Positions 1-64,000 of a stretch of 64,000 nucleotides of DNA are shown piece by piece (the stretch's first letter is position 1; every line of letters starts with the position of its first letter). The DNA comes from Planctomycetota bacterium (lineage in GTDB: Bacteria > Planctomycetota > UBA1135 > GCA-002686595), in NCBI GenBank assembly GCA_002862085.1, contig PKCK01000013.1, positions 1-64,000 on the forward strand, given 5' to 3'. The translations under genes were made by a program, and so were the position numbers. The notes below the pieces were generated by a model. The model was not told the DNA's origin. It made no database searches and was given only the letters and a program-made list of their open reading frames with translations.

Positions 1-2595
1 ATGCGGACCACGCCCCGGCGGGCTCGCCGGCTCTCCCGCGGGATCCGTCACGCCTTCGACCCTCGAGCGCGCCCCGGTCCACTCCCCGACGAGGGCGGCC
101 CGATCGGATCCGGCGCGGAGCTCGGCTGGACCGTCCGCTTCGAGGAACACCCTGCGTCCTTCGACCTCCAGCTCGAGGGCCGTCCCGCGCGGCAGGACAT
201 CGAGGAGCTCCGGACGCGGCGCGGCCCAGGCCCCCGCAGGGCTGCGGGTCAGCTCGATCGCCGCCTCGACGCCCGACGCCGGGACGCGCAACGTACCGGT
301 CGTTCGCCAGCCGGCGGAGTCGACGGGACCGCGCACCATGAGCCGGATCCCCTGGCGCGGAGTCTCTTCGAGCGCTGCTCGCAGCGCGCGATCCTGCGTC
401 CTGGCCGCGCGGGCCTCTGCAGCCCGCGCTCCGGCCGCGCGGAGCAGCGGGGCGAGCCAGTCGAGTCGGGCCTCCAGGCGCGGCGCCCAGCGCGCGCCGT
501 CGGCGTCGATGAGCGGCAACGCGATGCCGACGACGGTGCCAGCTCCCCGCTGCGCGATCGCAGCGAGGGCGCCACGCCGCCCCTCCGGATCCGACGGCTC
601 GAGCTCGAAGATCCCGGCTGCGCCGTCGACGACGCGGCACGGAAGAGCGCGGGCCACGACGAGGGGCGTCTCGAGCGTCGCGCTGGCGCGCGCCGACGCC
701 ACGGCGTCGGCGAGGGACGCGACCTCGGGTCCGCGCGCCCGCAGCTCGGCCGCTTCGACGAGGGTCGTGCCCTGGATCGCCTCCTGGAGAATGCCCAAGA
801 CGTCCTCCAGCTCGCCCGCCTGCAGGACGTTCTCCGCGCCGCCGGCGAGACCACGGAGCGTGCGCGTCGGTCCTCCGCGGCGCTCCCCGACCTGGATCAC
901 CGCGAGCTCGTGACCGGCCTCGGTCAGGCGCGCCCGTACCCGGCCGGGATCCTCACCGGTGAGTGTTGGAACCCCATCGGTGAGCAACACGATCAGGCTC
1001 GCCCGCGGTTCGTCGACGTCGGCGGCCTCCTCCCCCAGCCGGGCGGCGAGCTGTGCGACCGAGCCGGTGATGTCCGTGGAGCCGCCCGGAACCTCGATGT
1101 CCCGTAGCGATCGGAGCGCGTCGCGTCGGCGGGCCGCGGTCCGGCTCGGGTCCGCGTCGGGGTCGGCCGCGTAGGTGAGTCGGGGTGAGCCGAGGACCTG
1201 TGTGAAGAATCGCAGCTCGAACCGGTCACGCGGCGGGACGCTCGGCAGGAGCCGGCCGAGGGCAGCCTTGGCCCGGATCCACCGCGGCCCCTTCATGGAG
1301 CCGGAGCCATCCACGAGGAAGACGATGTCCCTGGGCTCGCGGGGCTCGACATCGGGCTCGAGCACGAGCAGTCGGGAGAGTCGCCCTCCGTCCGCGACCA
1401 GCCGTGACCATCCGGCCCAGTGCACGTAGCCACCGCCGCCCTCGATGAAGCCCGCGAGCTCCGCCTGGGGCAGCGGGAGCGGGCCCGTTCCGAAGGTCAT
1501 GACCACGTCCGGCGCCCTCGAAGCGTCGAGGGTGCGCTCGAGGCCGTCGAGCTCCGCCGGGACGAACTCGATCCCCTCGAAGGCGCGGCCGACGAAGAGC
1601 CCCGCGATACGAGCGGCGTCCTCGAGGACCCCTGTCCCGGCCAGGACCAGCACCCGGAGCGGATCTCCGACCTGCCACGAGGCCGAGCCGCGGTCGTTCT
1701 CGGGGAACGCGTCACCACCCTCCGGCCCCGAGAGCGCGACCTCGACGCGCGCTGAGCCCTCGCCGAGGGCGGGCAGCGTCAGCGGCACCGTGGCGAGGAC
1801 GCTGCCGTCGTCCCCTCCGGCCCCGAAGAGAGCAGCGCTGTCGACGTCCAGCCGCCCCTCACCGACGAGCTCCTCCCGGTTCGTCCCCCGGGTGAGGGTC
1901 TCGGTCGACGTGGCGAGAAGCCGCCAGCTGAGTTCGAGCGCGACGGACGGGCCCTCGGCCACCCTGAGATCCACGTCCACCCGGGCCGGGACCCCGGGCT
2001 CCGCCCGCGCCGGCGCGCGGAGCCGGACGAGCTCCACGTCGCCGACCGTCGCCGGCCCCGGCTCGACCCATTCGAGGGCCCCCATCGCCGGCGAGAGGAG
2101 CAGGGGCCCCGGATCGGCTCCCGTCCATCGACCATCGCCGAGGAGCACCACGCGCCCGGGTCGACGGCGCTCGGCCGTGACGACGGAGCGCGCGAGGGCG
2201 GCCGCAGCGGCCACGTCGCTGGCGAGGTCGGCGTCCGGCGGAGCGAGCCAGCCGGCGCCTTCACTCCGCAGAGCCTGCAGGAAAGCCTCGGCGCTCCCGG
2301 GGCCGAAGCGTCTCGTCGCGCCGGTCGCGAAGGTGATGAGGAGGACCTGCTCCCCCGCTCGCGCCGCGGCGCGGGCCTGGTCCTCGAGCTGGCCGACGAG
2401 ATCGATGGCGGCTGCTGGCCGCGAGCGGGTGACGCTCGCGGAGAGGTCTGCCAGCAGCGCCCGGACGGGCGGCAAGGCGTCCTCGTCGGTCGCCGCGCCG
2501 CTCGGCGCGCCGATCCAGGCAGCGAGGCCCCCGAGTGCGAGGAGCAGCGCCCCCAGGACGAGGGCGTCGAGCCCGGCCGCGCGCCGTCGCGCCAT
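1..2595 (-). CDS. VWA-domain membrane protein (3' end cut by the window edge)
   Basis: The reading frame is open from an ATG at 2595 to the left edge, at least 865 codons, so the C-terminus is missing. An N-terminal hydrophobic helix (about residues 8-25) suggests membrane anchoring. A BatA-like segment follows with a DLSAS motif at residues 50-54. Residues about 310-380 resemble a class I glutamine-amidotransferase-like fold (LRVLVLAGTGVLEDA). A clear von Willebrand A domain starts at residue 426 with the MIDAS motif DGSGS (D429-S433). The ATG overlaps the mnmA stop (TGATG), so the two are probably translationally coupled. Such proteins bind divalent metal and protein partners at the envelope; the partner here is unknown. 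Confidence 0.8.
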   Translation of the reverse strand, partial: MARRRAAGLDALVLGALLLALGGLAAWIGAPSGAATDEDALPPVRALLADLSASVTRSRPAAAIDLVGQLEDQARAAARAGEQVLLITFATGATRRFGPGSAEAFLQALRSEGAGWLAPPDADLASDVAAAAALARSVVTAERRRPGRVVLLGDGRWTGADPGPLLLSPAMGALEWVEPGPATVGDVELVRLRAPARAEPGVPARVDVDLRVAEGPSVALELSWRLLATSTETLTRGTNREELVGEGRLDVDSAALFGAGGDDGSVLATVPLTLPALGEGSARVEVALSGPEGGDAFPENDRGSASWQVGDPLRVLVLAGTGVLEDAARIAGLFVGRAFEGIEFVPAELDGLERTLDASRAPDVVMTFGTGPLPLPQAELAGFIEGGGGYVHWAGWSRLVADGGRLSRLLVLEPDVEPREPRDIVFLVDGSGSMKGPRWIRAKAALGRLLPSVPPRDRFELRFFTQVLGSPRLTYAADPDADPSRTAARRRDALRSLRDIEVPGGSTDITGSVAQLAARLGEEAADVDEPRASLIVLLTDGVPTLTGEDPGRVRARLTEAGHELAVIQVGERRGGPTRTLRGLAGGAENVLQAGELEDVLGILQEAIQGTTLVEAAELRARGPEVASLADAVASARASATLETPLVVARALPCRVVDGAAGIFELEPSDPEGRRGALAAIAQRGAGTVVGIALPLIDADGARWAPRLEARLDWLAPLLRAAGARAAEARAARTQDRALRAALEETPRQGIRLMVRGPVDSAGWRTTGTLRVPASGVEAAIELTRSPAGAWAAPRPELLDVLPRGTALELEVEGRRVFLEADGPAELRAGSDRAALVGEWTGARSRVEGVTDPAGEPASPPGRGPH

Positions 2596-3776
2596 CAGGT
2601 CCGCTGCGCCGGATCAGCGCCTCGCGCCGCGTCGATCAGCGGAGTCCGGCCGAGGCGCGCCGCGGAACGGATCCACCCGCCGCCGAGGCAGAGATCTCCA
2701 CCCTGACCCGCGGCCTCGTCCAGCTCGTAGAAGGCGGCGCCCTGCCCCGGGGCGATCGCCATCTGCGGGTGGTCGAAGGTGACGACGGCGCCCGCCTCGT
2801 CGAGCTCCACGGTGCAGGGCGTGGGCCTGTGGCGGTACCGCACCTGAACCGCGGCGCGGAAGCTGCCGCCGGAGGGCGGCGGGTCGAAGCCGATCCAGTT
2901 CAGCCCGTCGACTCGCATGGACGCCGCCTTGCAGTCGTTCTCGGTGCCGACGACGACGAGACCGTCCTCGGGGTGGATCTCGACCACGTACATGGGCACC
3001 CCCACCGCGACGCCGTGCCCGCGCCTCTGCCCGATCGTGAAGTGCTCGGTGCCCTCGTGGGGTCCGTGGTCCTTGCCGAAGACATCGACGATGCGTCCCG
3101 GGTGGAGCTCCACGCCACGCTCGGAGAGCAGGCGCCGGTAGTCGTTGGACGGGACGAAGCAGATCTCCTGGCTGTCCTTCTTCGCGTGGGTTCGCAGCCC
3201 TGCGCGCTCGGCCATGGCCCGCACCTCCGGCTTCTCCATCGCGCCGAGCGGCGTCGCGGTCCGCGCGAGGTCCTTCTCGGCGACGGGGAAGAGCTGGTAG
3301 GACTGGTCCTTGTTGCGATCCACTCCGCGCCGCAGGCGAACTCGCCCGTCCTCCACGGAGATCCGGGCGTAGTGGCCCGTCGCGACCCCGGCGCAGCCCA
3401 GCTCCTCGGCGAACTCGAGGAGCTTGCCCATCTTGAGCTCGCGGTTGCACACGGCGCAGGGGTTCGGGGTCCGGCCGCTGCCGTACTCCCCGATGAAGTA
3501 GTCGATGATCTCGCCGAACTCCTCGGACAGGTCGACCGCCTGGAAGGGGACCCCGAGCTTCGCGGAGATCATCCGGGCGTCACGCGCGTCGCCGAGCGAG
3601 CAGCACGACTTCTTGGAGGCCTCCGCCTCGTCCTCGATCTTCACGCCGTTGCGCATGAAGAGTCCCACCAGGTCGTGGCCCGCCTCGCGCAGCAGCCACG
3701 CCGCCGCGGAGCTGTCCACGCCGCCGCTCATGGCGACGACGAGGCGCTCCGAGGGATCGAACTGGGTGGGATTCAT
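2595..3776 (-). CDS. mnmA: tRNA-specific 2-thiouridylase MnmA
   Basis: MnmA adenylates and thiolates U34 of Lys, Glu and Gln tRNAs in the cytoplasm. The 393-residue product has the PP-loop SGGVDSS at residues 17-23, the nucleophile region NPCAVCN with C107, and the second catalytic cysteine in EICFV at C206, followed by the usual C-terminal beta-barrel. Length fits the family (360-400). I chose the ATG at 3776 because the PP-loop then sits at the usual distance; an upstream ATG at 3875 would add 33 arginine-rich, unconserved residues. The stop overlaps the next ATG by one base. Confidence 0.95.
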   Translation of the reverse strand: MNPTQFDPSERLVVAMSGGVDSSAAAWLLREAGHDLVGLFMRNGVKIEDEAEASKKSCCSLGDARDARMISAKLGVPFQAVDLSEEFGEIIDYFIGEYGSGRTPNPCAVCNRELKMGKLLEFAEELGCAGVATGHYARISVEDGRVRLRRGVDRNKDQSYQLFPVAEKDLARTATPLGAMEKPEVRAMAERAGLRTHAKKDSQEICFVPSNDYRRLLSERGVELHPGRIVDVFGKDHGPHEGTEHFTIGQRRGHGVAVGVPMYVVEIHPEDGLVVVGTENDCKAASMRVDGLNWIGFDPPPSGGSFRAAVQVRYRHRPTPCTVELDEAGAVVTFDHPQMAIAPGQGAAFYELDEAAGQGGDLCLGGGWIRSAARLGRTPLIDAARGADPAQRT

Positions 3777-4135
3777 GGACGGGGGGATGCGCGCGGCCTC
3801 GGCCGACACTCTACGGGGCCGGCCTCTCGCCGTGGCGCGGCCCCTTCCATAGTGCCTGAGCCTCCCGGATCCCACCCCGCGCGACGCTCACCACCTGGCG
3901 GACGCTGTCACCCCCACCACCCCGGCGCGTGAGGATCCGCGAGCCGGTCCGGCTCCCAACGGAGCGCCCTTGGAAGTACCCTCTTCGCCCACCGACCCGC
4001 ACCGCGAGCCCACCCCGGGCCGGACACGACAGCACCATGGCACCCAGCGTCATCCCTCCCTCCATCACCCTCCCCCTCCCCCTGGACCTCCTCCAGTCCG
4101 TGAGCGAAACGCTCCAGCAGCAGGGAGACACCGGG
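3777..4135. other. divergent intergenic region, mnmA / yajC
   Basis: Upstream DNA of two divergent genes. An ATG at 4037 is in frame with yajC and would add 33 residues, but it has no Shine-Dalgarno sequence, whereas the ATG at 4136 is preceded by AGGGAG. I saw no convincing promoter pair or RNA structure. Confidence 0.4.
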
Positions 4136-4465
4136 ATGACGGCGACGGACGCCCAGACCGGCGCGAACCCGGCCGGCCAGAGCGCGCCGCGCCCGCAGGG
4201 CGGACTGATGGGGCTCTGGCCGCTGCTCGCGATCGGCGCCATCGTCTGGTTCCTGATCTTCGCGCCGGAGCGCAAGGCCCGGAAGAAGCGCGAGGAGATG
4301 CTCGGCGCGCTGAAGAAGGGCGACAAGGTCGTGACCACGGGCGGCCTCCACGGGCAGATCGCAGACGTGCGCGAGAACGAGGTCATCATCAAGGCCGGCG
4401 ACGTGCGACTGACCTTCTCGCGCTCTTCCGTCCAGCAGATCCAGGGCGAGGACGAGAGCGCCTGA
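4136..4465 (+). CDS. yajC: preprotein translocase subunit YajC
   Basis: A 109-residue single-pass membrane protein of the SecDF-YajC accessory complex of the Sec translocon. The membrane helix (LMGLWPLLAIGAIVWFLIF) is followed by the family signature: PERK-type basic residues, then a small soluble domain with LKKGDKVVTTGGLHGQI and a DVRLTFSRSSV end. An AGGGAG Shine-Dalgarno sequence 7 nt upstream supports the ATG at 4136; an ATG at 4037 is the alternative. secD and secF do not follow as they do in many genomes. Confidence 0.9.
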   Translation: MTATDAQTGANPAGQSAPRPQGGLMGLWPLLAIGAIVWFLIFAPERKARKKREEMLGALKKGDKVVTTGGLHGQIADVRENEVIIKAGDVRLTFSRSSVQQIQGEDESA

Positions 4466-4488
4466 GACGGACGGCGCGGCGCGCCCTC

Positions 4489-4965
4489 GTGGCCGCTGCG
4501 ACGCGCTGTGCTCCGGCCCTGCTCCTCGAGCGCTGGCTCCTCGCAGGCCCGCCGGACGGGATCTGCCGCTGGCGTCTCACCGGAGAGGGCGTCGGACGCG
4601 TCGGTGAGGAGCTCGCAGCGCGCTGGCTCCGTGCGCGCGGGGCGCGCCTGATCGGGCGGAACGTCGAAGCCGAGGAGGGTGAACTCGACCTCCTGGCCCT
4701 CGAGGGCACCGACCTCGTCGTCGTCGAGGTCAAGACGGGCTGGCGTCCGACGTGGGCGCGGGAGGACTCGCCCTGGCGGCCCGCTGACCGTCTCGGCGAG
4801 GACGCGCTCGCGCGCCGCTCCAGAGCCGCGACTCGCTTCGGCAGGCGCACGGGACGAAGAGCCCGCGTGGACCTGATCGAAGTGCACGCCCTGGCGGGAG
4901 AGCGGCGGGTCCAGGTGACTCGATGGAGTGACGTCGGGCGCTCACGGCGGGGACACGGCCCCTGA
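4489..4965 (+). CDS. YraN/UPF0102 family endonuclease-like protein
   Basis: About 158 residues from a GTG start. The region GEELAARWLRARGARLIGRN followed by GELDLLALEGTDLVVVEVK contains the PD-(D/E)XK-type residues of the UPF0102 fold (E, D, then EVK). Family members are predicted nucleases of uncertain substrate. No ATG lies in a sensible place; GTG at 4489 gives a short arginine-rich leader before the conserved domain, so the true start could lie a little downstream. It follows yajC by 23 nt and probably shares its transcript. Confidence 0.75.
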   Translation: MAAATRCAPALLLERWLLAGPPDGICRWRLTGEGVGRVGEELAARWLRARGARLIGRNVEAEEGELDLLALEGTDLVVVEVKTGWRPTWAREDSPWRPADRLGEDALARRSRAATRFGRRTGRRARVDLIEVHALAGERRVQVTRWSDVGRSRRGHGP

Positions 4966-4970
4966 ACACA

Positions 4971-5007
4971 GCCGGCGCGGGGGCCCCGATCGGACCCCCG
5001 CGCCGGC
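4971..5007. terminator. bidirectional terminator-like hairpin
   Basis: A perfect 13-bp inverted repeat (4971-4983 with 4995-5007, 11-nt loop) lies between the convergent YraN-family gene and the gene ending at 5043. It has no T-run on either side, like the other hairpins in this window. Confidence 0.7.
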
Positions 5008-5042
5008 GGGAGGTTGGATGCCCCTCGAGGGGCGCCATGGAA

Positions 5043-5630
5043 TCAGTCCTGGACGGGTGCGGCGGCCTCCTCGAAGGTCTGGCCGAAGATGCCCGCGACC
5101 CCTTTGGCGAGGCCGGAGGCGTTGCCGGTGAGCAGGGAGACCACGACCGGCATGGAGAGGAACAGGACGAGGGCCGTCAGGATGGCGACACCCTTCACCC
5201 AGGTGGGCTCCTCTTCTTCGTCGGCGACGGCCGCGGCCACCGCGCTCTGACGCTTGATCGGGGCGGAGCTGGCGCGGGCCGAGGAACGGCGCGGGCTGGT
5301 GTCCTCGATGTCGTCGAGCTCGAGCTCGGCGACCTCCTCGACGCCGTCGTCGACCAACGTCTCGACGTCGAGTTCCTGCGTGGCCATGCCGGTGTCGCCG
5401 CCGAGGTCGCTCTCGTCCTCGAAGACGAGCTCGTCCACGGTGTCACCGAGGTCCACGAGGTCCCCGTCGAGCTCGGCGCGCAGGGTCTCCACGTCGGCGC
5501 GGCGGAGCTTCATGGTGTCGCCCTTGCGGAAGGCGCGGATCTCGCCCTCCGAGACGAGGCGCTTGAGCTCCTCCTCCTTGAGCTTCAGTTCTTCGAGGGC
5601 TTCGTCAAAGCTGTAGAAATCGTCGGCCAC
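5043..5630 (-). CDS. helix-turn-helix protein with C-terminal membrane anchor
   Basis: 195 residues. The N-terminal 60 or so residues (FDEALEELKLKEEELKRLVS, then GEIRAFRKGDTMKLRRADVE) match an excisionase/MerR-type winged helix-turn-helix. A long acidic linker (residues about 60-135) follows, then a membrane helix near residues 147-167. The start is GTG with a strong AGGAG 5 nt upstream. This arrangement suggests a membrane-tethered DNA- or protein-binding factor; the target is unknown. Proteins of this layout recur in Planctomycetota, as I recall them. Confidence 0.7.
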   Translation of the reverse strand: MADDFYSFDEALEELKLKEEELKRLVSEGEIRAFRKGDTMKLRRADVETLRAELDGDLVDLGDTVDELVFEDESDLGGDTGMATQELDVETLVDDGVEEVAELELDDIEDTSPRRSSARASSAPIKRQSAVAAAVADEEEEPTWVKGVAILTALVLFLSMPVVVSLLTGNASGLAKGVAGIFGQTFEEAAAPVQD

Positions 5631-5774
5631 GGGAACTCCTGGGGGGATCGATTGGGGGGTTGGGACGAGGGGTCCGGGGTCGTTCAGCGCGAGCGCGCGC
5701 CGTCGTTGCGATGGGGCCGCCGCGGTCTTCGCAGCGCCCCCTTGTTGTTCAGGGTGGGAGCGGGCTCGCCAGGC

Positions 5775-6203
5775 CTACTTGGTGTCGACCTCGCGCTCGA
5801 AGCGGCGGGCGAGGTCCTTGTACGTGAGCGGCTTGCCGTCGATGGTCGTCTTGTCGTTGAAGCCGTCGAGCTCCATGTCGAGCTCGATACGGCGCGCGCC
5901 GACGAGTCGGACGCTGTTGGTCCCCGAGGCGCCGCCAGAGGCCTGGTAGACCGCGAGCTGCTTGGCCTCGGTGTCGACGAGGTACAGCACGGACTGGCCC
6001 GTGATGTCGACGCCCGTCACCGCGATCATGCGGTTGTTGGAGTCGGAGGCCATCCCGGACGCCGTCATCGGGATCGGCCGCAGGTCCTCCTGGGGGCCAG
6101 CAGCGACGGCGGGGCCGAGGGCCATCCCGGCCACCAGGGCACAGGCTGCGCCGCCGGCGAACCAGGTCAGACGGGCCGGGTGGTCTTGGCTGGGACGGTC
6201 CAT
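5775..6203 (-). CDS. hypothetical protein with N-terminal signal/anchor
   Basis: 142 residues with a hydrophobic N-terminal segment (about residues 12-34, ending AAGPQ) that could be a cleavable signal or an anchor. The body looks like a small beta-rich domain (MIAVTGVDITGQSVLYLVDT), ending in a helical basic tail. I do not recognise a named family. It lies 144 nt upstream of the helix-turn-helix gene on the same strand and could be cotranscribed with it. Confidence 0.65.
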   Translation of the reverse strand: MDRPSQDHPARLTWFAGGAACALVAGMALGPAVAAGPQEDLRPIPMTASGMASDSNNRMIAVTGVDITGQSVLYLVDTEAKQLAVYQASGGASGTNSVRLVGARRIELDMELDGFNDKTTIDGKPLTYKDLARRFEREVDTK

Positions 6204-6332
6204 GGAGCGCGGTAGCTTAGCGTCCGGTGGAGGTTGCAGCCACGATCGGGCATTTCTGCCGTCACGGCCGGGCCCGGAACGGGGACCACGAGGCGAAAGG
6301 CGATTCCTGACCCGCCGCGCAGCCGGGGTCCG

Positions 6333-7382
6333 TCAGCCCACGACCTCGCCGGAGATCCGGTCCAGGAGGTCGTTCACCGAGACCAGGCCGAGGACCCTCG
6401 CCGGGCCGCCCCCGGCCTCCTCCGCTCCCCCGTCCTCCACGACCAGGGCGATCCGGCGCCCGCTGGCGTGGAATTCCCCGAGGGCTCGCTCCACGGAGAC
6501 CCCCCGGTCGAAGCGCGGCAGCGGGCGGATCCTCGCGAGAACGTCCGGAGGCGGCGCCGCTGCGTCCCAGGAGAGGTCGTGGAGGACCTCCAGCTGGTGG
6601 ACGTAGCCGAGGACGTCGTCCGGCGCCAGGTTCTTCCCCGTCCCCTCGCGGACCACCGGCAGGCGCGAGTGATGAGCCCCCACCAGATCCTTCAGGAGCG
6701 CGTCCGCCGGCCTTCCCTGCTCGAGCACCTCGGCATCGGCCCAGGGCACCATCGCCGCCTCCACGGCGACGCCGCGCAGCCGGAGAGCGTTGCTCGCGAG
6801 CTGCTCGGCGCGCTCGGAGAGCACTCCGTGCCGGCGCCCCTCTGCGAGGAATCCGAGCACGGCCTCCTTCCCCGCCGCACGCGGCCGGACCACCTCGGAG
6901 CCCAGCCCGAGGGCTCGCTCGAGGAAGAGCGTGATCAGCCGGAGGATCCGCTCGAGGGGCCAGAACATGACCCGGGAGAGAGCGATGAGCGGCGCCGCGA
7001 GCCCCGTGAGGGCGTGCGGTCGCTGGCGGAAGACGTCCTTGGGCAAGGCCTCCCCGAAGAGGAAGACGAGCGGCGTCAGCGTCAGCGTGACCACGAGGGC
7101 CAGCGCACCTGGGTCGGTCAGCCCTGCGATGTCGGCGATGAGCGCCTCGCCGACGTGGGTCGCCAGCTCGAGGGCGAGGTTGTTGCCGATCAGGATCGTG
7201 ACGAGCAGCGCGGCCTCGTTCCCGAGGAGCCAGCGCAGGAGCGCCGCGCGCTGCGAACCACTTCGCGCATCGAGGTCGACCTGGACCTTGGAGACCCTGT
7301 AGAAGCCGATCTCCGCGCCGGAGTAGAGCGCGCTGAATCCGATCAGCAGCGCGAGCGCTCCGAATTCGAGGGCGATGCTCAT
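6333..7382 (-). CDS. CNNM (DUF21) / CBS-pair membrane protein, short form
   Basis: 349 residues. The N-terminal CNNM/DUF21 membrane domain (residues 1 to about 150) has the ALYSGAEIGFYRV start and a GNNLALELATHVGEALI signature, followed by a CBS pair (about 185-345) ending LGLVSVNDLLDRISGE. The CorC_HlyC C-terminal domain is absent. Related proteins act in magnesium or other cation transport and sensing. The ATG overlaps the stop of the upstream paralogue (ATGA). It is the last gene of the operon starting at 15885. Confidence 0.85.
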   Translation of the reverse strand: MSIALEFGALALLIGFSALYSGAEIGFYRVSKVQVDLDARSGSQRAALLRWLLGNEAALLVTILIGNNLALELATHVGEALIADIAGLTDPGALALVVTLTLTPLVFLFGEALPKDVFRQRPHALTGLAAPLIALSRVMFWPLERILRLITLFLERALGLGSEVVRPRAAGKEAVLGFLAEGRRHGVLSERAEQLASNALRLRGVAVEAAMVPWADAEVLEQGRPADALLKDLVGAHHSRLPVVREGTGKNLAPDDVLGYVHQLEVLHDLSWDAAAPPPDVLARIRPLPRFDRGVSVERALGEFHASGRRIALVVEDGGAEEAGGGPARVLGLVSVNDLLDRISGEVVG

Positions 7383-8665
7383 CCGCTGCTCCCCCCTGGT
7401 CGCGCGTGCGCCGCTCCACCCCGCGTGACCACGCGGTCCTCGGAGCGGCTCTGCAGGGTCAAGGTCACGACCCGATGGCCGCGCACCTCGTCGACGACGC
7501 CGACGAGCCCCGCCCCCAGGTGCACCTCGTCCCCAGCGCGCGGGAGCCGCCCGAGCGCCGCGCTGACGAATCCACCGACCGTCTCGAAGGCCGAGGGGAC
7601 GACGTCCACGTTGAAAGCCTCGTTCCACTCGCGCACGGACAGGGCGCCGCTCACGCGGAAACGCCCCTCCCCCACGTCCACGATCTCCTGGATCTTCTCC
7701 TCGTCCTCCACGCGGAGCTCGCCGACGAGCTCCTCGAAGACGTCCTCGAGCGTCACGACACCTGCCGTCCCTCCCCACTCGTCGACGACCACGGCCTCGG
7801 ACACGTGGTCCAGGTGGAAGCTCGAGAGCAGTGACACGAGTCGAGCCATCTCGGGCACGAATTTCACCGGCATCACGAGGGCCTCGAAGGCCCGCTCGCG
7901 GTGGACGAGCAGGGACCTGATCTCCACGCCGCCGACGACCTGGTCCGCGCCCCCGCGCACGACGGGGATCCAGGTGATGCGCTCGCGGCGCGCCTCCGCG
8001 AGCACCCTCGCCCGCTCCTCGGCCGGATCAGCGGCGTCGAGGTCGAGCAGCACGAGGTCGACCCGTGGGGTCATGGCCTCACGAACGCGAAGGTGCTCGA
8101 GCTCGACGATCTCTCCGAGCAGATCCGCCTCCCGGGCGCCGAGCACACCCTCCGCGCGGCTCATCGTCAGGACCTCGTAGAGAGCCTCCGGCGTCACCCC
8201 CTGTTCCCGGCGCTCGTCCTCTCCCAGGAGAACGCGAGCGAAGGCGAGCATCCCCGTCACGACGCTTCGCAGCGGCCCGAGGAGCCGGATCGTCGCGACG
8301 ACGGGGACCGCGGTGACTGCCGCGATCGTGGTGGGAGCGCGAAGTGCGAGTGCCTTCGGCACGATCTCTCCGGCGACGAGCAGGACGACGAGCGCCAGGA
8401 AGCCACCCGCGAGCACACCCGTCTCGACTCCCCGAGCGGTGAGCAGATCGCCGAACAGCGCGGGCGCGAGGGCGAAGAACGCGAGGTTGACGACCAGGTT
8501 CGAGAGCAGGATCGTGACGAGGAGCGTCCGGGGTTCGGCCAGGAGGCGCCGCACCCGCAGCGGCGCGCTCGCGCGGGCGGCCTCGTCGAGCTTGAAGAGC
8601 GCGGTCTCCGAGCTCGAATACATGCCGGACAGCAGGATGAGCAGCGCGAGTACGAGCCAGATCAA
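7379..8665 (-). CDS. CNNM/CBS/CorC_HlyC protein, hemolysin C / CorC family
   Basis: 428 residues with the full family order: DUF21 membrane domain (SGMYSSSETALFKL, GEIVPKALALR), CBS pair (about 190-325; MTPRVDLV, then VVDEWGGTAGVVTLEDVFEE) and the C-terminal CorC_HlyC domain (FRVSGALSVREWNEAF). It is probably a magnesium/cobalt efflux-type or cation-sensing protein. The start is TTG, whose last two bases overlap the histidine-kinase stop (TTGA). The tandem arrangement with the short paralogue suggests a heteromeric pair. Confidence 0.88.
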   Translation of the reverse strand: MIWLVLALLILLSGMYSSSETALFKLDEAARASAPLRVRRLLAEPRTLLVTILLSNLVVNLAFFALAPALFGDLLTARGVETGVLAGGFLALVVLLVAGEIVPKALALRAPTTIAAVTAVPVVATIRLLGPLRSVVTGMLAFARVLLGEDERREQGVTPEALYEVLTMSRAEGVLGAREADLLGEIVELEHLRVREAMTPRVDLVLLDLDAADPAEERARVLAEARRERITWIPVVRGGADQVVGGVEIRSLLVHRERAFEALVMPVKFVPEMARLVSLLSSFHLDHVSEAVVVDEWGGTAGVVTLEDVFEELVGELRVEDEEKIQEIVDVGEGRFRVSGALSVREWNEAFNVDVVPSAFETVGGFVSAALGRLPRAGDEVHLGAGLVGVVDEVRGHRVVTLTLQSRSEDRVVTRGGAAHARPGGSSG

Positions 8666-10278
8666 GGCGCGCCTCCTGCCCCTGGCTCTTCCGAGGGCCG
8701 GGGCAGTTCGATGGTGACCCTCAGCCCGGCCCCGTGCCGCCCCTCCAGGAGCACGCGCCCGCCGTGCGCCGCGACGATGTTGTGAACGATCGCGAGGCCG
8801 AGCCCGGTGCCCCTGCCCTGCTCCTTCGTCGTGAAGAAGGGATCCACCACGCGCGCGAGCAGCCCCTCCTCGATCCCCGGTCCGTCGTCGGCGAACACGA
8901 TTCGAAGCGGCCCATCGACGACGTCCAACGCGCCGTCGAGCTCGACGACCACGCGACCCGGGCCGCCGCAGGGGATCCCGCCCTCCCGGGCGTCCACGAT
9001 GGCGTCCACGGCGTTGACGAGCAGGTTCAGGAAGGCCTGACCGAGCTCGTTCGCCGAACCGCGGACGTGGGGAAGCGCCTCGAGGAGCGCACGCGCGAGT
9101 GAGCTGCTCGCGTCGTCGCGTGCGTCGCCGCGCTGGACCAGCAACTCGACGTCCGCGCCCTCCGCCCGGTGGCGCACGAGGCCGATCGCGTCACGCAGGG
9201 TCCGGCCGAGAGCCACGTCGGCGAGGGTCGCCTCGCGAGGTGAGAGACGCAGTAGCCGCCCCACCGTCTCTCCCATGCGCGCGAGCCCGCCGCTCACGAG
9301 CTCGAGGTACTCGCCCCGGCGCTCGTCCCTGAGGTCGGGCCGCTTCAGGGCCTCGACCGCGTTGATGAGTCCGCCGAGGGGATTGTTCAGCTCGTGCGCG
9401 ATGCCCGCCGCGAGCTCTCCCGTCGCCGCGAGGCGACGCTGGGTCATGGCGGCAGCCTCCGCGGTGCGGACGCGCTCGGTCGCCTCTGCGACGGCCTCCT
9501 CGAGCTCCGCGTTGTAGCGCTCCATGCGCGCCGCCATCTCGTTGAAGCGGTCCCCGAGGATGCCGAGCTCGTCTCGCCGCTCGCCGACGAGCGTGACGCG
9601 CGCGGACATGTCGCCCGCCTCCAGGCGCCGCGCGGCACCGGCGAGGCGCTCGACCGGATCGAGCACCAAACGCCGCACGAGGAAGAGGAATCCGAGCGCG
9701 ACCACGAGCAGCGTCACGCCGAAGAGCGGAAGGAGCTGATCCGAGGCCGAGGAAGCGAACTCGACCGGGCGATCCCAGACCACGACACCTCCCCACGCGC
9801 CGCCTCCAGGCCGGCGGCCGAACGGCAGCACGCGCTTCGCACCGTCGGTGATCGGCTCCCCGGTCTCCATGGCCGCGGCCACCTCGCCGAGCAGGTCCTG
9901 CTCGTCGAACCCGGTGCGCCGCGCCTGGCCCCCCAGCGGGTTCAGGTACACCCCGTCGACGCGCCAGCGTCCGGTCGCGTCCCGTCGCGGTCCCTGGACC
10001 ACCAGGACGTCGTCGAATCGCCTCCAGCCGCGCCAGTCGAGGATCTTCCGCGCGCGGATGCGCCCGAAGATGTCGACCACCTCCGAGAGGTGCGTCTGCA
10101 GCTGCAGGGAGTAGTCCCGGCCGATGTCCTGCGCGTCCCGCTTGACCGCGGACTGGAAGGTCCAGAGCAGCAGCAGGAAGACGACGGCGTTCGCGAGGAC
10201 GATCGCCCCGACGATCGGCGTCTTGATCGAGCCGCGCTGGCCCGACCGGTCTCTCGGTGGATCGGCGCCGTCGGGCAT
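8662..10278 (-). CDS. membrane sensor histidine kinase, orphan
   Basis: 538 residues: an N-terminal membrane helix (about 20-42), a periplasmic sensor region, a second helix (about 180-202), HAMP, a coiled coil, HisKA with phospho-accepting H295 in HELNNPL, and HATPase_c with DDGPGIEEG and GRGTGLGLAIV. No response regulator is encoded nearby. It lies between gspF (4-nt gap) and the CorC-type gene (4-nt overlap), so its signal probably relates to the secretion/pilus machinery or to cation homeostasis. The sensor domain is not recognisable to me. Confidence 0.9.
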   Translation of the reverse strand: MPDGADPPRDRSGQRGSIKTPIVGAIVLANAVVFLLLLWTFQSAVKRDAQDIGRDYSLQLQTHLSEVVDIFGRIRARKILDWRGWRRFDDVLVVQGPRRDATGRWRVDGVYLNPLGGQARRTGFDEQDLLGEVAAAMETGEPITDGAKRVLPFGRRPGGGAWGGVVVWDRPVEFASSASDQLLPLFGVTLLVVALGFLFLVRRLVLDPVERLAGAARRLEAGDMSARVTLVGERRDELGILGDRFNEMAARMERYNAELEEAVAEATERVRTAEAAAMTQRRLAATGELAAGIAHELNNPLGGLINAVEALKRPDLRDERRGEYLELVSGGLARMGETVGRLLRLSPREATLADVALGRTLRDAIGLVRHRAEGADVELLVQRGDARDDASSSLARALLEALPHVRGSANELGQAFLNLLVNAVDAIVDAREGGIPCGGPGRVVVELDGALDVVDGPLRIVFADDGPGIEEGLLARVVDPFFTTKEQGRGTGLGLAIVHNIVAAHGGRVLLEGRHGAGLRVTIELPRPSEEPGAGGAP

Positions 10279-10282
10279 GGCC

Positions 10283-11431
10283 TCAGCGCTGGGAACCGAT
10301 GGTCTTCATCATCTCCGTCATCGGCAAGATCATCGCGAACAGCAGCGCGCCGATCACCACGGCCATCATGATGAGGATGATGGGCTCGAGAACCCGGAAG
10401 AAGGTCTCCAGCCGGCGATCGACCTGGACCTCGTAGGCGTCCGCGATGCGCAAGAGCATGGTGTCCAGCTCGCCGGTCTCCTCGCCGACATCGACCATGT
10501 TGGTCACGATGTCGTCGAACAGTCCCGTCTCCCCCATCGGACGCGCGATGCCCTCGCCCTCGCGAACGGTGCGACGGATGTCCTCGACCGCGTCCGTCAG
10601 GACCTCGTTGGGGCTCGTGTCACGGCAGATCCCGAGAGCATCGAGGTGCGGAACGCCCGCCTGCACGAGGGTGCCGAACGTCCTCGCGAAGCTGGCGGTG
10701 ATCGAACGCTTGAGGATGCTGCCGATCAGCGGGATCTTCAGCTGCACTCCGTGCCACCACCGGAGATAGCCGCGGCTCCGCCGCGCGGCGATCGAATGAC
10801 CCAGGAGGATCAACGGCGGGACCCCGATCACCAGGTACCAGTACTTGGACCCCGCGTCGCTGAGCGCGAGGAGGATCTGCGTCGGGCGCGGCAGGTCGAC
10901 GCCGTAGCTGTCGAAGATCTCCCGGAAGCGCGGGATCACGAAGACGATGACGATGACGACGGCCGCGATCGCGAAGAGGATCAGCGCGCTCGGATAGAGC
11001 ATCGCCTGCTTGATCTTCGCCCGGATCGTGGCGGCCTTCTCCCGGAAGGTCGCGAGCCGGTCCAGGACGCGGTCGAGGATTCCGCCCGCCTCGCCCGCGC
11101 GCACCATCGACGCGTACAAGGGGTCGAAGGCCTTGTCGTGCTTGCCCATCGCCTCCGAGAGCGGGGCTCCGGCGGAGACGTCGTCCGTGATCTCGGCGAG
11201 CACGTTCTTGAAGGGGCCCGGCTCGGTCTGCCCCTCCAGGATCCGCAGCGCCTTGACCACCGGGATCCCGGCCTCGGACAGCGTCGCGAGCTGGATCGTG
11301 AAGTCGGTGACGGTGCCACTGCTGACGCGGCCGCCGAGCTTCCTCGCCGGGGGCGCCGCCGTTCCCGCGCCGCCGCCCCCTCCGCCGCGCTTCGTGGGCG
11401 CGGGCCCGCTTCGTTTGATTCTCTTCGCCAT
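10283..11431 (-). CDS. gspF: GspF/PilC-family inner-membrane platform protein
   Basis: 382 residues with the two T2SSF domains of type II secretion and type IV pilus platform proteins. The first (about 45-165) includes LSEAGIPVVKALRILEGQT; the second (about 240-370) includes LVQAGVPHLDALGI and GEETGELDTMLLRIAD. Membrane helices lie near 150-170, 200-220 and 350-375. A glycine-rich, basic N-terminal tail is unusual. It is 3 nt downstream of a GspE-type ATPase, its expected partner. Confidence 0.92.
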   Translation of the reverse strand: MAKRIKRSGPAPTKRGGGGGGAGTAAPPARKLGGRVSSGTVTDFTIQLATLSEAGIPVVKALRILEGQTEPGPFKNVLAEITDDVSAGAPLSEAMGKHDKAFDPLYASMVRAGEAGGILDRVLDRLATFREKAATIRAKIKQAMLYPSALILFAIAAVVIVIVFVIPRFREIFDSYGVDLPRPTQILLALSDAGSKYWYLVIGVPPLILLGHSIAARRSRGYLRWWHGVQLKIPLIGSILKRSITASFARTFGTLVQAGVPHLDALGICRDTSPNEVLTDAVEDIRRTVREGEGIARPMGETGLFDDIVTNMVDVGEETGELDTMLLRIADAYEVQVDRRLETFFRVLEPIILIMMAVVIGALLFAMILPMTEMMKTIGSQR

Positions 11432-11434
11432 GGA

Positions 11435-13111
11435 TCAGACCAGCGTCTCGCGCAGGACCTCCTCGATCGTCGTCCGTCCCTCCGCGGCGGCCCGCAGGCC
11501 CACTTCGCGCAGGGTTTCCATTCCGCCGGCCACCGCAGCTTCGCGAACCTCCTCGATGGACGCACCCGCCTCGATGAGCCGCCGGACCTCGTCGTCCACG
11601 TTCATGATCTCGAAGAGTCCGGTGCGCCCGCGGTAGCCGGTGTGATGACAGGCGTCGCAGCCCTTGCCGTAGCAGAGCGTGGCCCCGCGCACGAGATCCG
11701 CGTCGGGGCCGAGGTCCATCAGGAGCTCCTCATCCGGCTCGTAGGTCACCTTGCAGTCGGGGCAGACGGAGCGCACCAGGCGCTGCGCGACCACCGACTC
11801 GAGCGTCGCGGCGACCAGGAAAGGCTCGATCCCCATGTCGACGAGGCGCGTGACCGTGCTGGGCGCGTCGTTCGTGTGGATCGTGGCGAACACCGTGTGA
11901 CCGGTGAGGCTCGCCTCGACCGCCGTCGCGCCGGTCTCGCGGTCCCGGATCTCGCCCACCAGGATCTTGTCGGGGTCCTGGCGCAGGATCGAACGGAGCA
12001 CGCTCGCGTAGGTGACGCCGATGTCGTCGTGGATCGGCACCTGCACGATCCCCGCGATGTCGTACTCGACGGGGTCCTCGACCGTGATGATCTTCGTCTC
12101 GGGCGTGTTCGCCTCGGAGAGCATCGCGTAGAGAGTGGTCGTCTTGCCCGACCCCGTGGGTCCGGTGACCAGCACGATCCCGTGGGGCAGCCGGGTCATG
12201 GCGCGAAGCGCGGCCTCGTCCCCGGGCTGCAGACCCAGGGCCTTGAGATCGAGGCTCACCGCCGAGCGGTCGAGGATCCGCATGACGCAGCCCTCTCCGG
12301 ACGCGCCGGGCAGGGTCGCGACGCGCAGGTCGACCGGGCGGCCGTCGATCGAGAGCTCGATGCGCCCGTCCTGGGGCACACGCGTCTCCGTGATGTCGAG
12401 GTCCGCCATCACCTTGATGCGCGACACCAGCGGCAGCGCGAGGTGCGGCGGCGGCGCTTCGACCTCGTAGAGCGAGCCGTCCACGCGGTAGCGGATCCGG
12501 AAGACGCCCTCGAAGGTCTCGAAGTGCACGTCGCTCGCGCGGTCGCGGATCGCGCGCTGGAGGATCGAGTTGAGCAGGCGCACCACGGGCATGGCGGAGG
12601 CCGCGCTCTCCGCGTCCCCGTCCAGCTGGGCGTCCGCCGCGTCACGGATCGCGTCGGCGAGGGTCGCCTCCTCGCCGTAGTGCTCGAGCACGCGCTCCTT
12701 GATCGCGCCGGCGTCCGCGACGACGGCGCGGACCTGGAGGCCCGTCGTGAAGGCGAGGTCCTCGATGACGGCGGAGTTCATGGGGTCGGCCAGAGCGACC
12801 ACCAGCGTCCCCGCCTCCACCCTGAGGGGCAGCACCCCGTAGGCGTGGGCAGCGGACCCGTCCACGGCCTCGAGGGCCTCGGCCTCCGGCGCCGCGTGCG
12901 CGAGGTCGACCGCCTCCAGTCCAGCCTGGACCGCCAGGGCCGTCGCAACGTCGGATTCGCCGCACGCGCCCATGGTCACGAGGCACTGGCCGATGAGCCC
13001 GCCGTGACGGCGCTGCTCCCCCAGGGCCGCCTGGACCTGGCTCTCCTTGATCACGCCGCGATCCTTGAGGACCTGCCCCAGGAGCCGGCGTCCGCTCGCG
13101 GGCTCGCTCAA
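11435..13111 (-). CDS. gspE: GspE/PilB-type secretion ATPase (copy B)
   Basis: 558 residues. The N-terminal MshEN-type domain (RLLGQVLKDRG, then GGLIGQCLV) matches the c-di-GMP-binding consensus. The ATPase core has Walker A GPTGSGKTTT with K323, an Asp box, Walker B ILVGEIRDRET, a His box, and a zinc tetracysteine at C450, C453, C485 and C488. The start is TTG at 13111, its last two bases overlapping the pilT stop (TTGA); it begins L-S-E like copy A. A longer in-frame extension runs antisense-like through pilT and is not coding. Confidence 0.9.
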   Translation of the reverse strand: MSEPASGRRLLGQVLKDRGVIKESQVQAALGEQRRHGGLIGQCLVTMGACGESDVATALAVQAGLEAVDLAHAAPEAEALEAVDGSAAHAYGVLPLRVEAGTLVVALADPMNSAVIEDLAFTTGLQVRAVVADAGAIKERVLEHYGEEATLADAIRDAADAQLDGDAESAASAMPVVRLLNSILQRAIRDRASDVHFETFEGVFRIRYRVDGSLYEVEAPPPHLALPLVSRIKVMADLDITETRVPQDGRIELSIDGRPVDLRVATLPGASGEGCVMRILDRSAVSLDLKALGLQPGDEAALRAMTRLPHGIVLVTGPTGSGKTTTLYAMLSEANTPETKIITVEDPVEYDIAGIVQVPIHDDIGVTYASVLRSILRQDPDKILVGEIRDRETGATAVEASLTGHTVFATIHTNDAPSTVTRLVDMGIEPFLVAATLESVVAQRLVRSVCPDCKVTYEPDEELLMDLGPDADLVRGATLCYGKGCDACHHTGYRGRTGLFEIMNVDDEVRRLIEAGASIEEVREAAVAGGMETLREVGLRAAAEGRTTIEEVLRETLV

Positions 13112-14154
13112 AGCCGCGACTCCAGGTCCCGGGGCTCCTCGGCGTAGTCGAGCGCCGTCCGCACGGAGATCGCGCCCTTCTTGACGAGGTCGTAGAGCGC
13201 GTCGTCGAGGGTCACCATTCCCATGCGGCGCGACGTCTGGATCGTCGACTGGATCTTGTTCGTCTCGTTCTTGCGGATCAGGTTGCCGATCGCCGCGTTG
13301 TTGATCATCACCTCGAAGCACGCGACGCGACCTCCGCCCTCGCGGGGCATGAGCACCTGGCTGACGACGGCCACGAGGGCCACCGACAGCTGCGCACGCA
13401 CCTGCTCCTGCTGGTTCGCCGGGTAGGCGTCGATGATCCGGTTGATCGTGCGAGCGCTGCCCGTCGTGTGCAGGGTGCCGAACACGAGGTGGCCCGTCTC
13501 CGCCGCCGTGAGCGCGGCCGAGATCGTGTCCAGGTCGCGCATCTCTCCGAGGAGGATCACGTCCGGGTCCTGACGAAGCGCGCGGCGCATGGCCTCGGGG
13601 AAGGTCGGCACGTCGCTGCCGAGCTCTCGCTGGGTGACGAGTCCCTGGCCGTGGCCGTGATAGAACTCGATCGGGTCCTCGATGGTGATGATGTGCCGAT
13701 CGTGGCTCTGGTTGATCCAGTCGATCATCGTCGCGAGCGTCGTCGACTTGCCGGAGCCGGTCGGTCCGGTGACGAGCACCAGCCCTCGCGGGCGCCGCAG
13801 CAGCTCCTGGACGGTCTCCGGAAGGCCGATCTGATCGAAGGTGAGCAGCTTGTTCGGGATCAGGCGAAGGATCGCCGTGTGCCGTCCGCGCTGGCGCATG
13901 CAGCTCACGCGAAAGCGGTTGCCCGTCTCGTGAGCGAGGCCGAGATCCGTGGTGCCGACCTTCTGCAGCTCCTCCCAGTGCTCGTCGTCGCAGAGCTCGC
14001 GGCACCAGGCCTCGGCGACCTCGTCGGTGATCGTGTCCGTCCCGATGGGCACCAGCTTGCCGTTCACGCGCGCGACGGGCGGGCGGCCAGGGTTGAGGTG
14101 GAGATCGGAGGCGCCCACCTCGATCGCCTGGGTCATGAGCTGTTGGGTGTTCAT
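13108..14154 (-). CDS. pilT: PilT-family pilus retraction ATPase
   Basis: 348 residues, full length. The N-terminal PAS-like domain (ASDLHLNPGRPPVARVNGKL) is followed by Walker A GPTGSGKSTT with K136 (the usual position in PilT), the Asp box TIEDPIEFYH, Walker B DVILLGEMRDLDT and a His box HLVFGTLHTTGSA. PilT hexamers power pilus disassembly. Finding it between two GspE-type ATPases argues that this apparatus makes and retracts a pilus rather than only secreting. The stop is overlapped by the TTG start of the next gene. Confidence 0.93.
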   Translation of the reverse strand: MNTQQLMTQAIEVGASDLHLNPGRPPVARVNGKLVPIGTDTITDEVAEAWCRELCDDEHWEELQKVGTTDLGLAHETGNRFRVSCMRQRGRHTAILRLIPNKLLTFDQIGLPETVQELLRRPRGLVLVTGPTGSGKSTTLATMIDWINQSHDRHIITIEDPIEFYHGHGQGLVTQRELGSDVPTFPEAMRRALRQDPDVILLGEMRDLDTISAALTAAETGHLVFGTLHTTGSARTINRIIDAYPANQQEQVRAQLSVALVAVVSQVLMPREGGGRVACFEVMINNAAIGNLIRKNETNKIQSTIQTSRRMGMVTLDDALYDLVKKGAISVRTALDYAEEPRDLESRL

Positions 14155-14184
14155 GGGATGGACTGGAGTTGTGGGCGGGCGGGA

Positions 14185-15885
14185 TCAGGCCGTCATGATC
14201 GAGGCGTCGTCGTCCGCCGCCGCCACCGAGCCACCGGCCACGCGCAGGACCTCGGTGACGCTCGTGACGCCCTCGGTCACCTTGCGACCGCCATCCACGA
14301 GCAGGGTGGAGAGGCTGCCCGACGCCTCGGCCGCGTGGCGCACGTCGTCGAGCGGCGCGCCGCGGAAGGTGAGGTCCCGGACGGCCGCGTCGAGGCTGAG
14401 GCGCTCGTAGAGCGCGACTCGTCCGCGGTAGCCGCTCCCCTCGCAGGCGCGGCAGCCTCGCGGACGCTTGAAGATCAGCTTCTCCCCGGAAGCGTACAGC
14501 CCGCCGAGTCCGACCGCGCGGGCCTCGCTCTCCGTCGGCTCGTAGCTCTCGGCGCACTCCGGGCACAGACGGCGGACGAGGCGCTGGCCGACCACGCCCT
14601 GCACGGCCGCGGAGACGAGGAAGGGCTTCACGCCGAGGTCCACGAGCCGGGTGAGCGCGCTGGGCGCGTCGTTCGTGTGGAGGGTCGAGAAGACCAGGTG
14701 TCCCGTCAAAGCCGCCTGGATCGCGATCTCGGCGGTCTCCAGGTCGCGGATCTCCCCCACGAGGATGACGTTGGGCGCGCAGCGCAGCATCGCCTTCAGG
14801 ATGCGCGAGAAGTTCAGTCCGATCCTGGGCTCGACCTGCACCTGGTTGATCCCGCCGATGTGGTACTCGACCGGATCCTCGGCCGTGATGATCTTCACGT
14901 CCGGCCGGTTCAGCTCCTGGAGCGCGGCGTAGAGAGTGGTCGTCTTGCCCGAGCCTGTGGGCCCGGTGACGAGGACGATCCCGTTCGGCCGCGCGATCAT
15001 CTTGCGGAACCAGCGCTGGTCCTCGGTGCCGAAGCCGAGCTGTCCGAGACCGATCAGGCTCTGGCCACGATCGAGCAGACGCATGACCATGGTCTCGCCG
15101 TGGTTGGAGGGCAGGATCGACGCGCGTACGTCGACGTCGCGGCCCTCGATCCGCAGCCCGATGCGGCCGTCCTGTGGCTTGCGCTTCTCGGCGATGTCCA
15201 TGCGCGCCATGATCTTGAGGCGGCTCATGAGCGGCGCGCCGAGGTGATCGGGGTGCTCGACGACGTCGCGGAGCATGCCATCGACGCGGAAGCGCACCCG
15301 CACGCGGCCGTGACCGGGCTCGATGTGAATGTCCGAGGCCCGCGCTTCGAGCGCTTGCCGGAACATGCCCGTCACCAGGCGTACGATCGGGGCGTCGCTC
15401 CCGTCCCCGTCGTCGTCGGAGCCGACCCCCATCGACATGGCCACCGCGTCCTCAGCCGCCGCGCCGTAGGCCGCCTCGATGGCGCGCTTCAGCGCGCTCG
15501 GCGCCGCGATGGCGCAGGCGACCTCACCATCCCCCATCAAGAACTGGAGCTGATCCAGCACGATCCTCTTCATGGGGTCGTCGATGGCGACGATGAGCTT
15601 CCCCGCCCGCTCCATCACGGGCATCAGCCCCTGCTCCTGGGCGAACTCCGCCGGTACCCGTTCCGTGACCGCCCCGCCGACGCGGCCCTTCGAGAGATCC
15701 ACGAAGGGCAGACCCGCCGCCTTCGCCACCGCCCGATAGACGGTCGCCTCGTCCGACGCGCCGAGGGCGACGAGGGCCTCCTCGATCGTCTCCGCCGCCT
15801 CCCGCTGACGGGCGCGCGCCCGACGGAGCTGATCCTCGTCGATGGCGCCGCTCTGCAGCAGGATCTCGCCGATGTCGTCGCTCAA
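14185..15885 (-). CDS. gspE: GspE/PilB-type secretion ATPase (copy A)
   Basis: 566 residues from a TTG start. It has an N-terminal T2SSE_N/MshEN-like domain (IGEILLQSGAIDEDQL), Walker A GPTGSGKTTT with K314, Asp box ITAEDPVEY, Walker B VILVGEIRDLET, His box HLVFSTLHTNDAPS and a CPEC...CRAC zinc site. An ATG at 15999 is in frame, but the segment it adds runs through a 17-bp hairpin and is unconserved, so I prefer TTG (L-S-D-D), which parallels copy B. It is the first gene of the seven-gene operon; pilT follows after 30 nt. Confidence 0.9.
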   Translation of the reverse strand: MSDDIGEILLQSGAIDEDQLRRARARQREAAETIEEALVALGASDEATVYRAVAKAAGLPFVDLSKGRVGGAVTERVPAEFAQEQGLMPVMERAGKLIVAIDDPMKRIVLDQLQFLMGDGEVACAIAAPSALKRAIEAAYGAAAEDAVAMSMGVGSDDDGDGSDAPIVRLVTGMFRQALEARASDIHIEPGHGRVRVRFRVDGMLRDVVEHPDHLGAPLMSRLKIMARMDIAEKRKPQDGRIGLRIEGRDVDVRASILPSNHGETMVMRLLDRGQSLIGLGQLGFGTEDQRWFRKMIARPNGIVLVTGPTGSGKTTTLYAALQELNRPDVKIITAEDPVEYHIGGINQVQVEPRIGLNFSRILKAMLRCAPNVILVGEIRDLETAEIAIQAALTGHLVFSTLHTNDAPSALTRLVDLGVKPFLVSAAVQGVVGQRLVRRLCPECAESYEPTESEARAVGLGGLYASGEKLIFKRPRGCRACEGSGYRGRVALYERLSLDAAVRDLTFRGAPLDDVRHAAEASGSLSTLLVDGGRKVTEGVTSVTEVLRVAGGSVAAADDDASIMTA

Positions 15886-15977
15886 GGGTCTCGGGTGCCC
15901 CGGTGGAGCGGAGCAGGCGGGGGGAAGCGTCCCTCGAGGGAGCCAGGGAGAGGAGGAAACCCGACGCGTCGGGACAC

Positions 15978-16017
15978 GGCGGAGGGCCGCGGGGTGCATA
16001 CCCCGCGGCCCTCCGCC
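15978..16017 (-). terminator. perfect 17-bp hairpin upstream of the secretion operon
   Basis: A 17-bp perfect inverted repeat (15978-15994 with 16001-16017, 6-nt loop) lies 89 nt downstream of the DUF1573 gene and about 90 nt before the TTG of the first secretion ATPase. There is no T-tract. It most likely ends DUF1573 transcription and could also shape the leader of the secretion operon. Confidence 0.65.
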
Positions 16018-16106
16018 ATGTTACCGATCCCCAGGCCGGTGACCCAGCGCACCTCTTCCGGGTGCCCCGGGCCCGACCTGCGAAGCGATCGGGACCCGCT
16101 CGGGGC

Positions 16107-17918
16107 TCAGAGTCCGCCGCCCGGCTTCTTCACCGGGGAAACCGGACGCGGCTGCTTCACCGGCTGGGGCCGCTGGGCGTTCCCAGCCAGCTTCCGACAG
16201 ACGCCGGAGAAGCGCAGGAAGAGCTCTGGCTTGGCCGGGTGGCCCGTCTCGATCTGGACGCGTCCGCGGAAAGCGCCGTCGGCGTCTTCCGGCAGGCCTT
16301 GCAGGCGCAGCTCGATATCGACCGCGTTGCTGCCGCTCACCGGCTTGACGTTCGCGACGAAGCGGTCGGCCCACTTCAGCTCCTGCTGGCCCTCGGAGAC
16401 GACGGCGACCTTCACGTTGGAGAGGTCGAAGCCGTCCTCGTGGGCCGTGAGGCGCGCGGACCGCACGACGGCCTGGCCGGGGCGCACCAGCCCGAGCGAG
16501 ATGTACTGCGGGGTCATCGAGAGCGCGCCGATGACGCTGTAGCTGATGTTCGCGTCGCAGGTGTAGACGAGCGGCTTGCCGCCGTTCTTCAGCTTCTGCT
16601 TCGCAGCCACGGCCGGATCCGTGGAGATCTTCTTCTCCGGCAGGGTGACGTCGCTGTTCATGCGGAGCATGAATCCGCCAGGGCCCTCGCGGGTTTCCGA
16701 GCTGACCGTGAAGGTCGCCGTCCACTGGTTCGACTTGCCTTCCTCGTCCGGGCTGACGGCCACGACGTCCACGGAGAGGCCCTCCGGCACGGGCACCCGG
16801 CGCGTCTCGTCGCGAGAGAGCGCCACGCGCTCGCCGCCAGAGGTCCGGAACGTGATCCGCGCCGTCTTCTCCTCGCCCTGGCGGATGTTGCCGAGCTGCA
16901 GGTAGGGGGGCGTCGCGACGATGAAGGGCTGGATCGAAGCCTTCAGAGTCAGCGTCGTCGTCGCGGCCGTGCCGTCGTTGGAGTAGACCTGGATACGCAC
17001 CTGGGTGTCGTTGCGCTTGGAGCCGGTGTCGAGGGTCGCCTCGAGCTCGATGCCCGCGCCGACCGCGATCGGCTCGCCGAACTTGTAGAGAACCGGCTCG
17101 GCTCCCTCCCCGTCGCGGATCTTGATCTCACCGAGGGTGCATCCACAGGTCGGGCTCGCCTGCGTGATGATGAGCGGCTCCGAGCCCGCGCTCGTCATGC
17201 GGAACACGTGGGTGAGCTGGTCGCCCTGACGCGCGCGCCCGAAGTCGTGCTTCTCGGTACCGAACTCGATGCCGAGTTTGGCGTTCGGGTTGCGCGGCGG
17301 ACGCGGGATCGCGCCGTACTTACCGGCCTGCTTCTGACCCGAGGCACGCACCTTGTCCTCGTACTCCTTCTGGAGTGCCTTCTTCTTGTCGGGCGACAGG
17401 TCGGGGCCGAAGACGGGCTTGTCGGCCTTGTTGCCCGACGGGACCGGCGCGGCGTCGGGCTTGCGCGGAACCGCGGTCCCGCGCGGGACCTTGGCCGACT
17501 CGGGCGGCGCCGTCTTGCGCCCGAGACGGCTGCGCGCGGAGCGCTTCTTCGCCATCTCGCTCTTCAGCGCCTCCTCCTGCTGCGCTGCCTTCTTCAGGGC
17601 CTCCTTCTTCGCCGCCTCGGCCCTCTTCTTGGCCGTGATGCCGTCCTGCGTCTTGGCGCGCGCGTCCTTCTGCTTCTTGGCGTCGGCCGCCTTCTGCTTC
17701 TTGACGTCGGCTGTCTTCTGCTTCTTGGCGTCGGCCGTCTTCTGCTTCTCGGCGTCGGCTTCCTTCTGCTTGGCGCTGTCTTGAGCAGACGCGGCGCCGA
17801 TGGTCTGGGTCTCGCCGGCCAGGGCGAAGCCCCCGATCCCGAAGCAGGACGCGGCGAGCAGGGCAACGGGAAGGAACGTGCGGCTGGAGCCGCCGGTGGG
17901 GTTGGAGCGTCGTTTCAT
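16107..17918 (-). CDS. exported DUF1573 protein with Lys/Ala-rich repeat region
   Basis: 603 residues. A signal peptide (about 1-40, ending ALAGE) is followed by a highly charged Lys/Ala coiled coil (about 50-130) built from 8-residue repeats, a basic linker, and a DUF1573 domain beginning near residue 225 with its TCGCT signature. The rest is Ig-like/MSP-like beta domains. Related Planctomycetota proteins are exported and of unknown role. I chose the ATG at 17918 because it directly precedes the signal peptide. A hairpin follows the stop. Confidence 0.8.
   Translation of the reverse strand: MKRRSNPTGGSSRTFLPVALLAASCFGIGGFALAGETQTIGAASAQDSAKQKEADAEKQKTADAKKQKTADVKKQKAADAKKQKDARAKTQDGITAKKRAEAAKKEALKKAAQQEEALKSEMAKKRSARSRLGRKTAPPESAKVPRGTAVPRKPDAAPVPSGNKADKPVFGPDLSPDKKKALQKEYEDKVRASGQKQAGKYGAIPRPPRNPNAKLGIEFGTEKHDFGRARQGDQLTHVFRMTSAGSEPLIITQASPTCGCTLGEIKIRDGEGAEPVLYKFGEPIAVGAGIELEATLDTGSKRNDTQVRIQVYSNDGTAATTTLTLKASIQPFIVATPPYLQLGNIRQGEEKTARITFRTSGGERVALSRDETRRVPVPEGLSVDVVAVSPDEEGKSNQWTATFTVSSETREGPGGFMLRMNSDVTLPEKKISTDPAVAAKQKLKNGGKPLVYTCDANISYSVIGALSMTPQYISLGLVRPGQAVVRSARLTAHEDGFDLSNVKVAVVSEGQQELKWADRFVANVKPVSGSNAVDIELRLQGLPEDADGAFRGRVQIETGHPAKPELFLRFSGVCRKLAGNAQRPQPVKQPRPVSPVKKPGGGL
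17656..17775 (-). repeat. five tandem 24-bp repeats inside the DUF1573 gene
   Basis: Five imperfect head-to-tail 24-bp units (17656, 17680, 17704, 17728 and 17752) encode the octad ADxKKQKx. The units differ by only a few bases, so the tract could expand or contract in frame and vary the length of the coiled coil. Confidence 0.9.
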
Positions 17919-18085
17919 GGTCCCGGTCCGGGCGCAGGAAGGATTCGTGATGGTCGTGTTCGGGCGTCCGCAGGGTCTCCGGAGACAGCCCCATTGGCGG
18001 GGGCCATTCCGGACGAGCGGCGATATTCTGACGTGCGAGGTCGCAGGGGTGGAGGTCCATCGCCCGACCTGGAGCACATCGTCGT

Positions 18086-18889
18086 ATGCAAGAGCCCTGC
18101 GTGCCCCCGATCGCCGAAAAGCGTCCCCCGGTCCCTCTCTCGGCCCACTGGAGCGGCCCTGACGCCCCTGGGAACGGTCCCAGGCGCCGCTCGAGCGGTC
18201 TCCGGTCGACCCTCCTGGACCGGGCACGACGAGTCCTCTCGGGTCTCGCCGCGGGTGCAGCAGTGATCTGGCTGGCCGGCTGCAGCGTCCCGAGTCCCAC
18301 GGCGAGCCAGGGGCTCGACTACGGCTTCAGGACCCCCAAGCAGGCCTACCAGTCGTTTCGTACGGCCGTCCAGGGAGAGCTGTTGGCCGAGGAGTACAGA
18401 TGTTTTTCGAGCCTCTGGCGCAGGCAGAACGGGGTCACCTCCCTGCTGCGTTACGGAGAGGCGCGCGACGAGCTGATCGAACGCATCCCCCAGCTCCGGT
18501 GGGCGGTCTACCGAGCCGAGGAACCCGAACTCCTCATGCTCCGACCGCCCTGGGCCGTGGTCCAGGCGCGCATCCCCGGGCCCCTCTGGTTCAAGGATCG
18601 CTACCTCGCCGTACGTCTCTACCGGCAGGGCTACTGGGAGGCCTTCGACGAGCAGAACCCCGACGTCGCCGAGTCCGGTGACACGGTCCCCGATCCGTGG
18701 ACGAGCGGGCTCTTCGGTTACGTCGACCGCTACGACAGCTTCCGGATCACCGTGGACGGGTTCTCGGAGTTCACCGAGGACACATCGCCGGAGGCGATCC
18801 TGGAGATGCGCGCCGGGTACGAGTGGAAGATCTTCAAGGTCGAGATCTTCGACGAGCCGCTCCCCGCCGGCGCGATCCTCGAGGACTGA
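18086..18889 (+). CDS. hypothetical lipoprotein
   Basis: 267 residues. A basic N-terminal region of about 48 residues precedes a hydrophobic stretch ending in a lipobox (IWLAGC), so the mature protein would be lipid-anchored. The rest (FRTPKQAYQSFRTAVQGELL and GYEWKIFKVEIFDE) resembles an NTF2-like or DUF4878-type envelope domain but I cannot assign it. The leader before the lipobox is long; a downstream start is possible. It is convergent with the next gene, 13 nt apart. Confidence 0.7.
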   Translation: MQEPCVPPIAEKRPPVPLSAHWSGPDAPGNGPRRRSSGLRSTLLDRARRVLSGLAAGAAVIWLAGCSVPSPTASQGLDYGFRTPKQAYQSFRTAVQGELLAEEYRCFSSLWRRQNGVTSLLRYGEARDELIERIPQLRWAVYRAEEPELLMLRPPWAVVQARIPGPLWFKDRYLAVRLYRQGYWEAFDEQNPDVAESGDTVPDPWTSGLFGYVDRYDSFRITVDGFSEFTEDTSPEAILEMRAGYEWKIFKVEIFDEPLPAGAILED

Positions 18890-18902
18890 GAGCGCTAGGG
18901 CC

Positions 18903-19946
18903 TCAGCGCCGGCGCGAAGCCTGCGCCCTGACGAATTCGTCGAGCGGGAACTCGACGTCGATCTCGACCCAGCCCGAATCGGCGGTGAGGTCCACGGGAT
19001 CGTGGCCGCCGTCGAGTGGATAGCTGCGGATGACGCCGCGCCGAGCCTCCTCCGCGTACCAGCGCACGTCGTAGCGACCCGGGAACGTGATCGGGATCTC
19101 GGCGCTCCCTTCTGCATCCAGGACTGCGGCCAGCGTGCCCTTGAGCTCCGATGACGCCGCGCCGAGGACCTCGAAGGTCGGATCGAGTTCGAGGGGATGG
19201 AGCAGGACGTGAACGTTCCAGCGCTCCGGGTCGGGCCGAGGGCCGTGCGCTCTCACGACCACCGTGGTCCCCGGGCCCAGCATCAACTCGGAGCCGTCGC
19301 CCACGCCCTCGAAGACCTCCGGCTCCGCGCCGGGGACGAGGGCCACTGCGTCCACGACGTCGTCGGTCGCCAGGAACAGCGCCCGCCCGTCCGACACCGG
19401 TACGACGCTGCCGAAGACGACGTCCTCGGTCAGGCCAGCCGTTCGACGCCAGGCGACACGGCCGGTCTCGACGGGGCGATCGTCGGGTCCGAGCAGGCTC
19501 AGAACGATCGGGACGACGCGCCCGCCGAGATCGATCGGATCCAGCCGGGGGTCGGTGGCGCCGATCGAGTCCACGGCGACGTCCCGCGCCTCCCACACGA
19601 CCTCGCCAGCCCCCAGCTCGACGGAGAGGTCAGCCGTCCCGATGGGAAGACCGAAGCACTCGAAGCGGCCGCTCGCCTCGACCGCCACGGAGTCCTCCAT
19701 CGCGAACTCTCCCTCCGCCGCGCACGCCCTCACCTTCAAGAAGAGGCTCCCCGAGGGGATCTCCTCCAGTCCCTTCAGCGCCACCCGTCCTCGCAGCACG
19801 CCGCCGCGGTCTCCACGGTGACTCAGGCGGTGGATGGCGTCCTGCCGGTAGCGCAGCACGCGATCGGCGCTCAGCGTCGAGTACCAACCCCACGCAGCGA
19901 CGAGCAGCATGGAGGCGGCCAGGAAGATGCGCGTGGGGAGCGCCAT
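18903..19946 (-). CDS. membrane-anchored secreted protein, sigma-factor neighbour
   Basis: 347 residues. A single N-terminal helix (about 5-25, RIFLAASMLLVAAWGWYSTL) is followed by an all-beta-looking extracytoplasmic part with repeated value-rich strands, as in carboxypeptidase-regulatory-like or Ig-like domains. No catalytic motif is visible. It lies 47 nt downstream of the ECF sigma gene and is probably in the same unit as the kinase and sigma genes, so it may be a target or an accessory sensor. Confidence 0.7.
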   Translation of the reverse strand: MALPTRIFLAASMLLVAAWGWYSTLSADRVLRYRQDAIHRLSHRGDRGGVLRGRVALKGLEEIPSGSLFLKVRACAAEGEFAMEDSVAVEASGRFECFGLPIGTADLSVELGAGEVVWEARDVAVDSIGATDPRLDPIDLGGRVVPIVLSLLGPDDRPVETGRVAWRRTAGLTEDVVFGSVVPVSDGRALFLATDDVVDAVALVPGAEPEVFEGVGDGSELMLGPGTTVVVRAHGPRPDPERWNVHVLLHPLELDPTFEVLGAASSELKGTLAAVLDAEGSAEIPITFPGRYDVRWYAEEARRGVIRSYPLDGGHDPVDLTADSGWVEIDVEFPLDEFVRAQASRRR

Positions 19947-19993
19947 GAGCCAAGGGTAGCCTGGACCGGCGCGCCGCGCGGGTTCGCCCTCGG

Positions 19994-20938
19994 TCAGAGC
20001 TTGGCGCCGGCGCCGCCCGTGCCGAGATCGCCGCGGGAGCGCAGGAGCCGCGCCGTGGAGGCGCGGATCGACTCGAGGAACGGCTCGAGGGCGTCGCCGG
20101 AGCGGGCCGTCAGATCGTCGCGGTTCGCGCGACACCACTCGCAGCCGAGCTCGTCCACGTGGAAGTGCACGAAAGCCGCAGGCCCTTCTTCGAGGGTCCC
20201 GGCCACGGAGCGCGCCAGCCAGTGACGCGCCGGGCAGCTGACTCGCGCGCTGGCCCAGACCTCCGCCACGTCCAGGGGGACGTCGCCGTCCTCTGCGAGC
20301 TGCGCGAGAGACGGGACGATCTCGCCCGAAGCGTCGTCTCGCGCCACCAGCTCGCGGAGTCTCTTGAGCGCGCGGAACTTGATCCCGGCGACGGCGGTCT
20401 CGTCCCGGAGGCCGAAGCGGCTCCAGGTGTCGCGGTTCCGCCACCCCCCCCGGAAGAGGGCTTCGACCACCATGAGTCTCGTGAACTCACCGGCGGCCCA
20501 GGTGTCCTGCACCCACCGGGCCAGGGCGGCCTCGAGCAGCTCCCGACCGCGCCCCTCGAGATCGGTCCGCCGCAGGATCCGGCTCGGCGACTCGTCGCCG
20601 GACGCGAGGTCCTCGATCCGCGTCGCGCCGGGGTCGTCCTCGGAGTCCGGGTCCGCGCCGGTCCCGACGAAGCGGCGGCGACGCATCTGGTCGATCGTTC
20701 GGTTGCGGCAGATACCGAAGAGGTACTGCTCGAAGGTGAAGCGCTCCTCGAACGTCGCGATCCCGCGCACCGCGCCGAGGAACACCTCCTGGACGACATC
20801 GTCGCGCGACTCCACATCGGGGATCCGGCGGGCGACATAGGCCACGAGCCGGCCGGCGTAGGCGCGTTCGACCCGGGCCCACTCGTCCTCGTCGAAGGCC
20901 GTCAGCTTCGTCACGTCGGGGGTCCACTCCGCGCCCAT
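19994..20938 (-). CDS. ECF-type RNA polymerase sigma factor with C-terminal Cys/His extension
   Basis: 314 residues, longer than a typical 180-200-residue ECF factor. Sigma-2 covers residues about 20-85 (DDVVQEVFLGAVRGIATFEE, FGICRNRTIDQMRRRR) and sigma-4 about 135-195. The C-terminal extension carries H260-x5-C266-x2-C269 within VDELGCEWCRAN, resembling the zinc motif of anti-sigma ZAS domains. The ATG overlaps the kinase stop by one base (TGATG), so the kinase probably controls this factor. An 8-base G-run lies in the coding strand near 20450. Confidence 0.85.
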   Translation of the reverse strand: MGAEWTPDVTKLTAFDEDEWARVERAYAGRLVAYVARRIPDVESRDDVVQEVFLGAVRGIATFEERFTFEQYLFGICRNRTIDQMRRRRFVGTGADPDSEDDPGATRIEDLASGDESPSRILRRTDLEGRGRELLEAALARWVQDTWAAGEFTRLMVVEALFRGGWRNRDTWSRFGLRDETAVAGIKFRALKRLRELVARDDASGEIVPSLAQLAEDGDVPLDVAEVWASARVSCPARHWLARSVAGTLEEGPAAFVHFHVDELGCEWCRANRDDLTARSGDALEPFLESIRASTARLLRSRGDLGTGGAGAKL

Positions 20939-22326
20939 CAGGCGCCCCCCGCCTGTTCGAGCACGAAGAGGCCGAACATACCGATGAGCGTCGCGCCGAA
21001 ACCGACGCCGACCATGATGAGCAGGAACACGGCGAAGCGCAGCGCGCGCGCCAGCACGCCTCCACGCTGGCTGCGCACGAGGTGATCGGTGACGTAGCGG
21101 AAGCCGCCGACGAGTGCGCTCGTGACGGCCACGGTCACGGCGAGGAAGACGTCGAAGCCCACGCGAATCGTCCCGAGCATCGTCGATCCCAACCCTCCGG
21201 CCACCTTCGGCGGCACCGGGATCACGCTGATCGAGGCGGGCCGCGGGCCGTCCTCGGCCGCGGCGGCGTCGGCCCTCGCGCGGAGCTCGCGCACGAGCAT
21301 GCGCGCGCGCCCCGCGGGGGATCCGGGGTCGATCTCGATCGAGCCCTCGTCCCCGCCGTCCTCGACGGTGTAGCCCCCCGCGAGGATCCCGGCACCGGAA
21401 CCGGCGGGAGCCGACGGGCGCTCTGCCGATCGCGTGGCCGCGGGCGCGGCGCCCGTGGCGAGGCGTACGCGCTCGTGGGGCGCGAGGTTGAAGACCACCG
21501 AGTCGCCCGGACGCGCCGTCTGGCCGAGGGCGTCGAGGAGCTCCGCGACGGACCCGAAGCGGTCATCGGGGTCGAGGCGCAGGCTCCCCTCGACGGCGGG
21601 GCGGGCCACCGCCGGGAAGCCCTCGGGGAACTCCGGCGGCTCGTCCGTCTCGCGCAGCACCAGCCCGCCGTGCTCTTCGGGCTGGAACGGGAGCCGCCCC
21701 GTGAGCGCCTCGAAGAGAATGACTCCGAGGGAGTAGATGTCCGCGCGATGGTCCGCTCGACTCCTCAGCATCTCGGGCGCCATGTACATGGGGGTCCCGC
21801 GACCGAAGGAGAGCGTCATGCGCCCGCTGTCGAGCAGCTTCGAGAGGCCGTAGTCCCCCACCCGCGCGCTCTCTCCCCGGAGGAAGATGTTGCTCGGCTT
21901 GAGGTCGAAGTGAACGAGACTGCGCTCGTGGAGCGCGAGCACACCGCGCGCGGTCTGCACGAAGACCCGCAGCGCTTCCTCCGGCGCGAGATCCCCGCGC
22001 TTGAAGCGCCTCGCCAGGGTCTCCTCCCCGGCGTAACCCATGATCAGGTACGGGACGTCCATCACGACGCCGAGATCCTCGATGGTCACGAGGTTGGGAT
22101 GATCGATCTCCGCGAAGTGGCGGACCTGGTCGAGCTCGCGCTCGACCGCCTCCTGCTGATCGTCGCTCTCGACCTTGAGGAACTTGATGGCGTAGGGCTT
22201 GCCGATCGAGCTCTTCCGCGCCTTGTAGACGTCACCGAACGCCCCGCCGCCGAGTCGATTCTCGATCTCGTAGCCGGGAATGAAGTCCGGACGCCGAAAC
22301 GCGTTGTAGAAGGCCTCCCAGTCCAT
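20938..22326 (-). CDS. Hanks-type Ser/Thr kinase with membrane tail
   Basis: 462 residues. The kinase domain covers residues about 19-285: glycine loop GGGAFGDVYK, K48, catalytic loop HFDLKPSN (D141) and DYG (D158) in place of DFG. The arginine of HRD is replaced by phenylalanine, so it is a non-RD kinase and probably does not rely on activation-loop phosphorylation. A proline/alanine-rich linker is followed by two membrane helices near the C-terminus. It is the first gene of a kinase-sigma-secreted protein cluster. Confidence 0.9.
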   Translation of the reverse strand: MDWEAFYNAFRRPDFIPGYEIENRLGGGAFGDVYKARKSSIGKPYAIKFLKVESDDQQEAVERELDQVRHFAEIDHPNLVTIEDLGVVMDVPYLIMGYAGEETLARRFKRGDLAPEEALRVFVQTARGVLALHERSLVHFDLKPSNIFLRGESARVGDYGLSKLLDSGRMTLSFGRGTPMYMAPEMLRSRADHRADIYSLGVILFEALTGRLPFQPEEHGGLVLRETDEPPEFPEGFPAVARPAVEGSLRLDPDDRFGSVAELLDALGQTARPGDSVVFNLAPHERVRLATGAAPAATRSAERPSAPAGSGAGILAGGYTVEDGGDEGSIEIDPGSPAGRARMLVRELRARADAAAAEDGPRPASISVIPVPPKVAGGLGSTMLGTIRVGFDVFLAVTVAVTSALVGGFRYVTDHLVRSQRGGVLARALRFAVFLLIMVGVGFGATLIGMFGLFVLEQAGGA

Positions 22327-22373
22327 GGGATCAGGACGTTACAACGCGCCAGGGGCGGCCGTCATCCCTCCTC

Positions 22374-23009
22374 TCATCCCGGGGGGGGGAAGAGGGCCAC
22401 GCCGAAGGGAGCGCGCCGCTCAGGAGCCGCGCCGAAGGCGAGATCGATACGGGACGAGACGGGAAGCGGGACCAGGACCTCCGCCGACGGAGCTCCACCC
22501 GCGGGGCGCGCGCCCCCTTCGCAGGACCAGCGCAGCGCTCCGTCCTCGAGCTCGAGGCGGACTTCATGAGCGAGGCCGTGCACTCCGAAGTGGGCGCCCT
22601 CCCGGCCCGAGATGCGAACGCGGCCCCCCGGCCCGGGAGCCAGGAGAAGGAGCCTCGCAGCGCGGCCGGATGCTGCTGCACCCTGGAGCTCGAGGAGCAG
22701 CGACGCGCTCGCCGGATCCGGTCCGCGAACTCGCGCTGCCACCGACGCGCCGGAGGAGCTCCCCGCCGCCTTCGTGAGGTCGACGAGGATCCCGTCGCTC
22801 AGCTCGATGGATCCTCCGTCCTGCGGGGAGGCGAACCAGCTGACTCCACCCTTGAAGGAGTCACGCGCTTCGAGGCCGATGCATGTTCCGGGGGGCAGCG
22901 CGTCGACGGGGACCTGGCTCCCGGCGCCCCCCAGCTGGAGCCGCGCGCCGCTGAACGCCGCGACCAACACGTCACCGACGTCGTCGATCGAGCAGAGGGT
23001 CGCGCGCAC
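22374..23009 (-). CDS. hypothetical protein (211 residues)
   Basis: An uncharacterised protein from a GTG start with AGGAG only 2 nt upstream, which is tight, so the true start may be a few codons downstream. The sequence is alanine/glycine-rich and beta-like, with a few short conserved-looking stretches (SIDDVGDVLVAAFSGARLQL, SIELSDGILVDLTKA). No motif is recognisable. It follows the degenerate GGDEF gene by 15 nt. A run of nine or ten C residues lies just before the stop. Confidence 0.5.
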   Translation of the reverse strand: MRATLCSIDDVGDVLVAAFSGARLQLGGAGSQVPVDALPPGTCIGLEARDSFKGGVSWFASPQDGGSIELSDGILVDLTKAAGSSSGASVAARVRGPDPASASLLLELQGAAASGRAARLLLLAPGPGGRVRISGREGAHFGVHGLAHEVRLELEDGALRWSCEGGARPAGGAPSAEVLVPLPVSSRIDLAFGAAPERRAPFGVALFPPPG

Positions 23010-23024
23010 CGCTCCTGGCCGGCG

Positions 23025-24023
23025 TCAGAGGGCGGAGACGACCACGCCGCCGCCGGCCTGACGCGCTTCGAGGAACGCCTGGCGCGCCGACGCGTAGAGG
23101 TCGTCCCTGCGATGGATGTCCGGGCTCGGATAGTTCGCGATCCCGATCGAGAGCTCGAGACGGTCACCCACGAGGTCGAGGAGCGGACTCTCGTCCGCGG
23201 TGTTCGCGACTCGCTGGGCCATGATCTCGGCGCCGTCCGGGCCCGTGTTCGGGAGCAGGAACAGGAACGAGTTCTCGTCGAAGCGTCCCAGCACGTCCGT
23301 GTCACGGGACGCCGCGAGGAAGATCGAGCTGAGCTCACGCAGGGTCTCGTCCGACGCCTGGCTCTCGAAGCCGAGCATCGCGCACGCGAGCGGCGCGTGG
23401 AAGCGACGCGCGCGCTTGAACTCCTCGTCGAGCTTGTAGCTCAGGAAGGAGAAGTTGAAGAGGCCCGTCGCCGGGTCGATCAGCGCCCCCATGATCGCGT
23501 CGGCTTCCTCACGGGCCGGAGCGCTCTCCTCGCCGCCCGGACCGCTGCCGGTCAGTTCCGCGAGCAGGGTCTCGGGGAACGTGAAGCCCGGCCCGTCCTC
23601 GGTCGCTGCGCCGCGGCCCTCGGACGCGAGCGCCGGTCGCGGCCCGCCGGACTCTCCGAGGGCGTCCTGGAGCTTGGCGCGGGTGATCGGACGCTCGAGC
23701 ACGCCGGTCGCGCCGCTGAAGCGCGCGATGGGCTCGGCCACGTGGTTCTCGCCCTCGATCAGGACGTAGGTACGGCACTTGGTCCGGCCTGCGAGGCGCC
23801 GGAGCATCTCGTAGACGTTCCCTCCCTTCAGCCAGGAATCCAGGACGAGCACGTCGCCGGGCGCCGGCGGAGCCTCGACGAGATCTCGCCAGGCCGTGAC
23901 CTGCTGCACGGCGAAGCCCTCGAGGGCTCCGTCGTTCTGAGCGGCACTGAGGGCCGCTCGAGCGGTGCTGAGGACGGATTGGTCCTGGGTCGCGATGCGG
24001 ATCGAGCGGAGGGCGTCACCCAT
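23025..24023 (-). CDS. response-regulator-like protein with degenerate GGDEF domain
   Basis: 332 residues. The N-terminal 125 residues look like a receiver fold (VLSTARAALSAAQ, DVLVLDSWLKGG, GATGVLERPITRAKLQDALG). The C-terminal 165 fit a GGDEF fold (IDPATGLFNFSFLSYKLDEE, ARRFHAPLACAMLGFE), but the signature is GRFDENSF instead of GGDEF, so diguanylate cyclase activity is unlikely. It may bind c-di-GMP or act through protein contacts. The ATG at 24023 (MGDALRSIRIA) is chosen over an ATG 41 codons upstream that reads low-complexity sequence. Confidence 0.7.
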   Translation of the reverse strand: MGDALRSIRIATQDQSVLSTARAALSAAQNDGALEGFAVQQVTAWRDLVEAPPAPGDVLVLDSWLKGGNVYEMLRRLAGRTKCRTYVLIEGENHVAEPIARFSGATGVLERPITRAKLQDALGESGGPRPALASEGRGAATEDGPGFTFPETLLAELTGSGPGGEESAPAREEADAIMGALIDPATGLFNFSFLSYKLDEEFKRARRFHAPLACAMLGFESQASDETLRELSSIFLAASRDTDVLGRFDENSFLFLLPNTGPDGAEIMAQRVANTADESPLLDLVGDRLELSIGIANYPSPDIHRRDDLYASARQAFLEARQAGGGVVVSAL

Positions 24024-24111
24024 GGCAGTTTGTCGGTGCTGGGGGGCCCACGCGCGCCGCGGTGCCCCGGTGCTCCACAGCGTGCCGATCGCGGAGAGCC
24101 GATTCAAACGC

Positions 24112-24144
24112 GGGGCGCGGGGACCCGTCCAGCCCCCGCGCCCC
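24112..24144 (-). terminator. terminator-like hairpin after yebC
   Basis: A perfect 11-bp stem (24112-24122 with 24134-24144, 11-nt loop) lies 48 nt downstream of the yebC stop. A second small hairpin (24154-24160 with 24164-24170, 3-nt loop) sits between it and the gene. Neither has a T-run. Confidence 0.6.
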
Positions 24145-24192
24145 ACGCGCCGGCCGCCCGAGGCGGGCGGTCTAGGAGATCCTCCGCCGGGC

Positions 24193-24978
24193 TCAGCCGG
24201 CGAGCTCTTCGAGCCACTCGTCGGGGATCTCGTAGTTGGCGTAGACGTTCTGGACGTCCTCGTTGTCCTCCAGCTTGTCCATCAGCTTGAGGATCTTGGC
24301 GGCATCCGACCTGTCCTCGACCTTGATCGTGTTCTGCGGGACGTAGCCGGTCTCGGCCGAGAGCAGCACCGCGCCGGCCGCCTCGAGGCCGGTCTTGGTG
24401 TCGAGGAAGTCCGTCGCCGCGGCGAAGACGGTGGCCACGTCACCCTCGACCAGGACGTCGTCGGCCCCGGCCTCGAGCGCGGCCTCCATGATCCCGTCCT
24501 CGTCGAAGCTCTTGCCCTCGAATCCGTCCGCCGCCTGCTCGGCGGTGAGGTCCACGACGAAGATGGACCGGAAGTCGAACATGAACGAGACCGAGCCGCT
24601 GGAGCCCATGTTCCCGCCACCTCGCTCCAGGGCGTACTTGATGTCCGGCGCGGTGCGGTTGCGGTTGTCGGTCAGACAGGTGATGAGGAGCGCGACGCCG
24701 CCCGGCGCGTAGCCCTCGTAGACGAGCTCCTCGAAGTCGTCGCCGTCCTTCGCCCCTTCACCGCGCTTGATGGCGCGCGTGATGTTGTCCTTGGGCATGT
24801 TCGCCGCGCGAGCCTTCTCGACGGCGTACTTGAGCTTCAGGTTCGTGTCGGCGTCCGGGCCACCCTGGCGAACCGCGGAGATGATGTTGCGCGCCAGCTT
24901 GCTGAAGATCTTCGCCCGCTTCGCGTCGACCGCGTTCTTGCGGTGCTTGACGTTCGCGGCGTGTGAATGGCCTGCCAT
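24193..24978 (-). CDS. yebC: YebC/PmpR (TACO1) family regulator
   Basis: 261 residues with the family N-terminus (MAGHSHAANVKHRKNAVDAK, with His where many homologues have Lys-Trp), the AKIFSKLARNI and NMPKDNITRAIKRG motifs, and the central YEGYAPGGVALLI. Members bind DNA in some species and act as translation factors that relieve polyproline or similar ribosome stalling in others. It lies downstream of the rplM-rpsI terminator, so it is probably a separate unit. Confidence 0.93.
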   Translation of the reverse strand: MAGHSHAANVKHRKNAVDAKRAKIFSKLARNIISAVRQGGPDADTNLKLKYAVEKARAANMPKDNITRAIKRGEGAKDGDDFEELVYEGYAPGGVALLITCLTDNRNRTAPDIKYALERGGGNMGSSGSVSFMFDFRSIFVVDLTAEQAADGFEGKSFDEDGIMEAALEAGADDVLVEGDVATVFAAATDFLDTKTGLEAAGAVLLSAETGYVPQNTIKVEDRSDAAKILKLMDKLEDNEDVQNVYANYEIPDEWLEELAG

Positions 24979-25048
24979 GGGTCTTTGAGCGAGGGTGGAG
25001 GGGGCGAGGGGAGATGATAGCCCAGCGGCGGGGCAGTCCGGAACGGGC

Positions 25049-25083
25049 GCCGCCCCACGACGCCATCGGCATCGTGGGGCGGC
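25049..25083 (-). terminator. rplM-rpsI terminator hairpin
   Basis: A perfect 12-bp inverted repeat (25049-25060 with 25072-25083, 11-nt loop) lies 55 nt after the rpsI stop and before yebC. No T-tract. Confidence 0.7.
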
Positions 25084-25137
25084 AACCGGACGTGGCCGAG
25101 CAGCCGCCCGGAAGTGGGCAGCACTCGACGCGCGGGA

Positions 25138-25536
25138 TCAGCGCTTCGAGAACTGGAAGCCCCGACGCGCGCCGCGACGGCCGTACTTCTTGCGCTCTTT
25201 CATGCGAGAGTCGCGCGTGAGCAGTCCGTGCTCGCGCAGCGCCTCGAAGGTCGCCGGGTTGATGCTCTTGAGCGCGCGGGCGATGCCGAGGGAGACCGCC
25301 TCGCTCTGGCCGGTCGGGCCGCCGCCCTTGACGTTGCAGAACACGTCGTACTGGGCGAGGGACTCGGTGCTGGCCAGGGCCTGGCGCGCGCGCTGGCGCG
25401 TCTGGGTCGTGACGAAGTAGTCGTCGATGGGCTTGCCGTTGACGACGAAGCCGCCGGCGCCGGGCTTGAGACGGACACGCGCGATGGCGGTCTTGCGGCG
25501 GCCGAGGCCCCAGGTCCAAGGGTTGTTCACTGCCAT
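25138..25536 (-). CDS. rpsI: 30S ribosomal protein S9
   Basis: 132 residues ending in the invariant basic tail with the C-terminal SKR that reaches the ribosomal P site. Contains GRRKTAIARVRLKPG near the start and GGGPTGQSEAVSLGIARAL in the middle. It follows rplM by 31 nt, the conserved L13-S9 pair. Confidence 0.98.
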   Translation of the reverse strand: MAVNNPWTWGLGRRKTAIARVRLKPGAGGFVVNGKPIDDYFVTTQTRQRARQALASTESLAQYDVFCNVKGGGPTGQSEAVSLGIARALKSINPATFEALREHGLLTRDSRMKERKKYGRRGARRGFQFSKR

Positions 25537-25567
25537 GGTGATGATGCTGAGAGGCGGCGGTGCGCGA

Positions 25568-25999
25568 TCAGAGGGACTCGACCTTGACGGGCTGCTGAGC
25601 GGTGTGCGGGTGCTCCTCGCCGGCGTAGACCTTCAGGTTGCGGAGGATGTCCCGGCCCAGGCGGGTCTTGGGGAGCATCCTGCGCACCGCGAGGGTCACG
25701 ACGTCCGCGGGGCGACGCTCGATCACCTTGCCGATCGGGACGTGCTTCTGTCCGTCGGGGTAGCCGCTGTAGTGGCGGTAGATCTTCTCGGAGCCCTTGC
25801 GCCCGGTGAGGCGCGGCTTGTCGCCGTTGATGACGACCACGTGGGCCCCGGTCCGTTCGCTCGGAGTCCAGGTCGGGCGGTCCTTGCCCTGGAGCGCGCG
25901 CGCGATGTGTGCGGCCAACCGGCCGAGGTTGTGCTCGGACGCGTCGTAGAGGAGCCACCGATCCTCGGTGTCCTGGCTTCGTACGTGAGTGGTCGTCAT
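25568..25999 (-). CDS. rplM: 50S ribosomal protein L13
   Basis: 143 residues: WLLYDASEHNLGRLAAHIAR, then GAHVVVINGDKPRLTGRK, the YRHYSGYPDGQK loop and AVRRMLPKTRLGRDILRNLK. The ATG at 25999 gives the standard length. The leader between the proposed promoter (about 26174-26202) and the start is about 170 nt, long enough for autoregulation by L13, which is known in other bacteria; no specific structure was identified. Confidence 0.98.
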   Translation of the reverse strand: MTTTHVRSQDTEDRWLLYDASEHNLGRLAAHIARALQGKDRPTWTPSERTGAHVVVINGDKPRLTGRKGSEKIYRHYSGYPDGQKHVPIGKVIERRPADVVTLAVRRMLPKTRLGRDILRNLKVYAGEEHPHTAQQPVKVESL

Positions 26000-26173
26000 G
26001 GCGATGGGTGGAGCTGGCTGGGAGCGCCGGCCTCCAGGTTGCACTGGGCCCCTGGAGCACCCGCGGGCGCGGGCTCCGGGTGAGCTTCCGGGGACGCGCC
26101 GGGGACCCGACGGGGCGGCGGGCACGTCTCTCTCGGGCGCCGCGGAGGACCGGGAGCGCGAGGAGGGCCGAAG

Positions 26174-26202
26174 AGAGTAGAGACCAGTCCTCCGGTGGGC
26201 AA
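26174..26202 (-). promoter_or_regulatory. possible sigma-70-like promoter for rplM-rpsI
   Basis: On the minus strand, TTGCCC (26202-26197) and TACTCT (26179-26174) are separated by exactly 17 nt, upstream of rplM. The -10 matches the consensus at only three positions, so this is a weak assignment. Confidence 0.3.
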
Positions 26203-26238
26203 GCAGGGACCCGGGGGACTTCTGCGGGGAGTTTCGCC

Positions 26239-27738
26239 TCAGCGACCGAAGCCGACGACCCTCACCCAGAAACTCGCCTCCGACCCGGGGTCCCTGCCGC
26301 CCTCGCCGGCCGAAGGGGCCTCCAGGCCCACCTCGGCCAGGAGTCTCGACGCCAGAGGCGCGCCCTGGGCCACTCGCCCCAGCAGAAGCGGCTCCCCCAT
26401 CGGCAGCCCGCTCCGGGCCCAGTCGGGGGGTCCCACGGATCCATCGGCGGGCAGGCCGCCGGCCTCCGGAAGCGATGAACCGACGGGCCAGGACCCCGCC
26501 GCGGCCCAGTCCTCCCCCGGCCCCTCGCGGGTCCAGACCTCCTCGAGCGGAACGAGCGTGTTCACCTCCGGCCTGAGAAGCCGTAGGCCGAGGTCGAGCG
26601 CAGCCGTGGCGCGGTCGACCCCGACGCGAGCCGATCGCGTCAGCACCCTTCGCTCGGCCTTGCCGCCGCTCAGGACCAGCTCCGTCCCGAGGGGGCCCGA
26701 CGGATCGGCGAGCAGGATCGCAGCCCCGGGCCGGGCCGGCCGGGCCCCTGCGTCCTCGACCAGGGGAGCGGGGATTCGCGCGCTGACCGCCCACTCCAGG
26801 TCTCCCGCGGCTCCGGCGCGACCCTCGAGGACGACGACCGCCCGGCCGGTCACCTCCGACGTTCCGGCGAGTGCGCGCACACCGATCGCGGCGCACGCGG
26901 CGAGGGCGATCAGGGAAGCCGGCGCGGCCGCGCCCCCGAGCCGGCGGGCAGCGGCGAGCAAGCCGGCGACGAGGGCGGCCGTCACAGCCAGGAGCGCGGC
27001 GGCTGGCGAGAGCGGCAGGTCTCCCGGCGCGTCCGGAGCCGGGAGGGGCCGCCGCGCCCAGGCGAGGGGTGCCTCCGGAAGGCGCCGCGCAGCAGCGCGC
27101 ACCGCTCCTCCCTCCGGCCGCGTCGGGCCGAGAAGCTCCGGCGATCCTGCGTCGACGATCTCCGAGGACACCGGCTCGACGACCCACGCCGTGGCCGCAG
27201 CGCGCTCTCCTGCGAGGAGGTCGGCGCGCACCTCGAGAGCCGGATAACCCTCGTGGCCGAGCGTGGCCCGCTCGAGGGGACCGCTCAGCTCCAGCGGGAC
27301 CTCGACGACGCGCCACGCCCCGCGCGCGCCTGCTTCGCCGGGACCACCCTCCTCGGCGTCCGGCGTCAACTGACCGCCAGCGCCGAGCAGCCCGGCCCCT
27401 GCGACGAGGACGACGAGAAGGGCGCCAGCAGTGCGGCCCCCCGCAGCAGCCAGTCCCGCCGACGCGCACAGCAGCGCACCGGGCGCCAGGAGCCGGGCAG
27501 GCGGCGCATCGACCGCGAGCGCCCAGGGCAGCCAGACCGCCAGCGCGGCGAGGCCGGCGCGCGAGCCGGCGTCGAAGGGCGTCTCCCCCGTTCGAGGACG
27601 ACCGGGGAGGAGGAACGCGAAGGACGCGGCGACCGCCGCCACCAGGGGCCACGTCTCGGACGTGCCGAGACCGGGCCCGAGCCAGCGACTCGCCGCGAAC
27701 AGGAGACCGGCCGCGCCCACGCAGCGGGCCGCGATCAC
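26239..27738 (-). CDS. hypothetical multi-pass membrane protein
   Basis: 499 residues from a GTG start that overlaps the upstream stop (GTGA). Several alanine/leucine-rich helices lie in about residues 1-130 and again near 245-310, with a soluble segment between and a long extracytoplasmic-looking C-terminal part. Composition is extremely Ala/Gly/Pro/Arg-rich and no family motif is evident. It is coupled to an FtsQ-like protein, so a role in the envelope is possible. Its base composition resembles its neighbours. Confidence 0.65.
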   Translation of the reverse strand: MIAARCVGAAGLLFAASRWLGPGLGTSETWPLVAAVAASFAFLLPGRPRTGETPFDAGSRAGLAALAVWLPWALAVDAPPARLLAPGALLCASAGLAAAGGRTAGALLVVLVAGAGLLGAGGQLTPDAEEGGPGEAGARGAWRVVEVPLELSGPLERATLGHEGYPALEVRADLLAGERAAATAWVVEPVSSEIVDAGSPELLGPTRPEGGAVRAAARRLPEAPLAWARRPLPAPDAPGDLPLSPAAALLAVTAALVAGLLAAARRLGGAAAPASLIALAACAAIGVRALAGTSEVTGRAVVVLEGRAGAAGDLEWAVSARIPAPLVEDAGARPARPGAAILLADPSGPLGTELVLSGGKAERRVLTRSARVGVDRATAALDLGLRLLRPEVNTLVPLEEVWTREGPGEDWAAAGSWPVGSSLPEAGGLPADGSVGPPDWARSGLPMGEPLLLGRVAQGAPLASRLLAEVGLEAPSAGEGGRDPGSEASFWVRVVGFGR

Positions 27739-28718
27739 CGACCGCCCCCTCCTCGCGCGAAGGCCTCCACCTCGGCCCTCGTCAAGGAGACGGCCTCGTC
27801 GAAGCGCACGTCGAGAAGCGCCCAGGGCTCGGCCTGCTCGCCGACCTCGAGCCCGCGGCGCAGGTGCCCCCACTTCAGTCCGATGGGGAGCTCGCCCTCG
27901 AAGAGCGGCCGGGGCGGGCGGCCGAACTGGACGCGGCGCCCGTCCTCGAGGTCGAGGAAGACACCGCCGGGCAGGCGGAGCGGCGTCGCGCTGCCAGGGG
28001 TCCTGTCGAAGACCGGAGCGTCCTCCTCGGAGGCGTCGATCAGGATCCGTCCGAGGCGCCGCAGATCGGAGACCTCCAGGTGTCGCCACAGGGACTCCGC
28101 CACGTCGAGGGCCGCGCGATGCGCGGGGTGCTCGAGGACGTCGCCGGGCTGGGGAATGGCGACGAGACCGTGCGGTCCCAGCGTGGGTAGGTATCCGCCG
28201 TAGGCCTGGTGAGGCGTTCCTGCGTAGCCGCCGAGGACCGTGCCGTCAGCCGCGACCGGGAGGAAGTCGCGCCCCTCGATCGCGATGCACGCGACCGGCT
28301 CGTGGAGTCGCAGCGGCAGGATGAGTCCATCCGGCCACTGGACCTCCGGAGTCCCGACCTCGGCGACGAAGGGCAGCCCTTCGACCTGCGCCTGCAGCGC
28401 GCGGATCGCGTCGAGATCGTCGGCCGCGAGCTCGCGCCCGTGAGCGAGAATGCGCTCGATCTCGTCGAGCCAGGCCGGGCTGAGCCAACGGCCCGCCGAC
28501 TGCAGCCTGTAGCGGGTCAGGTCGACGCGCGCGATCCCGTGATCGTCGGCGCTGCGCTGGAGCGCTGCGAACCCCGCGAAGAGAGCCACGAAGAGGAGCG
28601 CCAATGGCACGAACGTCGGCACGGCCCCCCTTCTGGAACGAGGGGGGCCGAGGCCCTGGCCGGGCAGGGGCCCGGCTCCGTCCCGACGCTGCGGGCGAAG
28701 TTCGGCACGGCGCAGCAT
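27735..28718 (-). CDS. FtsQ/POTRA-like single-pass membrane protein
   Basis: 327 residues: a short cytoplasmic tail, one helix (about residues 32-52, FVPLALLFVALFAGFAAL) and an extracytoplasmic domain. The stretch LPFVAEVGTPEVQWPDGLIL, then LHEPVACI and DFLPVAADGTVL, follows the pattern of FtsQ/DivIB beta domains (V-x-R-x-WP, E-x-P-x-A, D-x-x-G). The similarity is a pattern match, not a firm assignment. No mur or fts genes are adjacent. The ATG at 28718 gives a plausible N-terminus. Confidence 0.55.
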   Translation of the reverse strand: MLRRAELRPQRRDGAGPLPGQGLGPPRSRRGAVPTFVPLALLFVALFAGFAALQRSADDHGIARVDLTRYRLQSAGRWLSPAWLDEIERILAHGRELAADDLDAIRALQAQVEGLPFVAEVGTPEVQWPDGLILPLRLHEPVACIAIEGRDFLPVAADGTVLGGYAGTPHQAYGGYLPTLGPHGLVAIPQPGDVLEHPAHRAALDVAESLWRHLEVSDLRRLGRILIDASEEDAPVFDRTPGSATPLRLPGGVFLDLEDGRRVQFGRPPRPLFEGELPIGLKWGHLRRGLEVGEQAEPWALLDVRFDEAVSLTRAEVEAFARGGGGR

Positions 28719-28800
28719 GGGCCTCAGCGTGGCGGACCCGGGGACCGTCGTGACCGGCGAGCGATGGCGCTGCGCCGCCCGTCCGGGCCCCCACCCGCGC

Positions 28801-29097
28801 TCAGTTGCGCGCGGGTGTGAGCGGGGAGTCGCCGGCCGAGCTCGGGACCTCGAGCGCCGCGGGGACGCCGGCGGGCGCGCTCGGGCCGTAGCCACCGGCG
28901 CGGCCCGTGAGGCGCTTCGAAGCCTCGTCGATGAACAGATCCAGGGCGGTCTGCATCTCGAGCACCTGCTCCCGGGAGAGGGCGATCGCCTTGGAGCCAC
29001 CCTGGGAGTGAAGCTCGTGGCCCAGCAGGCGCGACACGAGCTTGAGCTGCGCCAGGTGGCGTTCGAGGTGGGTTCCGTGCTTGTGCTGTGAATTCAT
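28801..29097 (-). CDS. small helical hypothetical protein
   Basis: 98 residues. The first 65 residues look helical (HLERHLAQLKLVSRLLGHEL, LSREQVLEMQTALDLFIDEA), followed by a proline/alanine-rich tail. No known domain. It is divergent from the Ski2-like helicase, sharing the 29098-29317 intergenic region. Confidence 0.6.
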   Translation of the reverse strand: MNSQHKHGTHLERHLAQLKLVSRLLGHELHSQGGSKAIALSREQVLEMQTALDLFIDEASKRLTGRAGGYGPSAPAGVPAALEVPSSAGDSPLTPARN

Positions 29098-29317
29098 CGT
29101 GCGTGTCCCGCCGCTCGGGCTTGGGTCCCTCGAGATGTCGGGCCGGCGGGGATCTCCGAAAGAGGCCGGCCCGGTGGCGCGGCGCCCGTGCGGGGACGCC
29201 GCCCCGCCCCGATGCGGCGAAGCGCCGGGGCGAGATGTCCTGTGTAGCGAGCGGGAACGTCTCGAACAAAGAAAAAGGCGCGCGGGCGCGAGCAGTGAAG
29301 GGGTAGCGTCGGCGGCC

Positions 29318-31549
29318 ATGAAGCCCCCGCGCGAGCGACCAGGCGGCACGACGCCGCGCTCCCCGGGCGAAGGGCTGCCCTTCGGACATCTCGGCGCGGT
29401 CCCCGAAGGCGCGCTCGGACCGCCGGCCGAGGAGGGGCCCCTCGAGGAGGTGGGGTCGCCCTCGGTGGACCCCGCGCCGCTCCCCGAGCCGACGGAGCGT
29501 TTCGGGCCCGACGGGCGCGTGGTCGGCTGGAAGGGTTTCAACCTGTCGCGTTTCCAGCTGCAGGCGGTGGATGCGATCCGGCGAGGCCGCAACGTCCTCG
29601 TCTCGGCGCCCACGGGCGCGGGCAAGACCCTCGTCGCCGAATACGCGATCGAGGACGCGGTTCGATCAGGGCGGCGCTGCATCTACACGGCCCCCATCAA
29701 GGCGCTCTCCAACCAGAAGTACCGGGACTTCCAGAACGACCCGACCATCGACGTCGGGCTCATGACCGGCGACGTCACCATCAACAAGGAGGCGCCGGTC
29801 CTGATCATGACCACGGAGATCCTCCGCAACGCGATCTTCGAGAGTCCGAGGCTGCTCCACGACGTCGCCTACGTGATCTTCGACGAGGTCCACTACCTCG
29901 ACGACCGGGAGCGCGGGACGGTCTGGGAGGAGAGCCTCATCTTCCTCCCGTCGACGACCCGGATCATCTCCTTGTCGGCGACCGTCGCCAACGTCGAGGA
30001 GCTGGGGGCCTGGATGCGCGAGATCAGGCCGCAGGACCTGGACGTGATCGTCGACGAGAAGCGGCCGGTGCCGCTGTCCCACTGGGTGCACTGCGCCGGC
30101 CACGGAACCTTCGACGCGTGGAACGCCGGGCGTATCCGCAAGATCGAGCAGAAGCGCGCCTCCGAGGAGGAGGCGCGCGGAGGAAGCCGGCGGGCGCGCA
30201 GGTCGCGGAGGCGCGGGCGCGGGCGCGGGCGCGAGAGGGGCGGGCGGCGCTTCGAACCGCCGGATCCCGGACCGCTCTTCGACGAGCTCGAGGACAAGGG
30301 GCTGCTCCCCGCCCTCGTCTTCTCCTTCTCCCGCAAGGACTGCGAGCGCCTGGCGCTGCGGAACGAGCAGCGCCAGCTCCTCGACCCCGAGGAGCAGCGT
30401 CGAATGGCGGAGCTGCAGGAGGAGCTCGTGGAGCTGTTCAAGCTCGACCGCGGACACCTGAGAGGCGAGGTGTTCCGCCTGGCGCGCTCGGGCGTCGCGT
30501 ACCACCACGCGGGCATGCTCCCCATCTACAAGGAGGTGGTCGAGCGTATGTTCACGGGAGGCCTCCTGAAGATGCTCTTCACGACGGAGACCTTCGCCTT
30601 GGGCATCAACATGCCCGCGCGGGCCGTGGTCTTCGCGGGCCTCCGCAAGTTCGACGGAGTCAGCTTCGACTTCCTGAGGACCCGTGACTACATGCAGATG
30701 GCCGGCCGGGCCGGGCGCCAGGGCATCGACGACAAGGGCTTCGTCTATCAACTCGTCCCTGGCCCCGAGCTCGTGGAGGCGCCGGTGGAGCGCTGGATCA
30801 AGGGCAAGCCGGAGGCGGTGACGAGCCGGTTCAGGATGAACTACTCCACCCTCCTGCATCTCGTGAAGCGCATCGGCAGGGAGCGCGTCCACGAGGCCTG
30901 GGAGAAGAGCTTCGCGGCCTTCCAGACGCGAGAGAAGAACAAGAAGGCGCGTGAGCGCCAGCGTCGGGACCAGCAGCGGCGGGTCAACCGCCACCTGGAC
31001 CTCCTCGAGGAGCTGGGGTACCTCGACGGGGACCTGGTGACCGGGAAGGGGGAGATCGCGCGCCGCCTCGGCGGCTACGAGATCCAGGTCACGGAGCTGC
31101 TCTTCCGCGGTTCGCTGGAGACGCTTCCCCCGCGCGCTCTGGCGATGGTCTTCGTGGCGATGATCCACGAGGAGCGCCGCGCCGCACAGCGCCCGTGGGT
31201 CCCGGCGTCGATGTTCGGCGGCACGCGGCGCCACATCGACAGCGTGATGGGCGAGCTGCTCCAGGCCGAGGCGCGGCACGGCATCGACCCCCCCATGAAA
31301 CGGCCCGACTGGGGGCTCACTCCGGCGACGCTCGCCTGGTGCGGCGGGATCTCGATGGAGGACCTCCAGGAGGAGCTGGCGGTCAACCCGGGCGACGTGT
31401 GCCGTGTCTTCAGGATGGCGATCCAGCTGATGCGCAACGTGCGCCGGTCGATCGACCGGGACTGGGACATCGTCGATCACCTGGACGACGCCATCGAGAG
31501 TCTCAACCGCGACGAGATCGACGCACGGCGACAGCTCGAACTCGGCTGA
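29318..31549 (+). CDS. Ski2-like DExH-box helicase
   Basis: 743 residues from the ATG at 29318, selected because it precedes the conserved part. Motifs in order: Q-like region, Walker A APTGAGKT (K103), DEVH box, SATVAN (motif III), a linker with Arg-rich insertion, then domain 2 with YHHAGMLPIYKE, TTETFALGINMPAR and QMAGRAGRQGID (motif VI). The C-terminal part fits a winged-helix/ratchet and partial DSHCT region. Such bacterial proteins are probably RNA helicases used in RNA decay or ribosome biogenesis. No partner nuclease gene is adjacent. Confidence 0.88.
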   Translation: MKPPRERPGGTTPRSPGEGLPFGHLGAVPEGALGPPAEEGPLEEVGSPSVDPAPLPEPTERFGPDGRVVGWKGFNLSRFQLQAVDAIRRGRNVLVSAPTGAGKTLVAEYAIEDAVRSGRRCIYTAPIKALSNQKYRDFQNDPTIDVGLMTGDVTINKEAPVLIMTTEILRNAIFESPRLLHDVAYVIFDEVHYLDDRERGTVWEESLIFLPSTTRIISLSATVANVEELGAWMREIRPQDLDVIVDEKRPVPLSHWVHCAGHGTFDAWNAGRIRKIEQKRASEEEARGGSRRARRSRRRGRGRGRERGGRRFEPPDPGPLFDELEDKGLLPALVFSFSRKDCERLALRNEQRQLLDPEEQRRMAELQEELVELFKLDRGHLRGEVFRLARSGVAYHHAGMLPIYKEVVERMFTGGLLKMLFTTETFALGINMPARAVVFAGLRKFDGVSFDFLRTRDYMQMAGRAGRQGIDDKGFVYQLVPGPELVEAPVERWIKGKPEAVTSRFRMNYSTLLHLVKRIGRERVHEAWEKSFAAFQTREKNKKARERQRRDQQRRVNRHLDLLEELGYLDGDLVTGKGEIARRLGGYEIQVTELLFRGSLETLPPRALAMVFVAMIHEERRAAQRPWVPASMFGGTRRHIDSVMGELLQAEARHGIDPPMKRPDWGLTPATLAWCGGISMEDLQEELAVNPGDVCRVFRMAIQLMRNVRRSIDRDWDIVDHLDDAIESLNRDEIDARRQLELG

Positions 31550-31819
31550 CGTCCGGGTCTCCACGTGAGGCACGGATGAGGAGACGAGAACTCTGTTTCT
31601 CCGGCGGTAGCCTGCGAGAAGCGCCTCGCTATGCACCATGGAGCGGGGCGTTTGCGTCATGGGACGCTCGCCGCTACTGTTCCCCGCCGTTCCAGCCCGC
31701 TCATCCCCCCGAGCGGCGCCGCGCCGCCGCTCCTCGTCCCGGGGACGCGGGAGCCTGCGACGGATCCCCCCACCTCCGGAATTCAAGACGGCCGAATCCG
31801 CCGCTCCATTTCCTCGCCC

Positions 31820-32614
31820 ATGCTCACGAGCCTAGTCCTCGCGGCCAGCGCCGCGATCACCAGCCCGTCCGCATCCGCGGCCATCGCGTCTTCGCTCCCC
31901 GTCGCAGAGATCGCCCAGGCTTCGTCCACGGTCTCCTTCAAGACGAAGGACAAGCTGATCCTCAAGGGCTCCTACTTCGCCCCGAAGAAGAGCAAGTCCA
32001 AATCGAAGGCCGCGCCGGCGGCGCTCCTCATCCACGACGCGGGCAGCGATCGCTCGAAGCTCGACTCGGTGGCGGGCTACCTGCAGAAGCGCGGCTTCGC
32101 CGTGCTGGTCGTGGACCTGCGCGGCCACGGTGAGAGCGCGGACGAGGACAGCGTCTTCGAGACGGCCGACGAGAAGGATCGCGAGACCATGTGGAGCCTC
32201 AGCTCCCGCGACGTCGACGCCGCCGCAGAATTCCTCGTGGACCAGGAGGGTGTGCACTCCACGAACCTCTCACTGGTCGGCTTCGGGGCCGGCGCCTCGC
32301 TCGCCGTCAGGCGGGCCGCTGCCGACGACAACGTCCGTGCGCTCGTCCTGGTGAACCCCACGCGCAACAACTTCGGCTACAACCTCGTCAACGGGGTGTC
32401 CGAGCTCGGCGGACTCCCGACCCTCGTCATGGCGCCGAAGGACAGGCGCGACGACGCGCGCCGCCTCCAGGCCGCCGCGCACGAGAAGAGCGACGGGCTC
32501 GAGTTCGTCGAGATCTCGAACTTGAAGTCGGAGGCCGCCAAGGTCCTCTCCGACAAGCGCCTCAACGCCGGCCTCGGCAAGTGGCTGCGCGATCAGGCGG
32601 TGCCCAAGAAGTGA
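31820..32614 (+). CDS. secreted alpha/beta-hydrolase-fold protein, nucleophile missing
   Basis: 264 residues with a signal-peptide-like start (LTSLVLAASAAITSPSASA). The fold is that of a dienelactone-hydrolase/acyl-transferase-like protein (APAALLIHDAGSD, GFAVLVVDLRGHGES). The nucleophile elbow is GFGAG rather than G-x-S-x-G, so the catalytic serine is absent; the protein is probably a non-enzymatic relative. A perfect 19-bp hairpin follows the stop. Confidence 0.75.
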   Translation: MLTSLVLAASAAITSPSASAAIASSLPVAEIAQASSTVSFKTKDKLILKGSYFAPKKSKSKSKAAPAALLIHDAGSDRSKLDSVAGYLQKRGFAVLVVDLRGHGESADEDSVFETADEKDRETMWSLSSRDVDAAAEFLVDQEGVHSTNLSLVGFGAGASLAVRRAAADDNVRALVLVNPTRNNFGYNLVNGVSELGGLPTLVMAPKDRRDDARRLQAAAHEKSDGLEFVEISNLKSEAAKVLSDKRLNAGLGKWLRDQAVPKK

Positions 32615-32637
32615 GCGCTGGCCAGCTGGGCCAGCAC

Positions 32638-32682
32638 GAGGAGACCCCCGCCCGCTGTTCTCCAGCGGGCGGGGGTCTCCTC
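32638..32682 (+). terminator. perfect 19-bp terminator hairpin
   Basis: The left arm at 32638-32656 and right arm at 32664-32682 form 19 uninterrupted base pairs around a 7-nt loop, 23 nt after the stop of the alpha/beta-hydrolase-like gene. It may serve both that gene and the convergent DUF2237 gene. Confidence 0.8.
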
Positions 32683-32721
32683 GTTCGCGAGCCCTGTTGA
32701 CTCGATCGGCGCCCGCCGCGC

Positions 32722-33099
32722 TCAGTCCGTCTCGAGGGCGTGAGCGCGCAGGTCGTCGAGGCTCACCGCTTCGAGGCAGCTGCTGTGACAGGCGGCGAGC
32801 CGGACCCGCGGCGCGCAGCCAGCTTCCAATGCCTCACGCCATCGAAGGGCGCAGAGACACCAGCAATCACCTGGCCGAAGACCGGGAAAACTGAACTCGG
32901 GGCGCGGCGTCGAGAGATCGTTCCCGCGGGAGCGGCTGAACTCCAGGAACTCCGCGGTGACCCGCGCGCAGACCGTATGGCTGCCGAGGTCGTCCGGGCC
33001 GGTACGGCAGGCGCCGTCCCGGAAGAAGCCGGTCATGGGGTCGGTACAGCAGACCTCGAGGGCCTCGCCGAGGACGTTGAGTTCCTGGCGCTGGATCAT
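32722..33099 (-). CDS. DUF2237 family protein
   Basis: 125 residues with the highly conserved family core: CCTDPMTGFFRDGACRTGP, DLGSHTVCARVTAEFLEFS, RGNDLSTPRPEFSFPGLRPG and DCWCLCALRW. The many cysteines and the invariant NDLSTPRPEF stretch suggest a metal or redox site, but the biochemical function is unknown as far as I recall. It is divergent from recQ. Confidence 0.9.
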   Translation of the reverse strand: MIQRQELNVLGEALEVCCTDPMTGFFRDGACRTGPDDLGSHTVCARVTAEFLEFSRSRGNDLSTPRPEFSFPGLRPGDCWCLCALRWREALEAGCAPRVRLAACHSSCLEAVSLDDLRAHALETD

Positions 33100-33511
33100 C
33101 GGAGGGTTCGGAGCGACGGGACGTGCAAGGTTCGATGGCGGTGGACGGCGGCGTGTGCCGCCCGGGGCCGCGAGCCTACGCGCCCGCGCGCACCTCGCCA
33201 GCGTGATCCACGGTTCTACGCAGGACTCCGCGCGCCGCGCGCCCCACGGACGTCGACCCCCTCCCGCCGGGATGGACCCGCGCGCGCGGCACCGCACTGA
33301 CGCACTGACGCAGGGCTCGTTGAGCCTCTGGCGCGAGCGGCTCTCGACTTGGCGCGGGCGCGAGCCACGTTCCCGGCTTCTGAGCCCCCGAGGGCGGAGG
33401 TGAGCTGGACGGCCTGTGCCGACGCCCCCCGCCGGCGGGCGGGAATCGAATGGAATCCCTTGGACCGTCACCTCGCTGCTTTGAGAACGTGTCCCGCCCG
33501 GGAGGGGATGC
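33100..33511. other. divergent intergenic region, DUF2237 / recQ
   Basis: 412 nt without a convincing gene. It holds a small direct repeat of GCACTGAC (33294-33309) and, near its right end, a GGGAGGGG Shine-Dalgarno sequence for recQ. No clear promoter or structured RNA was seen. Confidence 0.4.
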
Positions 33512-35629
33512 ATGGAACACGAGGGGAACGAGGAGGTCCGTGAGCCGAGCGCCGCGGAGCTGGCCGGGTTGTTCGACGAGGCGTCGCACACCGTGCCGGA
33601 CGCGTACTCGGAGGACCCGCTCGGCCGCGGGCCGCTGCCGCCCGCTCCCTCCGGTGGGCCGCACACGTTCGAGGACGACCCGGGCGGCGGCTGGTTCGTG
33701 GCCGAGGCGGCGAAGTTCGCGCCGGCCGCCCCCCCCGCCGAGCCCGGACCGGTGCCCGACGTGGACGCGGCCATGGACGAGCTGCTCGCCGCGGTCTCGA
33801 GCACCTGGGGCTTCTCGGAGCTCCGCCCCGCCCAGGAGGAGGCGATGCGCGCCTCCCTCACTGCGCGAGACGTCCTGGTGATCATGCCCACCGGCGGTGG
33901 CAAGTCCCTCTGCTACCAGGCTCCCGCCGTGATCCGCCCGGGGCTGACCCTGGTCATCAGCCCGCTCATCGCATTGATGAAGGACCAGCTCGACGGGCTC
34001 TTGGCCAACGGCGTTCGCGCCGCCATGCTCTCGAGCGCCCTCGAAGCCGACGAACGGTCCGCCGTGCGGGGAGCGCTCGCGAGGGGCGAGCTCGACCTTC
34101 TCTTCGTCTCGCCCGAGCGCCTCGCAGCAGAGGGCTTCATCGACGAGCTCGCGCGCTCGGGCCTGACCTCGATCGCCGTGGACGAGGCCCACTGCATCAG
34201 CCACTGGGGGCACGATTTCCGGCCCGACTACCGCGCCATCGGCGCCCTCCGCGCGCGCCGCCCGGACGTCCCGATCATCGCTCTCACCGCGACCGCGACC
34301 CCGCGCGTCCGCGAGGACATCGAGGAGGCTCTCGGCCTCGTCGATCCGGTGCGGGTGGTCGGCGACTTCGATCGGCCGAACCTGACGTACCGCGTCGTCC
34401 CCCGCCTCGATCTCGAGAGTCAGGTGATGAAGGTCGTCGAGCGCCACCCGGGACAGGCGGGGATCGTCTACTGCATCCGCCGCAAGGACACCGAGAGCCT
34501 CGCCTCGACCCTCGCGCGCCGAGGCGTCCGCGCCATGCCCTACCACGCGGGCCTCGACCCCGCCCAGCGCACCGCGGTCCAGGAGTCCTTCCTCAACGAG
34601 GGCATCGACGTCGTCGTGGCGACCGTCGCCTTCGGCATGGGCATCGATCGCCCTGACGTGCGCTTCGTCATCCACGCGAGCCTCCCCAAGGGCGTCGAGC
34701 AGTACAGCCAGGAGACCGGTCGCGCTGGCCGTGACGGGCTCCCTTCCGAGTGCCTGATGCTCTACAGCGGGTCCGATTTCCAGGGCTGGAAGGGGATCAT
34801 GGAGCGCAGCGCACAGGAGGCCGAGGCCGCCGGCGCCGACGGTGCCATGGACGAGCTCAGCGGGAGTCTCCAGCGCCTCGGCGAGCTCTGGGGATTCGCG
34901 AACGGAGGCCTCTGCCGGCACAAGTTCCTGGTCGAGTACTTCGGCGGCAGCTACGAGCAAGCCGCCGATGGCTGCGGCGCGTGCGACGTTTGCCTCGGCG
35001 AGCTGACGACCGTGGACGAGAGCGAGGTCGTCGCTCAGAAGATCCTGTCGTGCATCGTCCGCTGCGACCAGCGCTACGGCGCCGGGCACGTGACCGACGT
35101 GCTCCGCGGCGCGAACACCGAGCGCATCCGCAGCCGTCGCCACGACCAGCTGACGACCTACGGACTGATGAAGGGGCGCGCCGCCTCCGAGATCCGCGCG
35201 TGGATCGACCAGCTGGTCGGCCTGGGGCACGTGGGCGTGGCGTCCGGCAACTACCCGACCCTGCACCTCACCCAGAGCGGCGTCGAGGTCATGAAGGGCG
35301 AGCGCGAGGTGACGCTGCTCCTCCCGAAGGCGCCGAAGCGCTCCACGAAGCGCCGCGGCGGATCCCTGGCGGCCGTCGCGCAGGAGGAGTCGCTCGAGGT
35401 GGACGAAGCGCTCTTCGAGAAGCTCCGGGCGCTCCGCAAGGAGATGGCCACCGAGCGCAGCGTCCCGCCCTACATCCTCTTCAACGATCGATCCCTCGCG
35501 CACATGGCGGCGCACCGGCCCACCACGAACGCGGAGTTCCTCGAGATCAAGGGCGTCGGCGAGAAGAAGGCCAAGGACCTGGGCGAGAACTTCATGTCCG
35601 TCATCCGCGATCACGTCGTGGACGACTGA
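33512..35629 (+). CDS. recQ: ATP-dependent DNA helicase RecQ (long form)
   Basis: 705 residues. An acidic, proline-rich N-terminal extension of about 90 residues precedes the helicase core: WGFSELRPAQEEAM, Walker A MPTGGGKSLCY (K131), DEAH in VDEAHCISHWGHDFRPDY, and motif VI QETGRAGRDG. The RQC zinc site is intact (C, then CGACDVC), and a C-terminal HRDC-type domain ends LEIKGVGEKKAKDLGENF. It acts at stalled forks and in recombination. Compare the shorter recQ at 47644-49461. Confidence 0.95.
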   Translation: MEHEGNEEVREPSAAELAGLFDEASHTVPDAYSEDPLGRGPLPPAPSGGPHTFEDDPGGGWFVAEAAKFAPAAPPAEPGPVPDVDAAMDELLAAVSSTWGFSELRPAQEEAMRASLTARDVLVIMPTGGGKSLCYQAPAVIRPGLTLVISPLIALMKDQLDGLLANGVRAAMLSSALEADERSAVRGALARGELDLLFVSPERLAAEGFIDELARSGLTSIAVDEAHCISHWGHDFRPDYRAIGALRARRPDVPIIALTATATPRVREDIEEALGLVDPVRVVGDFDRPNLTYRVVPRLDLESQVMKVVERHPGQAGIVYCIRRKDTESLASTLARRGVRAMPYHAGLDPAQRTAVQESFLNEGIDVVVATVAFGMGIDRPDVRFVIHASLPKGVEQYSQETGRAGRDGLPSECLMLYSGSDFQGWKGIMERSAQEAEAAGADGAMDELSGSLQRLGELWGFANGGLCRHKFLVEYFGGSYEQAADGCGACDVCLGELTTVDESEVVAQKILSCIVRCDQRYGAGHVTDVLRGANTERIRSRRHDQLTTYGLMKGRAASEIRAWIDQLVGLGHVGVASGNYPTLHLTQSGVEVMKGEREVTLLLPKAPKRSTKRRGGSLAAVAQEESLEVDEALFEKLRALRKEMATERSVPPYILFNDRSLAHMAAHRPTTNAEFLEIKGVGEKKAKDLGENFMSVIRDHVVDD

Positions 35630-35638
35630 CCAGAGGCC

Positions 35639-36160
35639 TCAGGCGGTCTCGGGCGCTGGCCGGCGCCCCTCGACGCCCTCGCAGCGGACACCGCTGCGCT
35701 CGAGCAGCTCCGCCGTCACACCGCGGCCCGGCACGAGGCCGCTCTCCAAGTGCGTCGCCGCGCAGCCGCAGGAGGGTGAGCGCTCCTTGAGGAAGGCGCG
35801 TCGGATCCCGCGCGCGCGGCATCGTTCGAGCGCGGCTTCTGCCCCGGCGAGGAAGGCGGACGTCACGTCGTCGCCGTGGATCGAGACGACGCGACCCTCC
35901 CCGTCGAGCACGTCCGCCGAGGGCGCGGTGAGGTTGGCCGCAGGTCGTGGCGTGGGGAGGCCGCCGCTCTCCTCGGGGCAGAACGGGACAGGTTCGCAAC
36001 CGTCGCGCGCGAGCTCCGCCTCGAGCGCCATGTCGCGGTTGTCGCCGCCCTCGTAGGTGCAGGCACGCCCCAGGAGACAGGCGCTGACGAGCACGGGTTC
36101 CGGGACCGCGTCCGGACGGATCGAGGAGTGCTCGGGCGGCTGCTGCATGTCGAAGAACAT
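35639..36160 (-). CDS. DUF523 family protein
   Basis: 173 residues with the family signatures VLVSACLLGRACTYEGGDNR, PFCPEESGGLPTPR and FLKERSPSCGC, with conserved cysteines suggesting a metal cluster or redox centre. Function unknown. The ATG at 36160 (MFFDMQQ) gives about the usual length; another ATG four codons in is an alternative. It is convergent with recQ (9-nt gap). Confidence 0.85.
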   Translation of the reverse strand: MFFDMQQPPEHSSIRPDAVPEPVLVSACLLGRACTYEGGDNRDMALEAELARDGCEPVPFCPEESGGLPTPRPAANLTAPSADVLDGEGRVVSIHGDDVTSAFLAGAEAALERCRARGIRRAFLKERSPSCGCAATHLESGLVPGRGVTAELLERSGVRCEGVEGRRPAPETA

Positions 36161-36310
36161 GACACGCCCGTCCCGATCAGGGGAAGCGCGAGACCGCTCG
36201 GCGATCCGCAACAGATCGGCCTCGAGGCCGGACGACCCACCTGGCAGCCCGACAGGGGCTCCGCCGAGCCGGATGCACGGGCCGTCCCCGAACGAATCAA
36301 AGGAACGAAC

Positions 36311-37279
36311 ATGCTGTTGAGGGTCATCAGCGCCGCCGTCCTGGCGGCTCATCTCTGCGGAACCAGCGCCGCCTCCCCGTCCACCACCGACGTGAACTCG
36401 TCCGACGCCGCCGGCGAGAAGGGTCTCGCGGTCGCCCATTGGGACGGGATCGAGGTGGTTCCGGGCGACGGGATCTCAGGTCTCGGGAAGCAGGCGCGCG
36501 AGTCCATCGAGCGCTGGCGAACCTTTGCCGAGCGTCGCGGCTACCGCATCGATCTCGATGAGAGTCAGCGGGTCTTGCTGGTGTCCGACAGCGAACGCTT
36601 CCAGAACGTGAGCCGCAGTCTCGCCATCGTCGACGGCGCGCTCCAGCGCACCGCAGCCTTCACGGGGCCCCGGGAGACGCCGATCACCATCCTCCGCGCA
36701 TCGAACGAGGTCGACGCCAGCACCGCGCGCGTCGCCGCGGACGGTCTGGGCTTCGGCGGGCATGTTTTCATGTACGTGGAGACCGGGAGCTTTCGCGAAC
36801 GTCGCGCGGTGGACGCGCGCCTCGCGGAGGCCGTCGTGCACGCGGAGCTCACGCTCCACGCACCGTTCCTCTCGGAGTGGATGGCCGACGGGCTCGCCAG
36901 CGCCATCGCGAACGAGACCACCCAGCGCGGCATCATCGGCGGGGAGCCGAAGACGTTCAGGAACGTCCAATCGAAGGTCTCGAAGACCGCGCGCGCGCGC
37001 GACCGACGCAGCGTCGACCTGTTCGAGGTCAGCGGCGTCGAGGCCGGCGAGAAGGCCGCGCCGCTGGAGGCCGAGGCGATGACCATCGTCTCCTTCCTCC
37101 GCAAGCACCACGAGGCCGCGTTCCGCGACCTGGTGATCGAGCTCGGCACGAACGAGCCCGCCCAGGGCCGCGCGAAGTATCGGGACGAGGAGGACGCGCT
37201 CCGCCGTCACTGCGGCCTCGGCGCTCTCGAGGAGATCGAACTGGCACTCCGCAAGGGGCGCGCGTACCGCAAGCGCTGA
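36311..37279 (+). CDS. secreted protein resembling MA-type metallopeptidases
   Basis: 322 residues with a signal-peptide-like start (LLRVISAAVLAAHLCGTSAA). The region AVVHAELTLHAPFLSEWMAD, then GLASAIANE, parallels the H...P-x-W-x-x-x-G-x-A region of peptidase MA / DUF1570-like proteins, but a canonical HEXXH is not present (HAELT), so catalysis is doubtful. The start has an AAAGGA Shine-Dalgarno sequence 7 nt upstream. A hairpin follows the stop. Confidence 0.7.
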   Translation: MLLRVISAAVLAAHLCGTSAASPSTTDVNSSDAAGEKGLAVAHWDGIEVVPGDGISGLGKQARESIERWRTFAERRGYRIDLDESQRVLLVSDSERFQNVSRSLAIVDGALQRTAAFTGPRETPITILRASNEVDASTARVAADGLGFGGHVFMYVETGSFRERRAVDARLAEAVVHAELTLHAPFLSEWMADGLASAIANETTQRGIIGGEPKTFRNVQSKVSKTARARDRRSVDLFEVSGVEAGEKAAPLEAEAMTIVSFLRKHHEAAFRDLVIELGTNEPAQGRAKYRDEEDALRRHCGLGALEEIELALRKGRAYRKR

Positions 37280-37316
37280 GCGTGCTCCCCGCGGGGAGCT
37301 GCTGATCACACGGGGG

Positions 37317-37343
37317 GCCCGGCCGTCGACGAGACGGCCGGGC
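37317..37343 (+). terminator. terminator hairpin
   Basis: An 11-bp perfect stem (37317-37327 with 37333-37343, 5-nt loop) followed by TCCTTCT. It lies 37 nt after the upstream stop and before the sulfatase. Confidence 0.75.
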
Positions 37344-37474
37344 TCCTTCTCTGGCGGGCCTCCTCGCAGCGGCGCCGGAGGGTGCGGGCGAGCGGTCCGG
37401 AGCGCCGCTCCATCGAGGAACGTAGAGCGGGCGCAGCCGGGGACGAAGGCGTCGCGCGCGGGTACAACAGAGCC

Positions 37475-39130
37475 ATGGCCCTCCGCATCTTCGTTCCCCT
37501 GATCGCAGCCCTCTTCCTCGGTGCGCCCGTCGAGGGCGCCTGCCAGGGAGACACGTCGCGGCCACTCAACGTCCTCTGGCTGACCGTCGAGGACATGAGT
37601 CCCTGGATCGGTCCCTACGGGGACGAGACCGTTCCGACGCCGCGACTCGACGCCTTCGCCGCCGAATCGCTGCGCTACGACAACGCCTTCGCGTGCTCGC
37701 CCGTCTGCTCCCCGGCGCGGACGGCGATCCTGACGGGGATCGAGCCCCCGCGGATGGGCGCCATGCACATGCGGGTGCGGTCGCGCTCGAAGGCGGCAGG
37801 GGACGAGGCGTACGCCGGGATCCCCCTCTACGAGGCGGTGCCCCCGGCCTTCGTCGAGCCGTTCCCGCGGGCCCTGCGGCGCGCTGGCTGGTACGCCACC
37901 AATCACGCCAAGACGGACTACCAGTTCAAAGCACCCGCGGACACGTGGGACGCCTCCTCGGGGAAGGCGGAGTACACGAACCGGCCGGACGGGGCGCCCT
38001 TCTTCGCCGTCTACAACCACACCGGCACGCACGAGTCCCAGGCCTTCCCGAGCGCGAGGCGACGCGCCTCGGCGGTGTCGCTCGAGGACGTCCCGGTCCC
38101 CCCCATCTATCCGGACACGCCCGCCGTGCGCGACGCCATGAAGCGCACCTACGACAACATCGCCGCCATGGACCGCTGGTTCGGCGCGCAGCTCGACCGG
38201 CTCGAGGAGAGCGGGCTCGCCGACAGCACGGTCGTCTTCTTCTTCTCGGACCACGGCGTGGGACTCCCCCGCGGCAAGCGCTCGCTCTACGGGACGGGGA
38301 CGCGCGTCCCGCTCCTCGTGCGGTTCCCCGCGGGCCAGTGGCCCGCGGGCATCGGCCCGGGCACCTCCACCGAGAGGCTGGTCAGCTTCGTCGACTTCGG
38401 ACCGACCGTCCTCAGCCTCGCCGGGATCGAGCCGGACGAGCGCCTCGACGGCCGCGCGTTCCTCGGCGAGCACGAGGCTGCGCCGCGGGACACGGTGTTC
38501 TTCCACGCGGATCGCTTCGACGCGGCGCGGGATCGCGCGCGCGGCGTGACGGACGGCCGCTACCTGGTGATCCACAACCTCCTACCCGACGTCCCACACC
38601 TCATCCCGAACGCGTACCGGGAGCGCCTGCCGATGACCGCCGAGCTCTACGCGCTGCGGGACGGCGGAGCCGCGAGCTGGACGAGGACGCCCGCGCAGTG
38701 GCAGGTCGGATCCTCCCGGCGGCCCGAGTTCGAGTGGTACGACTCACTCCTCGATCCCTGGGAGGTCCGGAACCTCGCCGGGGAGCAGGACCTCCCCGGC
38801 GACGGGGCCGAGCGGCTGATCCGGCTCGACGCGATGATCGCGGCGCGCCGCCTCGGGGCCGCGGTCGATCTCGGCCTGATCGAGGACGAGGCCGCGATGG
38901 TCGCCGAGCACCTCTGGCCGCCGGACGGCGCTCAGCCGACGACGGCCGCGCCCACCCTCGGGACGGACGGCCGCCTCTCCTGCAGGACGGAGGGCGGCCT
39001 CATCGCCGTCCGCGTGGACGGAGTGTGGCGGCCGTACGACGGCGCGCCCGTGCCACGCGGCGCGGAGCTGGAGACGCGCGCGCACCGCGTGGGCTTCCGC
39101 CCCTCCGCGGTGGTGACTCTTCGCCCGTGA
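37475..39130 (+). CDS. sulfatase, formylglycine type
   Basis: 551 residues. A signal peptide (about 1-27) precedes the sulfatase fold: VLWLTVEDMSPWIGPYG with metal-binding residues, then C78-S-P-A-R82, the C-x-P-x-R motif in which the cysteine is oxidised to formylglycine, and FFFSDHG with the second metal ligands. The product is probably periplasmic and removes sulfate from a polysaccharide or other ester. No glycosidase or anaerobic maturase gene is adjacent. The ATG at 37475 fits the signal peptide. Confidence 0.9.
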   Translation: MALRIFVPLIAALFLGAPVEGACQGDTSRPLNVLWLTVEDMSPWIGPYGDETVPTPRLDAFAAESLRYDNAFACSPVCSPARTAILTGIEPPRMGAMHMRVRSRSKAAGDEAYAGIPLYEAVPPAFVEPFPRALRRAGWYATNHAKTDYQFKAPADTWDASSGKAEYTNRPDGAPFFAVYNHTGTHESQAFPSARRRASAVSLEDVPVPPIYPDTPAVRDAMKRTYDNIAAMDRWFGAQLDRLEESGLADSTVVFFFSDHGVGLPRGKRSLYGTGTRVPLLVRFPAGQWPAGIGPGTSTERLVSFVDFGPTVLSLAGIEPDERLDGRAFLGEHEAAPRDTVFFHADRFDAARDRARGVTDGRYLVIHNLLPDVPHLIPNAYRERLPMTAELYALRDGGAASWTRTPAQWQVGSSRRPEFEWYDSLLDPWEVRNLAGEQDLPGDGAERLIRLDAMIAARRLGAAVDLGLIEDEAAMVAEHLWPPDGAQPTTAAPTLGTDGRLSCRTEGGLIAVRVDGVWRPYDGAPVPRGAELETRAHRVGFRPSAVVTLRP

Positions 39131-39678
39131 GCCGCAGGCGACCCGCTGCTCGTCGACGGGGAACCGGGGCACGAGCGGGACCGACGATCCAGGAGAGGCC
39201 GCCGAGGCGATCGAGAGAACGACGCGCGGACGCGTGCCTCGACCGGGCGGACGCTCGAACGCCGGAGGAGGCCACCCGCGACGACGAGGTGTTCGAAGCC
39301 CAGCACGAGCGACGCGGCCACGGCCGCGACCACGGGCCGCGGAACGAGTCGGGCTTGGACCGCCGGCTCGCTCGAGCGCGCGTGTCCCGTGCGCCAGTCA
39401 GCCGCGGACGCCGATCCCCGACCCCGGAGTCCACGCCAGCCCGAGGACCTCGACCGCCTGGAGTCGCACGAGCGGGGGCGGTGTCTGGTCGCGCCTGGCG
39501 GCGACGCGCTCGAGTCGGCGTTCGATCCACGGCCGGTGCAGGCCCGAAGCGGTCCTCGCGCGAGACGAACCCGGCCGCGCTCGCCGCGGCTCGCCCCTCG
39601 GAAGCCCAGCGGAGGACGGCCGGGCGGCCAGACCAGGATTTGAGGTGATAGCGCGCCGCTGATCGGGACAATGGAGCG
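39131..39678 (-). pseudogene. gene-free stretch with possible decayed minus-strand coding fragments
   Basis: 548 nt with no intact gene I would accept. On the minus strand, about 39540-39382 reads LHRPWIERRLERVAARRD and on to a TGA with strongly GC-biased third positions. After a frame change, about 39360-39260 encodes a hydrophobic stretch (VVAAVAASLVLGFEHLVVAG) with similar bias. These may be remnants of one frameshifted gene, or chance in high-GC DNA. Confidence 0.25.
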
Positions 39679-40224
39679 ATGCGCGCCCTGACCCTCGAAG
39701 TCAACGGGGACCGGCTGGAGACCGCCGCTCCCGACCACTGGACGCTCCTCGAAGTGCTCCGCTACAAGCTCGGCCTGACCGGCTCGAAGCAGGGCTGTGA
39801 CAAGGGCGACTGCGGCGCGTGCACCGTCCTCGTGAACGGGACCCCCGTGCTGGCCTGCCTGACGCTCGCGGCCGAGGCACAGGGCAAGGAGGTCACGACC
39901 ATCGAGGGGCTCCGCCCGCTCCACCTCGCCGCCGGCGGCAGCGGTGTCGATCCCGTCCAGGACGCGTTCGACCGCTGCGGCGCGCTGCAGTGCGGCTTCT
40001 GCCAGCCGGGCATGATGCTGTCCGCGAGGGCGCTGCTCGCCAAGGACCCCAGCCCGAGCCGAGAGGCCATCCAGAAGGCGCTCTCCGGCAACCTCTGCCG
40101 CTGCACCGGGTACACCCAGATCCTCGAGGCGGTCGAGACCGCGCTGGCGGAGCGCACGGGCTCCGACACGCCGCGCCCCGCCTGGACCGCCGACCACGAT
40201 CACGTCCGCGAGGGGAGCCTCTGA
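39679..40224 (+). CDS. hcrC: [2Fe-2S] small subunit, 4-hydroxybenzoyl-CoA reductase type
   Basis: 181 residues of the xanthine-oxidase-family iron-sulfur subunit. A plant-ferredoxin domain (GSKQGCDKGDCGACTVLV, then C in VLACL) and a second [2Fe-2S] domain (CGFCQPGMM, LCRCTGY) are complete, so both clusters should form. It passes electrons between the Mo and FAD subunits encoded next. The C-terminal tail is about 25 residues longer than usual. Naming follows the 4Fe-4S-bearing FAD subunit. Confidence 0.88.
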   Translation: MRALTLEVNGDRLETAAPDHWTLLEVLRYKLGLTGSKQGCDKGDCGACTVLVNGTPVLACLTLAAEAQGKEVTTIEGLRPLHLAAGGSGVDPVQDAFDRCGALQCGFCQPGMMLSARALLAKDPSPSREAIQKALSGNLCRCTGYTQILEAVETALAERTGSDTPRPAWTADHDHVREGSL

Positions 40225-40252
40225 GGCCGCCTCTCGGAATCGACGAACCACC

Positions 40253-42628
40253 ATGGCTGCACGCGACATCCACGGGCCCGAGGCCCCCTGGGACGACTTC
40301 AAGGTCGTCGGCAAGAGCCACCGCAAGATCGATGGGATGGCCAAGGCCACGGGCGAGGCCGTCTACGCGGACGACATCCAGCTCCCCGGGATGCTCCACG
40401 CGAAGACCCTCCGGAGCCCCCACGCCCACGCCCGGATCCTCTCCATCGACACGAGCCGCGCCGAGGCGCTCCCCGGAGTGCACGCGGTGATCACCGGCGC
40501 GGACCTGTCGATCCAGTACGGCGTGATCCCGTGGACCCCTGACGAGACGGCCCTGGCCGTGGACAAGGTCCGCTTCATCGGCGACGAGGTGGCAGCCGTG
40601 GCCGCGGTGGACGAGGACACCGCGAACGCCGCCCTCGAGCTCATCGACGTGGAGTACGAGGAGCTCCACGCCTACATGGATCCGCGCGACGCCCTGGAGC
40701 GGGACGAGCCCCAGATCCACGCCAACCGCAAGAACAACAACGTCTCCAAGCACGTCGAGCTGGAGTTCGGTGACGTCGAGGGCGCCCGGGAGAGCGCGGA
40801 CCTCGTGGTGAACGGCCACTACGAGTTCCACGGCTCGACCCACACGGCCATCGAGCCGCACTGCGCGGTCGCTCGCGTGTCCCCCGAGGGCATCCTGACG
40901 CTCTGGAGCTCGACCCAGATCTCCCACTACGTCCACCGCGCCCTGGCGCGCGTGCTGGAGTGGGAGCCCCAGAAGATCCGCGTCATCCAGCCCTGCCTCG
41001 GCGGCGCCTTCGGCGGCAAGTCGGATCCCTTCAGCCTGGAGTTCTGCGTCGCCAAGCTGAGCCAGATCACCGGCCGGCCCGTGAAGATGCTCTGGACGCG
41101 CGAGGAGGTGTTCTACGCGCACCGCGGCCGCCACCCCATGTCGCTCGACTACACGACGAGCGCCACCGAGGACGGCAAGATCACCGGGGTCGACGCGAAG
41201 ATCCTGATCGACGGCGGCTCGTACAGCTCCTTCGGCCTCGTCACGACCTACTACTCCGGCCAGCTGCTCACCGGCCCGTACGACTTCCCGTCGTACCGCT
41301 ACGACTCCACGCGCGTCTTCACCAACAAGCCACCGTGCGGTCCGAAGCGAGGCCATGGCTCCGTCCAGCCGCGCTTCGCCTTCGAGTGCCAGCTCGACGA
41401 GGTGGCGGAGCAGCTCGGCATCGACCCCATCGAGATCCGCCGCAAGAACTTCCACGGCGAGCACACGAAGACGGTCAACGGCCAGCGCATCACCTCCAGC
41501 GGCTTCATGGAGTGCCTCGAGAAGGTCGAGCGCGGCTCCGACTGGAAGGCCCGCCACCGCCAGCTGCCCACCGGCCAGGGCCTCGGCGTCGCCGGCTCGA
41601 TGTACATCTCGGGGACGAACTACCCGATCTATCCGAACGACATGCCCCAGGCGGGCATCCAGCTCAAGGTCGATCGCTCCGGTCTCGTGACCGTCTTCAG
41701 CGGCGCCAACGACATCGGGCAGGGATCGAACTCGGTCGTGCGCTACATCGTCGCCGAGGAGCTCGGGATGGACGTCGAGCACGTCCGCGTCGTCGCCGCC
41801 GACTCGGACCTCTGCCCGGTCGACCTCGGCGCGTACTCGAGCCGCGTGACCTTCATGGTCGGCAACGCGACGATCGACGCCGCGCGCAAGCTGCGCAAGA
41901 AGGTCGTGGCCGCGGTGGCCGAGGCCTGGGAGGTCGAGGAGCGGCGCGTGCGGCTCATCGAAGGCCGCGTGATCGACCTCGAGGACGTCGAGCACGTCCT
42001 CGACACGCGCGAGGCCTTCGAGATCGCGGAGGCGCGCTTCGACACCCTCGGCGCCACCGGCTCCTACAACACCCCGACCCTCGGCGGCGATTACCGCGGC
42101 GGCACGATCGGGGCGAGCCCGGCGTACTCCTTCACGGCGCACATCGTGGAGGCCCACGTCGACGAGGAAACCGGCCGGATCACGGTGCCGAAGGTCTGGT
42201 GCGCCCACGACTGCGGCCGCGCCCTCAACCCGCGCCTGGTGGCGGGCCAGATCGAGGGCTCGGTCTACATGGGCATCGCCGAGGCGCTGCTGGAGGACCA
42301 CAAGGTCAACCGCTTCGGGCTGCACTCGGGTCCGTCGCTGCTCGACTACCGGATCCCGACGGCCATCGACACGCCCGAGATCGAGGCCTACATCGTCGAG
42401 AGCCTCGATCCCGAGGGGCCCTACGGCGCGAAGGAGGCCGGTGAGGGTCCGCTCCACTCCGCCATCCCGGCGCTCGCCAACGCGATCCACGACGCAGTGG
42501 GCATCCGCCTCCGCGAGCTGCCATTCACCCCGGCCAAGGTCCTCGCGGCCCTGCGCGAGAAGCGCGAGCGCGAGGCCGCCGGCGGCGCCGCGGCGAAGGC
42601 CATGGACCGCGCGACGGAGGTGCTCTGA
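40253..42628 (+). CDS. hcrA: molybdopterin-binding large subunit, 4-hydroxybenzoyl-CoA reductase-like
   Basis: 791 residues: aldehyde oxidase a/b hammerhead domain (about 15-130) then two molybdopterin-binding domains. Visible motifs are LGGAFGGKSDPF and the active-site-glutamate region YGAKEAGEGPLHSA near the C-terminus; HSGPSLLDYRIPTAIDTPEI resembles HcrA/HbaC as I recall them. The substrate is not provable from the sequence: aromatic acyl-CoA or another heterocycle. The stop overlaps the next start (TGATG). Confidence 0.85.
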   Translation: MAARDIHGPEAPWDDFKVVGKSHRKIDGMAKATGEAVYADDIQLPGMLHAKTLRSPHAHARILSIDTSRAEALPGVHAVITGADLSIQYGVIPWTPDETALAVDKVRFIGDEVAAVAAVDEDTANAALELIDVEYEELHAYMDPRDALERDEPQIHANRKNNNVSKHVELEFGDVEGARESADLVVNGHYEFHGSTHTAIEPHCAVARVSPEGILTLWSSTQISHYVHRALARVLEWEPQKIRVIQPCLGGAFGGKSDPFSLEFCVAKLSQITGRPVKMLWTREEVFYAHRGRHPMSLDYTTSATEDGKITGVDAKILIDGGSYSSFGLVTTYYSGQLLTGPYDFPSYRYDSTRVFTNKPPCGPKRGHGSVQPRFAFECQLDEVAEQLGIDPIEIRRKNFHGEHTKTVNGQRITSSGFMECLEKVERGSDWKARHRQLPTGQGLGVAGSMYISGTNYPIYPNDMPQAGIQLKVDRSGLVTVFSGANDIGQGSNSVVRYIVAEELGMDVEHVRVVAADSDLCPVDLGAYSSRVTFMVGNATIDAARKLRKKVVAAVAEAWEVEERRVRLIEGRVIDLEDVEHVLDTREAFEIAEARFDTLGATGSYNTPTLGGDYRGGTIGASPAYSFTAHIVEAHVDEETGRITVPKVWCAHDCGRALNPRLVAGQIEGSVYMGIAEALLEDHKVNRFGLHSGPSLLDYRIPTAIDTPEIEAYIVESLDPEGPYGAKEAGEGPLHSAIPALANAIHDAVGIRLRELPFTPAKVLAALREKREREAAGGAAAKAMDRATEVL

Positions 42629-43650
42629 TGCTGCGTCTCCCCGGATTCAAGCTCGAGGAGCCCACGGACGTCTCGCGCGCGACGGAGCTCCTCGCGGAGC
42701 ACGGCGAGAAGGCCATGGTCGTGGCCGGTGGAACGGACCTCTGGCCGAACATGAAGCACGGCCTCTTCGAGCCCGAGGTCGTCGTCAGCCTGAACCACAT
42801 CGACGCACTCAGGGACATCCGGACGGAGCCGGACGGCACGCTGGTCATCGGTGCGACCGTGACCCTCTCGGAACTGGCTGCCGACGAGCGCGTCCGGTCC
42901 CGCGCTCCCGCCCTCGCCCAGGCAGCCTCGCTGGTCGCCGGCCCGCAGCTGCGCGCCATGGGGACCGCGGGCGGCAACGTCATGCTGGACACGCGCTGCC
43001 AGTGGTACAACCAGACCCACTTCTGGCGGAAGTCCCTGGGCTACTGCCTGAAGAAGGACGGCTCGGTCTGCCACGTGGTCGCCGGCGGCCGCAAATGCGT
43101 CGCGGCGGCGTCGAACGACACCGCGCCCGTGCTGATGACCCTCGGAGCCACCCTGCGCTTCGAGTCCACCAGCGGCGCGCGCGAGGTCCCCGTCGACGAA
43201 CTCTGGAAGGCTGACGGGATCTGGAACAAGAAGGCGGAGAAGGGCGAGATCCTCACCGAGATCCGCGTCCCCGCCCAGGCCGCGGGTCACCACGGCGCCT
43301 ACGGCAAGCTCCGGGACCGCGGCTCGATCGACTACCCGCTCTTCGGATGCGCGGTGCGCCTCGACCTCGACGAGGCCGGCGCGGTCGAGGGCGCCGACGT
43401 CGTGTGCGTCGCGCTCGTGGCGCGCCCCCTGCGCATCAAGCGCGTGGGAGACGTCCTGATCGGGACCCGGCCGGGCAGCCCCGAGTTCGAGGACGCCGCC
43501 CGCGAGGCGGCCGACCTCGCGCACTCCCAGGCCAAGCCCATGGACAACATCCCCGGTGACGCTCTCTATCGGCGCGAGATGGTCCCCGTCTACGTTCGCC
43601 GGACGATCGTCGCGGCGGGCGCGGGCGAAGGCCCGATCCACCACGTCTGA
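42628..43650 (+). CDS. hcrB: FAD-binding subunit with extra [4Fe-4S] insertion, HcrB-like
   Basis: 340 residues: FAD-binding domain (MVVAGGTDLWPN, GTAGGNVMLDTRC) with an insertion of about 40 residues holding four cysteines, C124, C140, C148 and C157. Their spacing (16, 8, 9) is the one I recall for the [4Fe-4S] site of 4-hydroxybenzoyl-CoA reductase beta subunits, which ordinary xanthine dehydrogenase FAD subunits lack. The core WYNQTHFWRKSLGYCLKKDG is strongly HcrB-like. HcrB enzymes use low-potential electrons to dehydroxylate phenolic CoA esters. Confidence 0.85.
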   Translation: MLRLPGFKLEEPTDVSRATELLAEHGEKAMVVAGGTDLWPNMKHGLFEPEVVVSLNHIDALRDIRTEPDGTLVIGATVTLSELAADERVRSRAPALAQAASLVAGPQLRAMGTAGGNVMLDTRCQWYNQTHFWRKSLGYCLKKDGSVCHVVAGGRKCVAAASNDTAPVLMTLGATLRFESTSGAREVPVDELWKADGIWNKKAEKGEILTEIRVPAQAAGHHGAYGKLRDRGSIDYPLFGCAVRLDLDEAGAVEGADVVCVALVARPLRIKRVGDVLIGTRPGSPEFEDAAREAADLAHSQAKPMDNIPGDALYRREMVPVYVRRTIVAAGAGEGPIHHV

Positions 43651-43653
43651 GCC

Positions 43654-44139
43654 GTGGAGACGATCGCGGAGCTGATCCGCCGCCACGCGCGACCGGGCCG
43701 CGTGCAGTGGATCGGGCTCCGTCCTGCACGGCGTGAGGAGGTCCTCTCCGTCGAGGAAGCCGTGGTGGACGACGCGGGCCTCGTCGGTGACCGTGGCGGC
43801 CAGGGGCCGAGAGCGGTCACGCTGATCCAGTGGGAGCACCTCGCCGTCGTCGGGGCCCTCCTGGATGCGCCGCCGACCGATCCTGCCCTGCTCCGCCGCA
43901 ACATCGCTGTCTCCGGAATCAACCTCCTCGGACTGAAGGGGCGCACGGTCCGCGTCGGCGAAGCGCTCCTCCGCGTGACCGGGCCGTGTGCGCCCTGCAG
44001 CCGGATGGAGGAGGTCCTCGGCGAAGGGGGCTACGCAGCCGTCCGGGGCCACGGCGGCGTGACCGCCGAGGTCGTCACGGGCGGGCGCTTCCGTCTCGGT
44101 GACGCGGTCACGCCCGCAGAGGACGCGTCCGTTCGCTGA
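43654..44139 (+). CDS. MOSC-domain protein
   Basis: 161 residues from a GTG start 3 nt after the hcrB-like stop. It has the MOSC beta-barrel pattern (GLVGDRGGQGPRAVTLIQWE, RRNIAVSGINLLGL, VGEALLRVTGPCAPCSRMEE), with the conserved cysteine in GPCAPC. MOSC domains bind molybdenum cofactor sulfur species. Its place at the end of the operon suggests a role in cofactor sulfuration or delivery for the Mo-hydroxylase. Confidence 0.88.
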   Translation: METIAELIRRHARPGRVQWIGLRPARREEVLSVEEAVVDDAGLVGDRGGQGPRAVTLIQWEHLAVVGALLDAPPTDPALLRRNIAVSGINLLGLKGRTVRVGEALLRVTGPCAPCSRMEEVLGEGGYAAVRGHGGVTAEVVTGGRFRLGDAVTPAEDASVR

Positions 44140-44264
44140 CCCCCGAGGTCCATCGTCGACACGGAGGGCCGACGACGGCCGGCGGTGTCATCGCCGAGGC
44201 AGCGCGGGCTCGGCCGCCTCACGCCCGAAGAAGGAACCAGGAGGCCGCGAGGGACGGATCCACG

Positions 44265-45827
44265 TCAGGGGACGATCAGGATGCCCTGGGGCGCCGTCGA
44301 CGGCGTCCCGGCGAAACCCGTCCAGGCCGAGAAGTGCATCGTCGCGCCGGCGATGCTCGTCAGCGCCCTGGCGGGGAAGTCCATGCGCGCCTGCGCACGG
44401 CCGGAGGAGTCGAGGGTCCCGGCGTTGCCCGTGAACGGCACGCCGCCCGCCCACGTCTCGGTGAAGTCGAAGAACCGGTCGCGCACGAGCGGTATCGCCG
44501 CGCCCGCGAAGATCGTGGAGGGCGCGGTGCCCGAGACGGAGCCGAGGATCCGGTACGGCGAGGCCGCGGCGCTCCCCCCGAGGTCCACGACGATCGGCAG
44601 CTCGGTCGGCTCGCTGATCCGGATCTCCTGGAGGCCGAGGTGGAGCTCCTGGGGCGCCACCGAGCTCAGCCGCAGCGACGGGTACATCTCCACCGGGCGC
44701 ACGCCGTCGTCGATCACCACCACGTACTCCGCCTCGCCGGTCATCTGCGTGGCCTGGAAGTCGAAGGTGTAGGTCCCGTCCCCGTTGTCGACGATGTCCT
44801 CCACCGTGACGATGTTGCCCTGTCCCGACTTCGCGTTCACTCCGATGGCGTGTCCTCCGGTGGTGATCGCGTCGCCCTCGATGTCGCGTAGACGCACCGT
44901 GACACTGGAGCGTGAGACGCCGTCGGCCCGCAGCCGCGGCATGGTCTGGGAGACCTCGGTCTTCACGTGGTCGGGCCGGCCGACCTGGCCAGCGCGCCAG
45001 GCGTCGTACTGCTGGCGAAGCTCCGCCACGGGCTCCGGTCCCTGTGCGTTGCTGACGACGTTGAGCTCCATGTAGTAGTCGCCGCCGACGCAGGAACCGT
45101 TGTTCCCGTTGCAGACGACCGCGTCCACGTCGCCGTGGCGGGCGATCACCATGTAGCCGTTGTACGACGCGTAGTTGAAGCTCGGGGGCGGCGACCCGCA
45201 CGTCGTCGCGCTCCCGGTCAGGCAGGAGCAGCGGCCGTCCCCGCCCGCGTCGCGCGCGGCCTCCATGGCGGCCATCATCTTCTCCGCGAGGTCGCCCTGG
45301 GTCCCGAGGAAGGCCGCCTCGCAGTCGTCGACGACGTTCGCCCCGGTCAGGATGTTGCCCTGGATCGCGTAGTCGTACGGACCGACCTGGCCGACGACGC
45401 CGCCCGCGTAGTCGAAGTTGCTCGTCCCGCTGTGCGTCACGGGGGGGCCGTTGAAGGCGACGATCCCGAACTGCCGCAGATGGAGGCGGTTCGCGTCGAG
45501 CGTCGAGAGGACACCGAAGATGTCCGCCGGCGTCGCGCCCTCGCGGACCGCGACCGCGAAGATGCGCCGCTTGTTCCTGCCGTTGGGGTCGACGAACGAC
45601 TGGGAGGCCGCCGCCGCCACGCCGACGCGCACGACGGGGACGTAGTGGGAGATGTCGAAGTTCGCGAGACAGGTCGACGTACCCACGGCGACCTCGCCCG
45701 TCGCGCGGTTGAGCACGACGATCGACCAGGTGGCGCTCGCCGGCGCCACGAGAGCGAGACCGAGGATGCAGGCGAGGGCCCCACGGCCGGCGCTGCGTAC
45801 GGAACGGAGCCAGGATCGAGTCGACAT
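44265..45827 (-). CDS. exported DUF1028 (Ntn-hydrolase-fold) protein with Ig-like C-terminal region
   Basis: 520 residues with a signal peptide (about 1-32). The DUF1028 domain follows at once: TWSIVVLNRATGEVAVGTST, ASQSFVDPNGRNKRR, GATPADIFGVLSTLDANR and the RQFGIVAFNG strand. The second half (about 290-520) contains invasin/Ig-like strands (MPRLRADGVSRSSVTVRLRD, GDGTYTFDFQATQMTGEAEY). The DUF1028 residue that should become the N-terminal nucleophile is uncertain. The domain fusion is unusual. Confidence 0.8.
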   Translation of the reverse strand: MSTRSWLRSVRSAGRGALACILGLALVAPASATWSIVVLNRATGEVAVGTSTCLANFDISHYVPVVRVGVAAAASQSFVDPNGRNKRRIFAVAVREGATPADIFGVLSTLDANRLHLRQFGIVAFNGPPVTHSGTSNFDYAGGVVGQVGPYDYAIQGNILTGANVVDDCEAAFLGTQGDLAEKMMAAMEAARDAGGDGRCSCLTGSATTCGSPPPSFNYASYNGYMVIARHGDVDAVVCNGNNGSCVGGDYYMELNVVSNAQGPEPVAELRQQYDAWRAGQVGRPDHVKTEVSQTMPRLRADGVSRSSVTVRLRDIEGDAITTGGHAIGVNAKSGQGNIVTVEDIVDNGDGTYTFDFQATQMTGEAEYVVVIDDGVRPVEMYPSLRLSSVAPQELHLGLQEIRISEPTELPIVVDLGGSAAASPYRILGSVSGTAPSTIFAGAAIPLVRDRFFDFTETWAGGVPFTGNAGTLDSSGRAQARMDFPARALTSIAGATMHFSAWTGFAGTPSTAPQGILIVP

Positions 45828-45963
45828 CGCGAGTGAGCTGCAGAGGGACTTCTGGGTCGGGGGACCCCTGAAGATTCCCTCTTCGCGGGCGTACGGTCAA
45901 GGTGGGTCGAGCTGCCGCGCCGCCTGGGCTGCCCCCGTCGCGTCTCGCTGCGCGACGTCCCTC

Positions 45964-46827
45964 TCAGTCCTCACCCGGCCGCAGCTCCAGCACCTGGACC
46001 CGATGGAGCTGGGTCGACGTGGCATAGGTCGCGATTCCGAGGGGAGCGGAGGGCTCGACATCGACCCGCAAGCCCACCTCGTGGCCCTCGAGCGAGGTGG
46101 AGAGGAAAGCCTCGCCGTCGACGCGGACACGCACCGCGGACTCCGTCACCTCGATCGCGACCTCGTGGCGCTGGCCGTTCGGGAAATGACGCAGGGTCCT
46201 CGTCGCGTTGCGCGAGGCGTCGATCCCGTCGAGGGAGGACAGCCCGGAGACCATGCCCCCCCACCCGCCGAGGACGAGCGTGAGATGGCCGTCGGCGACC
46301 GGGAAGGTCACGCCGAGGAAGAAGTCCGCTCCGTAGAGCCGCGTCGCCTCGATGGAGAGGCGGTAGGGCACCGTCGGCAACCCGCCGCGGAAGGTCATCC
46401 CGGCGAGCGCAGCCGTCTGCGGGATGACGACGCCGCCCTCAAGGACCTCGTACTCGTCGGACTCCCCGTAGACGCCGAGCTCCCAGCTCGACAGATCGCG
46501 GCCGTCGTAGAGCTCGCGCCAACCGGCGCCTCGCTCGCTCTCGGCGCGCGTTTCGTCGGCCTGCGCGCTCCCAGGTGTCACCCCCGGCACGGTCGCTTCC
46601 TCCGGTCCCTCGCCGGCGTCCGACGGCGCGAGGCAGGCGGCGAGGAGGAGGAGCGGGCCGGCGAGGCTCGCTCGAACGAAGGCCCCCGGTCTCGCCTCAT
46701 CGGGGCCAGGGACGTCTCGGGCAAGCCGCCCCGAACCGGGGCGACGGGCGGTCGAGTCGCTCCCCGTGGGCCTCCTCCGGGGACCGTCCGAGGACCCCGC
46801 CCGACCCTCGGGAAGAGAACTGTTCAT
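45964..46827 (-). CDS. lipoprotein with DUF1080 (3-keto-disaccharide hydrolase-like) domain
   Basis: 287 residues. A long basic N-terminal region precedes a lipobox (LLLLAACLAP). After a short linker comes a concanavalin-like DUF1080 domain beginning WRELYDGRDLSSWEL and ending with beta strands (GHEVGLRVDVEPSAPLGIAT). Such domains are common in Planctomycetota sugar-binding or -cleaving proteins. The long segment before the lipobox suggests the true start may be downstream, but no better start codon is visible. Divergent from the Ntn-hydrolase gene. Confidence 0.75.
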   Translation of the reverse strand: MNSSLPEGRAGSSDGPRRRPTGSDSTARRPGSGRLARDVPGPDEARPGAFVRASLAGPLLLLAACLAPSDAGEGPEEATVPGVTPGSAQADETRAESERGAGWRELYDGRDLSSWELGVYGESDEYEVLEGGVVIPQTAALAGMTFRGGLPTVPYRLSIEATRLYGADFFLGVTFPVADGHLTLVLGGWGGMVSGLSSLDGIDASRNATRTLRHFPNGQRHEVAIEVTESAVRVRVDGEAFLSTSLEGHEVGLRVDVEPSAPLGIATYATSTQLHRVQVLELRPGED

Positions 46828-46947
46828 GCCCGCCTTCCAACGCCGAAGGGCTCCGCTAGTGTCCATCGGCCCCCCGGGCCCTGATTGCCTGAACTGCAAA
46901 TACGCTCGCATGCCTTCGCCGGGACCGTCCCGGGCCACCACCACACC

Positions 46948-47640
46948 ATGACAACGGTCGTCGTCACCAAGAAGAGCGGAATCGCCTGCATCGCCGCGGA
47001 CACCCTCGCCACCTACGGCGATATGCAGGAATCAGCGGACCTGATCGCGAACAGCGACAAGCTCATCCGCATCGGTGACGCGTGGGTGGCCCCCACCGGT
47101 CCAGCGTCGGCCCAGCTGGTGCTGAAGCACTTCGTCTCGACCTTCGACGAGCTCCCCTGCCTCGAGGACACCGACGGAATCTTCGACTTCCTCACCGTCC
47201 TCCAGCGCGCGCTGCGCGACGAGTACTTCGTCCAGGGGAAGGAGGACTCCACGGACGACTTCGAATCCATGCGGATGGAGCTCCTGATCGCCTCCCCGGG
47301 AGGCCTCTTCGGCGCTTACCCACAGCGCTCGGTCCAGGAGTACAACCGCTTCTACGCGTTCGGATCCGGGGCCGAGTACGCAATGGGCGCCATGCAAGCG
47401 GCCTGGGGAACCGCGGTCAGCGCCGAAGAGCTCGCCCGTATCGGAGTGGAGACCGCGGCGTGCTTCGACGTGGGCACGGGGCTGCCGCTGACCCTGCGGA
47501 CCATCCCGCTCCAGGAGGGCCGGGCGGAGGCCGGCCTCTTCGCGGAACAGGTCGCCCCGAGCCGTCCTCTCCTCGACGCCTCGCCCGCGGCGGACCCCGC
47601 CTCCGCTCCTCGCCCGGCCGAGGAGCGGACCGGCCACTAG
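46948..47640 (+). CDS. HslV/proteasome-like Ntn-hydrolase
   Basis: 230 residues. The first residues after Met are TTVVVTKKSGIACIAADTLA, matching the N-terminus of HslV and proteasome beta subunits: Thr1 after Met removal, and D17 in AAD. A lysine in ANSDKLIRI matches K33 after a 4-residue insertion. The rest looks like the Ntn fold (GLFGAYPQRSVQEYNRFYAF, GSGAEYAMGAMQAA). No HslU or Clp ATPase is adjacent, so it is probably a stand-alone peptidase. Convergent with the second recQ, 3 nt apart. Confidence 0.8.
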   Translation: MTTVVVTKKSGIACIAADTLATYGDMQESADLIANSDKLIRIGDAWVAPTGPASAQLVLKHFVSTFDELPCLEDTDGIFDFLTVLQRALRDEYFVQGKEDSTDDFESMRMELLIASPGGLFGAYPQRSVQEYNRFYAFGSGAEYAMGAMQAAWGTAVSAEELARIGVETAACFDVGTGLPLTLRTIPLQEGRAEAGLFAEQVAPSRPLLDASPAADPASAPRPAEERTGH

Positions 47641-47643
47641 ACC

Positions 47644-49461
47644 TCAGGCGCCGTCCTCGAGGATCTCGACGCGCCGTCGCCGCGGATCCACGACGCGGCG
47701 ACGGAAGTCCCCCACGCTCTCGATCGTCAGCCGGAGGGCGCGCCCCTCACCCTCGACCTTGACGACCTGGCCGAGGTGTCGGCCGTCCACCCTGACCCAG
47801 TCGCCGCGCTCGAACGGCGCGTCACCGGGAGGCGCGGCCTCGACCGTCGTGGGCACGGCCGGCTCCGGACCTCCGCGCACGGCGAGGCCCGCTCCGAAGG
47901 CCGCTGGCCGGGCCACCGATCGCCGCGCGGGGAGCCGCTCACGTCGCCAGGCAGCAGCGTCCTCGGTGTTGTCACAGCCGAACCGTTCCGAGCTCTGGAA
48001 GGGGAGTCCGAAGTGGTCGGCCAAGAGCTCCCGGCGCGGGCGGTCTCCGCACTTCGCGAACTCCACCATGCCGAGCAGAGCCCTGAGATCGTCCTCGAGC
48101 TTCTCCCCGCTCCCGAGGAAGGCCGGGAGCTCCGCCGGGTCGAGGTCTCGGACCACGCGCAGATCGCGGGTCTCGAAAGAACCCTCGGTCACACCGAGCA
48201 CGTCCAGCCAGCGCAGCGCGATCCCCACGCGGTTGTCCCGGCGCTCCTTCACGAGCAGCTCCTGCCTCAGATCCGCCTCGTCCATGATCTGGACGCGCTC
48301 CCCCCATCCGCGCAGCGTCTCGGCCACCATCACCACGTATTCGAGGGTGGGGTTCGCCCAGCGCACGAAGGTGTTCTGGATGGTGATGTCCTCGGCGAAG
48401 TAGACGAGCTCGCACCAGGACGGCGCCCCGTCGCGGCCAGCGCGCCCGACCTCCTGGGTCCACGACTCGAGCGTTCTTGGGAGCTGCGCGTGCAGCACGA
48501 AGCGGATGTCCGCCTTGTCGATCCCCATACCGAAGGCGTTCGTCGCGAGCACCACCGCGTCGGAAGAGGACATGAACCGCTCCTGCATCGAGCGCCGCTC
48601 CTCCGGCGAGAGCTTGCCGTGGTACACGAGCGTGTTCACGCCGCGCCGCTGCAGCTCGCCGTGCATGCGTTCGAGGTCGCGAATGAGCGCGCCGTAGACG
48701 ATGCCGGCGCCGCCGATTTCCTGGATCCGCGACGCCACGAGGTCGATCTTCTCCTCCTCGCTCGCGACCTCGCTCACCGCGAAGAAGAGGTTCGCACGCT
48801 CGATGCCGGTGCGAAGCACGAGGGGATCGGCGAGCGCGAGACGTGCCGAGATGTCCCCGGCCACCTCCGGCGTCGCCGTCGCGGTCAGCGCGATGGTGGG
48901 CACCGAGCCCAGTCGCTCCCGATAGGCCCCCAGACGCGAGTAGTCCGGGCGGAAATCGTGTCCCCACTGGCTGATGCAGTGGGCCTCGTCCACGGCGAGG
49001 CGAGACACCTGGAGCGAGGGCAGCGCCTCCTGGAAGTCCGGCTGACGGAACCGCTCGGGCGTGATGAAGAGGAGGTCGAACTCACCTCGCGCGGCGGCCT
49101 CGAGCCGCGCGCGACGCTCGGCGCCACGCAGCGACGAGTTCACGTAAGTCGCGCGCACGCCGCGGCGCTGCAGGGCATCGACCTGGTCCTTCATCAGGGC
49201 GATCAGCGGACTGACCACGAGAGTCAGTCCCTCCAGGAGCACCGCAGGGAGCTGGTAGCAGAGGGACTTGCCCGCCCCCGTCGGCATGGTCAGCAGCACG
49301 TCGCGCCCGGCGAGCACCGCGTCGATCGCCTCGCGCTGGCGGTCGCGGTAACCCGAGATCGCGAACGTGCCCCGGAGCACCCTCAGGACCGCCGCGTCGT
49401 CGGCGCGCAGCGCCGCGGGCGAGCCATCGGAGCTCTCCCGGTCCATCGCGCCGCTCTCCAT
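47644..49461 (-). CDS. recQ: RecQ-family helicase, short form lacking HRDC
   Basis: 605 residues: Walker A MPTGAGKSLCY (K65), VDEAHCISQWGHDFRPDY and QEVGRAGRDG. The RQC region is only partly preserved: of the four zinc cysteines only two are seen (KCGDRPRREL and FGCDNTEDA), so zinc binding is doubtful. It ends in an SH3-like segment (FERGDWVRVDGRHLGQVVK) instead of HRDC. It is therefore a divergent paralogue of the recQ at 33512-35629. Confidence 0.9.
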   Translation of the reverse strand: MESGAMDRESSDGSPAALRADDAAVLRVLRGTFAISGYRDRQREAIDAVLAGRDVLLTMPTGAGKSLCYQLPAVLLEGLTLVVSPLIALMKDQVDALQRRGVRATYVNSSLRGAERRARLEAAARGEFDLLFITPERFRQPDFQEALPSLQVSRLAVDEAHCISQWGHDFRPDYSRLGAYRERLGSVPTIALTATATPEVAGDISARLALADPLVLRTGIERANLFFAVSEVASEEEKIDLVASRIQEIGGAGIVYGALIRDLERMHGELQRRGVNTLVYHGKLSPEERRSMQERFMSSSDAVVLATNAFGMGIDKADIRFVLHAQLPRTLESWTQEVGRAGRDGAPSWCELVYFAEDITIQNTFVRWANPTLEYVVMVAETLRGWGERVQIMDEADLRQELLVKERRDNRVGIALRWLDVLGVTEGSFETRDLRVVRDLDPAELPAFLGSGEKLEDDLRALLGMVEFAKCGDRPRRELLADHFGLPFQSSERFGCDNTEDAAAWRRERLPARRSVARPAAFGAGLAVRGGPEPAVPTTVEAAPPGDAPFERGDWVRVDGRHLGQVVKVEGEGRALRLTIESVGDFRRRVVDPRRRRVEILEDGA

Positions 49462-49919
49462 GCCGCAGATTGTGCCCGCCGCGCTCTCGGGCGACAAAGG
49501 CAGCGACCGGTGCGCGTGGAGCCGTGGACACCGACGAACGCCTCTCCATCCTCGGGGAGACGGCGCTGCTGATCGAGGGCGTCGAGGACAGGGCCGTCGC
49601 CGATCCGGTGGCGGACGTCGACGGCCGAGCCCGCCGAGGCCGTGGACCGCCCGGGGTTCAGCCTGCACCGCGAGCCTGCCGCTCGCGCCTCCGCTCTCCG
49701 CGACGCAGCCGCTCGCCGAGCTCCGTCCGACCACGGCCGGTGGAACGCGGGAGAGGAGCCTGTTCGTGGACGGGAGGCCCCGCGCGTCCGATCCGGTCGG
49801 CGCCGGCGCCTCCGCCTCCACACGGCACCTGGGCCGGGGATGTCTGGAGTCCGGACTTTCCCACGGCGAGCGGCGACGGCGCGCTACCCTCCGGGCCCGC
49901 CCCCGAGGCCCGAGCCAGC
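49462..49919. other. divergent intergenic region, recQ / mqnB
   Basis: 458 nt. Both strands show short stretches with gene-like third-position GC bias: plus strand about 49524-49635 (VDTDERLSILGETALLIEGV) and minus strand about 49800-49640 (SDARGLPSTNRLLSRVPPAV), but neither is a complete gene. It probably holds promoters for both neighbours and possibly decayed coding sequence. Confidence 0.35.
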
Positions 49920-50582
49920 ATGTTCACGCCGCCCAAGAGCTCTCCCAGGAGCACCGAGACCGTGCTCTGCGTCCCCACGCCCCTCGAGCTCGAGCGGCTA
50001 CGGAGAGTGGCTCCGGCCGTCCTGGAGGAAGGCCGGTGGCGCACCGTCTCCGTCCTCGGGTTCGGGCCGGTCGCCGCTGCTGCGCGCGGCGCGCAGCTCA
50101 TGGCGACCCACCCTGGAGCCCCGTTCCTCCTCGTCGGGATCGCTGGCCGCTACGAAGGCGGCCCCGCGCCTGGCGAGGCCGCTCGATTCGGGCGTGTGGC
50201 ACTGGACGGAGTCGGGGCCGACGAAGGGCCCGCTCACCTCCTGCCAGGTGACATGGGCCTTCCCCAATGGCACGGCGACGCCTCGGCCTCTCGGGTCGAA
50301 CAGACTCTCGCTCTCGGAGGCCCGGAGGGGGCGCCCACGCTCCTGACGGTCTGCGCGGCCTCCGGGGACCCGGCGGCCGCCGCTCTGCGCACAGCTCGTC
50401 ACGGAGCCGCGGCAGAGGACATGGAGGGCTTCGGCCTGGCGTTCGCGGGACATCTGGCAGGCTCCTCGGTCGAGATCGTGCGCGGGATCTCGAACGAGGC
50501 CGGTGACCGCGACGTCGCTCGCTGGCGCATCGACGACGCCCTCGCGGCGGCAGCCGCGCTCGCGGCCGAGCTCACGAGCTGA
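49920..50582 (+). CDS. mqnB: futalosine hydrolase MqnB
   Basis: 220 residues of the nucleoside phosphorylase/hydrolase fold: VLGFGPVAAAARGAQLM, PFLLVGIAGRYEGGPAPGE, GVGADEG and AEDMEGFGLAFA with the purine-nucleosidase acidic motif, then VRGISNEAGDRD. It hydrolyses futalosine (or aminodeoxyfutalosine) in the MqnA-D menaquinone route. Its position just before the mqnD fusion supports the assignment. The ATG at 49920 directly precedes the conserved fold. Confidence 0.9.
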   Translation: MFTPPKSSPRSTETVLCVPTPLELERLRRVAPAVLEEGRWRTVSVLGFGPVAAAARGAQLMATHPGAPFLLVGIAGRYEGGPAPGEAARFGRVALDGVGADEGPAHLLPGDMGLPQWHGDASASRVEQTLALGGPEGAPTLLTVCAASGDPAAAALRTARHGAAAEDMEGFGLAFAGHLAGSSVEIVRGISNEAGDRDVARWRIDDALAAAAALAAELTS

Positions 50583-50673
50583 GCGCCGCCAGCGAGGCCG
50601 CAGAGAAGGCGCGACCCGGGCCCGGACAACCTCGCCGCAGGATCTACCCTGTCTGCTCCGCAACGGCCACGAA

Positions 50674-51873
50674 ATGCCGACCCGCATCCATCTCGGGCTC
50701 TCGACCTGCCCCAACGACACCTACCTGGCTCACGCGCTCCTGACGGGCGCGGTGGAGACGCCAGGGCTCGAGCTCGACATCGAGTTCATGGACGTCCAGC
50801 GGCTCAACGAACGCCTCGCGCAGGGGGACTTCGACGTCGCGAAGGCGAGCTACCACCTGGCCCTGCGCCACGCCGGCGAGCTCCTCGCGATGCCCACGGG
50901 CTCTGCGCTCGGCTTCGGGAACGGACCGCTGCTCCTGGCCCGCAGCGAGCTCACGGGGACGCTGCCCGGCCCCGCGTCGCGCGTGCTCTGCCCGGGCGAG
51001 GACACGACGGCGACCCTGCTCTACCGACTCTTCCACGCCCGCGGAGCGGCTCCCGAGCAGCGAGTCTTCTCTGAGATCATGCCCGCCCTCGAGGCGGGCG
51101 AAGCCGACTTCGGGGTGTGCATCCACGAGGGCCGCTTCACCTACGAGGAGAGCGGACTCGTCTGCGTCGAGGATCTCGGCGCCTCCTGGGAGGCGGCGAC
51201 GAGCTGCCCGCTCCCGCTCGGGGGCCTCTTCGCGCGGCGGAGCCTCGACGAGGCCGTCATGGACGCCGTCCAGGACGCGCTCTCCCGCTCCATCCGCTAC
51301 GCCGACGACCACCGCGAGGAGACCCTCACGACCATGCGCGCCCACGCACAGGAGCTCGACGACTCCGTCATCTGGTCCCACGTCGAGCTGTACGTCAACG
51401 GCTGGACGCGCCGCCTCGGGCCCGAGGGCCGCCGCGCGATCGCACAGCTCGCCGAGCGCGCCGCCGGCGCCGGCATCCTCGCGCCCGGCCACGCCCTCGA
51501 GATCTTCGAGCCCTTCGCCCGGCGCAGACTGTTCCACGCGGTGCCCGCAGGCGCCGCTGGGGTCCTCGAGGCGCTCGGAGAGGTGCGTCCAACCTCGCTC
51601 GACGAGGAGGGCTTCGTCCACCTCTCCCAGGCTCAGCAGCTCGAGGGAACCCTCGAGGTTCACTTCCGGGGCGTCGACCGGGTCTTGCTGCTGGAGCTCG
51701 ACCCCGAGAAGGTCGCCGCGGACGTCCGCTTCGAGCCCTCCCGCGGGGGCGCTCTTTTCCCGCATCTCTTCCGACCCATCGACCTCGCGAAGGACGTGAT
51801 CGGCCGCACGACCCTCTGCAGGGGCCGCGCGGGGCGCTTCGAGCTACCCGAGGGCATCACGCCGCGCCGCTGA
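50674..51873 (+). CDS. mqnD: MqnD (1,4-dihydroxy-6-naphthoate synthase) fused to DUF952
   Basis: 399 residues. Residues 1 to about 285 are MqnD: LGLSTCPNDTYLAHALLTG, then DVAKASYHL, GVCIHEGRFTYEE and the periplasmic-binding-like fold. The C-terminal 110 residues form a DUF952 domain: RRLFHAVPAGAAGVLEALGE, SLDEEGFVHLSQAQQLEG, VLLLELDPEKVAADVRFE and FPHLFRPIDLAKDVI. DUF952 is usually a separate protein of unknown function. The fusion is continuous in one frame without a stop. Confidence 0.9.
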   Translation: MPTRIHLGLSTCPNDTYLAHALLTGAVETPGLELDIEFMDVQRLNERLAQGDFDVAKASYHLALRHAGELLAMPTGSALGFGNGPLLLARSELTGTLPGPASRVLCPGEDTTATLLYRLFHARGAAPEQRVFSEIMPALEAGEADFGVCIHEGRFTYEESGLVCVEDLGASWEAATSCPLPLGGLFARRSLDEAVMDAVQDALSRSIRYADDHREETLTTMRAHAQELDDSVIWSHVELYVNGWTRRLGPEGRRAIAQLAERAAGAGILAPGHALEIFEPFARRRLFHAVPAGAAGVLEALGEVRPTSLDEEGFVHLSQAQQLEGTLEVHFRGVDRVLLLELDPEKVAADVRFEPSRGGALFPHLFRPIDLAKDVIGRTTLCRGRAGRFELPEGITPRR

Positions 51874-51907
51874 CCGCCAGCCCGCTCGACCACCCTGCCG
51901 GTCAACG

Positions 51908-51946
51908 CGCGAGGGGCGCCCGACCGAAGGTCGGGCGCCCCTCGCG
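51908..51946. terminator. perfect 18-bp terminator hairpin after mqnD
   Basis: The left arm (51908-51925) and right arm (51929-51946) pair over 18 bases around a 3-nt GAA loop, 35 nt after the mqnD fusion stop and before the convergent Hc1-like gene. It may end both units. Confidence 0.8.
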
Positions 51947-51991
51947 AGCGTCGCAGGGAGCGGGGGCCTCAGAGGCTCTCGCGGTCGGGCC

Positions 51992-52180
51992 TCAGCCCTG
52001 GGCGCCGCCGGAGTCGCGCAGCTCGAGCATCTCCTTGCGGAGCTCTTGGGCCAGCGCCTTGACCTCTTGCATCGACTTCCGGACGCGGGAGGTCGCGGCC
52101 TTGTTGCCGGCCTCGGCCTTCTGGACGTCGTCTTGGCAGTCGCTGATCGCCTTCACGAGCGCTTCGTAGTTCTGGCTCAT
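51992..52180 (-). CDS. histone H1-like Hc1-family small protein
   Basis: 62 residues. The pattern EALVKAISDCQDDVQKAEAG, then NKAATSRVRKSMQEVKALAQ, matches Hc1-family (PF07432-like) proteins found in many bacteria, but the Lys-rich tail of chlamydial Hc1 is absent and the tail is acidic. DNA binding is therefore uncertain. The gene is preceded by a long structured leader. Confidence 0.6.
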   Translation of the reverse strand: MSQNYEALVKAISDCQDDVQKAEAGNKAATSRVRKSMQEVKALAQELRKEMLELRDSGGAQG

Positions 52181-52207
52181 CGTGTTCTTTGGTCCTCGAG
52201 GGGGTGC

Positions 52208-52249
52208 CGGGGTTCAACGGCCTGCGGGCAGGAGACGCTGTGAACCCCG
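52208..52249 (-). promoter_or_regulatory. structured leader element upstream of the Hc1-like gene
   Basis: A 9-bp inverted repeat (52208-52216 with 52241-52249) encloses a second small hairpin (CCTGC around GG, with GCAGG) and ends 27 nt before the Hc1-like ATG. In the transcript it would form a stem in the 5' untranslated region. Confidence 0.4.
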
Positions 52250-52272
52250 CGGGTAGCTGGGTGGTCAGGCTT

Positions 52273-52417
52273 CCCAGGGCCCTGACGGGCCCTGGGCGCG
52301 GGGTAGAGAACGACAAAGATGGACGCCTGGATCAAGGCCGAACCGCGTTCTTGGGGCCGGGAAGGCCCCTCTGGCGACGGTTCGACCGGTGCTCAGAGGC
52401 CGTTACGACCCTCTGAG
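52273..52417 (-). terminator. three hairpins between the EVE gene and the Hc1-like gene
   Basis: Within this 346-nt spacer lie a 10-bp stem (52273-52282 with 52287-52296, TGAC loop), a 6-bp stem (52353-52358 with 52364-52369) and an 8-bp stem (52392-52399 with 52410-52417). Read leftward from the EVE gene, the last two would end its transcript. No other gene is seen in the spacer. Confidence 0.5.
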
Positions 52418-52526
52418 AACCCATTCGCGGTGAAATTGCCACCCAAAAGGGCGCAGGCGCGCCAATACGTCGCACCAAGGCGGTTCCGACGGTCCCAACG
52501 CGGATCCCGGCGGCTGTCGGCCCTGA

Positions 52527-53021
52527 TCAGCTGAGAGCGGAGAGGCTCGTCCCGCCCATCTTGAGCACCTCGCGGAACTCGGCGGCGGCCACTGGCTGCA
52601 CCGAGAGTCGCTGGCCGCGCTGGACGACGGCCATGGTCCCCAGCTTCGGATTCCCCTTCAGCGCCTCGATGGAGACGTACTCCGGCAGTTCCGCGACGGC
52701 GCGGATGTCGACGCAGAACCAGCGCGGGTCCTCCCGGCTGGACTTCGGATCGAAGTGGCTGTCGCCGGGATCGAACTGCGAGGGATCCGGGTACCCCTCC
52801 GCCACCACCTCGGCGACTCCCGCGACGCCCGGGGGCTTGGCGTTGGAGTGATAGTAGAGGACGAGGTCCCCCACCTTCATGTCGTCGCGCATGGTGTTCC
52901 GCGCCTGGTAGTTGCGGACTCCGTCCCAGTGAGTCCGGCTTCCCTTCGCCGACACGAGGTCGCCGTAGCTGAAGACGTCGGGCTCGGACTTCATGAGCCA
53001 GAAAGAGCGGCGCTTGGGCAT
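52527..53021 (-). CDS. EVE-domain protein
   Basis: 164 residues with the EVE pattern: FWLMKSEPDVFSYGDL, HWDGVRNYQARNTMRDDMKV, GDLVLYYHSNAKPPGVAG and a C-terminal VEF-type strand. EVE domains recognise modified bases in DNA or RNA, and some members bind modified cytosines. The role here is not predictable. It is the last gene of the NfeD/FloA run, 59 nt downstream of the neighbour. Confidence 0.9.
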   Translation of the reverse strand: MPKRRSFWLMKSEPDVFSYGDLVSAKGSRTHWDGVRNYQARNTMRDDMKVGDLVLYYHSNAKPPGVAGVAEVVAEGYPDPSQFDPGDSHFDPKSSREDPRWFCVDIRAVAELPEYVSIEALKGNPKLGTMAVVQRGQRLSVQPVAAAEFREVLKMGGTSLSALS

Positions 53022-53080
53022 GGGAGAGAGAGCTGGAGGCCTGCGTCTGGAGTGGAGATGACGGGTGGATCGAGGGCCGA

Positions 53081-53758
53081 TCAGAGGCGGCCGTCGTCGA
53101 AGGTGCGGGTGGCGGCCGGCGGTCCGAGGATCTCCTTCAGGACGAAGGCCCGCTGCCAGGGAGTGAAGCGGCGCTCGAGGCCGCCGAGGCCGCGTTCCGC
53201 GGCGCTCACGGTCGGGGCGGACGCCGACTGCGCGACCGCGCCCCGGATCGGGCGCCTCGGGCCATGGTCGAGCGAGACCTCGAGTTCGTCCTCGGCGGGC
53301 ACATCCGCGAGCGACAGGTCGTCCACGAGGTCCATGCCCATGATGCTGTCGTCGAAGGGGTCACCGACGAGCTCGCGCTCGGTGGGGCGGACCGCGTCGG
53401 CCGATCGTTCACTGAGCGACGACTTCGACAGCCGCTCTGGCGGGAGCGGCGGCGGCGAGGCCGCCTCGACCTCCCGCACCACGTCTTCGAGGAGCGGCTC
53501 CTCGAGCGCCTCGACGTACGGGTCTCCGCGGAGGATCTCCTCGAGACTCCGCCCGCCGTCCGCGCGCTTGCCGGGGGGACGCTTCCTGCGCTGCTGCTGC
53601 TCGAACTCCGTCCGCCGGCCTTGGGCCTGATCGAGCACCCCGCGGATGATCGGCCAGACGACCACCACGAAGAGGACGACGTAGCCGAGGAGGTCCCCGA
53701 GGGGACTGTCGGGTCCGCCCTGCACAGGCGGCCCGGCGAGAGCGAGCGCGCCGATCAC
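53081..53758 (-). CDS. membrane protein downstream of FloA with KEILGPP-like C-terminus
   Basis: 225 residues from a GTG start that overlaps the floA stop (GTGA). A single helix (about residues 24-42) is followed by a charged Pro/Glu-rich region and a C-terminal motif [16 protein letters not shown]. Proteins with that ending recur near FloA in Planctomycetota, as I recall them. It probably works with FloA in the membrane scaffold; function unknown. Confidence 0.7.
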
Positions 53759-54822
53759 GCGCCGGACTCCTCCGTCGAAGCGGTCGGGTCGCTGCCACCG
53801 ATGCTGCGGCGCATCGTGGTGTCGGACTCGATGTTCTTCAGCCGGAGCATGTCCATCACGCCGAGGTTGCCGGAACGGAGCGCCTCGGCCATGGCCAGCG
53901 GCACCTCGGCCTCGGCCTCGACGACCTTCGCGCGGTTCGCCTGGACGGAGGCGACGTGCTCCTGCTCCTCGGCCACCGCCATGGCCCTGCGCTTCTCGGC
54001 GAGCGCCTGGGCGACGCGCTTGTCGGCCTCCGCCTGGTCCGCCTGCAGGCGCGCGCCGATGTTGTGGCCGATGTCGACGTCCGCGATGTCGATGGAGACG
54101 ATCTCGAAGGCCGTGCCGGCGTCCAGACCGCGACCGAGCACGGTCTTGGAGATGCTGTCGGGGTTCTCGAGGGCGAGCTGGTGGGTGTCCATCGAGCCGA
54201 TGGTCGAGACGATGCCCTCGCCGACCCGGGCGATGATCGTCTCCTCCCCGGCGCCGCCGACGAGGCGCGCGATGTTCGTGCGGACAGTGACGCGGGCCTT
54301 GGCCAGGACCTGGATGCCGTCCTTCGCGACCGCGGCCACCTCGCTCTTGCCCTTGGCGGGGTCCGGGCAGTCGATGACCTTCGGGGTGACGCTGGTGCGC
54401 ACCGCGTCGAGGACGTCGCGACCGGCGAGGTCGATCCCCGTGGCGGTCTGGAAGTCGAGGCCGAGGCTCGCCTTGTCCGCGGAGATGATCGCGCTGACGA
54501 CGCGCGGAACGTTGCCGCCGGCGAGGGCGTGCGCCTCGAGGTCGTTCGACTGGATGCCGTCGATGCGCGCCTGGACGAGGTTGATGCGGCCCTCGACGAT
54601 GATCGCCGGGTTCACCTTCCGCAGGCTCATCGCGAGCATGTCGAAGAGCCCGACGCTGGCGCCGGCGAGCACCGACTGGATGTAGAGCTTCGCGTACTTG
54701 AGGAAGAGGACCAGGAACGCGAGCAGGAAGAGGACGAGGGCCACGAGCCCGATCGTCCTCAGGATGTCGCCGCCGGCCTCCGGCTGAAGGGCGAGCAGTG
54801 CGAACGAGGTGAGGAGATTCAT
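53755..54822 (-). CDS. floA: flotillin-like FloA
   Basis: 355 residues, SPFH/flotillin fold with an N-terminal hydrophobic hairpin (about 22-45), [20 protein letters not shown], the central SPFH region and a C-terminal helical stretch ([20 protein letters not shown]). FloA forms membrane microdomain scaffolds. It follows two NfeD genes, the usual partnership. Confidence 0.93.
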
Positions 54823-54895
54823 TGTGTGTGCGTCGTTGGTGGTGACATGCGGGCGCGGGAACGCGCGCCCCGTTGAGAGGAGCAGGTGGGCAGCT

Positions 54896-55369
54896 TCAGG
54901 ATCCGGCGCGCGCGACGATCACCCGGTTGCCCGAGACCTCGACCACGACGACCTCGATGCCGGCGTCGATGGCCTCACCGCGGCTCACGACGTCGACGCG
55001 GCGGCCGTCGATCCGGGCGATCCCGGCCGGTCGGAGCTGGGCCTCGACGACGCCGCGCGCGCCGGCCAGGCCCTCGTCGCGGCGGTCGACGGCGCGGCCG
55101 TCCTCGAAGCTGAAGCCGCGGGCGGTGATCTTGCGCCCGAGGGGCGTGCGCGGGAAGAGCTTGATCCCGAAGGTGAGGATGAGAGGCACGGAGACGGCGG
55201 TGATGACGAGGAGCAGCGTACCCGTGCCCGCGTCCTCGTAGAACGCCATCCCGATCGAGGTCATCAGGGACAGGCCCGCGAGCATGCCGAGAACGCCCAT
55301 GCTGGGGATGAACACCTCGGCGACCACGAGAGCCAGGCCGAGACCGAAGAGGAGGATGATCGTCGTCAT
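54896..55369 (-). CDS. NfeD-family protein, short form
   Basis: 157 residues: two membrane helices (about 4-55) and an OB-fold C-terminal domain ([40 protein letters not shown]). NfeD OB domains are thought to assist flotillin scaffolds. It is 21 nt downstream of the long NfeD gene. Confidence 0.85.
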
Positions 55370-55390
55370 GTTGCTCGCCGGGGTCTCGGC

Positions 55391-56932
55391 TCAGGAGCGG
55401 GCGGTCTCCGCGGGATCGCCTGCGGCGGGTACGGCGCGCACGAGCAAACGCCCGGCGCTCACCTCGACCACTTCGACGGCGGTCCCGGCTTCGATGAGTC
55501 CGGACTCGGCGCGGGCCTCGTAGTCGGTCCCGGCGAGGTCACCATCGAGGTCGACCTTCCCCACCGGGCGGAGAGAGGTCATCGCGCGGCCCCGGGCGCC
55601 GACGCGGGCCACCCGCGACCGTTCGGCGGAGCGCACCTCGGGCATCGCGTCGCCGGCCGTGCCCCCGCCGCCCGCGAGCACGAGACGGCGCAGAACGGGG
55701 GTGTCGGGCAGATAGCGGGAGAGCGCCCAGATGCCCACGAGCGCGGCCGTCGCGGTCGCAGCCAGCTCGAAGGAGGCGTCGAACAGGATCGTGCGATCCC
55801 AGGCGCTCGTCAGCGAGATGTCCTGGCCGACCTGGGTCAGGAGGAGCCCGGCGATCAGGCACACGGCGCCGATGGCGCCGGGCCAGATCATCCCCGGGAC
55901 GAGGAACAGCTCGACGGCGACGAGGAGCACCCCGAGGGCGGCGAGGACGATGTGGGGCACGTCCGCCACCCCCACGAGGTACTGACCGGCGAACATCACC
56001 GTGAACGCGGCGAGGCTGAGGATCCCGGGGACTCCGAACCCCGGCACCTTGAGCTCGACGTAGCCGAAGAAGAGCCCCAGGAAGAGAAACAGCAGGCGCA
56101 TGTCCCAGAGCTTGGAGAGCCACTCCTCGGAGCGAGAGAACTCGACCTCCTCCCAGGTCGCGCCCGAGAGCCCCTCCTTCGCGAGGACGTCGTCCACGGT
56201 CTCGGCGAGCGCATCCGCGAAGCCGTACTCGATCGCCTCCGCGCCGGTGACCGTGAGCAGCTCCGTGTCCGGAACGACCGTCGCGATCCGCTCGGGCGCC
56301 TCCCCTCGCGCGTTGAGGTCGTCCCACTCCTGCCCGCTGATCAGCTCCTCGACGCCATCGACGCGCACGCGGATGACCGCGGTCTCCATGTCGATCATCG
56401 CCTGGGACAGCAGCGGGTCGCGTCCGTGCTCGTCCGCCCATGCGCGCACCCAGGCCCGGTAGGCGGAGGCGAACTTCTCGGCCGCGGGTTCGACGCCCCG
56501 CGGCGTGATCTGGATCGCCGTGGCGGCGCCCATCGTGGCGCGGGTGCGCACGTAGAGCGAGCGCGTCGCGATCGCGATCCAGGTCCCCGCCGAGAGCGCC
56601 TGGTCGTCGACGAAGCCGACGATCGAGAGCCCGGCGTCGACCTCCGCGTCCACCGCGGCCGCGAACTGCCGCATCCGGGTCAGCTCACCACCGGGCGTGT
56701 CGAAGGCCATCACCAGGACGGCGCCATCGGCCTTCGCGCGCCGGGCCGCCCGCTGGAAGAGCGCCTGGTGGCCGGCGTTCAGGCTGCCCTCGATCCGGAT
56801 CACGTAGGCGGAGGGCGCCGGCGATCCGTCCGGGCGATCCAAGGGGTCGAGACCCCCCTGGCTGGCGGCCAGCGGCGCGGCGAGGAGGAACACGAGGCCC
56901 ATGAGGGCCTGGAGGAGGTGCTGGAGGGGCAT
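55391..56932 (-). CDS. NfeD long form, ClpP-like serine protease with NfeD OB domain
   Basis: 513 residues. A signal helix (about 1-24) is followed by an SppA/ClpP-class protease domain (VIRIEGSLNAGHQALFQRAA, MAFDTPGGEL) with the nucleophile-site motif QALSAGTWIAIAT, then several membrane helices (about 285-410) and a C-terminal OB fold (ESGLIEAGTAVEVVEVSAGR). It probably cleaves membrane-associated substrates near the flotillin scaffold. Confidence 0.88.
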   Translation of the reverse strand: MPLQHLLQALMGLVFLLAAPLAASQGGLDPLDRPDGSPAPSAYVIRIEGSLNAGHQALFQRAARRAKADGAVLVMAFDTPGGELTRMRQFAAAVDAEVDAGLSIVGFVDDQALSAGTWIAIATRSLYVRTRATMGAATAIQITPRGVEPAAEKFASAYRAWVRAWADEHGRDPLLSQAMIDMETAVIRVRVDGVEELISGQEWDDLNARGEAPERIATVVPDTELLTVTGAEAIEYGFADALAETVDDVLAKEGLSGATWEEVEFSRSEEWLSKLWDMRLLFLFLGLFFGYVELKVPGFGVPGILSLAAFTVMFAGQYLVGVADVPHIVLAALGVLLVAVELFLVPGMIWPGAIGAVCLIAGLLLTQVGQDISLTSAWDRTILFDASFELAATATAALVGIWALSRYLPDTPVLRRLVLAGGGGTAGDAMPEVRSAERSRVARVGARGRAMTSLRPVGKVDLDGDLAGTDYEARAESGLIEAGTAVEVVEVSAGRLLVRAVPAAGDPAETARS

Positions 56933-57061
56933 GGGAACGGTGCGCGTCTGCGCATGCTAACTGGTCTCCATGGGAGAGCAGGCCCGCGGAATCAACGCTG
57001 CATCAGCGCTACGCAGCCAGGCGGCTCTCATTCATCCCGTCCGGGCGCAGCGCCGCGGGTC

Positions 57062-57979
57062 TCAGGCCCGATCCAGGCCGTCCCCCGCGAAGGCGACGGC
57101 GGCCGCGACGACCGAGGGGTCCCTCAGGATCCGTCGGTGCCCGAGCCCGTCCAGCTCGACCATCCTCGACCCCGCCCAGTGCGCGGCGACGGAGCGGCCG
57201 GCCTCGATCGGTACGTCCGGGTCGTCCCGCGAGTGGAGGATGAGCAGGTCCTGGTCGAGCGTCTCGACGAGCCGGCGGAAGGCGAAGTCCTCGACCCGCT
57301 CCCCGAAGCGGCGCTCCATGAGCGCGATCATGTCGGGGAGGAGCTCGTCGTCCCCGGTGACCTGATCGAGATAGCGGCTGAAGTAGACGAGCAGGTCGTC
57401 CGGCGGCGAGATGTACACGGCCCGCGTCGTCCTCCACCCGTCCGCGAGCAGCAGGCTGGCCGCGAAGGCCCCCATGGAGTGAGCCACGACGAGGTCCGGG
57501 CCGGTCCCGTCGTCGCCGAAGAGGTTCACGGCGATGGCGCGGAGCGTGTTGCGCATCGTCGGGAGCGAGCAGGCACGGCCTCCGCTGTCCCCGTGTCCCA
57601 CGTGATCGAAGGCGACGACCCTGAAGCCGACGGCCCTCAGCGGTTCGACGAAGCGCCCGAGCTGCGAGCCCCGTCCCTCCCAGCCGTGAACCAGCAGAGC
57701 GGTGGGCGCCTCGCCCTCCGCGGGGGCGGCCGTCGGAGTCCACAGGAAGCAGGCGATGCGATCGTCCTCGTGCCGCACGATGCGGCGCTCCGCGCCCGCG
57801 AGGATGGCGACCTCCCACTCCGGCCGCGCGTACCGGCGGGGCCTGGCGAAGAGCCGCGTGGCGAGCTTCGCGGCCGTCGGGCGGTGAACGGCTCGCAGGG
57901 CGCGGAATCCAGCGCGCAGCGCGCGGAGCGCCACGGGGTCGGCGACGCGCTGGCTCACGGGGTGCGCGGTGACGGGCAT
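57062..57979 (-). CDS. alpha/beta hydrolase
   Basis: 305 residues: TALLVHGWEGRGSQLGRFVE, VAFDHVGHGDSGG, nucleophile elbow AHSMGA (S168), and late acid/His motifs (LLILHSRDDPDVP, DGLGHRRIL). All three catalytic positions look present, so it is probably an active hydrolase of unknown substrate. It starts 72 nt from the divergent selC tRNA gene. Confidence 0.88.
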   Translation of the reverse strand: MPVTAHPVSQRVADPVALRALRAGFRALRAVHRPTAAKLATRLFARPRRYARPEWEVAILAGAERRIVRHEDDRIACFLWTPTAAPAEGEAPTALLVHGWEGRGSQLGRFVEPLRAVGFRVVAFDHVGHGDSGGRACSLPTMRNTLRAIAVNLFGDDGTGPDLVVAHSMGAFAASLLLADGWRTTRAVYISPPDDLLVYFSRYLDQVTGDDELLPDMIALMERRFGERVEDFAFRRLVETLDQDLLILHSRDDPDVPIEAGRSVAAHWAGSRMVELDGLGHRRILRDPSVVAAAVAFAGDGLDRA

Positions 57980-58013
57980 CGGGCGGGAGTGTAGGGGCCA
58001 CGTAGGCGGGGTG

Positions 58014-58040
58014 GTGACCCTGGGAAGGGTCTGTTAGAAC
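58014..58040 (+). promoter_or_regulatory. possible promoter of selC
   Basis: GTGACC (58014-58019) and an extended -10, TG then TAGAAC (58035-58040), lie directly upstream of the tRNA gene with a 15-nt spacer. Transcription would begin a few bases before the mature 5' end. Confidence 0.35.
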
Positions 58041-58051
58041 CTGCAGCCGAC

Positions 58052-58150
58052 GGGAGTGGATCGGTGCTGGTGTGCCGCCCGGTCTTCAAAGCCGGCGAGG
58101 GCCTCGTGAACAGCGGGGCCGGTGGGTTCGATTCCCATGCACTCCCGCCA
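58052..58150 (+). tRNA. selC: selenocysteine tRNA (anticodon UCA)
   Basis: 99 nt including an encoded GCCA end. Anticodon TCA (58086-58088) sits in a 7-nt loop CTTCAAA on a 5-bp stem. The D-arm is a 6-bp stem with a TGGT loop, and a long variable arm of 7 bp closes a TGAACAG loop. The T-arm TTCGATT loop is intact. The acceptor pairs GGGAGTG with CACTCCC, the eighth pair being a G-G mismatch. The 6-bp D stem and long variable arm are hallmarks of tRNA-Sec. Confidence 0.95.
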
Positions 58151-58249
58151 CCGAACACCTCCGCGGGAGAGGCCCCGCGGCCGGACGAGATCGCTGCGCG
58201 TGGAGCGAGCTCCGGCCCGACGGGACGCGCCGCGCCGTGGGACCCCGGC

Positions 58250-59380
58250 TCAGGTCCGCCGCAGGCGCGCCGCGAGGCACCCGAGGAGCGCTTCGAGCCG
58301 GGCCGGCGGATGGTCGCCCATGTGCCCGATCCTGATGCAGCTCGTCTTCAGCTCGCCGTAGCCCGCGCCGATCCGGAAGCCGTCCTCCGTCATCCCGGCG
58401 AGCAGCTCCGGGACGCTCCTCCCCTCGATCTCGAGGGCCGTGATGGCCGGCGATGTCGCGACCCCTTCGGCGCCGAAGACGCGGACACCCTCCGTCTCGG
58501 CCGCGAACCGCCGGGTCCGGGCGGACATCGAAGCGTGGCGCGCGAAACGGCGTTCCCAGCCCGTGGCAGCGGAGGGCCCCCCGGGGTCGAGCCGCGCCTC
58601 GAGCTCCCCGTCCGCGATGGCGGCCAGCTGGGCCTCGAGGGCCCGGAGCAGCGGGATGGTCGGGGTCATCGGGGGCTTGCGTGCCCGATGGGTCTCCACG
58701 ATGCGCCGCGCGTCCAGGAAGTAGGACTCACTCGAAGGCGCGGCCTCGAGCATCGAGCGGGAGGCGGCGAAGAGCCCGAGCCCCGGCGGCAGAGCGAGGG
58801 CCTTCTGCGTCCCCGCGAGCGCCAGGTCGATCCGATGTCGCTCGACGTCGAGCGGGCCGGCCCCGAGGAGCGTGACGGCGTCCACGAGGAGCCGCGCGCC
58901 GCGTCGAGCCTCCGGGGTCAGGATGGCGCCGATCTCCGACGGCGCGGTGAACACGCCGGAGGAGGTCTCGCTGGCGCACACGGTCACGGCGTCGAAGGGC
59001 GCGCCGGCCCCCAGGAGCTCGCGAGCGGCCTCCAGGTCGGCTCCGGTCCCCAGCGGCGTCTCGACGACCTCGACCTGCTTGCCGAGCGCGCGCCCCACCT
59101 CGGCGAAGCGTCGCGAGAAGGAGCCGTTCACGACGCAGAGCACGCGCGGCCCGACCGCGCGCAGAGCGAGCTCCATCAGTCCGGTGGCGGTCACCGAGTG
59201 GACGGCCACCTCGTGGTGTTCCCCCGCCCCGAAGAGCGCGCGAAGCCCCGCGTCCAGCGACGCGATGGTCGCCTCCATCTCCGCGGTGCGGTGGCCGATC
59301 ATCGGGCGCGCGAGCTCCGCGAGGATCTCCGCCCGGACCTCGGTCGGCCCGGGGATCCAGAGCTCGGGGCGCGCGCTCAT
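58250..59380 (-). CDS. class V pyridoxal-phosphate aminotransferase
   Basis: 376 residues: PGPTEVRAEILAELARPMIG, TATGLMELALRA, and the PLP lysine in AGTQKALALPPG (K193). It resembles alanine/serine-glyoxylate or serine-pyruvate aminotransferases. The ATG overlaps the stop of the upstream phosphatase gene by four bases (ATGA). It could transaminate 3-phosphohydroxypyruvate in serine synthesis; the sequence alone does not settle the substrate. Confidence 0.85.
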   Translation of the reverse strand: MSARPELWIPGPTEVRAEILAELARPMIGHRTAEMEATIASLDAGLRALFGAGEHHEVAVHSVTATGLMELALRAVGPRVLCVVNGSFSRRFAEVGRALGKQVEVVETPLGTGADLEAARELLGAGAPFDAVTVCASETSSGVFTAPSEIGAILTPEARRGARLLVDAVTLLGAGPLDVERHRIDLALAGTQKALALPPGLGLFAASRSMLEAAPSSESYFLDARRIVETHRARKPPMTPTIPLLRALEAQLAAIADGELEARLDPGGPSAATGWERRFARHASMSARTRRFAAETEGVRVFGAEGVATSPAITALEIEGRSVPELLAGMTEDGFRIGAGYGELKTSCIRIGHMGDHPPARLEALLGCLAARLRRT

Positions 59381-60105
59381 CGTGCCAGCGCGCCCGCGTG
59401 AGGGCCGCCCTCGAGCTCGGCCCGCTCGTCCGCCGTGAGGAGATGCTGAAGGGTCCGCGTCAGGTCCAGCTCGCGAACCACGTTGTCCGCCGCGGCGACG
59501 ACCGCCGGGCGCTCCACGACCCCGGCGAAGCACACGAAGCGCGCGAGGACGGAGCGCGCCTCCAGATCGGTGGCGCCGTCCCCCACCAGCGCGGCCCGGC
59601 CGTCGGGCGCCGCGGCGCGCACCACTTCGGGCTTGCCACCGCTGCGCGCGAGGGGCGACTCGCGCTCGAAGTCGACGTAGCTCCCCTCCCCGTCGAGCTT
59701 CACCCCGACGGCGTGAACGCGCTCGGCGGTGATCCCCAGGTGCTCCGCGAGGGGCAGGATCGCGGGGCGGAGCCCGCCGGACACGATGTGCACCTCCTTG
59801 CCGAGGGAGTGGAGCGCGGCGACGGTCTCCCGGGCGCCGGGCACCGCCGTGGAGACGTAGCGATCCGCGATCTCCGCGAGGTCGGCCTCGGACGGACGGG
59901 TGGCGTCCAGACGCTCGCCGAAGACGCGCTCGAGGGGCAGATCCCCGGCCATGGCGGCGTCGGTCAGCTCGCGCACCCGCGCCCTGGCCGCCTCCGGGAG
60001 CCGCGACGTCAGCTCGTCGATGCCTTCGATCGTCGACAGGGTCGAGTCGCAGTCGAAGAAGATCGTCCCGTAGGGCGGGGCGTCCCGGTCGCGGTTGGGC
60101 TCCAT
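59377..60105 (-). CDS. serB: phosphoserine phosphatase-like HAD hydrolase
   Basis: 242 residues. HAD motif I is FFDCDSTLS (nucleophile D18, acid D20), followed by IVSGGLRPAI and GDGATDLEA. The alpha-helical cap between them fits SerB. An in-frame ATG at 60165 overlaps the upstream stop (ATGA) and would add 20 residues, but those codons have poor third-position GC, so I prefer the ATG at 60105. Coupled to the class V aminotransferase. Confidence 0.85.
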   Translation of the reverse strand: MEPNRDRDAPPYGTIFFDCDSTLSTIEGIDELTSRLPEAARARVRELTDAAMAGDLPLERVFGERLDATRPSEADLAEIADRYVSTAVPGARETVAALHSLGKEVHIVSGGLRPAILPLAEHLGITAERVHAVGVKLDGEGSYVDFERESPLARSGGKPEVVRAAAPDGRAALVGDGATDLEARSVLARFVCFAGVVERPAVVAAADNVVRELDLTRTLQHLLTADERAELEGGPHAGALAR

Positions 60106-60161
60106 GGCTCGCGCAGCCTCACGCTCACGCGCGCCGGGAGCAAGTCCCCAGCGCCCGGGGA

Positions 60162-60506
60162 TCATCGGTCGATCCCGATCCCCTTGCGCTCCGCGACCAC
60201 GTAGCCGAAGTCGTGCAGGGCCGTCTGCAGGCTCGCTCGCTCCCCTCCGACGCGTGCCAGCAGGGCGATGATCGCGCCGAAGGCGGTGAGCCCCAGGGCA
60301 CCCAGGGCGTACCTGAGGCGCTGCTGCACCCGTTCACGCCGCGCCTCCCTGGCCTTGGCCTCCAGGTCGATCCCGGTCTCGAGGGCGCCCCCGGGCATCT
60401 GGTGGCCGGTTCTGGTCCGGACCAGGTGCTGGCCCGGGCCCGCATGGCCGGAGCTGGACGCGACGGTCCCGTCGGTCTGGACGGACTGGTTGGCTTCGAT
60501 CGACAT
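60162..60506 (-). CDS. small single-pass membrane protein
   Basis: 114 residues. The first half is hydrophilic and low-complexity; a charged helix precedes a membrane segment (about 68-86, [20 protein letters not shown]) and a short tail. No family recognised. It precedes serB in the same unit, and a G8 run lies just upstream of its start. Confidence 0.6.
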
Positions 60507-60652
60507 GGCTGGGGGGGGCTCGGGGAGGACGCTGGGGCTCCTCGTGGATCGGGTGCAGCGCTCGATCGACTGTCGCTCCGCACGCCATTTCCTGCGGTTG
60601 GAGCGCCCAGACGCCTCGACCGGGACATGCCTCGCGAAGAGAATGGTCCGCC

Positions 60653-61384
60653 ATGCGATTCGCAGACCAACACATCGTCGTCACCGGAGGCACCCGAGGC
60701 ATCGGACGCGCCGTCTCGCTCGCCTTCCTCGCCGAGGGGGGCCACGTCCACGCCACCTACAGGGGCAACGCGGAGGCCGCGGAGGCTCTCCGGGAGGCCG
60801 CTGGCCCCCACTCCGAGCGCCTCCACCTGGACGCCTTCGACGCGGCCGACCACGAGGCCGCGGCGGCCTTCTGGGACCGACTGGAGGACACCCCGATCTC
60901 GGTGCTCGTGGCGAACTCCGGGATCCGCCGCGACGGGATCCTCGCCACGATGTCGCCCGAGGACTGGGACTCCGTCCTGCGCGCCAACCTCACGGGCGGG
61001 TACGTGATGGCGAAGTTCGCCGTCAAGAACATGATGAGGCAGCGCTACGGTCGGATCCTCTTCACGACCTCGCCGGCCGGCCGCTTCGGATTCGAGGGCC
61101 AGGGGAACTACTCGGCGTCGAAGGCCGGGCAGGTGGGCCTCATGCGCTCGCTGTGCAAGGAGGTCGCCAAGCGCAAGATCACGGTCAACTGCGTCTCCCC
61201 GGGGTTCATCGCGACCGAGCTCCTCGACGACCTCCCCGACGCGCTCCGGGACGAGTACCGCAAGAGCGTGCCAGCGAAACGATTCGGGACGCCGGAGGAG
61301 GTCGCCTCCGCGGTGCTCTACCTGGCGTCCGCCGAGGCCGCCTACATCACCGGCGCGACCCTCGACATCACCGGAGGGCTCTGA
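60653..61384 (+). CDS. fabG: 3-oxoacyl-ACP reductase FabG
   Basis: 243 residues: Rossmann motif TGGTRGIG, and the catalytic Tyr-x3-Lys in NYSASKAG with upstream serine, then [16 protein letters not shown]. It reduces beta-ketoacyl-ACP. It starts a run with fabZ (3-nt gap) and fabI (GTGA overlap). Confidence 0.93.
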
Positions 61385-61387
61385 GCG

Positions 61388-61849
61388 ATGTCGTCCCCCA
61401 TCCTGGACAGGCCGGTCACCGACTTCATCCCGCACCGCCCGCCGTTCCTCTTCGTCGACCGCGTCGTCGAGCACGCGGGCGACGAGCTCACCGCCGAGTG
61501 GGACGTGCCCGAGGACCTCTTCGCCTTCCAGGGCCACTTCCCCGGCGAGCCCGTCCTCCCCGGCGTGTTGATCTCCGAGTTCTGCTTCCAGGCGGGCGCG
61601 GTGCTCATCTACGCGACGAGCCAGGACGACCAGGACGCGCCGGGCGTCCCCGTGCTGACGCGCATCACCGACGCCCGGTTCAGGCGTATCGTGCGCCCGG
61701 GCACGACCCTCCGCGCCCGCGTCCGCATCACGGAGCGCCTCGCCAACGCGCGCTACGTCGATGCACAGGTGACCACGGCGGACGGCGCGAAGGTCACGCG
61801 GCTCTCCTGCGTGCTCGCCGTGGCGCCGCCCGAGGGGGACCCGGCGTGA
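61388..61849 (+). CDS. fabZ: 3-hydroxyacyl-ACP dehydratase FabZ
   Basis: 153 residues with the hot-dog signature [11 protein letters not shown] and [15 protein letters not shown], with catalytic H50 and E64 (14 residues apart, as in FabZ). A conserved glycine-rich loop is present. It dehydrates 3-hydroxyacyl-ACP in the elongation cycle. Confidence 0.93.
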
Positions 61850-62649
61850 CCGAGAGCGGCTGGCTGGGCCTCGCGGGACGCGAGGTCCTGGTGACGGGAC
61901 TCAAGAACCGCAAGAGCGTCGCCTGGCACGTCGCCTCCCAGCTGCGCGAGGCGGGCGCGCGTCCCGTCTTCGTCGTGCGCACCGACGAGCGGTTGGAGAG
62001 CGCGGCGAAGCTCATCGGCGACGACCCCGCTTACGTCTGCGACGTGAAGGACGACGACGCAGTGGCGCGGCTCGGCGCCGTCGTGGCCGAGAAGCACCCG
62101 GGCCTGGCGGGCTTCGTTCACTCCATCGCCTTCGCGAACTACTCCGACGGGTGGAAGCCGTTCCACGAGACGCGCAAGGACGACTTCCTGGAGGCCGCCG
62201 GAGTCTCGGCCTTCTCCCTCGTCGCCCTCGCCAGGGCGCTTCGCCCGGCGCTCGCGCCGGACGCCTCCGTCGTCGCGATCTCGATCTCCTCGACGACGAT
62301 GGCCGCGGAGAACTACGGCTACATGGCACCGATCAAAGCGGCCCTCGACTCGGCGGTCGTCTTCCTCGCGAAATCGTTCAGCGCCGAGAACGAAGTGCGC
62401 TTCAACGGCGTCCGCGCGGGCCTCCTCAAGACGAGCTCCTCCGCCGGGATCCCCGGCTACGTCGACTCGTGGCTCCACGCCGAGAAGGCCACCTTCCGCG
62501 GCCGCGGGCTCGACACCGCGGAGGTCGCCTCGACCGTGCTCTTCCTGCTGTCGCCGCGCTCCAGCGGGATCAACGGCCAGGGCGTCGTGGTCGACGCGGG
62601 CATGGGGTCGAACTACTTCGACGCCCGGCTGATGGAGGGGGGCGCGTAG
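61846..62649 (+). CDS. fabI: enoyl-ACP reductase FabI
   Basis: 267 residues from a GTG start overlapping the fabZ stop (GTGA). It has the FabI-type N-terminus ([20 protein letters not shown]) and the Tyr-x6-Lys catalytic arrangement in [12 protein letters not shown]. It reduces the enoyl-ACP double bond, the last step of fatty-acid elongation. Together with fabG and fabZ it gives three of the four cycle steps; no condensing enzyme is seen. Confidence 0.9.
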
Positions 62650-62682
62650 GGCGCCTTCGACCTCGCGCCGGGCCCCGGTGGC

Positions 62683-63447
62683 TCAGCGCGACGGCGCTGG
62701 AGACTCCCCCGCCACACCTCCGTCCCCAGGCCGCGCGAACTCCCTGAGAACGGGGGTGGCGTACCAGCGCGCGAGCTCGACCCCGGTCACGTCGAACCCG
62801 GCCGCGGCGAGCCTCGCGCGGACCTCCTCGGGATCGGCGACGTCCAGGATGCCGAAGAGCTCGCCCCCGCGCGGCGCCCCCAGCCGTCCGAGCAGCACGA
62901 CCCGCTCCGCGAAGAGCGAGGACCCCAGGGCGGTGAGCGCCGTGGGCCCGTCCTCCGCGAACAGGACCGTGTAACTCACCACCTCCGGGCCGGCGTCCCT
63001 GGAACGCACGCGTCTCGACGCGTGGTCGCGGACCATCTCCGGGAGCTGCCGGAGCAGATCCAGGGTGTCGAGGGTCATCGCGTCCTGGCGGAAGATCCCC
63101 ATCCGGGTCGTCGGGTCGCCCGCGCCGAGCGCCGCGATCTCCTCCTCCTCGGACGCGTCGAAGACGAACAGGCCACGCATGTCGTCGACGTCCTTGGGCT
63201 GGCCGAAGGGGCCCGAGAGGAGCAGCTCCTGCCGCCTCGCCGACGCTTCGATGAAGCCGAAGTGCTCCGCGAAGGCCTCGGACCGCTGCTCCGCCGTGAG
63301 GGCGGGCGGCACCTCACCGTCGCGAAGGATCACCAGCCCGAACCGGTCCGGCGCGACAGGCCCGCCGCGGAACGTCGCTCCCTCCGGCGGAGCCGCGCAG
63401 GCGGAGAGCAGGAGGGCGAGGAACAGGACTTCGGTTCGTTGGCTCAT
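62683..63447 (-). CDS. lipoprotein with YCII-like domains
   Basis: 254 residues. The lipobox is LLLSACAA. The mature part resembles YCII-related dimeric alpha-beta-barrel domains (FGLVILRDGEVPPALTAEQR, LLSGPFGQPKDVDDMRGLFV and similar strands), possibly two tandem copies. The substrate is unknown. Convergent with fabI. Confidence 0.75.
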   Translation of the reverse strand: MSQRTEVLFLALLLSACAAPPEGATFRGGPVAPDRFGLVILRDGEVPPALTAEQRSEAFAEHFGFIEASARRQELLLSGPFGQPKDVDDMRGLFVFDASEEEEIAALGAGDPTTRMGIFRQDAMTLDTLDLLRQLPEMVRDHASRRVRSRDAGPEVVSYTVLFAEDGPTALTALGSSLFAERVVLLGRLGAPRGGELFGILDVADPEEVRARLAAAGFDVTGVELARWYATPVLREFARPGDGGVAGESPAPSR

Positions 63448-63525
63448 GGACGTCCGTCAGCGCGCTGAGAGGAACGAGGTCGTGGGCCACGGCGCCGGCG
63501 AACGCGGGGAGCCCGGCCAAGCGTA

Positions 63526-63666
63526 GTGATCCTCGCCCACGGCGGCGACGGACAGGCCGCGCGCGATGTTCTCATGTCGCTGGAGCGGATCGACCAGGTC
63601 GCCCTCTTGACGTTCCTGAAGCGCTCGAGGACGCCCGCCGACCCGGCCGGGGACATCGTCCGCTGA
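63526..63666 (+). pseudogene. C-terminal remnant resembling a di-heme (DHOR/DUF1111-type) oxidoreductase
   Basis: 46 codons plus a stop read VILAHGGDGQAARDVLMSLE, then [12 protein letters not shown], a pattern typical of the C-terminal end of di-heme peroxidase-like or DUF1111 proteins. The codons have high third-position GC, but upstream the frame turns arginine-rich and then meets a stop, so no complete gene exists. It is probably the tail of a lost gene. Confidence 0.5.
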
Positions 63667-63754
63667 GGCCCCGGGGAACGCTCGAGCGTCCTCGACCGGG
63701 CGCGGCCCGTCACGGCGCCTCCGGCGCCCAGTGCATGGTCGTATGCTCGTCCCC

Positions 63755-64000
63755 ATGAGCGGCAGCCACGACCTCCTCCTCCCCCGCGCGACCCCGCGCG
63801 GCTCGCTCCTGACCGCGCTGCTCCTCGGCGCCTGCGCCGGGCCCTCGGCTCCCGGCGGCGGAGCGGACACCGTCGCCTCGAGGACGCCGAACGTCGTCCT
63901 CGTCTACGTCGACGACCTCGGCGCGGGAGAGCTGGGGTGCTACGGCCAGGAGCTCATCCGGACGCCCCACATCGACTCCATCGCGGCCGCCGGGGTTCGC
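63755..64000 (+). CDS. sulfatase, N-terminal part (cut by the window edge)
   Basis: 82 codons to the right edge. A lipobox-like N-terminus ([12 protein letters not shown]) is followed by [20 protein letters not shown], the first metal-binding segment of sulfatases (adjacent Asp residues). The catalytic C-x-P-x-R lies beyond the window, so function is inferred from the N-terminus only. Confidence 0.75.

Follow-up and report, generated by a model that had tools for sequence, protein, structure and literature searches.

The stretch of Planctomycetota DNA analysed here, 64,000 nucleotides long and referred to as the window, contains a single gene that encodes MqnD and a DUF952 domain in one protein. 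The gene lies directly downstream of mqnB and is followed by an inverted repeat.

49470..50582, plus strand: mqnB (futalosine hydrolase), directly upstream of mqnD-DUF952; TIGR03664, synteny, homology from near 50028
50674..51873, plus strand: fused gene mqnD-DUF952, 399 aa; single open frame, Pfam, AlphaFold2 whole-chain model
50674..51519, plus strand: MqnD part (1,4-dihydroxy-6-naphthoate synthase), residues 1-282; PF02621, match to 2czl
51526..51870, plus strand: DUF952 part with a predicted ART-like fold, residues 285-399; PF06108, conservation, model, structure matches
51908..51946, plus strand: perfect 18-bp inverted repeat with a 3-nt loop, 35 nt past the stop of the fused gene; read from the sequence

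The original prediction, that MqnD and a full DUF952 domain share one uninterrupted frame, was borne out by translation of the window, which gives 399 codons without a stop at 50674-51873 on the plus strand, and by a Pfam search that found both domains far above their cut-offs; the sizes it had given, about 285 and 110 residues, were right. PF02621 (VitK2_biosynth) covers residues 5-264 (E 3.4e-63, 213.9 bits against a cut-off of 26), and PF06108 places residues 299-372 in the DUF952 family (80.3 bits against a cut-off of 23.7). The best MqnD match in a sequence search of the PDB was TTHA1568 (2czl, E 1.1e-61), while chorismate dehydratase (MqnA) reached only 0.003, so this half is nearer MqnD than MqnA. 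The model of the MqnD part matches 2czl with a TM of 0.94 over the target, an rmsd of 1.9 and 43% identity over the match. The CPNDT and IHE...RFTY motifs are retained, and His151 in the CIHE motif aligns to the IIHE of TTHA1568, which, unlike the window's protein, has no C-terminal domain. Judged by sequence and modelled structure, the MqnD half is an intact, true MqnD with predicted enzyme activity. GC content is equal on either side of the mqnD/DUF952 junction (0.72 and 0.72). The AlphaFold2 model of the whole fused chain has a mean pLDDT of 95.5 and a pTM of 0.90, the latter suggesting a defined packing of the two domains.

The futalosine pathway is represented elsewhere in the host genome, a 4.4-Mb assembly of 132 contigs that is congeneric with Planctomycetes bacterium Poly30 (CP036434). 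Besides the mqnB of the window (TIGR03664, E 2.8e-30, under the equivalog cut-off), mqnC and a tandem mqnE-like copy lie on contig 19, and a further PF02621 gene, presumably mqnA, lies on contig 42. The order recQ - mqnB - mqnD(-DUF952) - EVE - floA is kept widely in the family, many relatives having the same order without DUF952. In Poly30 (G006) and G005, mqnB has been relocated and the fusion retained; in Poly30 and a sister genome the place of mqnB before mqnD is occupied by a long repeat protein encoded on the other strand (L194:2400-4997, minus strand; L211:459-2975, minus strand). A role for DUF952 as a replacement for MqnB is ruled out by the presence of mqnB beside the fusion or elsewhere in the genome in the cases checked. 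The inverted repeat behind the fused gene is GC-rich, with a GAA loop and no T tail, and for want of that tail it is absent from the terminator-scan list; it is likely to mark the end of the transcript.

The conserved residues of the DUF952 half are His288, His316, Ser318, Gln322, Glu354, Pro363 and His364. His316, Gln322, Glu354, Pro363 and His364 (numbered as in the window's protein) are invariant across 47 DUF952 domains; in a larger set of 74 the glutamine is missing in two unlinked copies. Most DUF952s also retain His288 of the first strand, but the fused genes of a single genus, g60, have arginine there. The dN/dS ratios of six close fused pairs (Nei-Gojobori) are 0.22-0.38 for the DUF952 half and 0.12-0.20 for the MqnD half, and values so far below 1 indicate purifying selection on both halves, weaker on the DUF952 tail. 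We know of no activity for any DUF952 protein.

The PDB sequence search matched this half to the DUF952 protein CC0527 (2o0p/2o0q) at about 5e-12. CC0527 (PDB 2o0q, 2jqn, PF06108) also heads the structure matches of the AlphaFold2 model of the DUF952 domain alone (pLDDT 95.2), resembling it over the whole fold (Z 16.8) and in the conserved GF-H-S, Q, E and FPH, although CC0527 is a stand-alone protein. Next comes the C-terminal ART lobe of the tRNA 2'-phosphotransferase Tpt1/KptA (8tg3, 8tfz; Z 9.6 and 8.5), followed by ART toxins and DarT; with Tpt1, ART toxins and DarT at Z of about 7-9.6, the model falls within the ART fold. DUF952 is thus predicted to adopt a compact ART-like fold whose closest counterpart in any characterised family is the ART lobe of Tpt1/KptA, and it has the two histidines of the clade in place. 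An hhalign comparison with Tpt1 sequences of the same class paired LFH...GFVHLS with LYHGT...HVHLS, placing two histidines in equivalent strands; the score was weak, and because of its low formal probability the pairing is supportive only. An identity of DUF952 with Tpt1/KptA itself is ruled out, since PF01885 (PTS_2-RNA) had no match in the fused protein at E 0.01 and since DUF952, unlike Tpt1/KptA, has no N-terminal lobe, only the ART lobe being matched by structure. His316, Glu354 and His364 would be compatible with NAD(+) binding or ADP-ribose transfer. Most KptA/Tpt1-like proteins of the family (L228-L241) are without the HGT motif of the ART lobe, having for example YVGVGSRDA, and may be degenerate. 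The function of DUF952 had been called unknown at the outset; this stands for its role, while its fold class is known, Pfam assigning the family to the ART clan (PMC7955679).

A survey of homologues covered 81 genomes of the window's family, with DUF952 in 44 and mqnD in 73. DUF952 is fused to mqnD in one open frame in 22 of the 44 and forms a gene of its own immediately behind mqnD in 11, so that it is linked to mqnD in 33; it lies elsewhere in 10, in one of which (G068) no mqnD was found, and at a contig end in the last (G081). The fusion occurs in all eight same-genus genomes with mqnD (the window's own counted) and in 14 others within the family, a distribution that argues against both chance and a slip of assembly. 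The link spans many genera, whose MqnDs are only 50-60% identical to that of the window. It is nonetheless not universal, as 21 of the 52 MqnDs sampled, including 19 from the family, are without a linked DUF952, in a gene order otherwise the same where examined. Of 392 genomes sampled across the phylum, 43 had DUF952, and outside the window's family none of these showed mqnD in the ~1.5 to 5 kb inspected; the 80 best loci of a scan of genome contigs included no fusion from another phylum. We found no open-access paper describing MqnD-DUF952, in itself weak evidence of novelty, nor one linking DUF952 with menaquinone; the sequence of the Poly30 example has long been public.

The separate pairs suggest how the two states are related. 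The junction was readable in 10 of the 11, and in all 10 the start of DUF952 overlaps the stop of mqnD, by a 4-nt RTGA (ATGA or GTGA) in eight and by GTGGCTGA in two. Overlaps of this sort are typical of translational coupling. Because the separate DUF952 is in a different frame from mqnD, fusion requires an indel and not the mere loss of a stop. The fused state is clustered, not scattered, on the MqnD tree; it requires seven changes, at least two of them forced by well-supported branches, and shuffles never gave so low a number. Several fusion or fission events appear to have taken place in the family, and change counts on this tree alone do not separate the one from the other. On the DUF952 tree all mqnD-linked copies form one clade (support 100/96), which also holds five of the six DUF952s of family f47 and one of family f15, whereas the 10 DUF952s of the window's family that have no mqnD link fall outside it. 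No mqnD link was found for the f47 members of this clade, mqnD being elsewhere in those genomes; they directly follow a NUDIX-like gene (L166:4743-5794, L167:5269-6854, L169:5431-6434, L170:4289-5622), with Pfam NUDIX values of 6e-4 to 4e-3, below the cut-off, and so pair an ART fold with a NUDIX-like protein.

Elsewhere, DUF952 is found in frame with unrelated enzymes or domains, as follows.

L141:1387-2748, minus strand: DUF952 with RibF in one frame, other Planctomycetota
L152:97-1824, plus strand: DUF952 with LOG/TIGR00730 in one frame, other Planctomycetota
L162:1-1197, plus strand: DUF952 with RNase III in one frame, other Planctomycetota
L163:1447-2580, minus strand: DUF952 with an alpha/beta hydrolase in one frame, other Planctomycetota
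L164:337-1785, minus strand: DUF952 with peptidase M19 in one frame, other Planctomycetota
L196:5016-5867, plus strand: DUF952 with Cupin_5 in one frame, an unlinked DUF952 of the window's family

The Cupin_5 frames number six (L129, L133, L196, L199, L200, L202), all of them unlinked DUF952s of the window's own family. Unlike in MqnD-DUF952, the partners in these fusions are not menaquinone enzymes, and with M19 and Cupin_5 the DUF952 domain is on the N-terminal side. DUF952 also starts no more than about 40 nt behind the end of other genes, or overlaps that end; these genes encode a Na/H-exchanger-TrkA transporter, an AMP-binding enzyme, DctM, MMPL, phosphomannomutase, LOG, HI0933, SIR2 and HlyIII. 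In G018, which is related to the window's family, DUF952 directly follows the SIR2 gene (L198:3008-4266), whose product is NAD-dependent. DUF952 and pyrD, the gene for quinone-dependent dihydroorotate dehydrogenase, overlap by 4 nt in Paracoccus and Sinorhizobium (L247:3872-5301, L248:3908-5340), and in Sphingomonas DUF952 overlaps gyrA. DUF952 is a promiscuous fusion module in Planctomycetota, with MqnD as one partner among several, and attachment to so many unrelated proteins means that the MqnD fusion alone is no proof of a role in vitamin K2 synthesis. Of the menaquinone-linked role in the original prediction, the tie to mqnD within the family stands (33 of 44 genomes, overlaps at 10 of 10 junctions, several events), whereas a menaquinone-specific role does not, given the many unrelated partners in the phylum and the neighbouring pyrD in Alphaproteobacteria. 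The suggestion that it acts at the downstream naphthoate step found no support; an ART-like fold is not one to be expected for the prenylation and decarboxylation that come after MqnD.

Our preferred reading, in which we place about even confidence, is that the gene encodes a real two-domain protein whose DUF952 part is a promiscuous accessory or passenger module with a general activity of its own. Judging from the modelled fold alone, that activity would most likely be NAD(+)- or nucleotide-ribose-linked chemistry. DUF952 also exists in the lineage as a separate gene, apparently coupled to mqnD in translation through the overlap of stop and start, and a switch between the two states needs a frame-changing indel. 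As the tail of a constitutively needed enzyme DUF952 would be expressed 1:1 with MqnD, whose chemistry need not depend on it. Against this reading stand the retention of the fusion in the two species where mqnB has moved away, the packing of the whole-chain model (pTM 0.90) and the arginine that g60 has for the first histidine; the mqnD link, kept across many genera, might also have lasted longer than that of a random passenger.

In a different explanation, DUF952 is a dedicated partner of MqnD whose pocket binds the carboxyphenyl-ribose of the substrate or the released sugar fragment, and which feeds, protects or clears the active site. The tight coupling, repeated fusion and purifying selection are in its favour, as are the survival of the link after mqnB relocation and the confident packing in the model. 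There is also a chemical analogy that may be relevant, in that the ART pocket of relatives holds a pyridine-carboxamide joined to ribose, and ART sites accept 3-substituted benzamides. However, the MqnDs without a linked DUF952, the same-clade f47 copies that adjoin a NUDIX-like gene and the partners elsewhere that are not menaquinone enzymes all count against it, and we consider it doubtful. An effect of DUF952 on MqnD itself, on the substrate or on the product is to the same degree questionable; it is at least equally probable that DUF952 has a general activity linked to NAD or nucleotide-ribose and simply accompanies MqnD.

Less probable still is pure hitchhiking, in which DUF952 recombined behind a well-expressed gene and the fusion is a nearly neutral by-product of the overlap, functionless for both halves. 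DUF952 behaves in the same way behind many unrelated genes, and overlapping junctions ease in-frame fusion, but dN/dS well below 1 indicates that the domain is maintained by selection, and the fused state is clustered on the tree. We give a lower rank, as an improbable one, to the idea of DUF952 as a movable regulator or modifier with an ART fold. It would be attached time and again to host enzymes, among them MqnD, RibF, RNase III and LOG, and would tune or modify them in response to NAD(+) or a nucleotide-ribose signal. No PADLOC or PHROGs match links the DUF952 domain to defence or phage. Finally, the prospect raised at the outset, of separate genes joined here by an assembly or sequencing error, is right as to the separate genes, which exist in 11 genomes, but the error itself has a negligible probability and is ruled out by 22 fused genomes, two of which are single-contig (G006, Poly30, and G102).

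The wide pattern of partners is a caution that the function of DUF952 is not to be read from any single neighbour. DUF952 is widespread and without known function, and its conserved, selected fusion to the well-understood MqnD, along with the other fusions, offers defined proteins in which DUF952 activity could be measured beside that of the partner. If the ART-fold regulator idea were true, menaquinone synthesis would be tied to the NAD pool through MqnD-DUF952. On the best reading MqnD-DUF952 is a real, selected, lineage-specific bifunctional protein, with a specific tie to MqnD possible, and within one family MqnD has acquired a promiscuous module of ART fold as a stable partner kept by selection.
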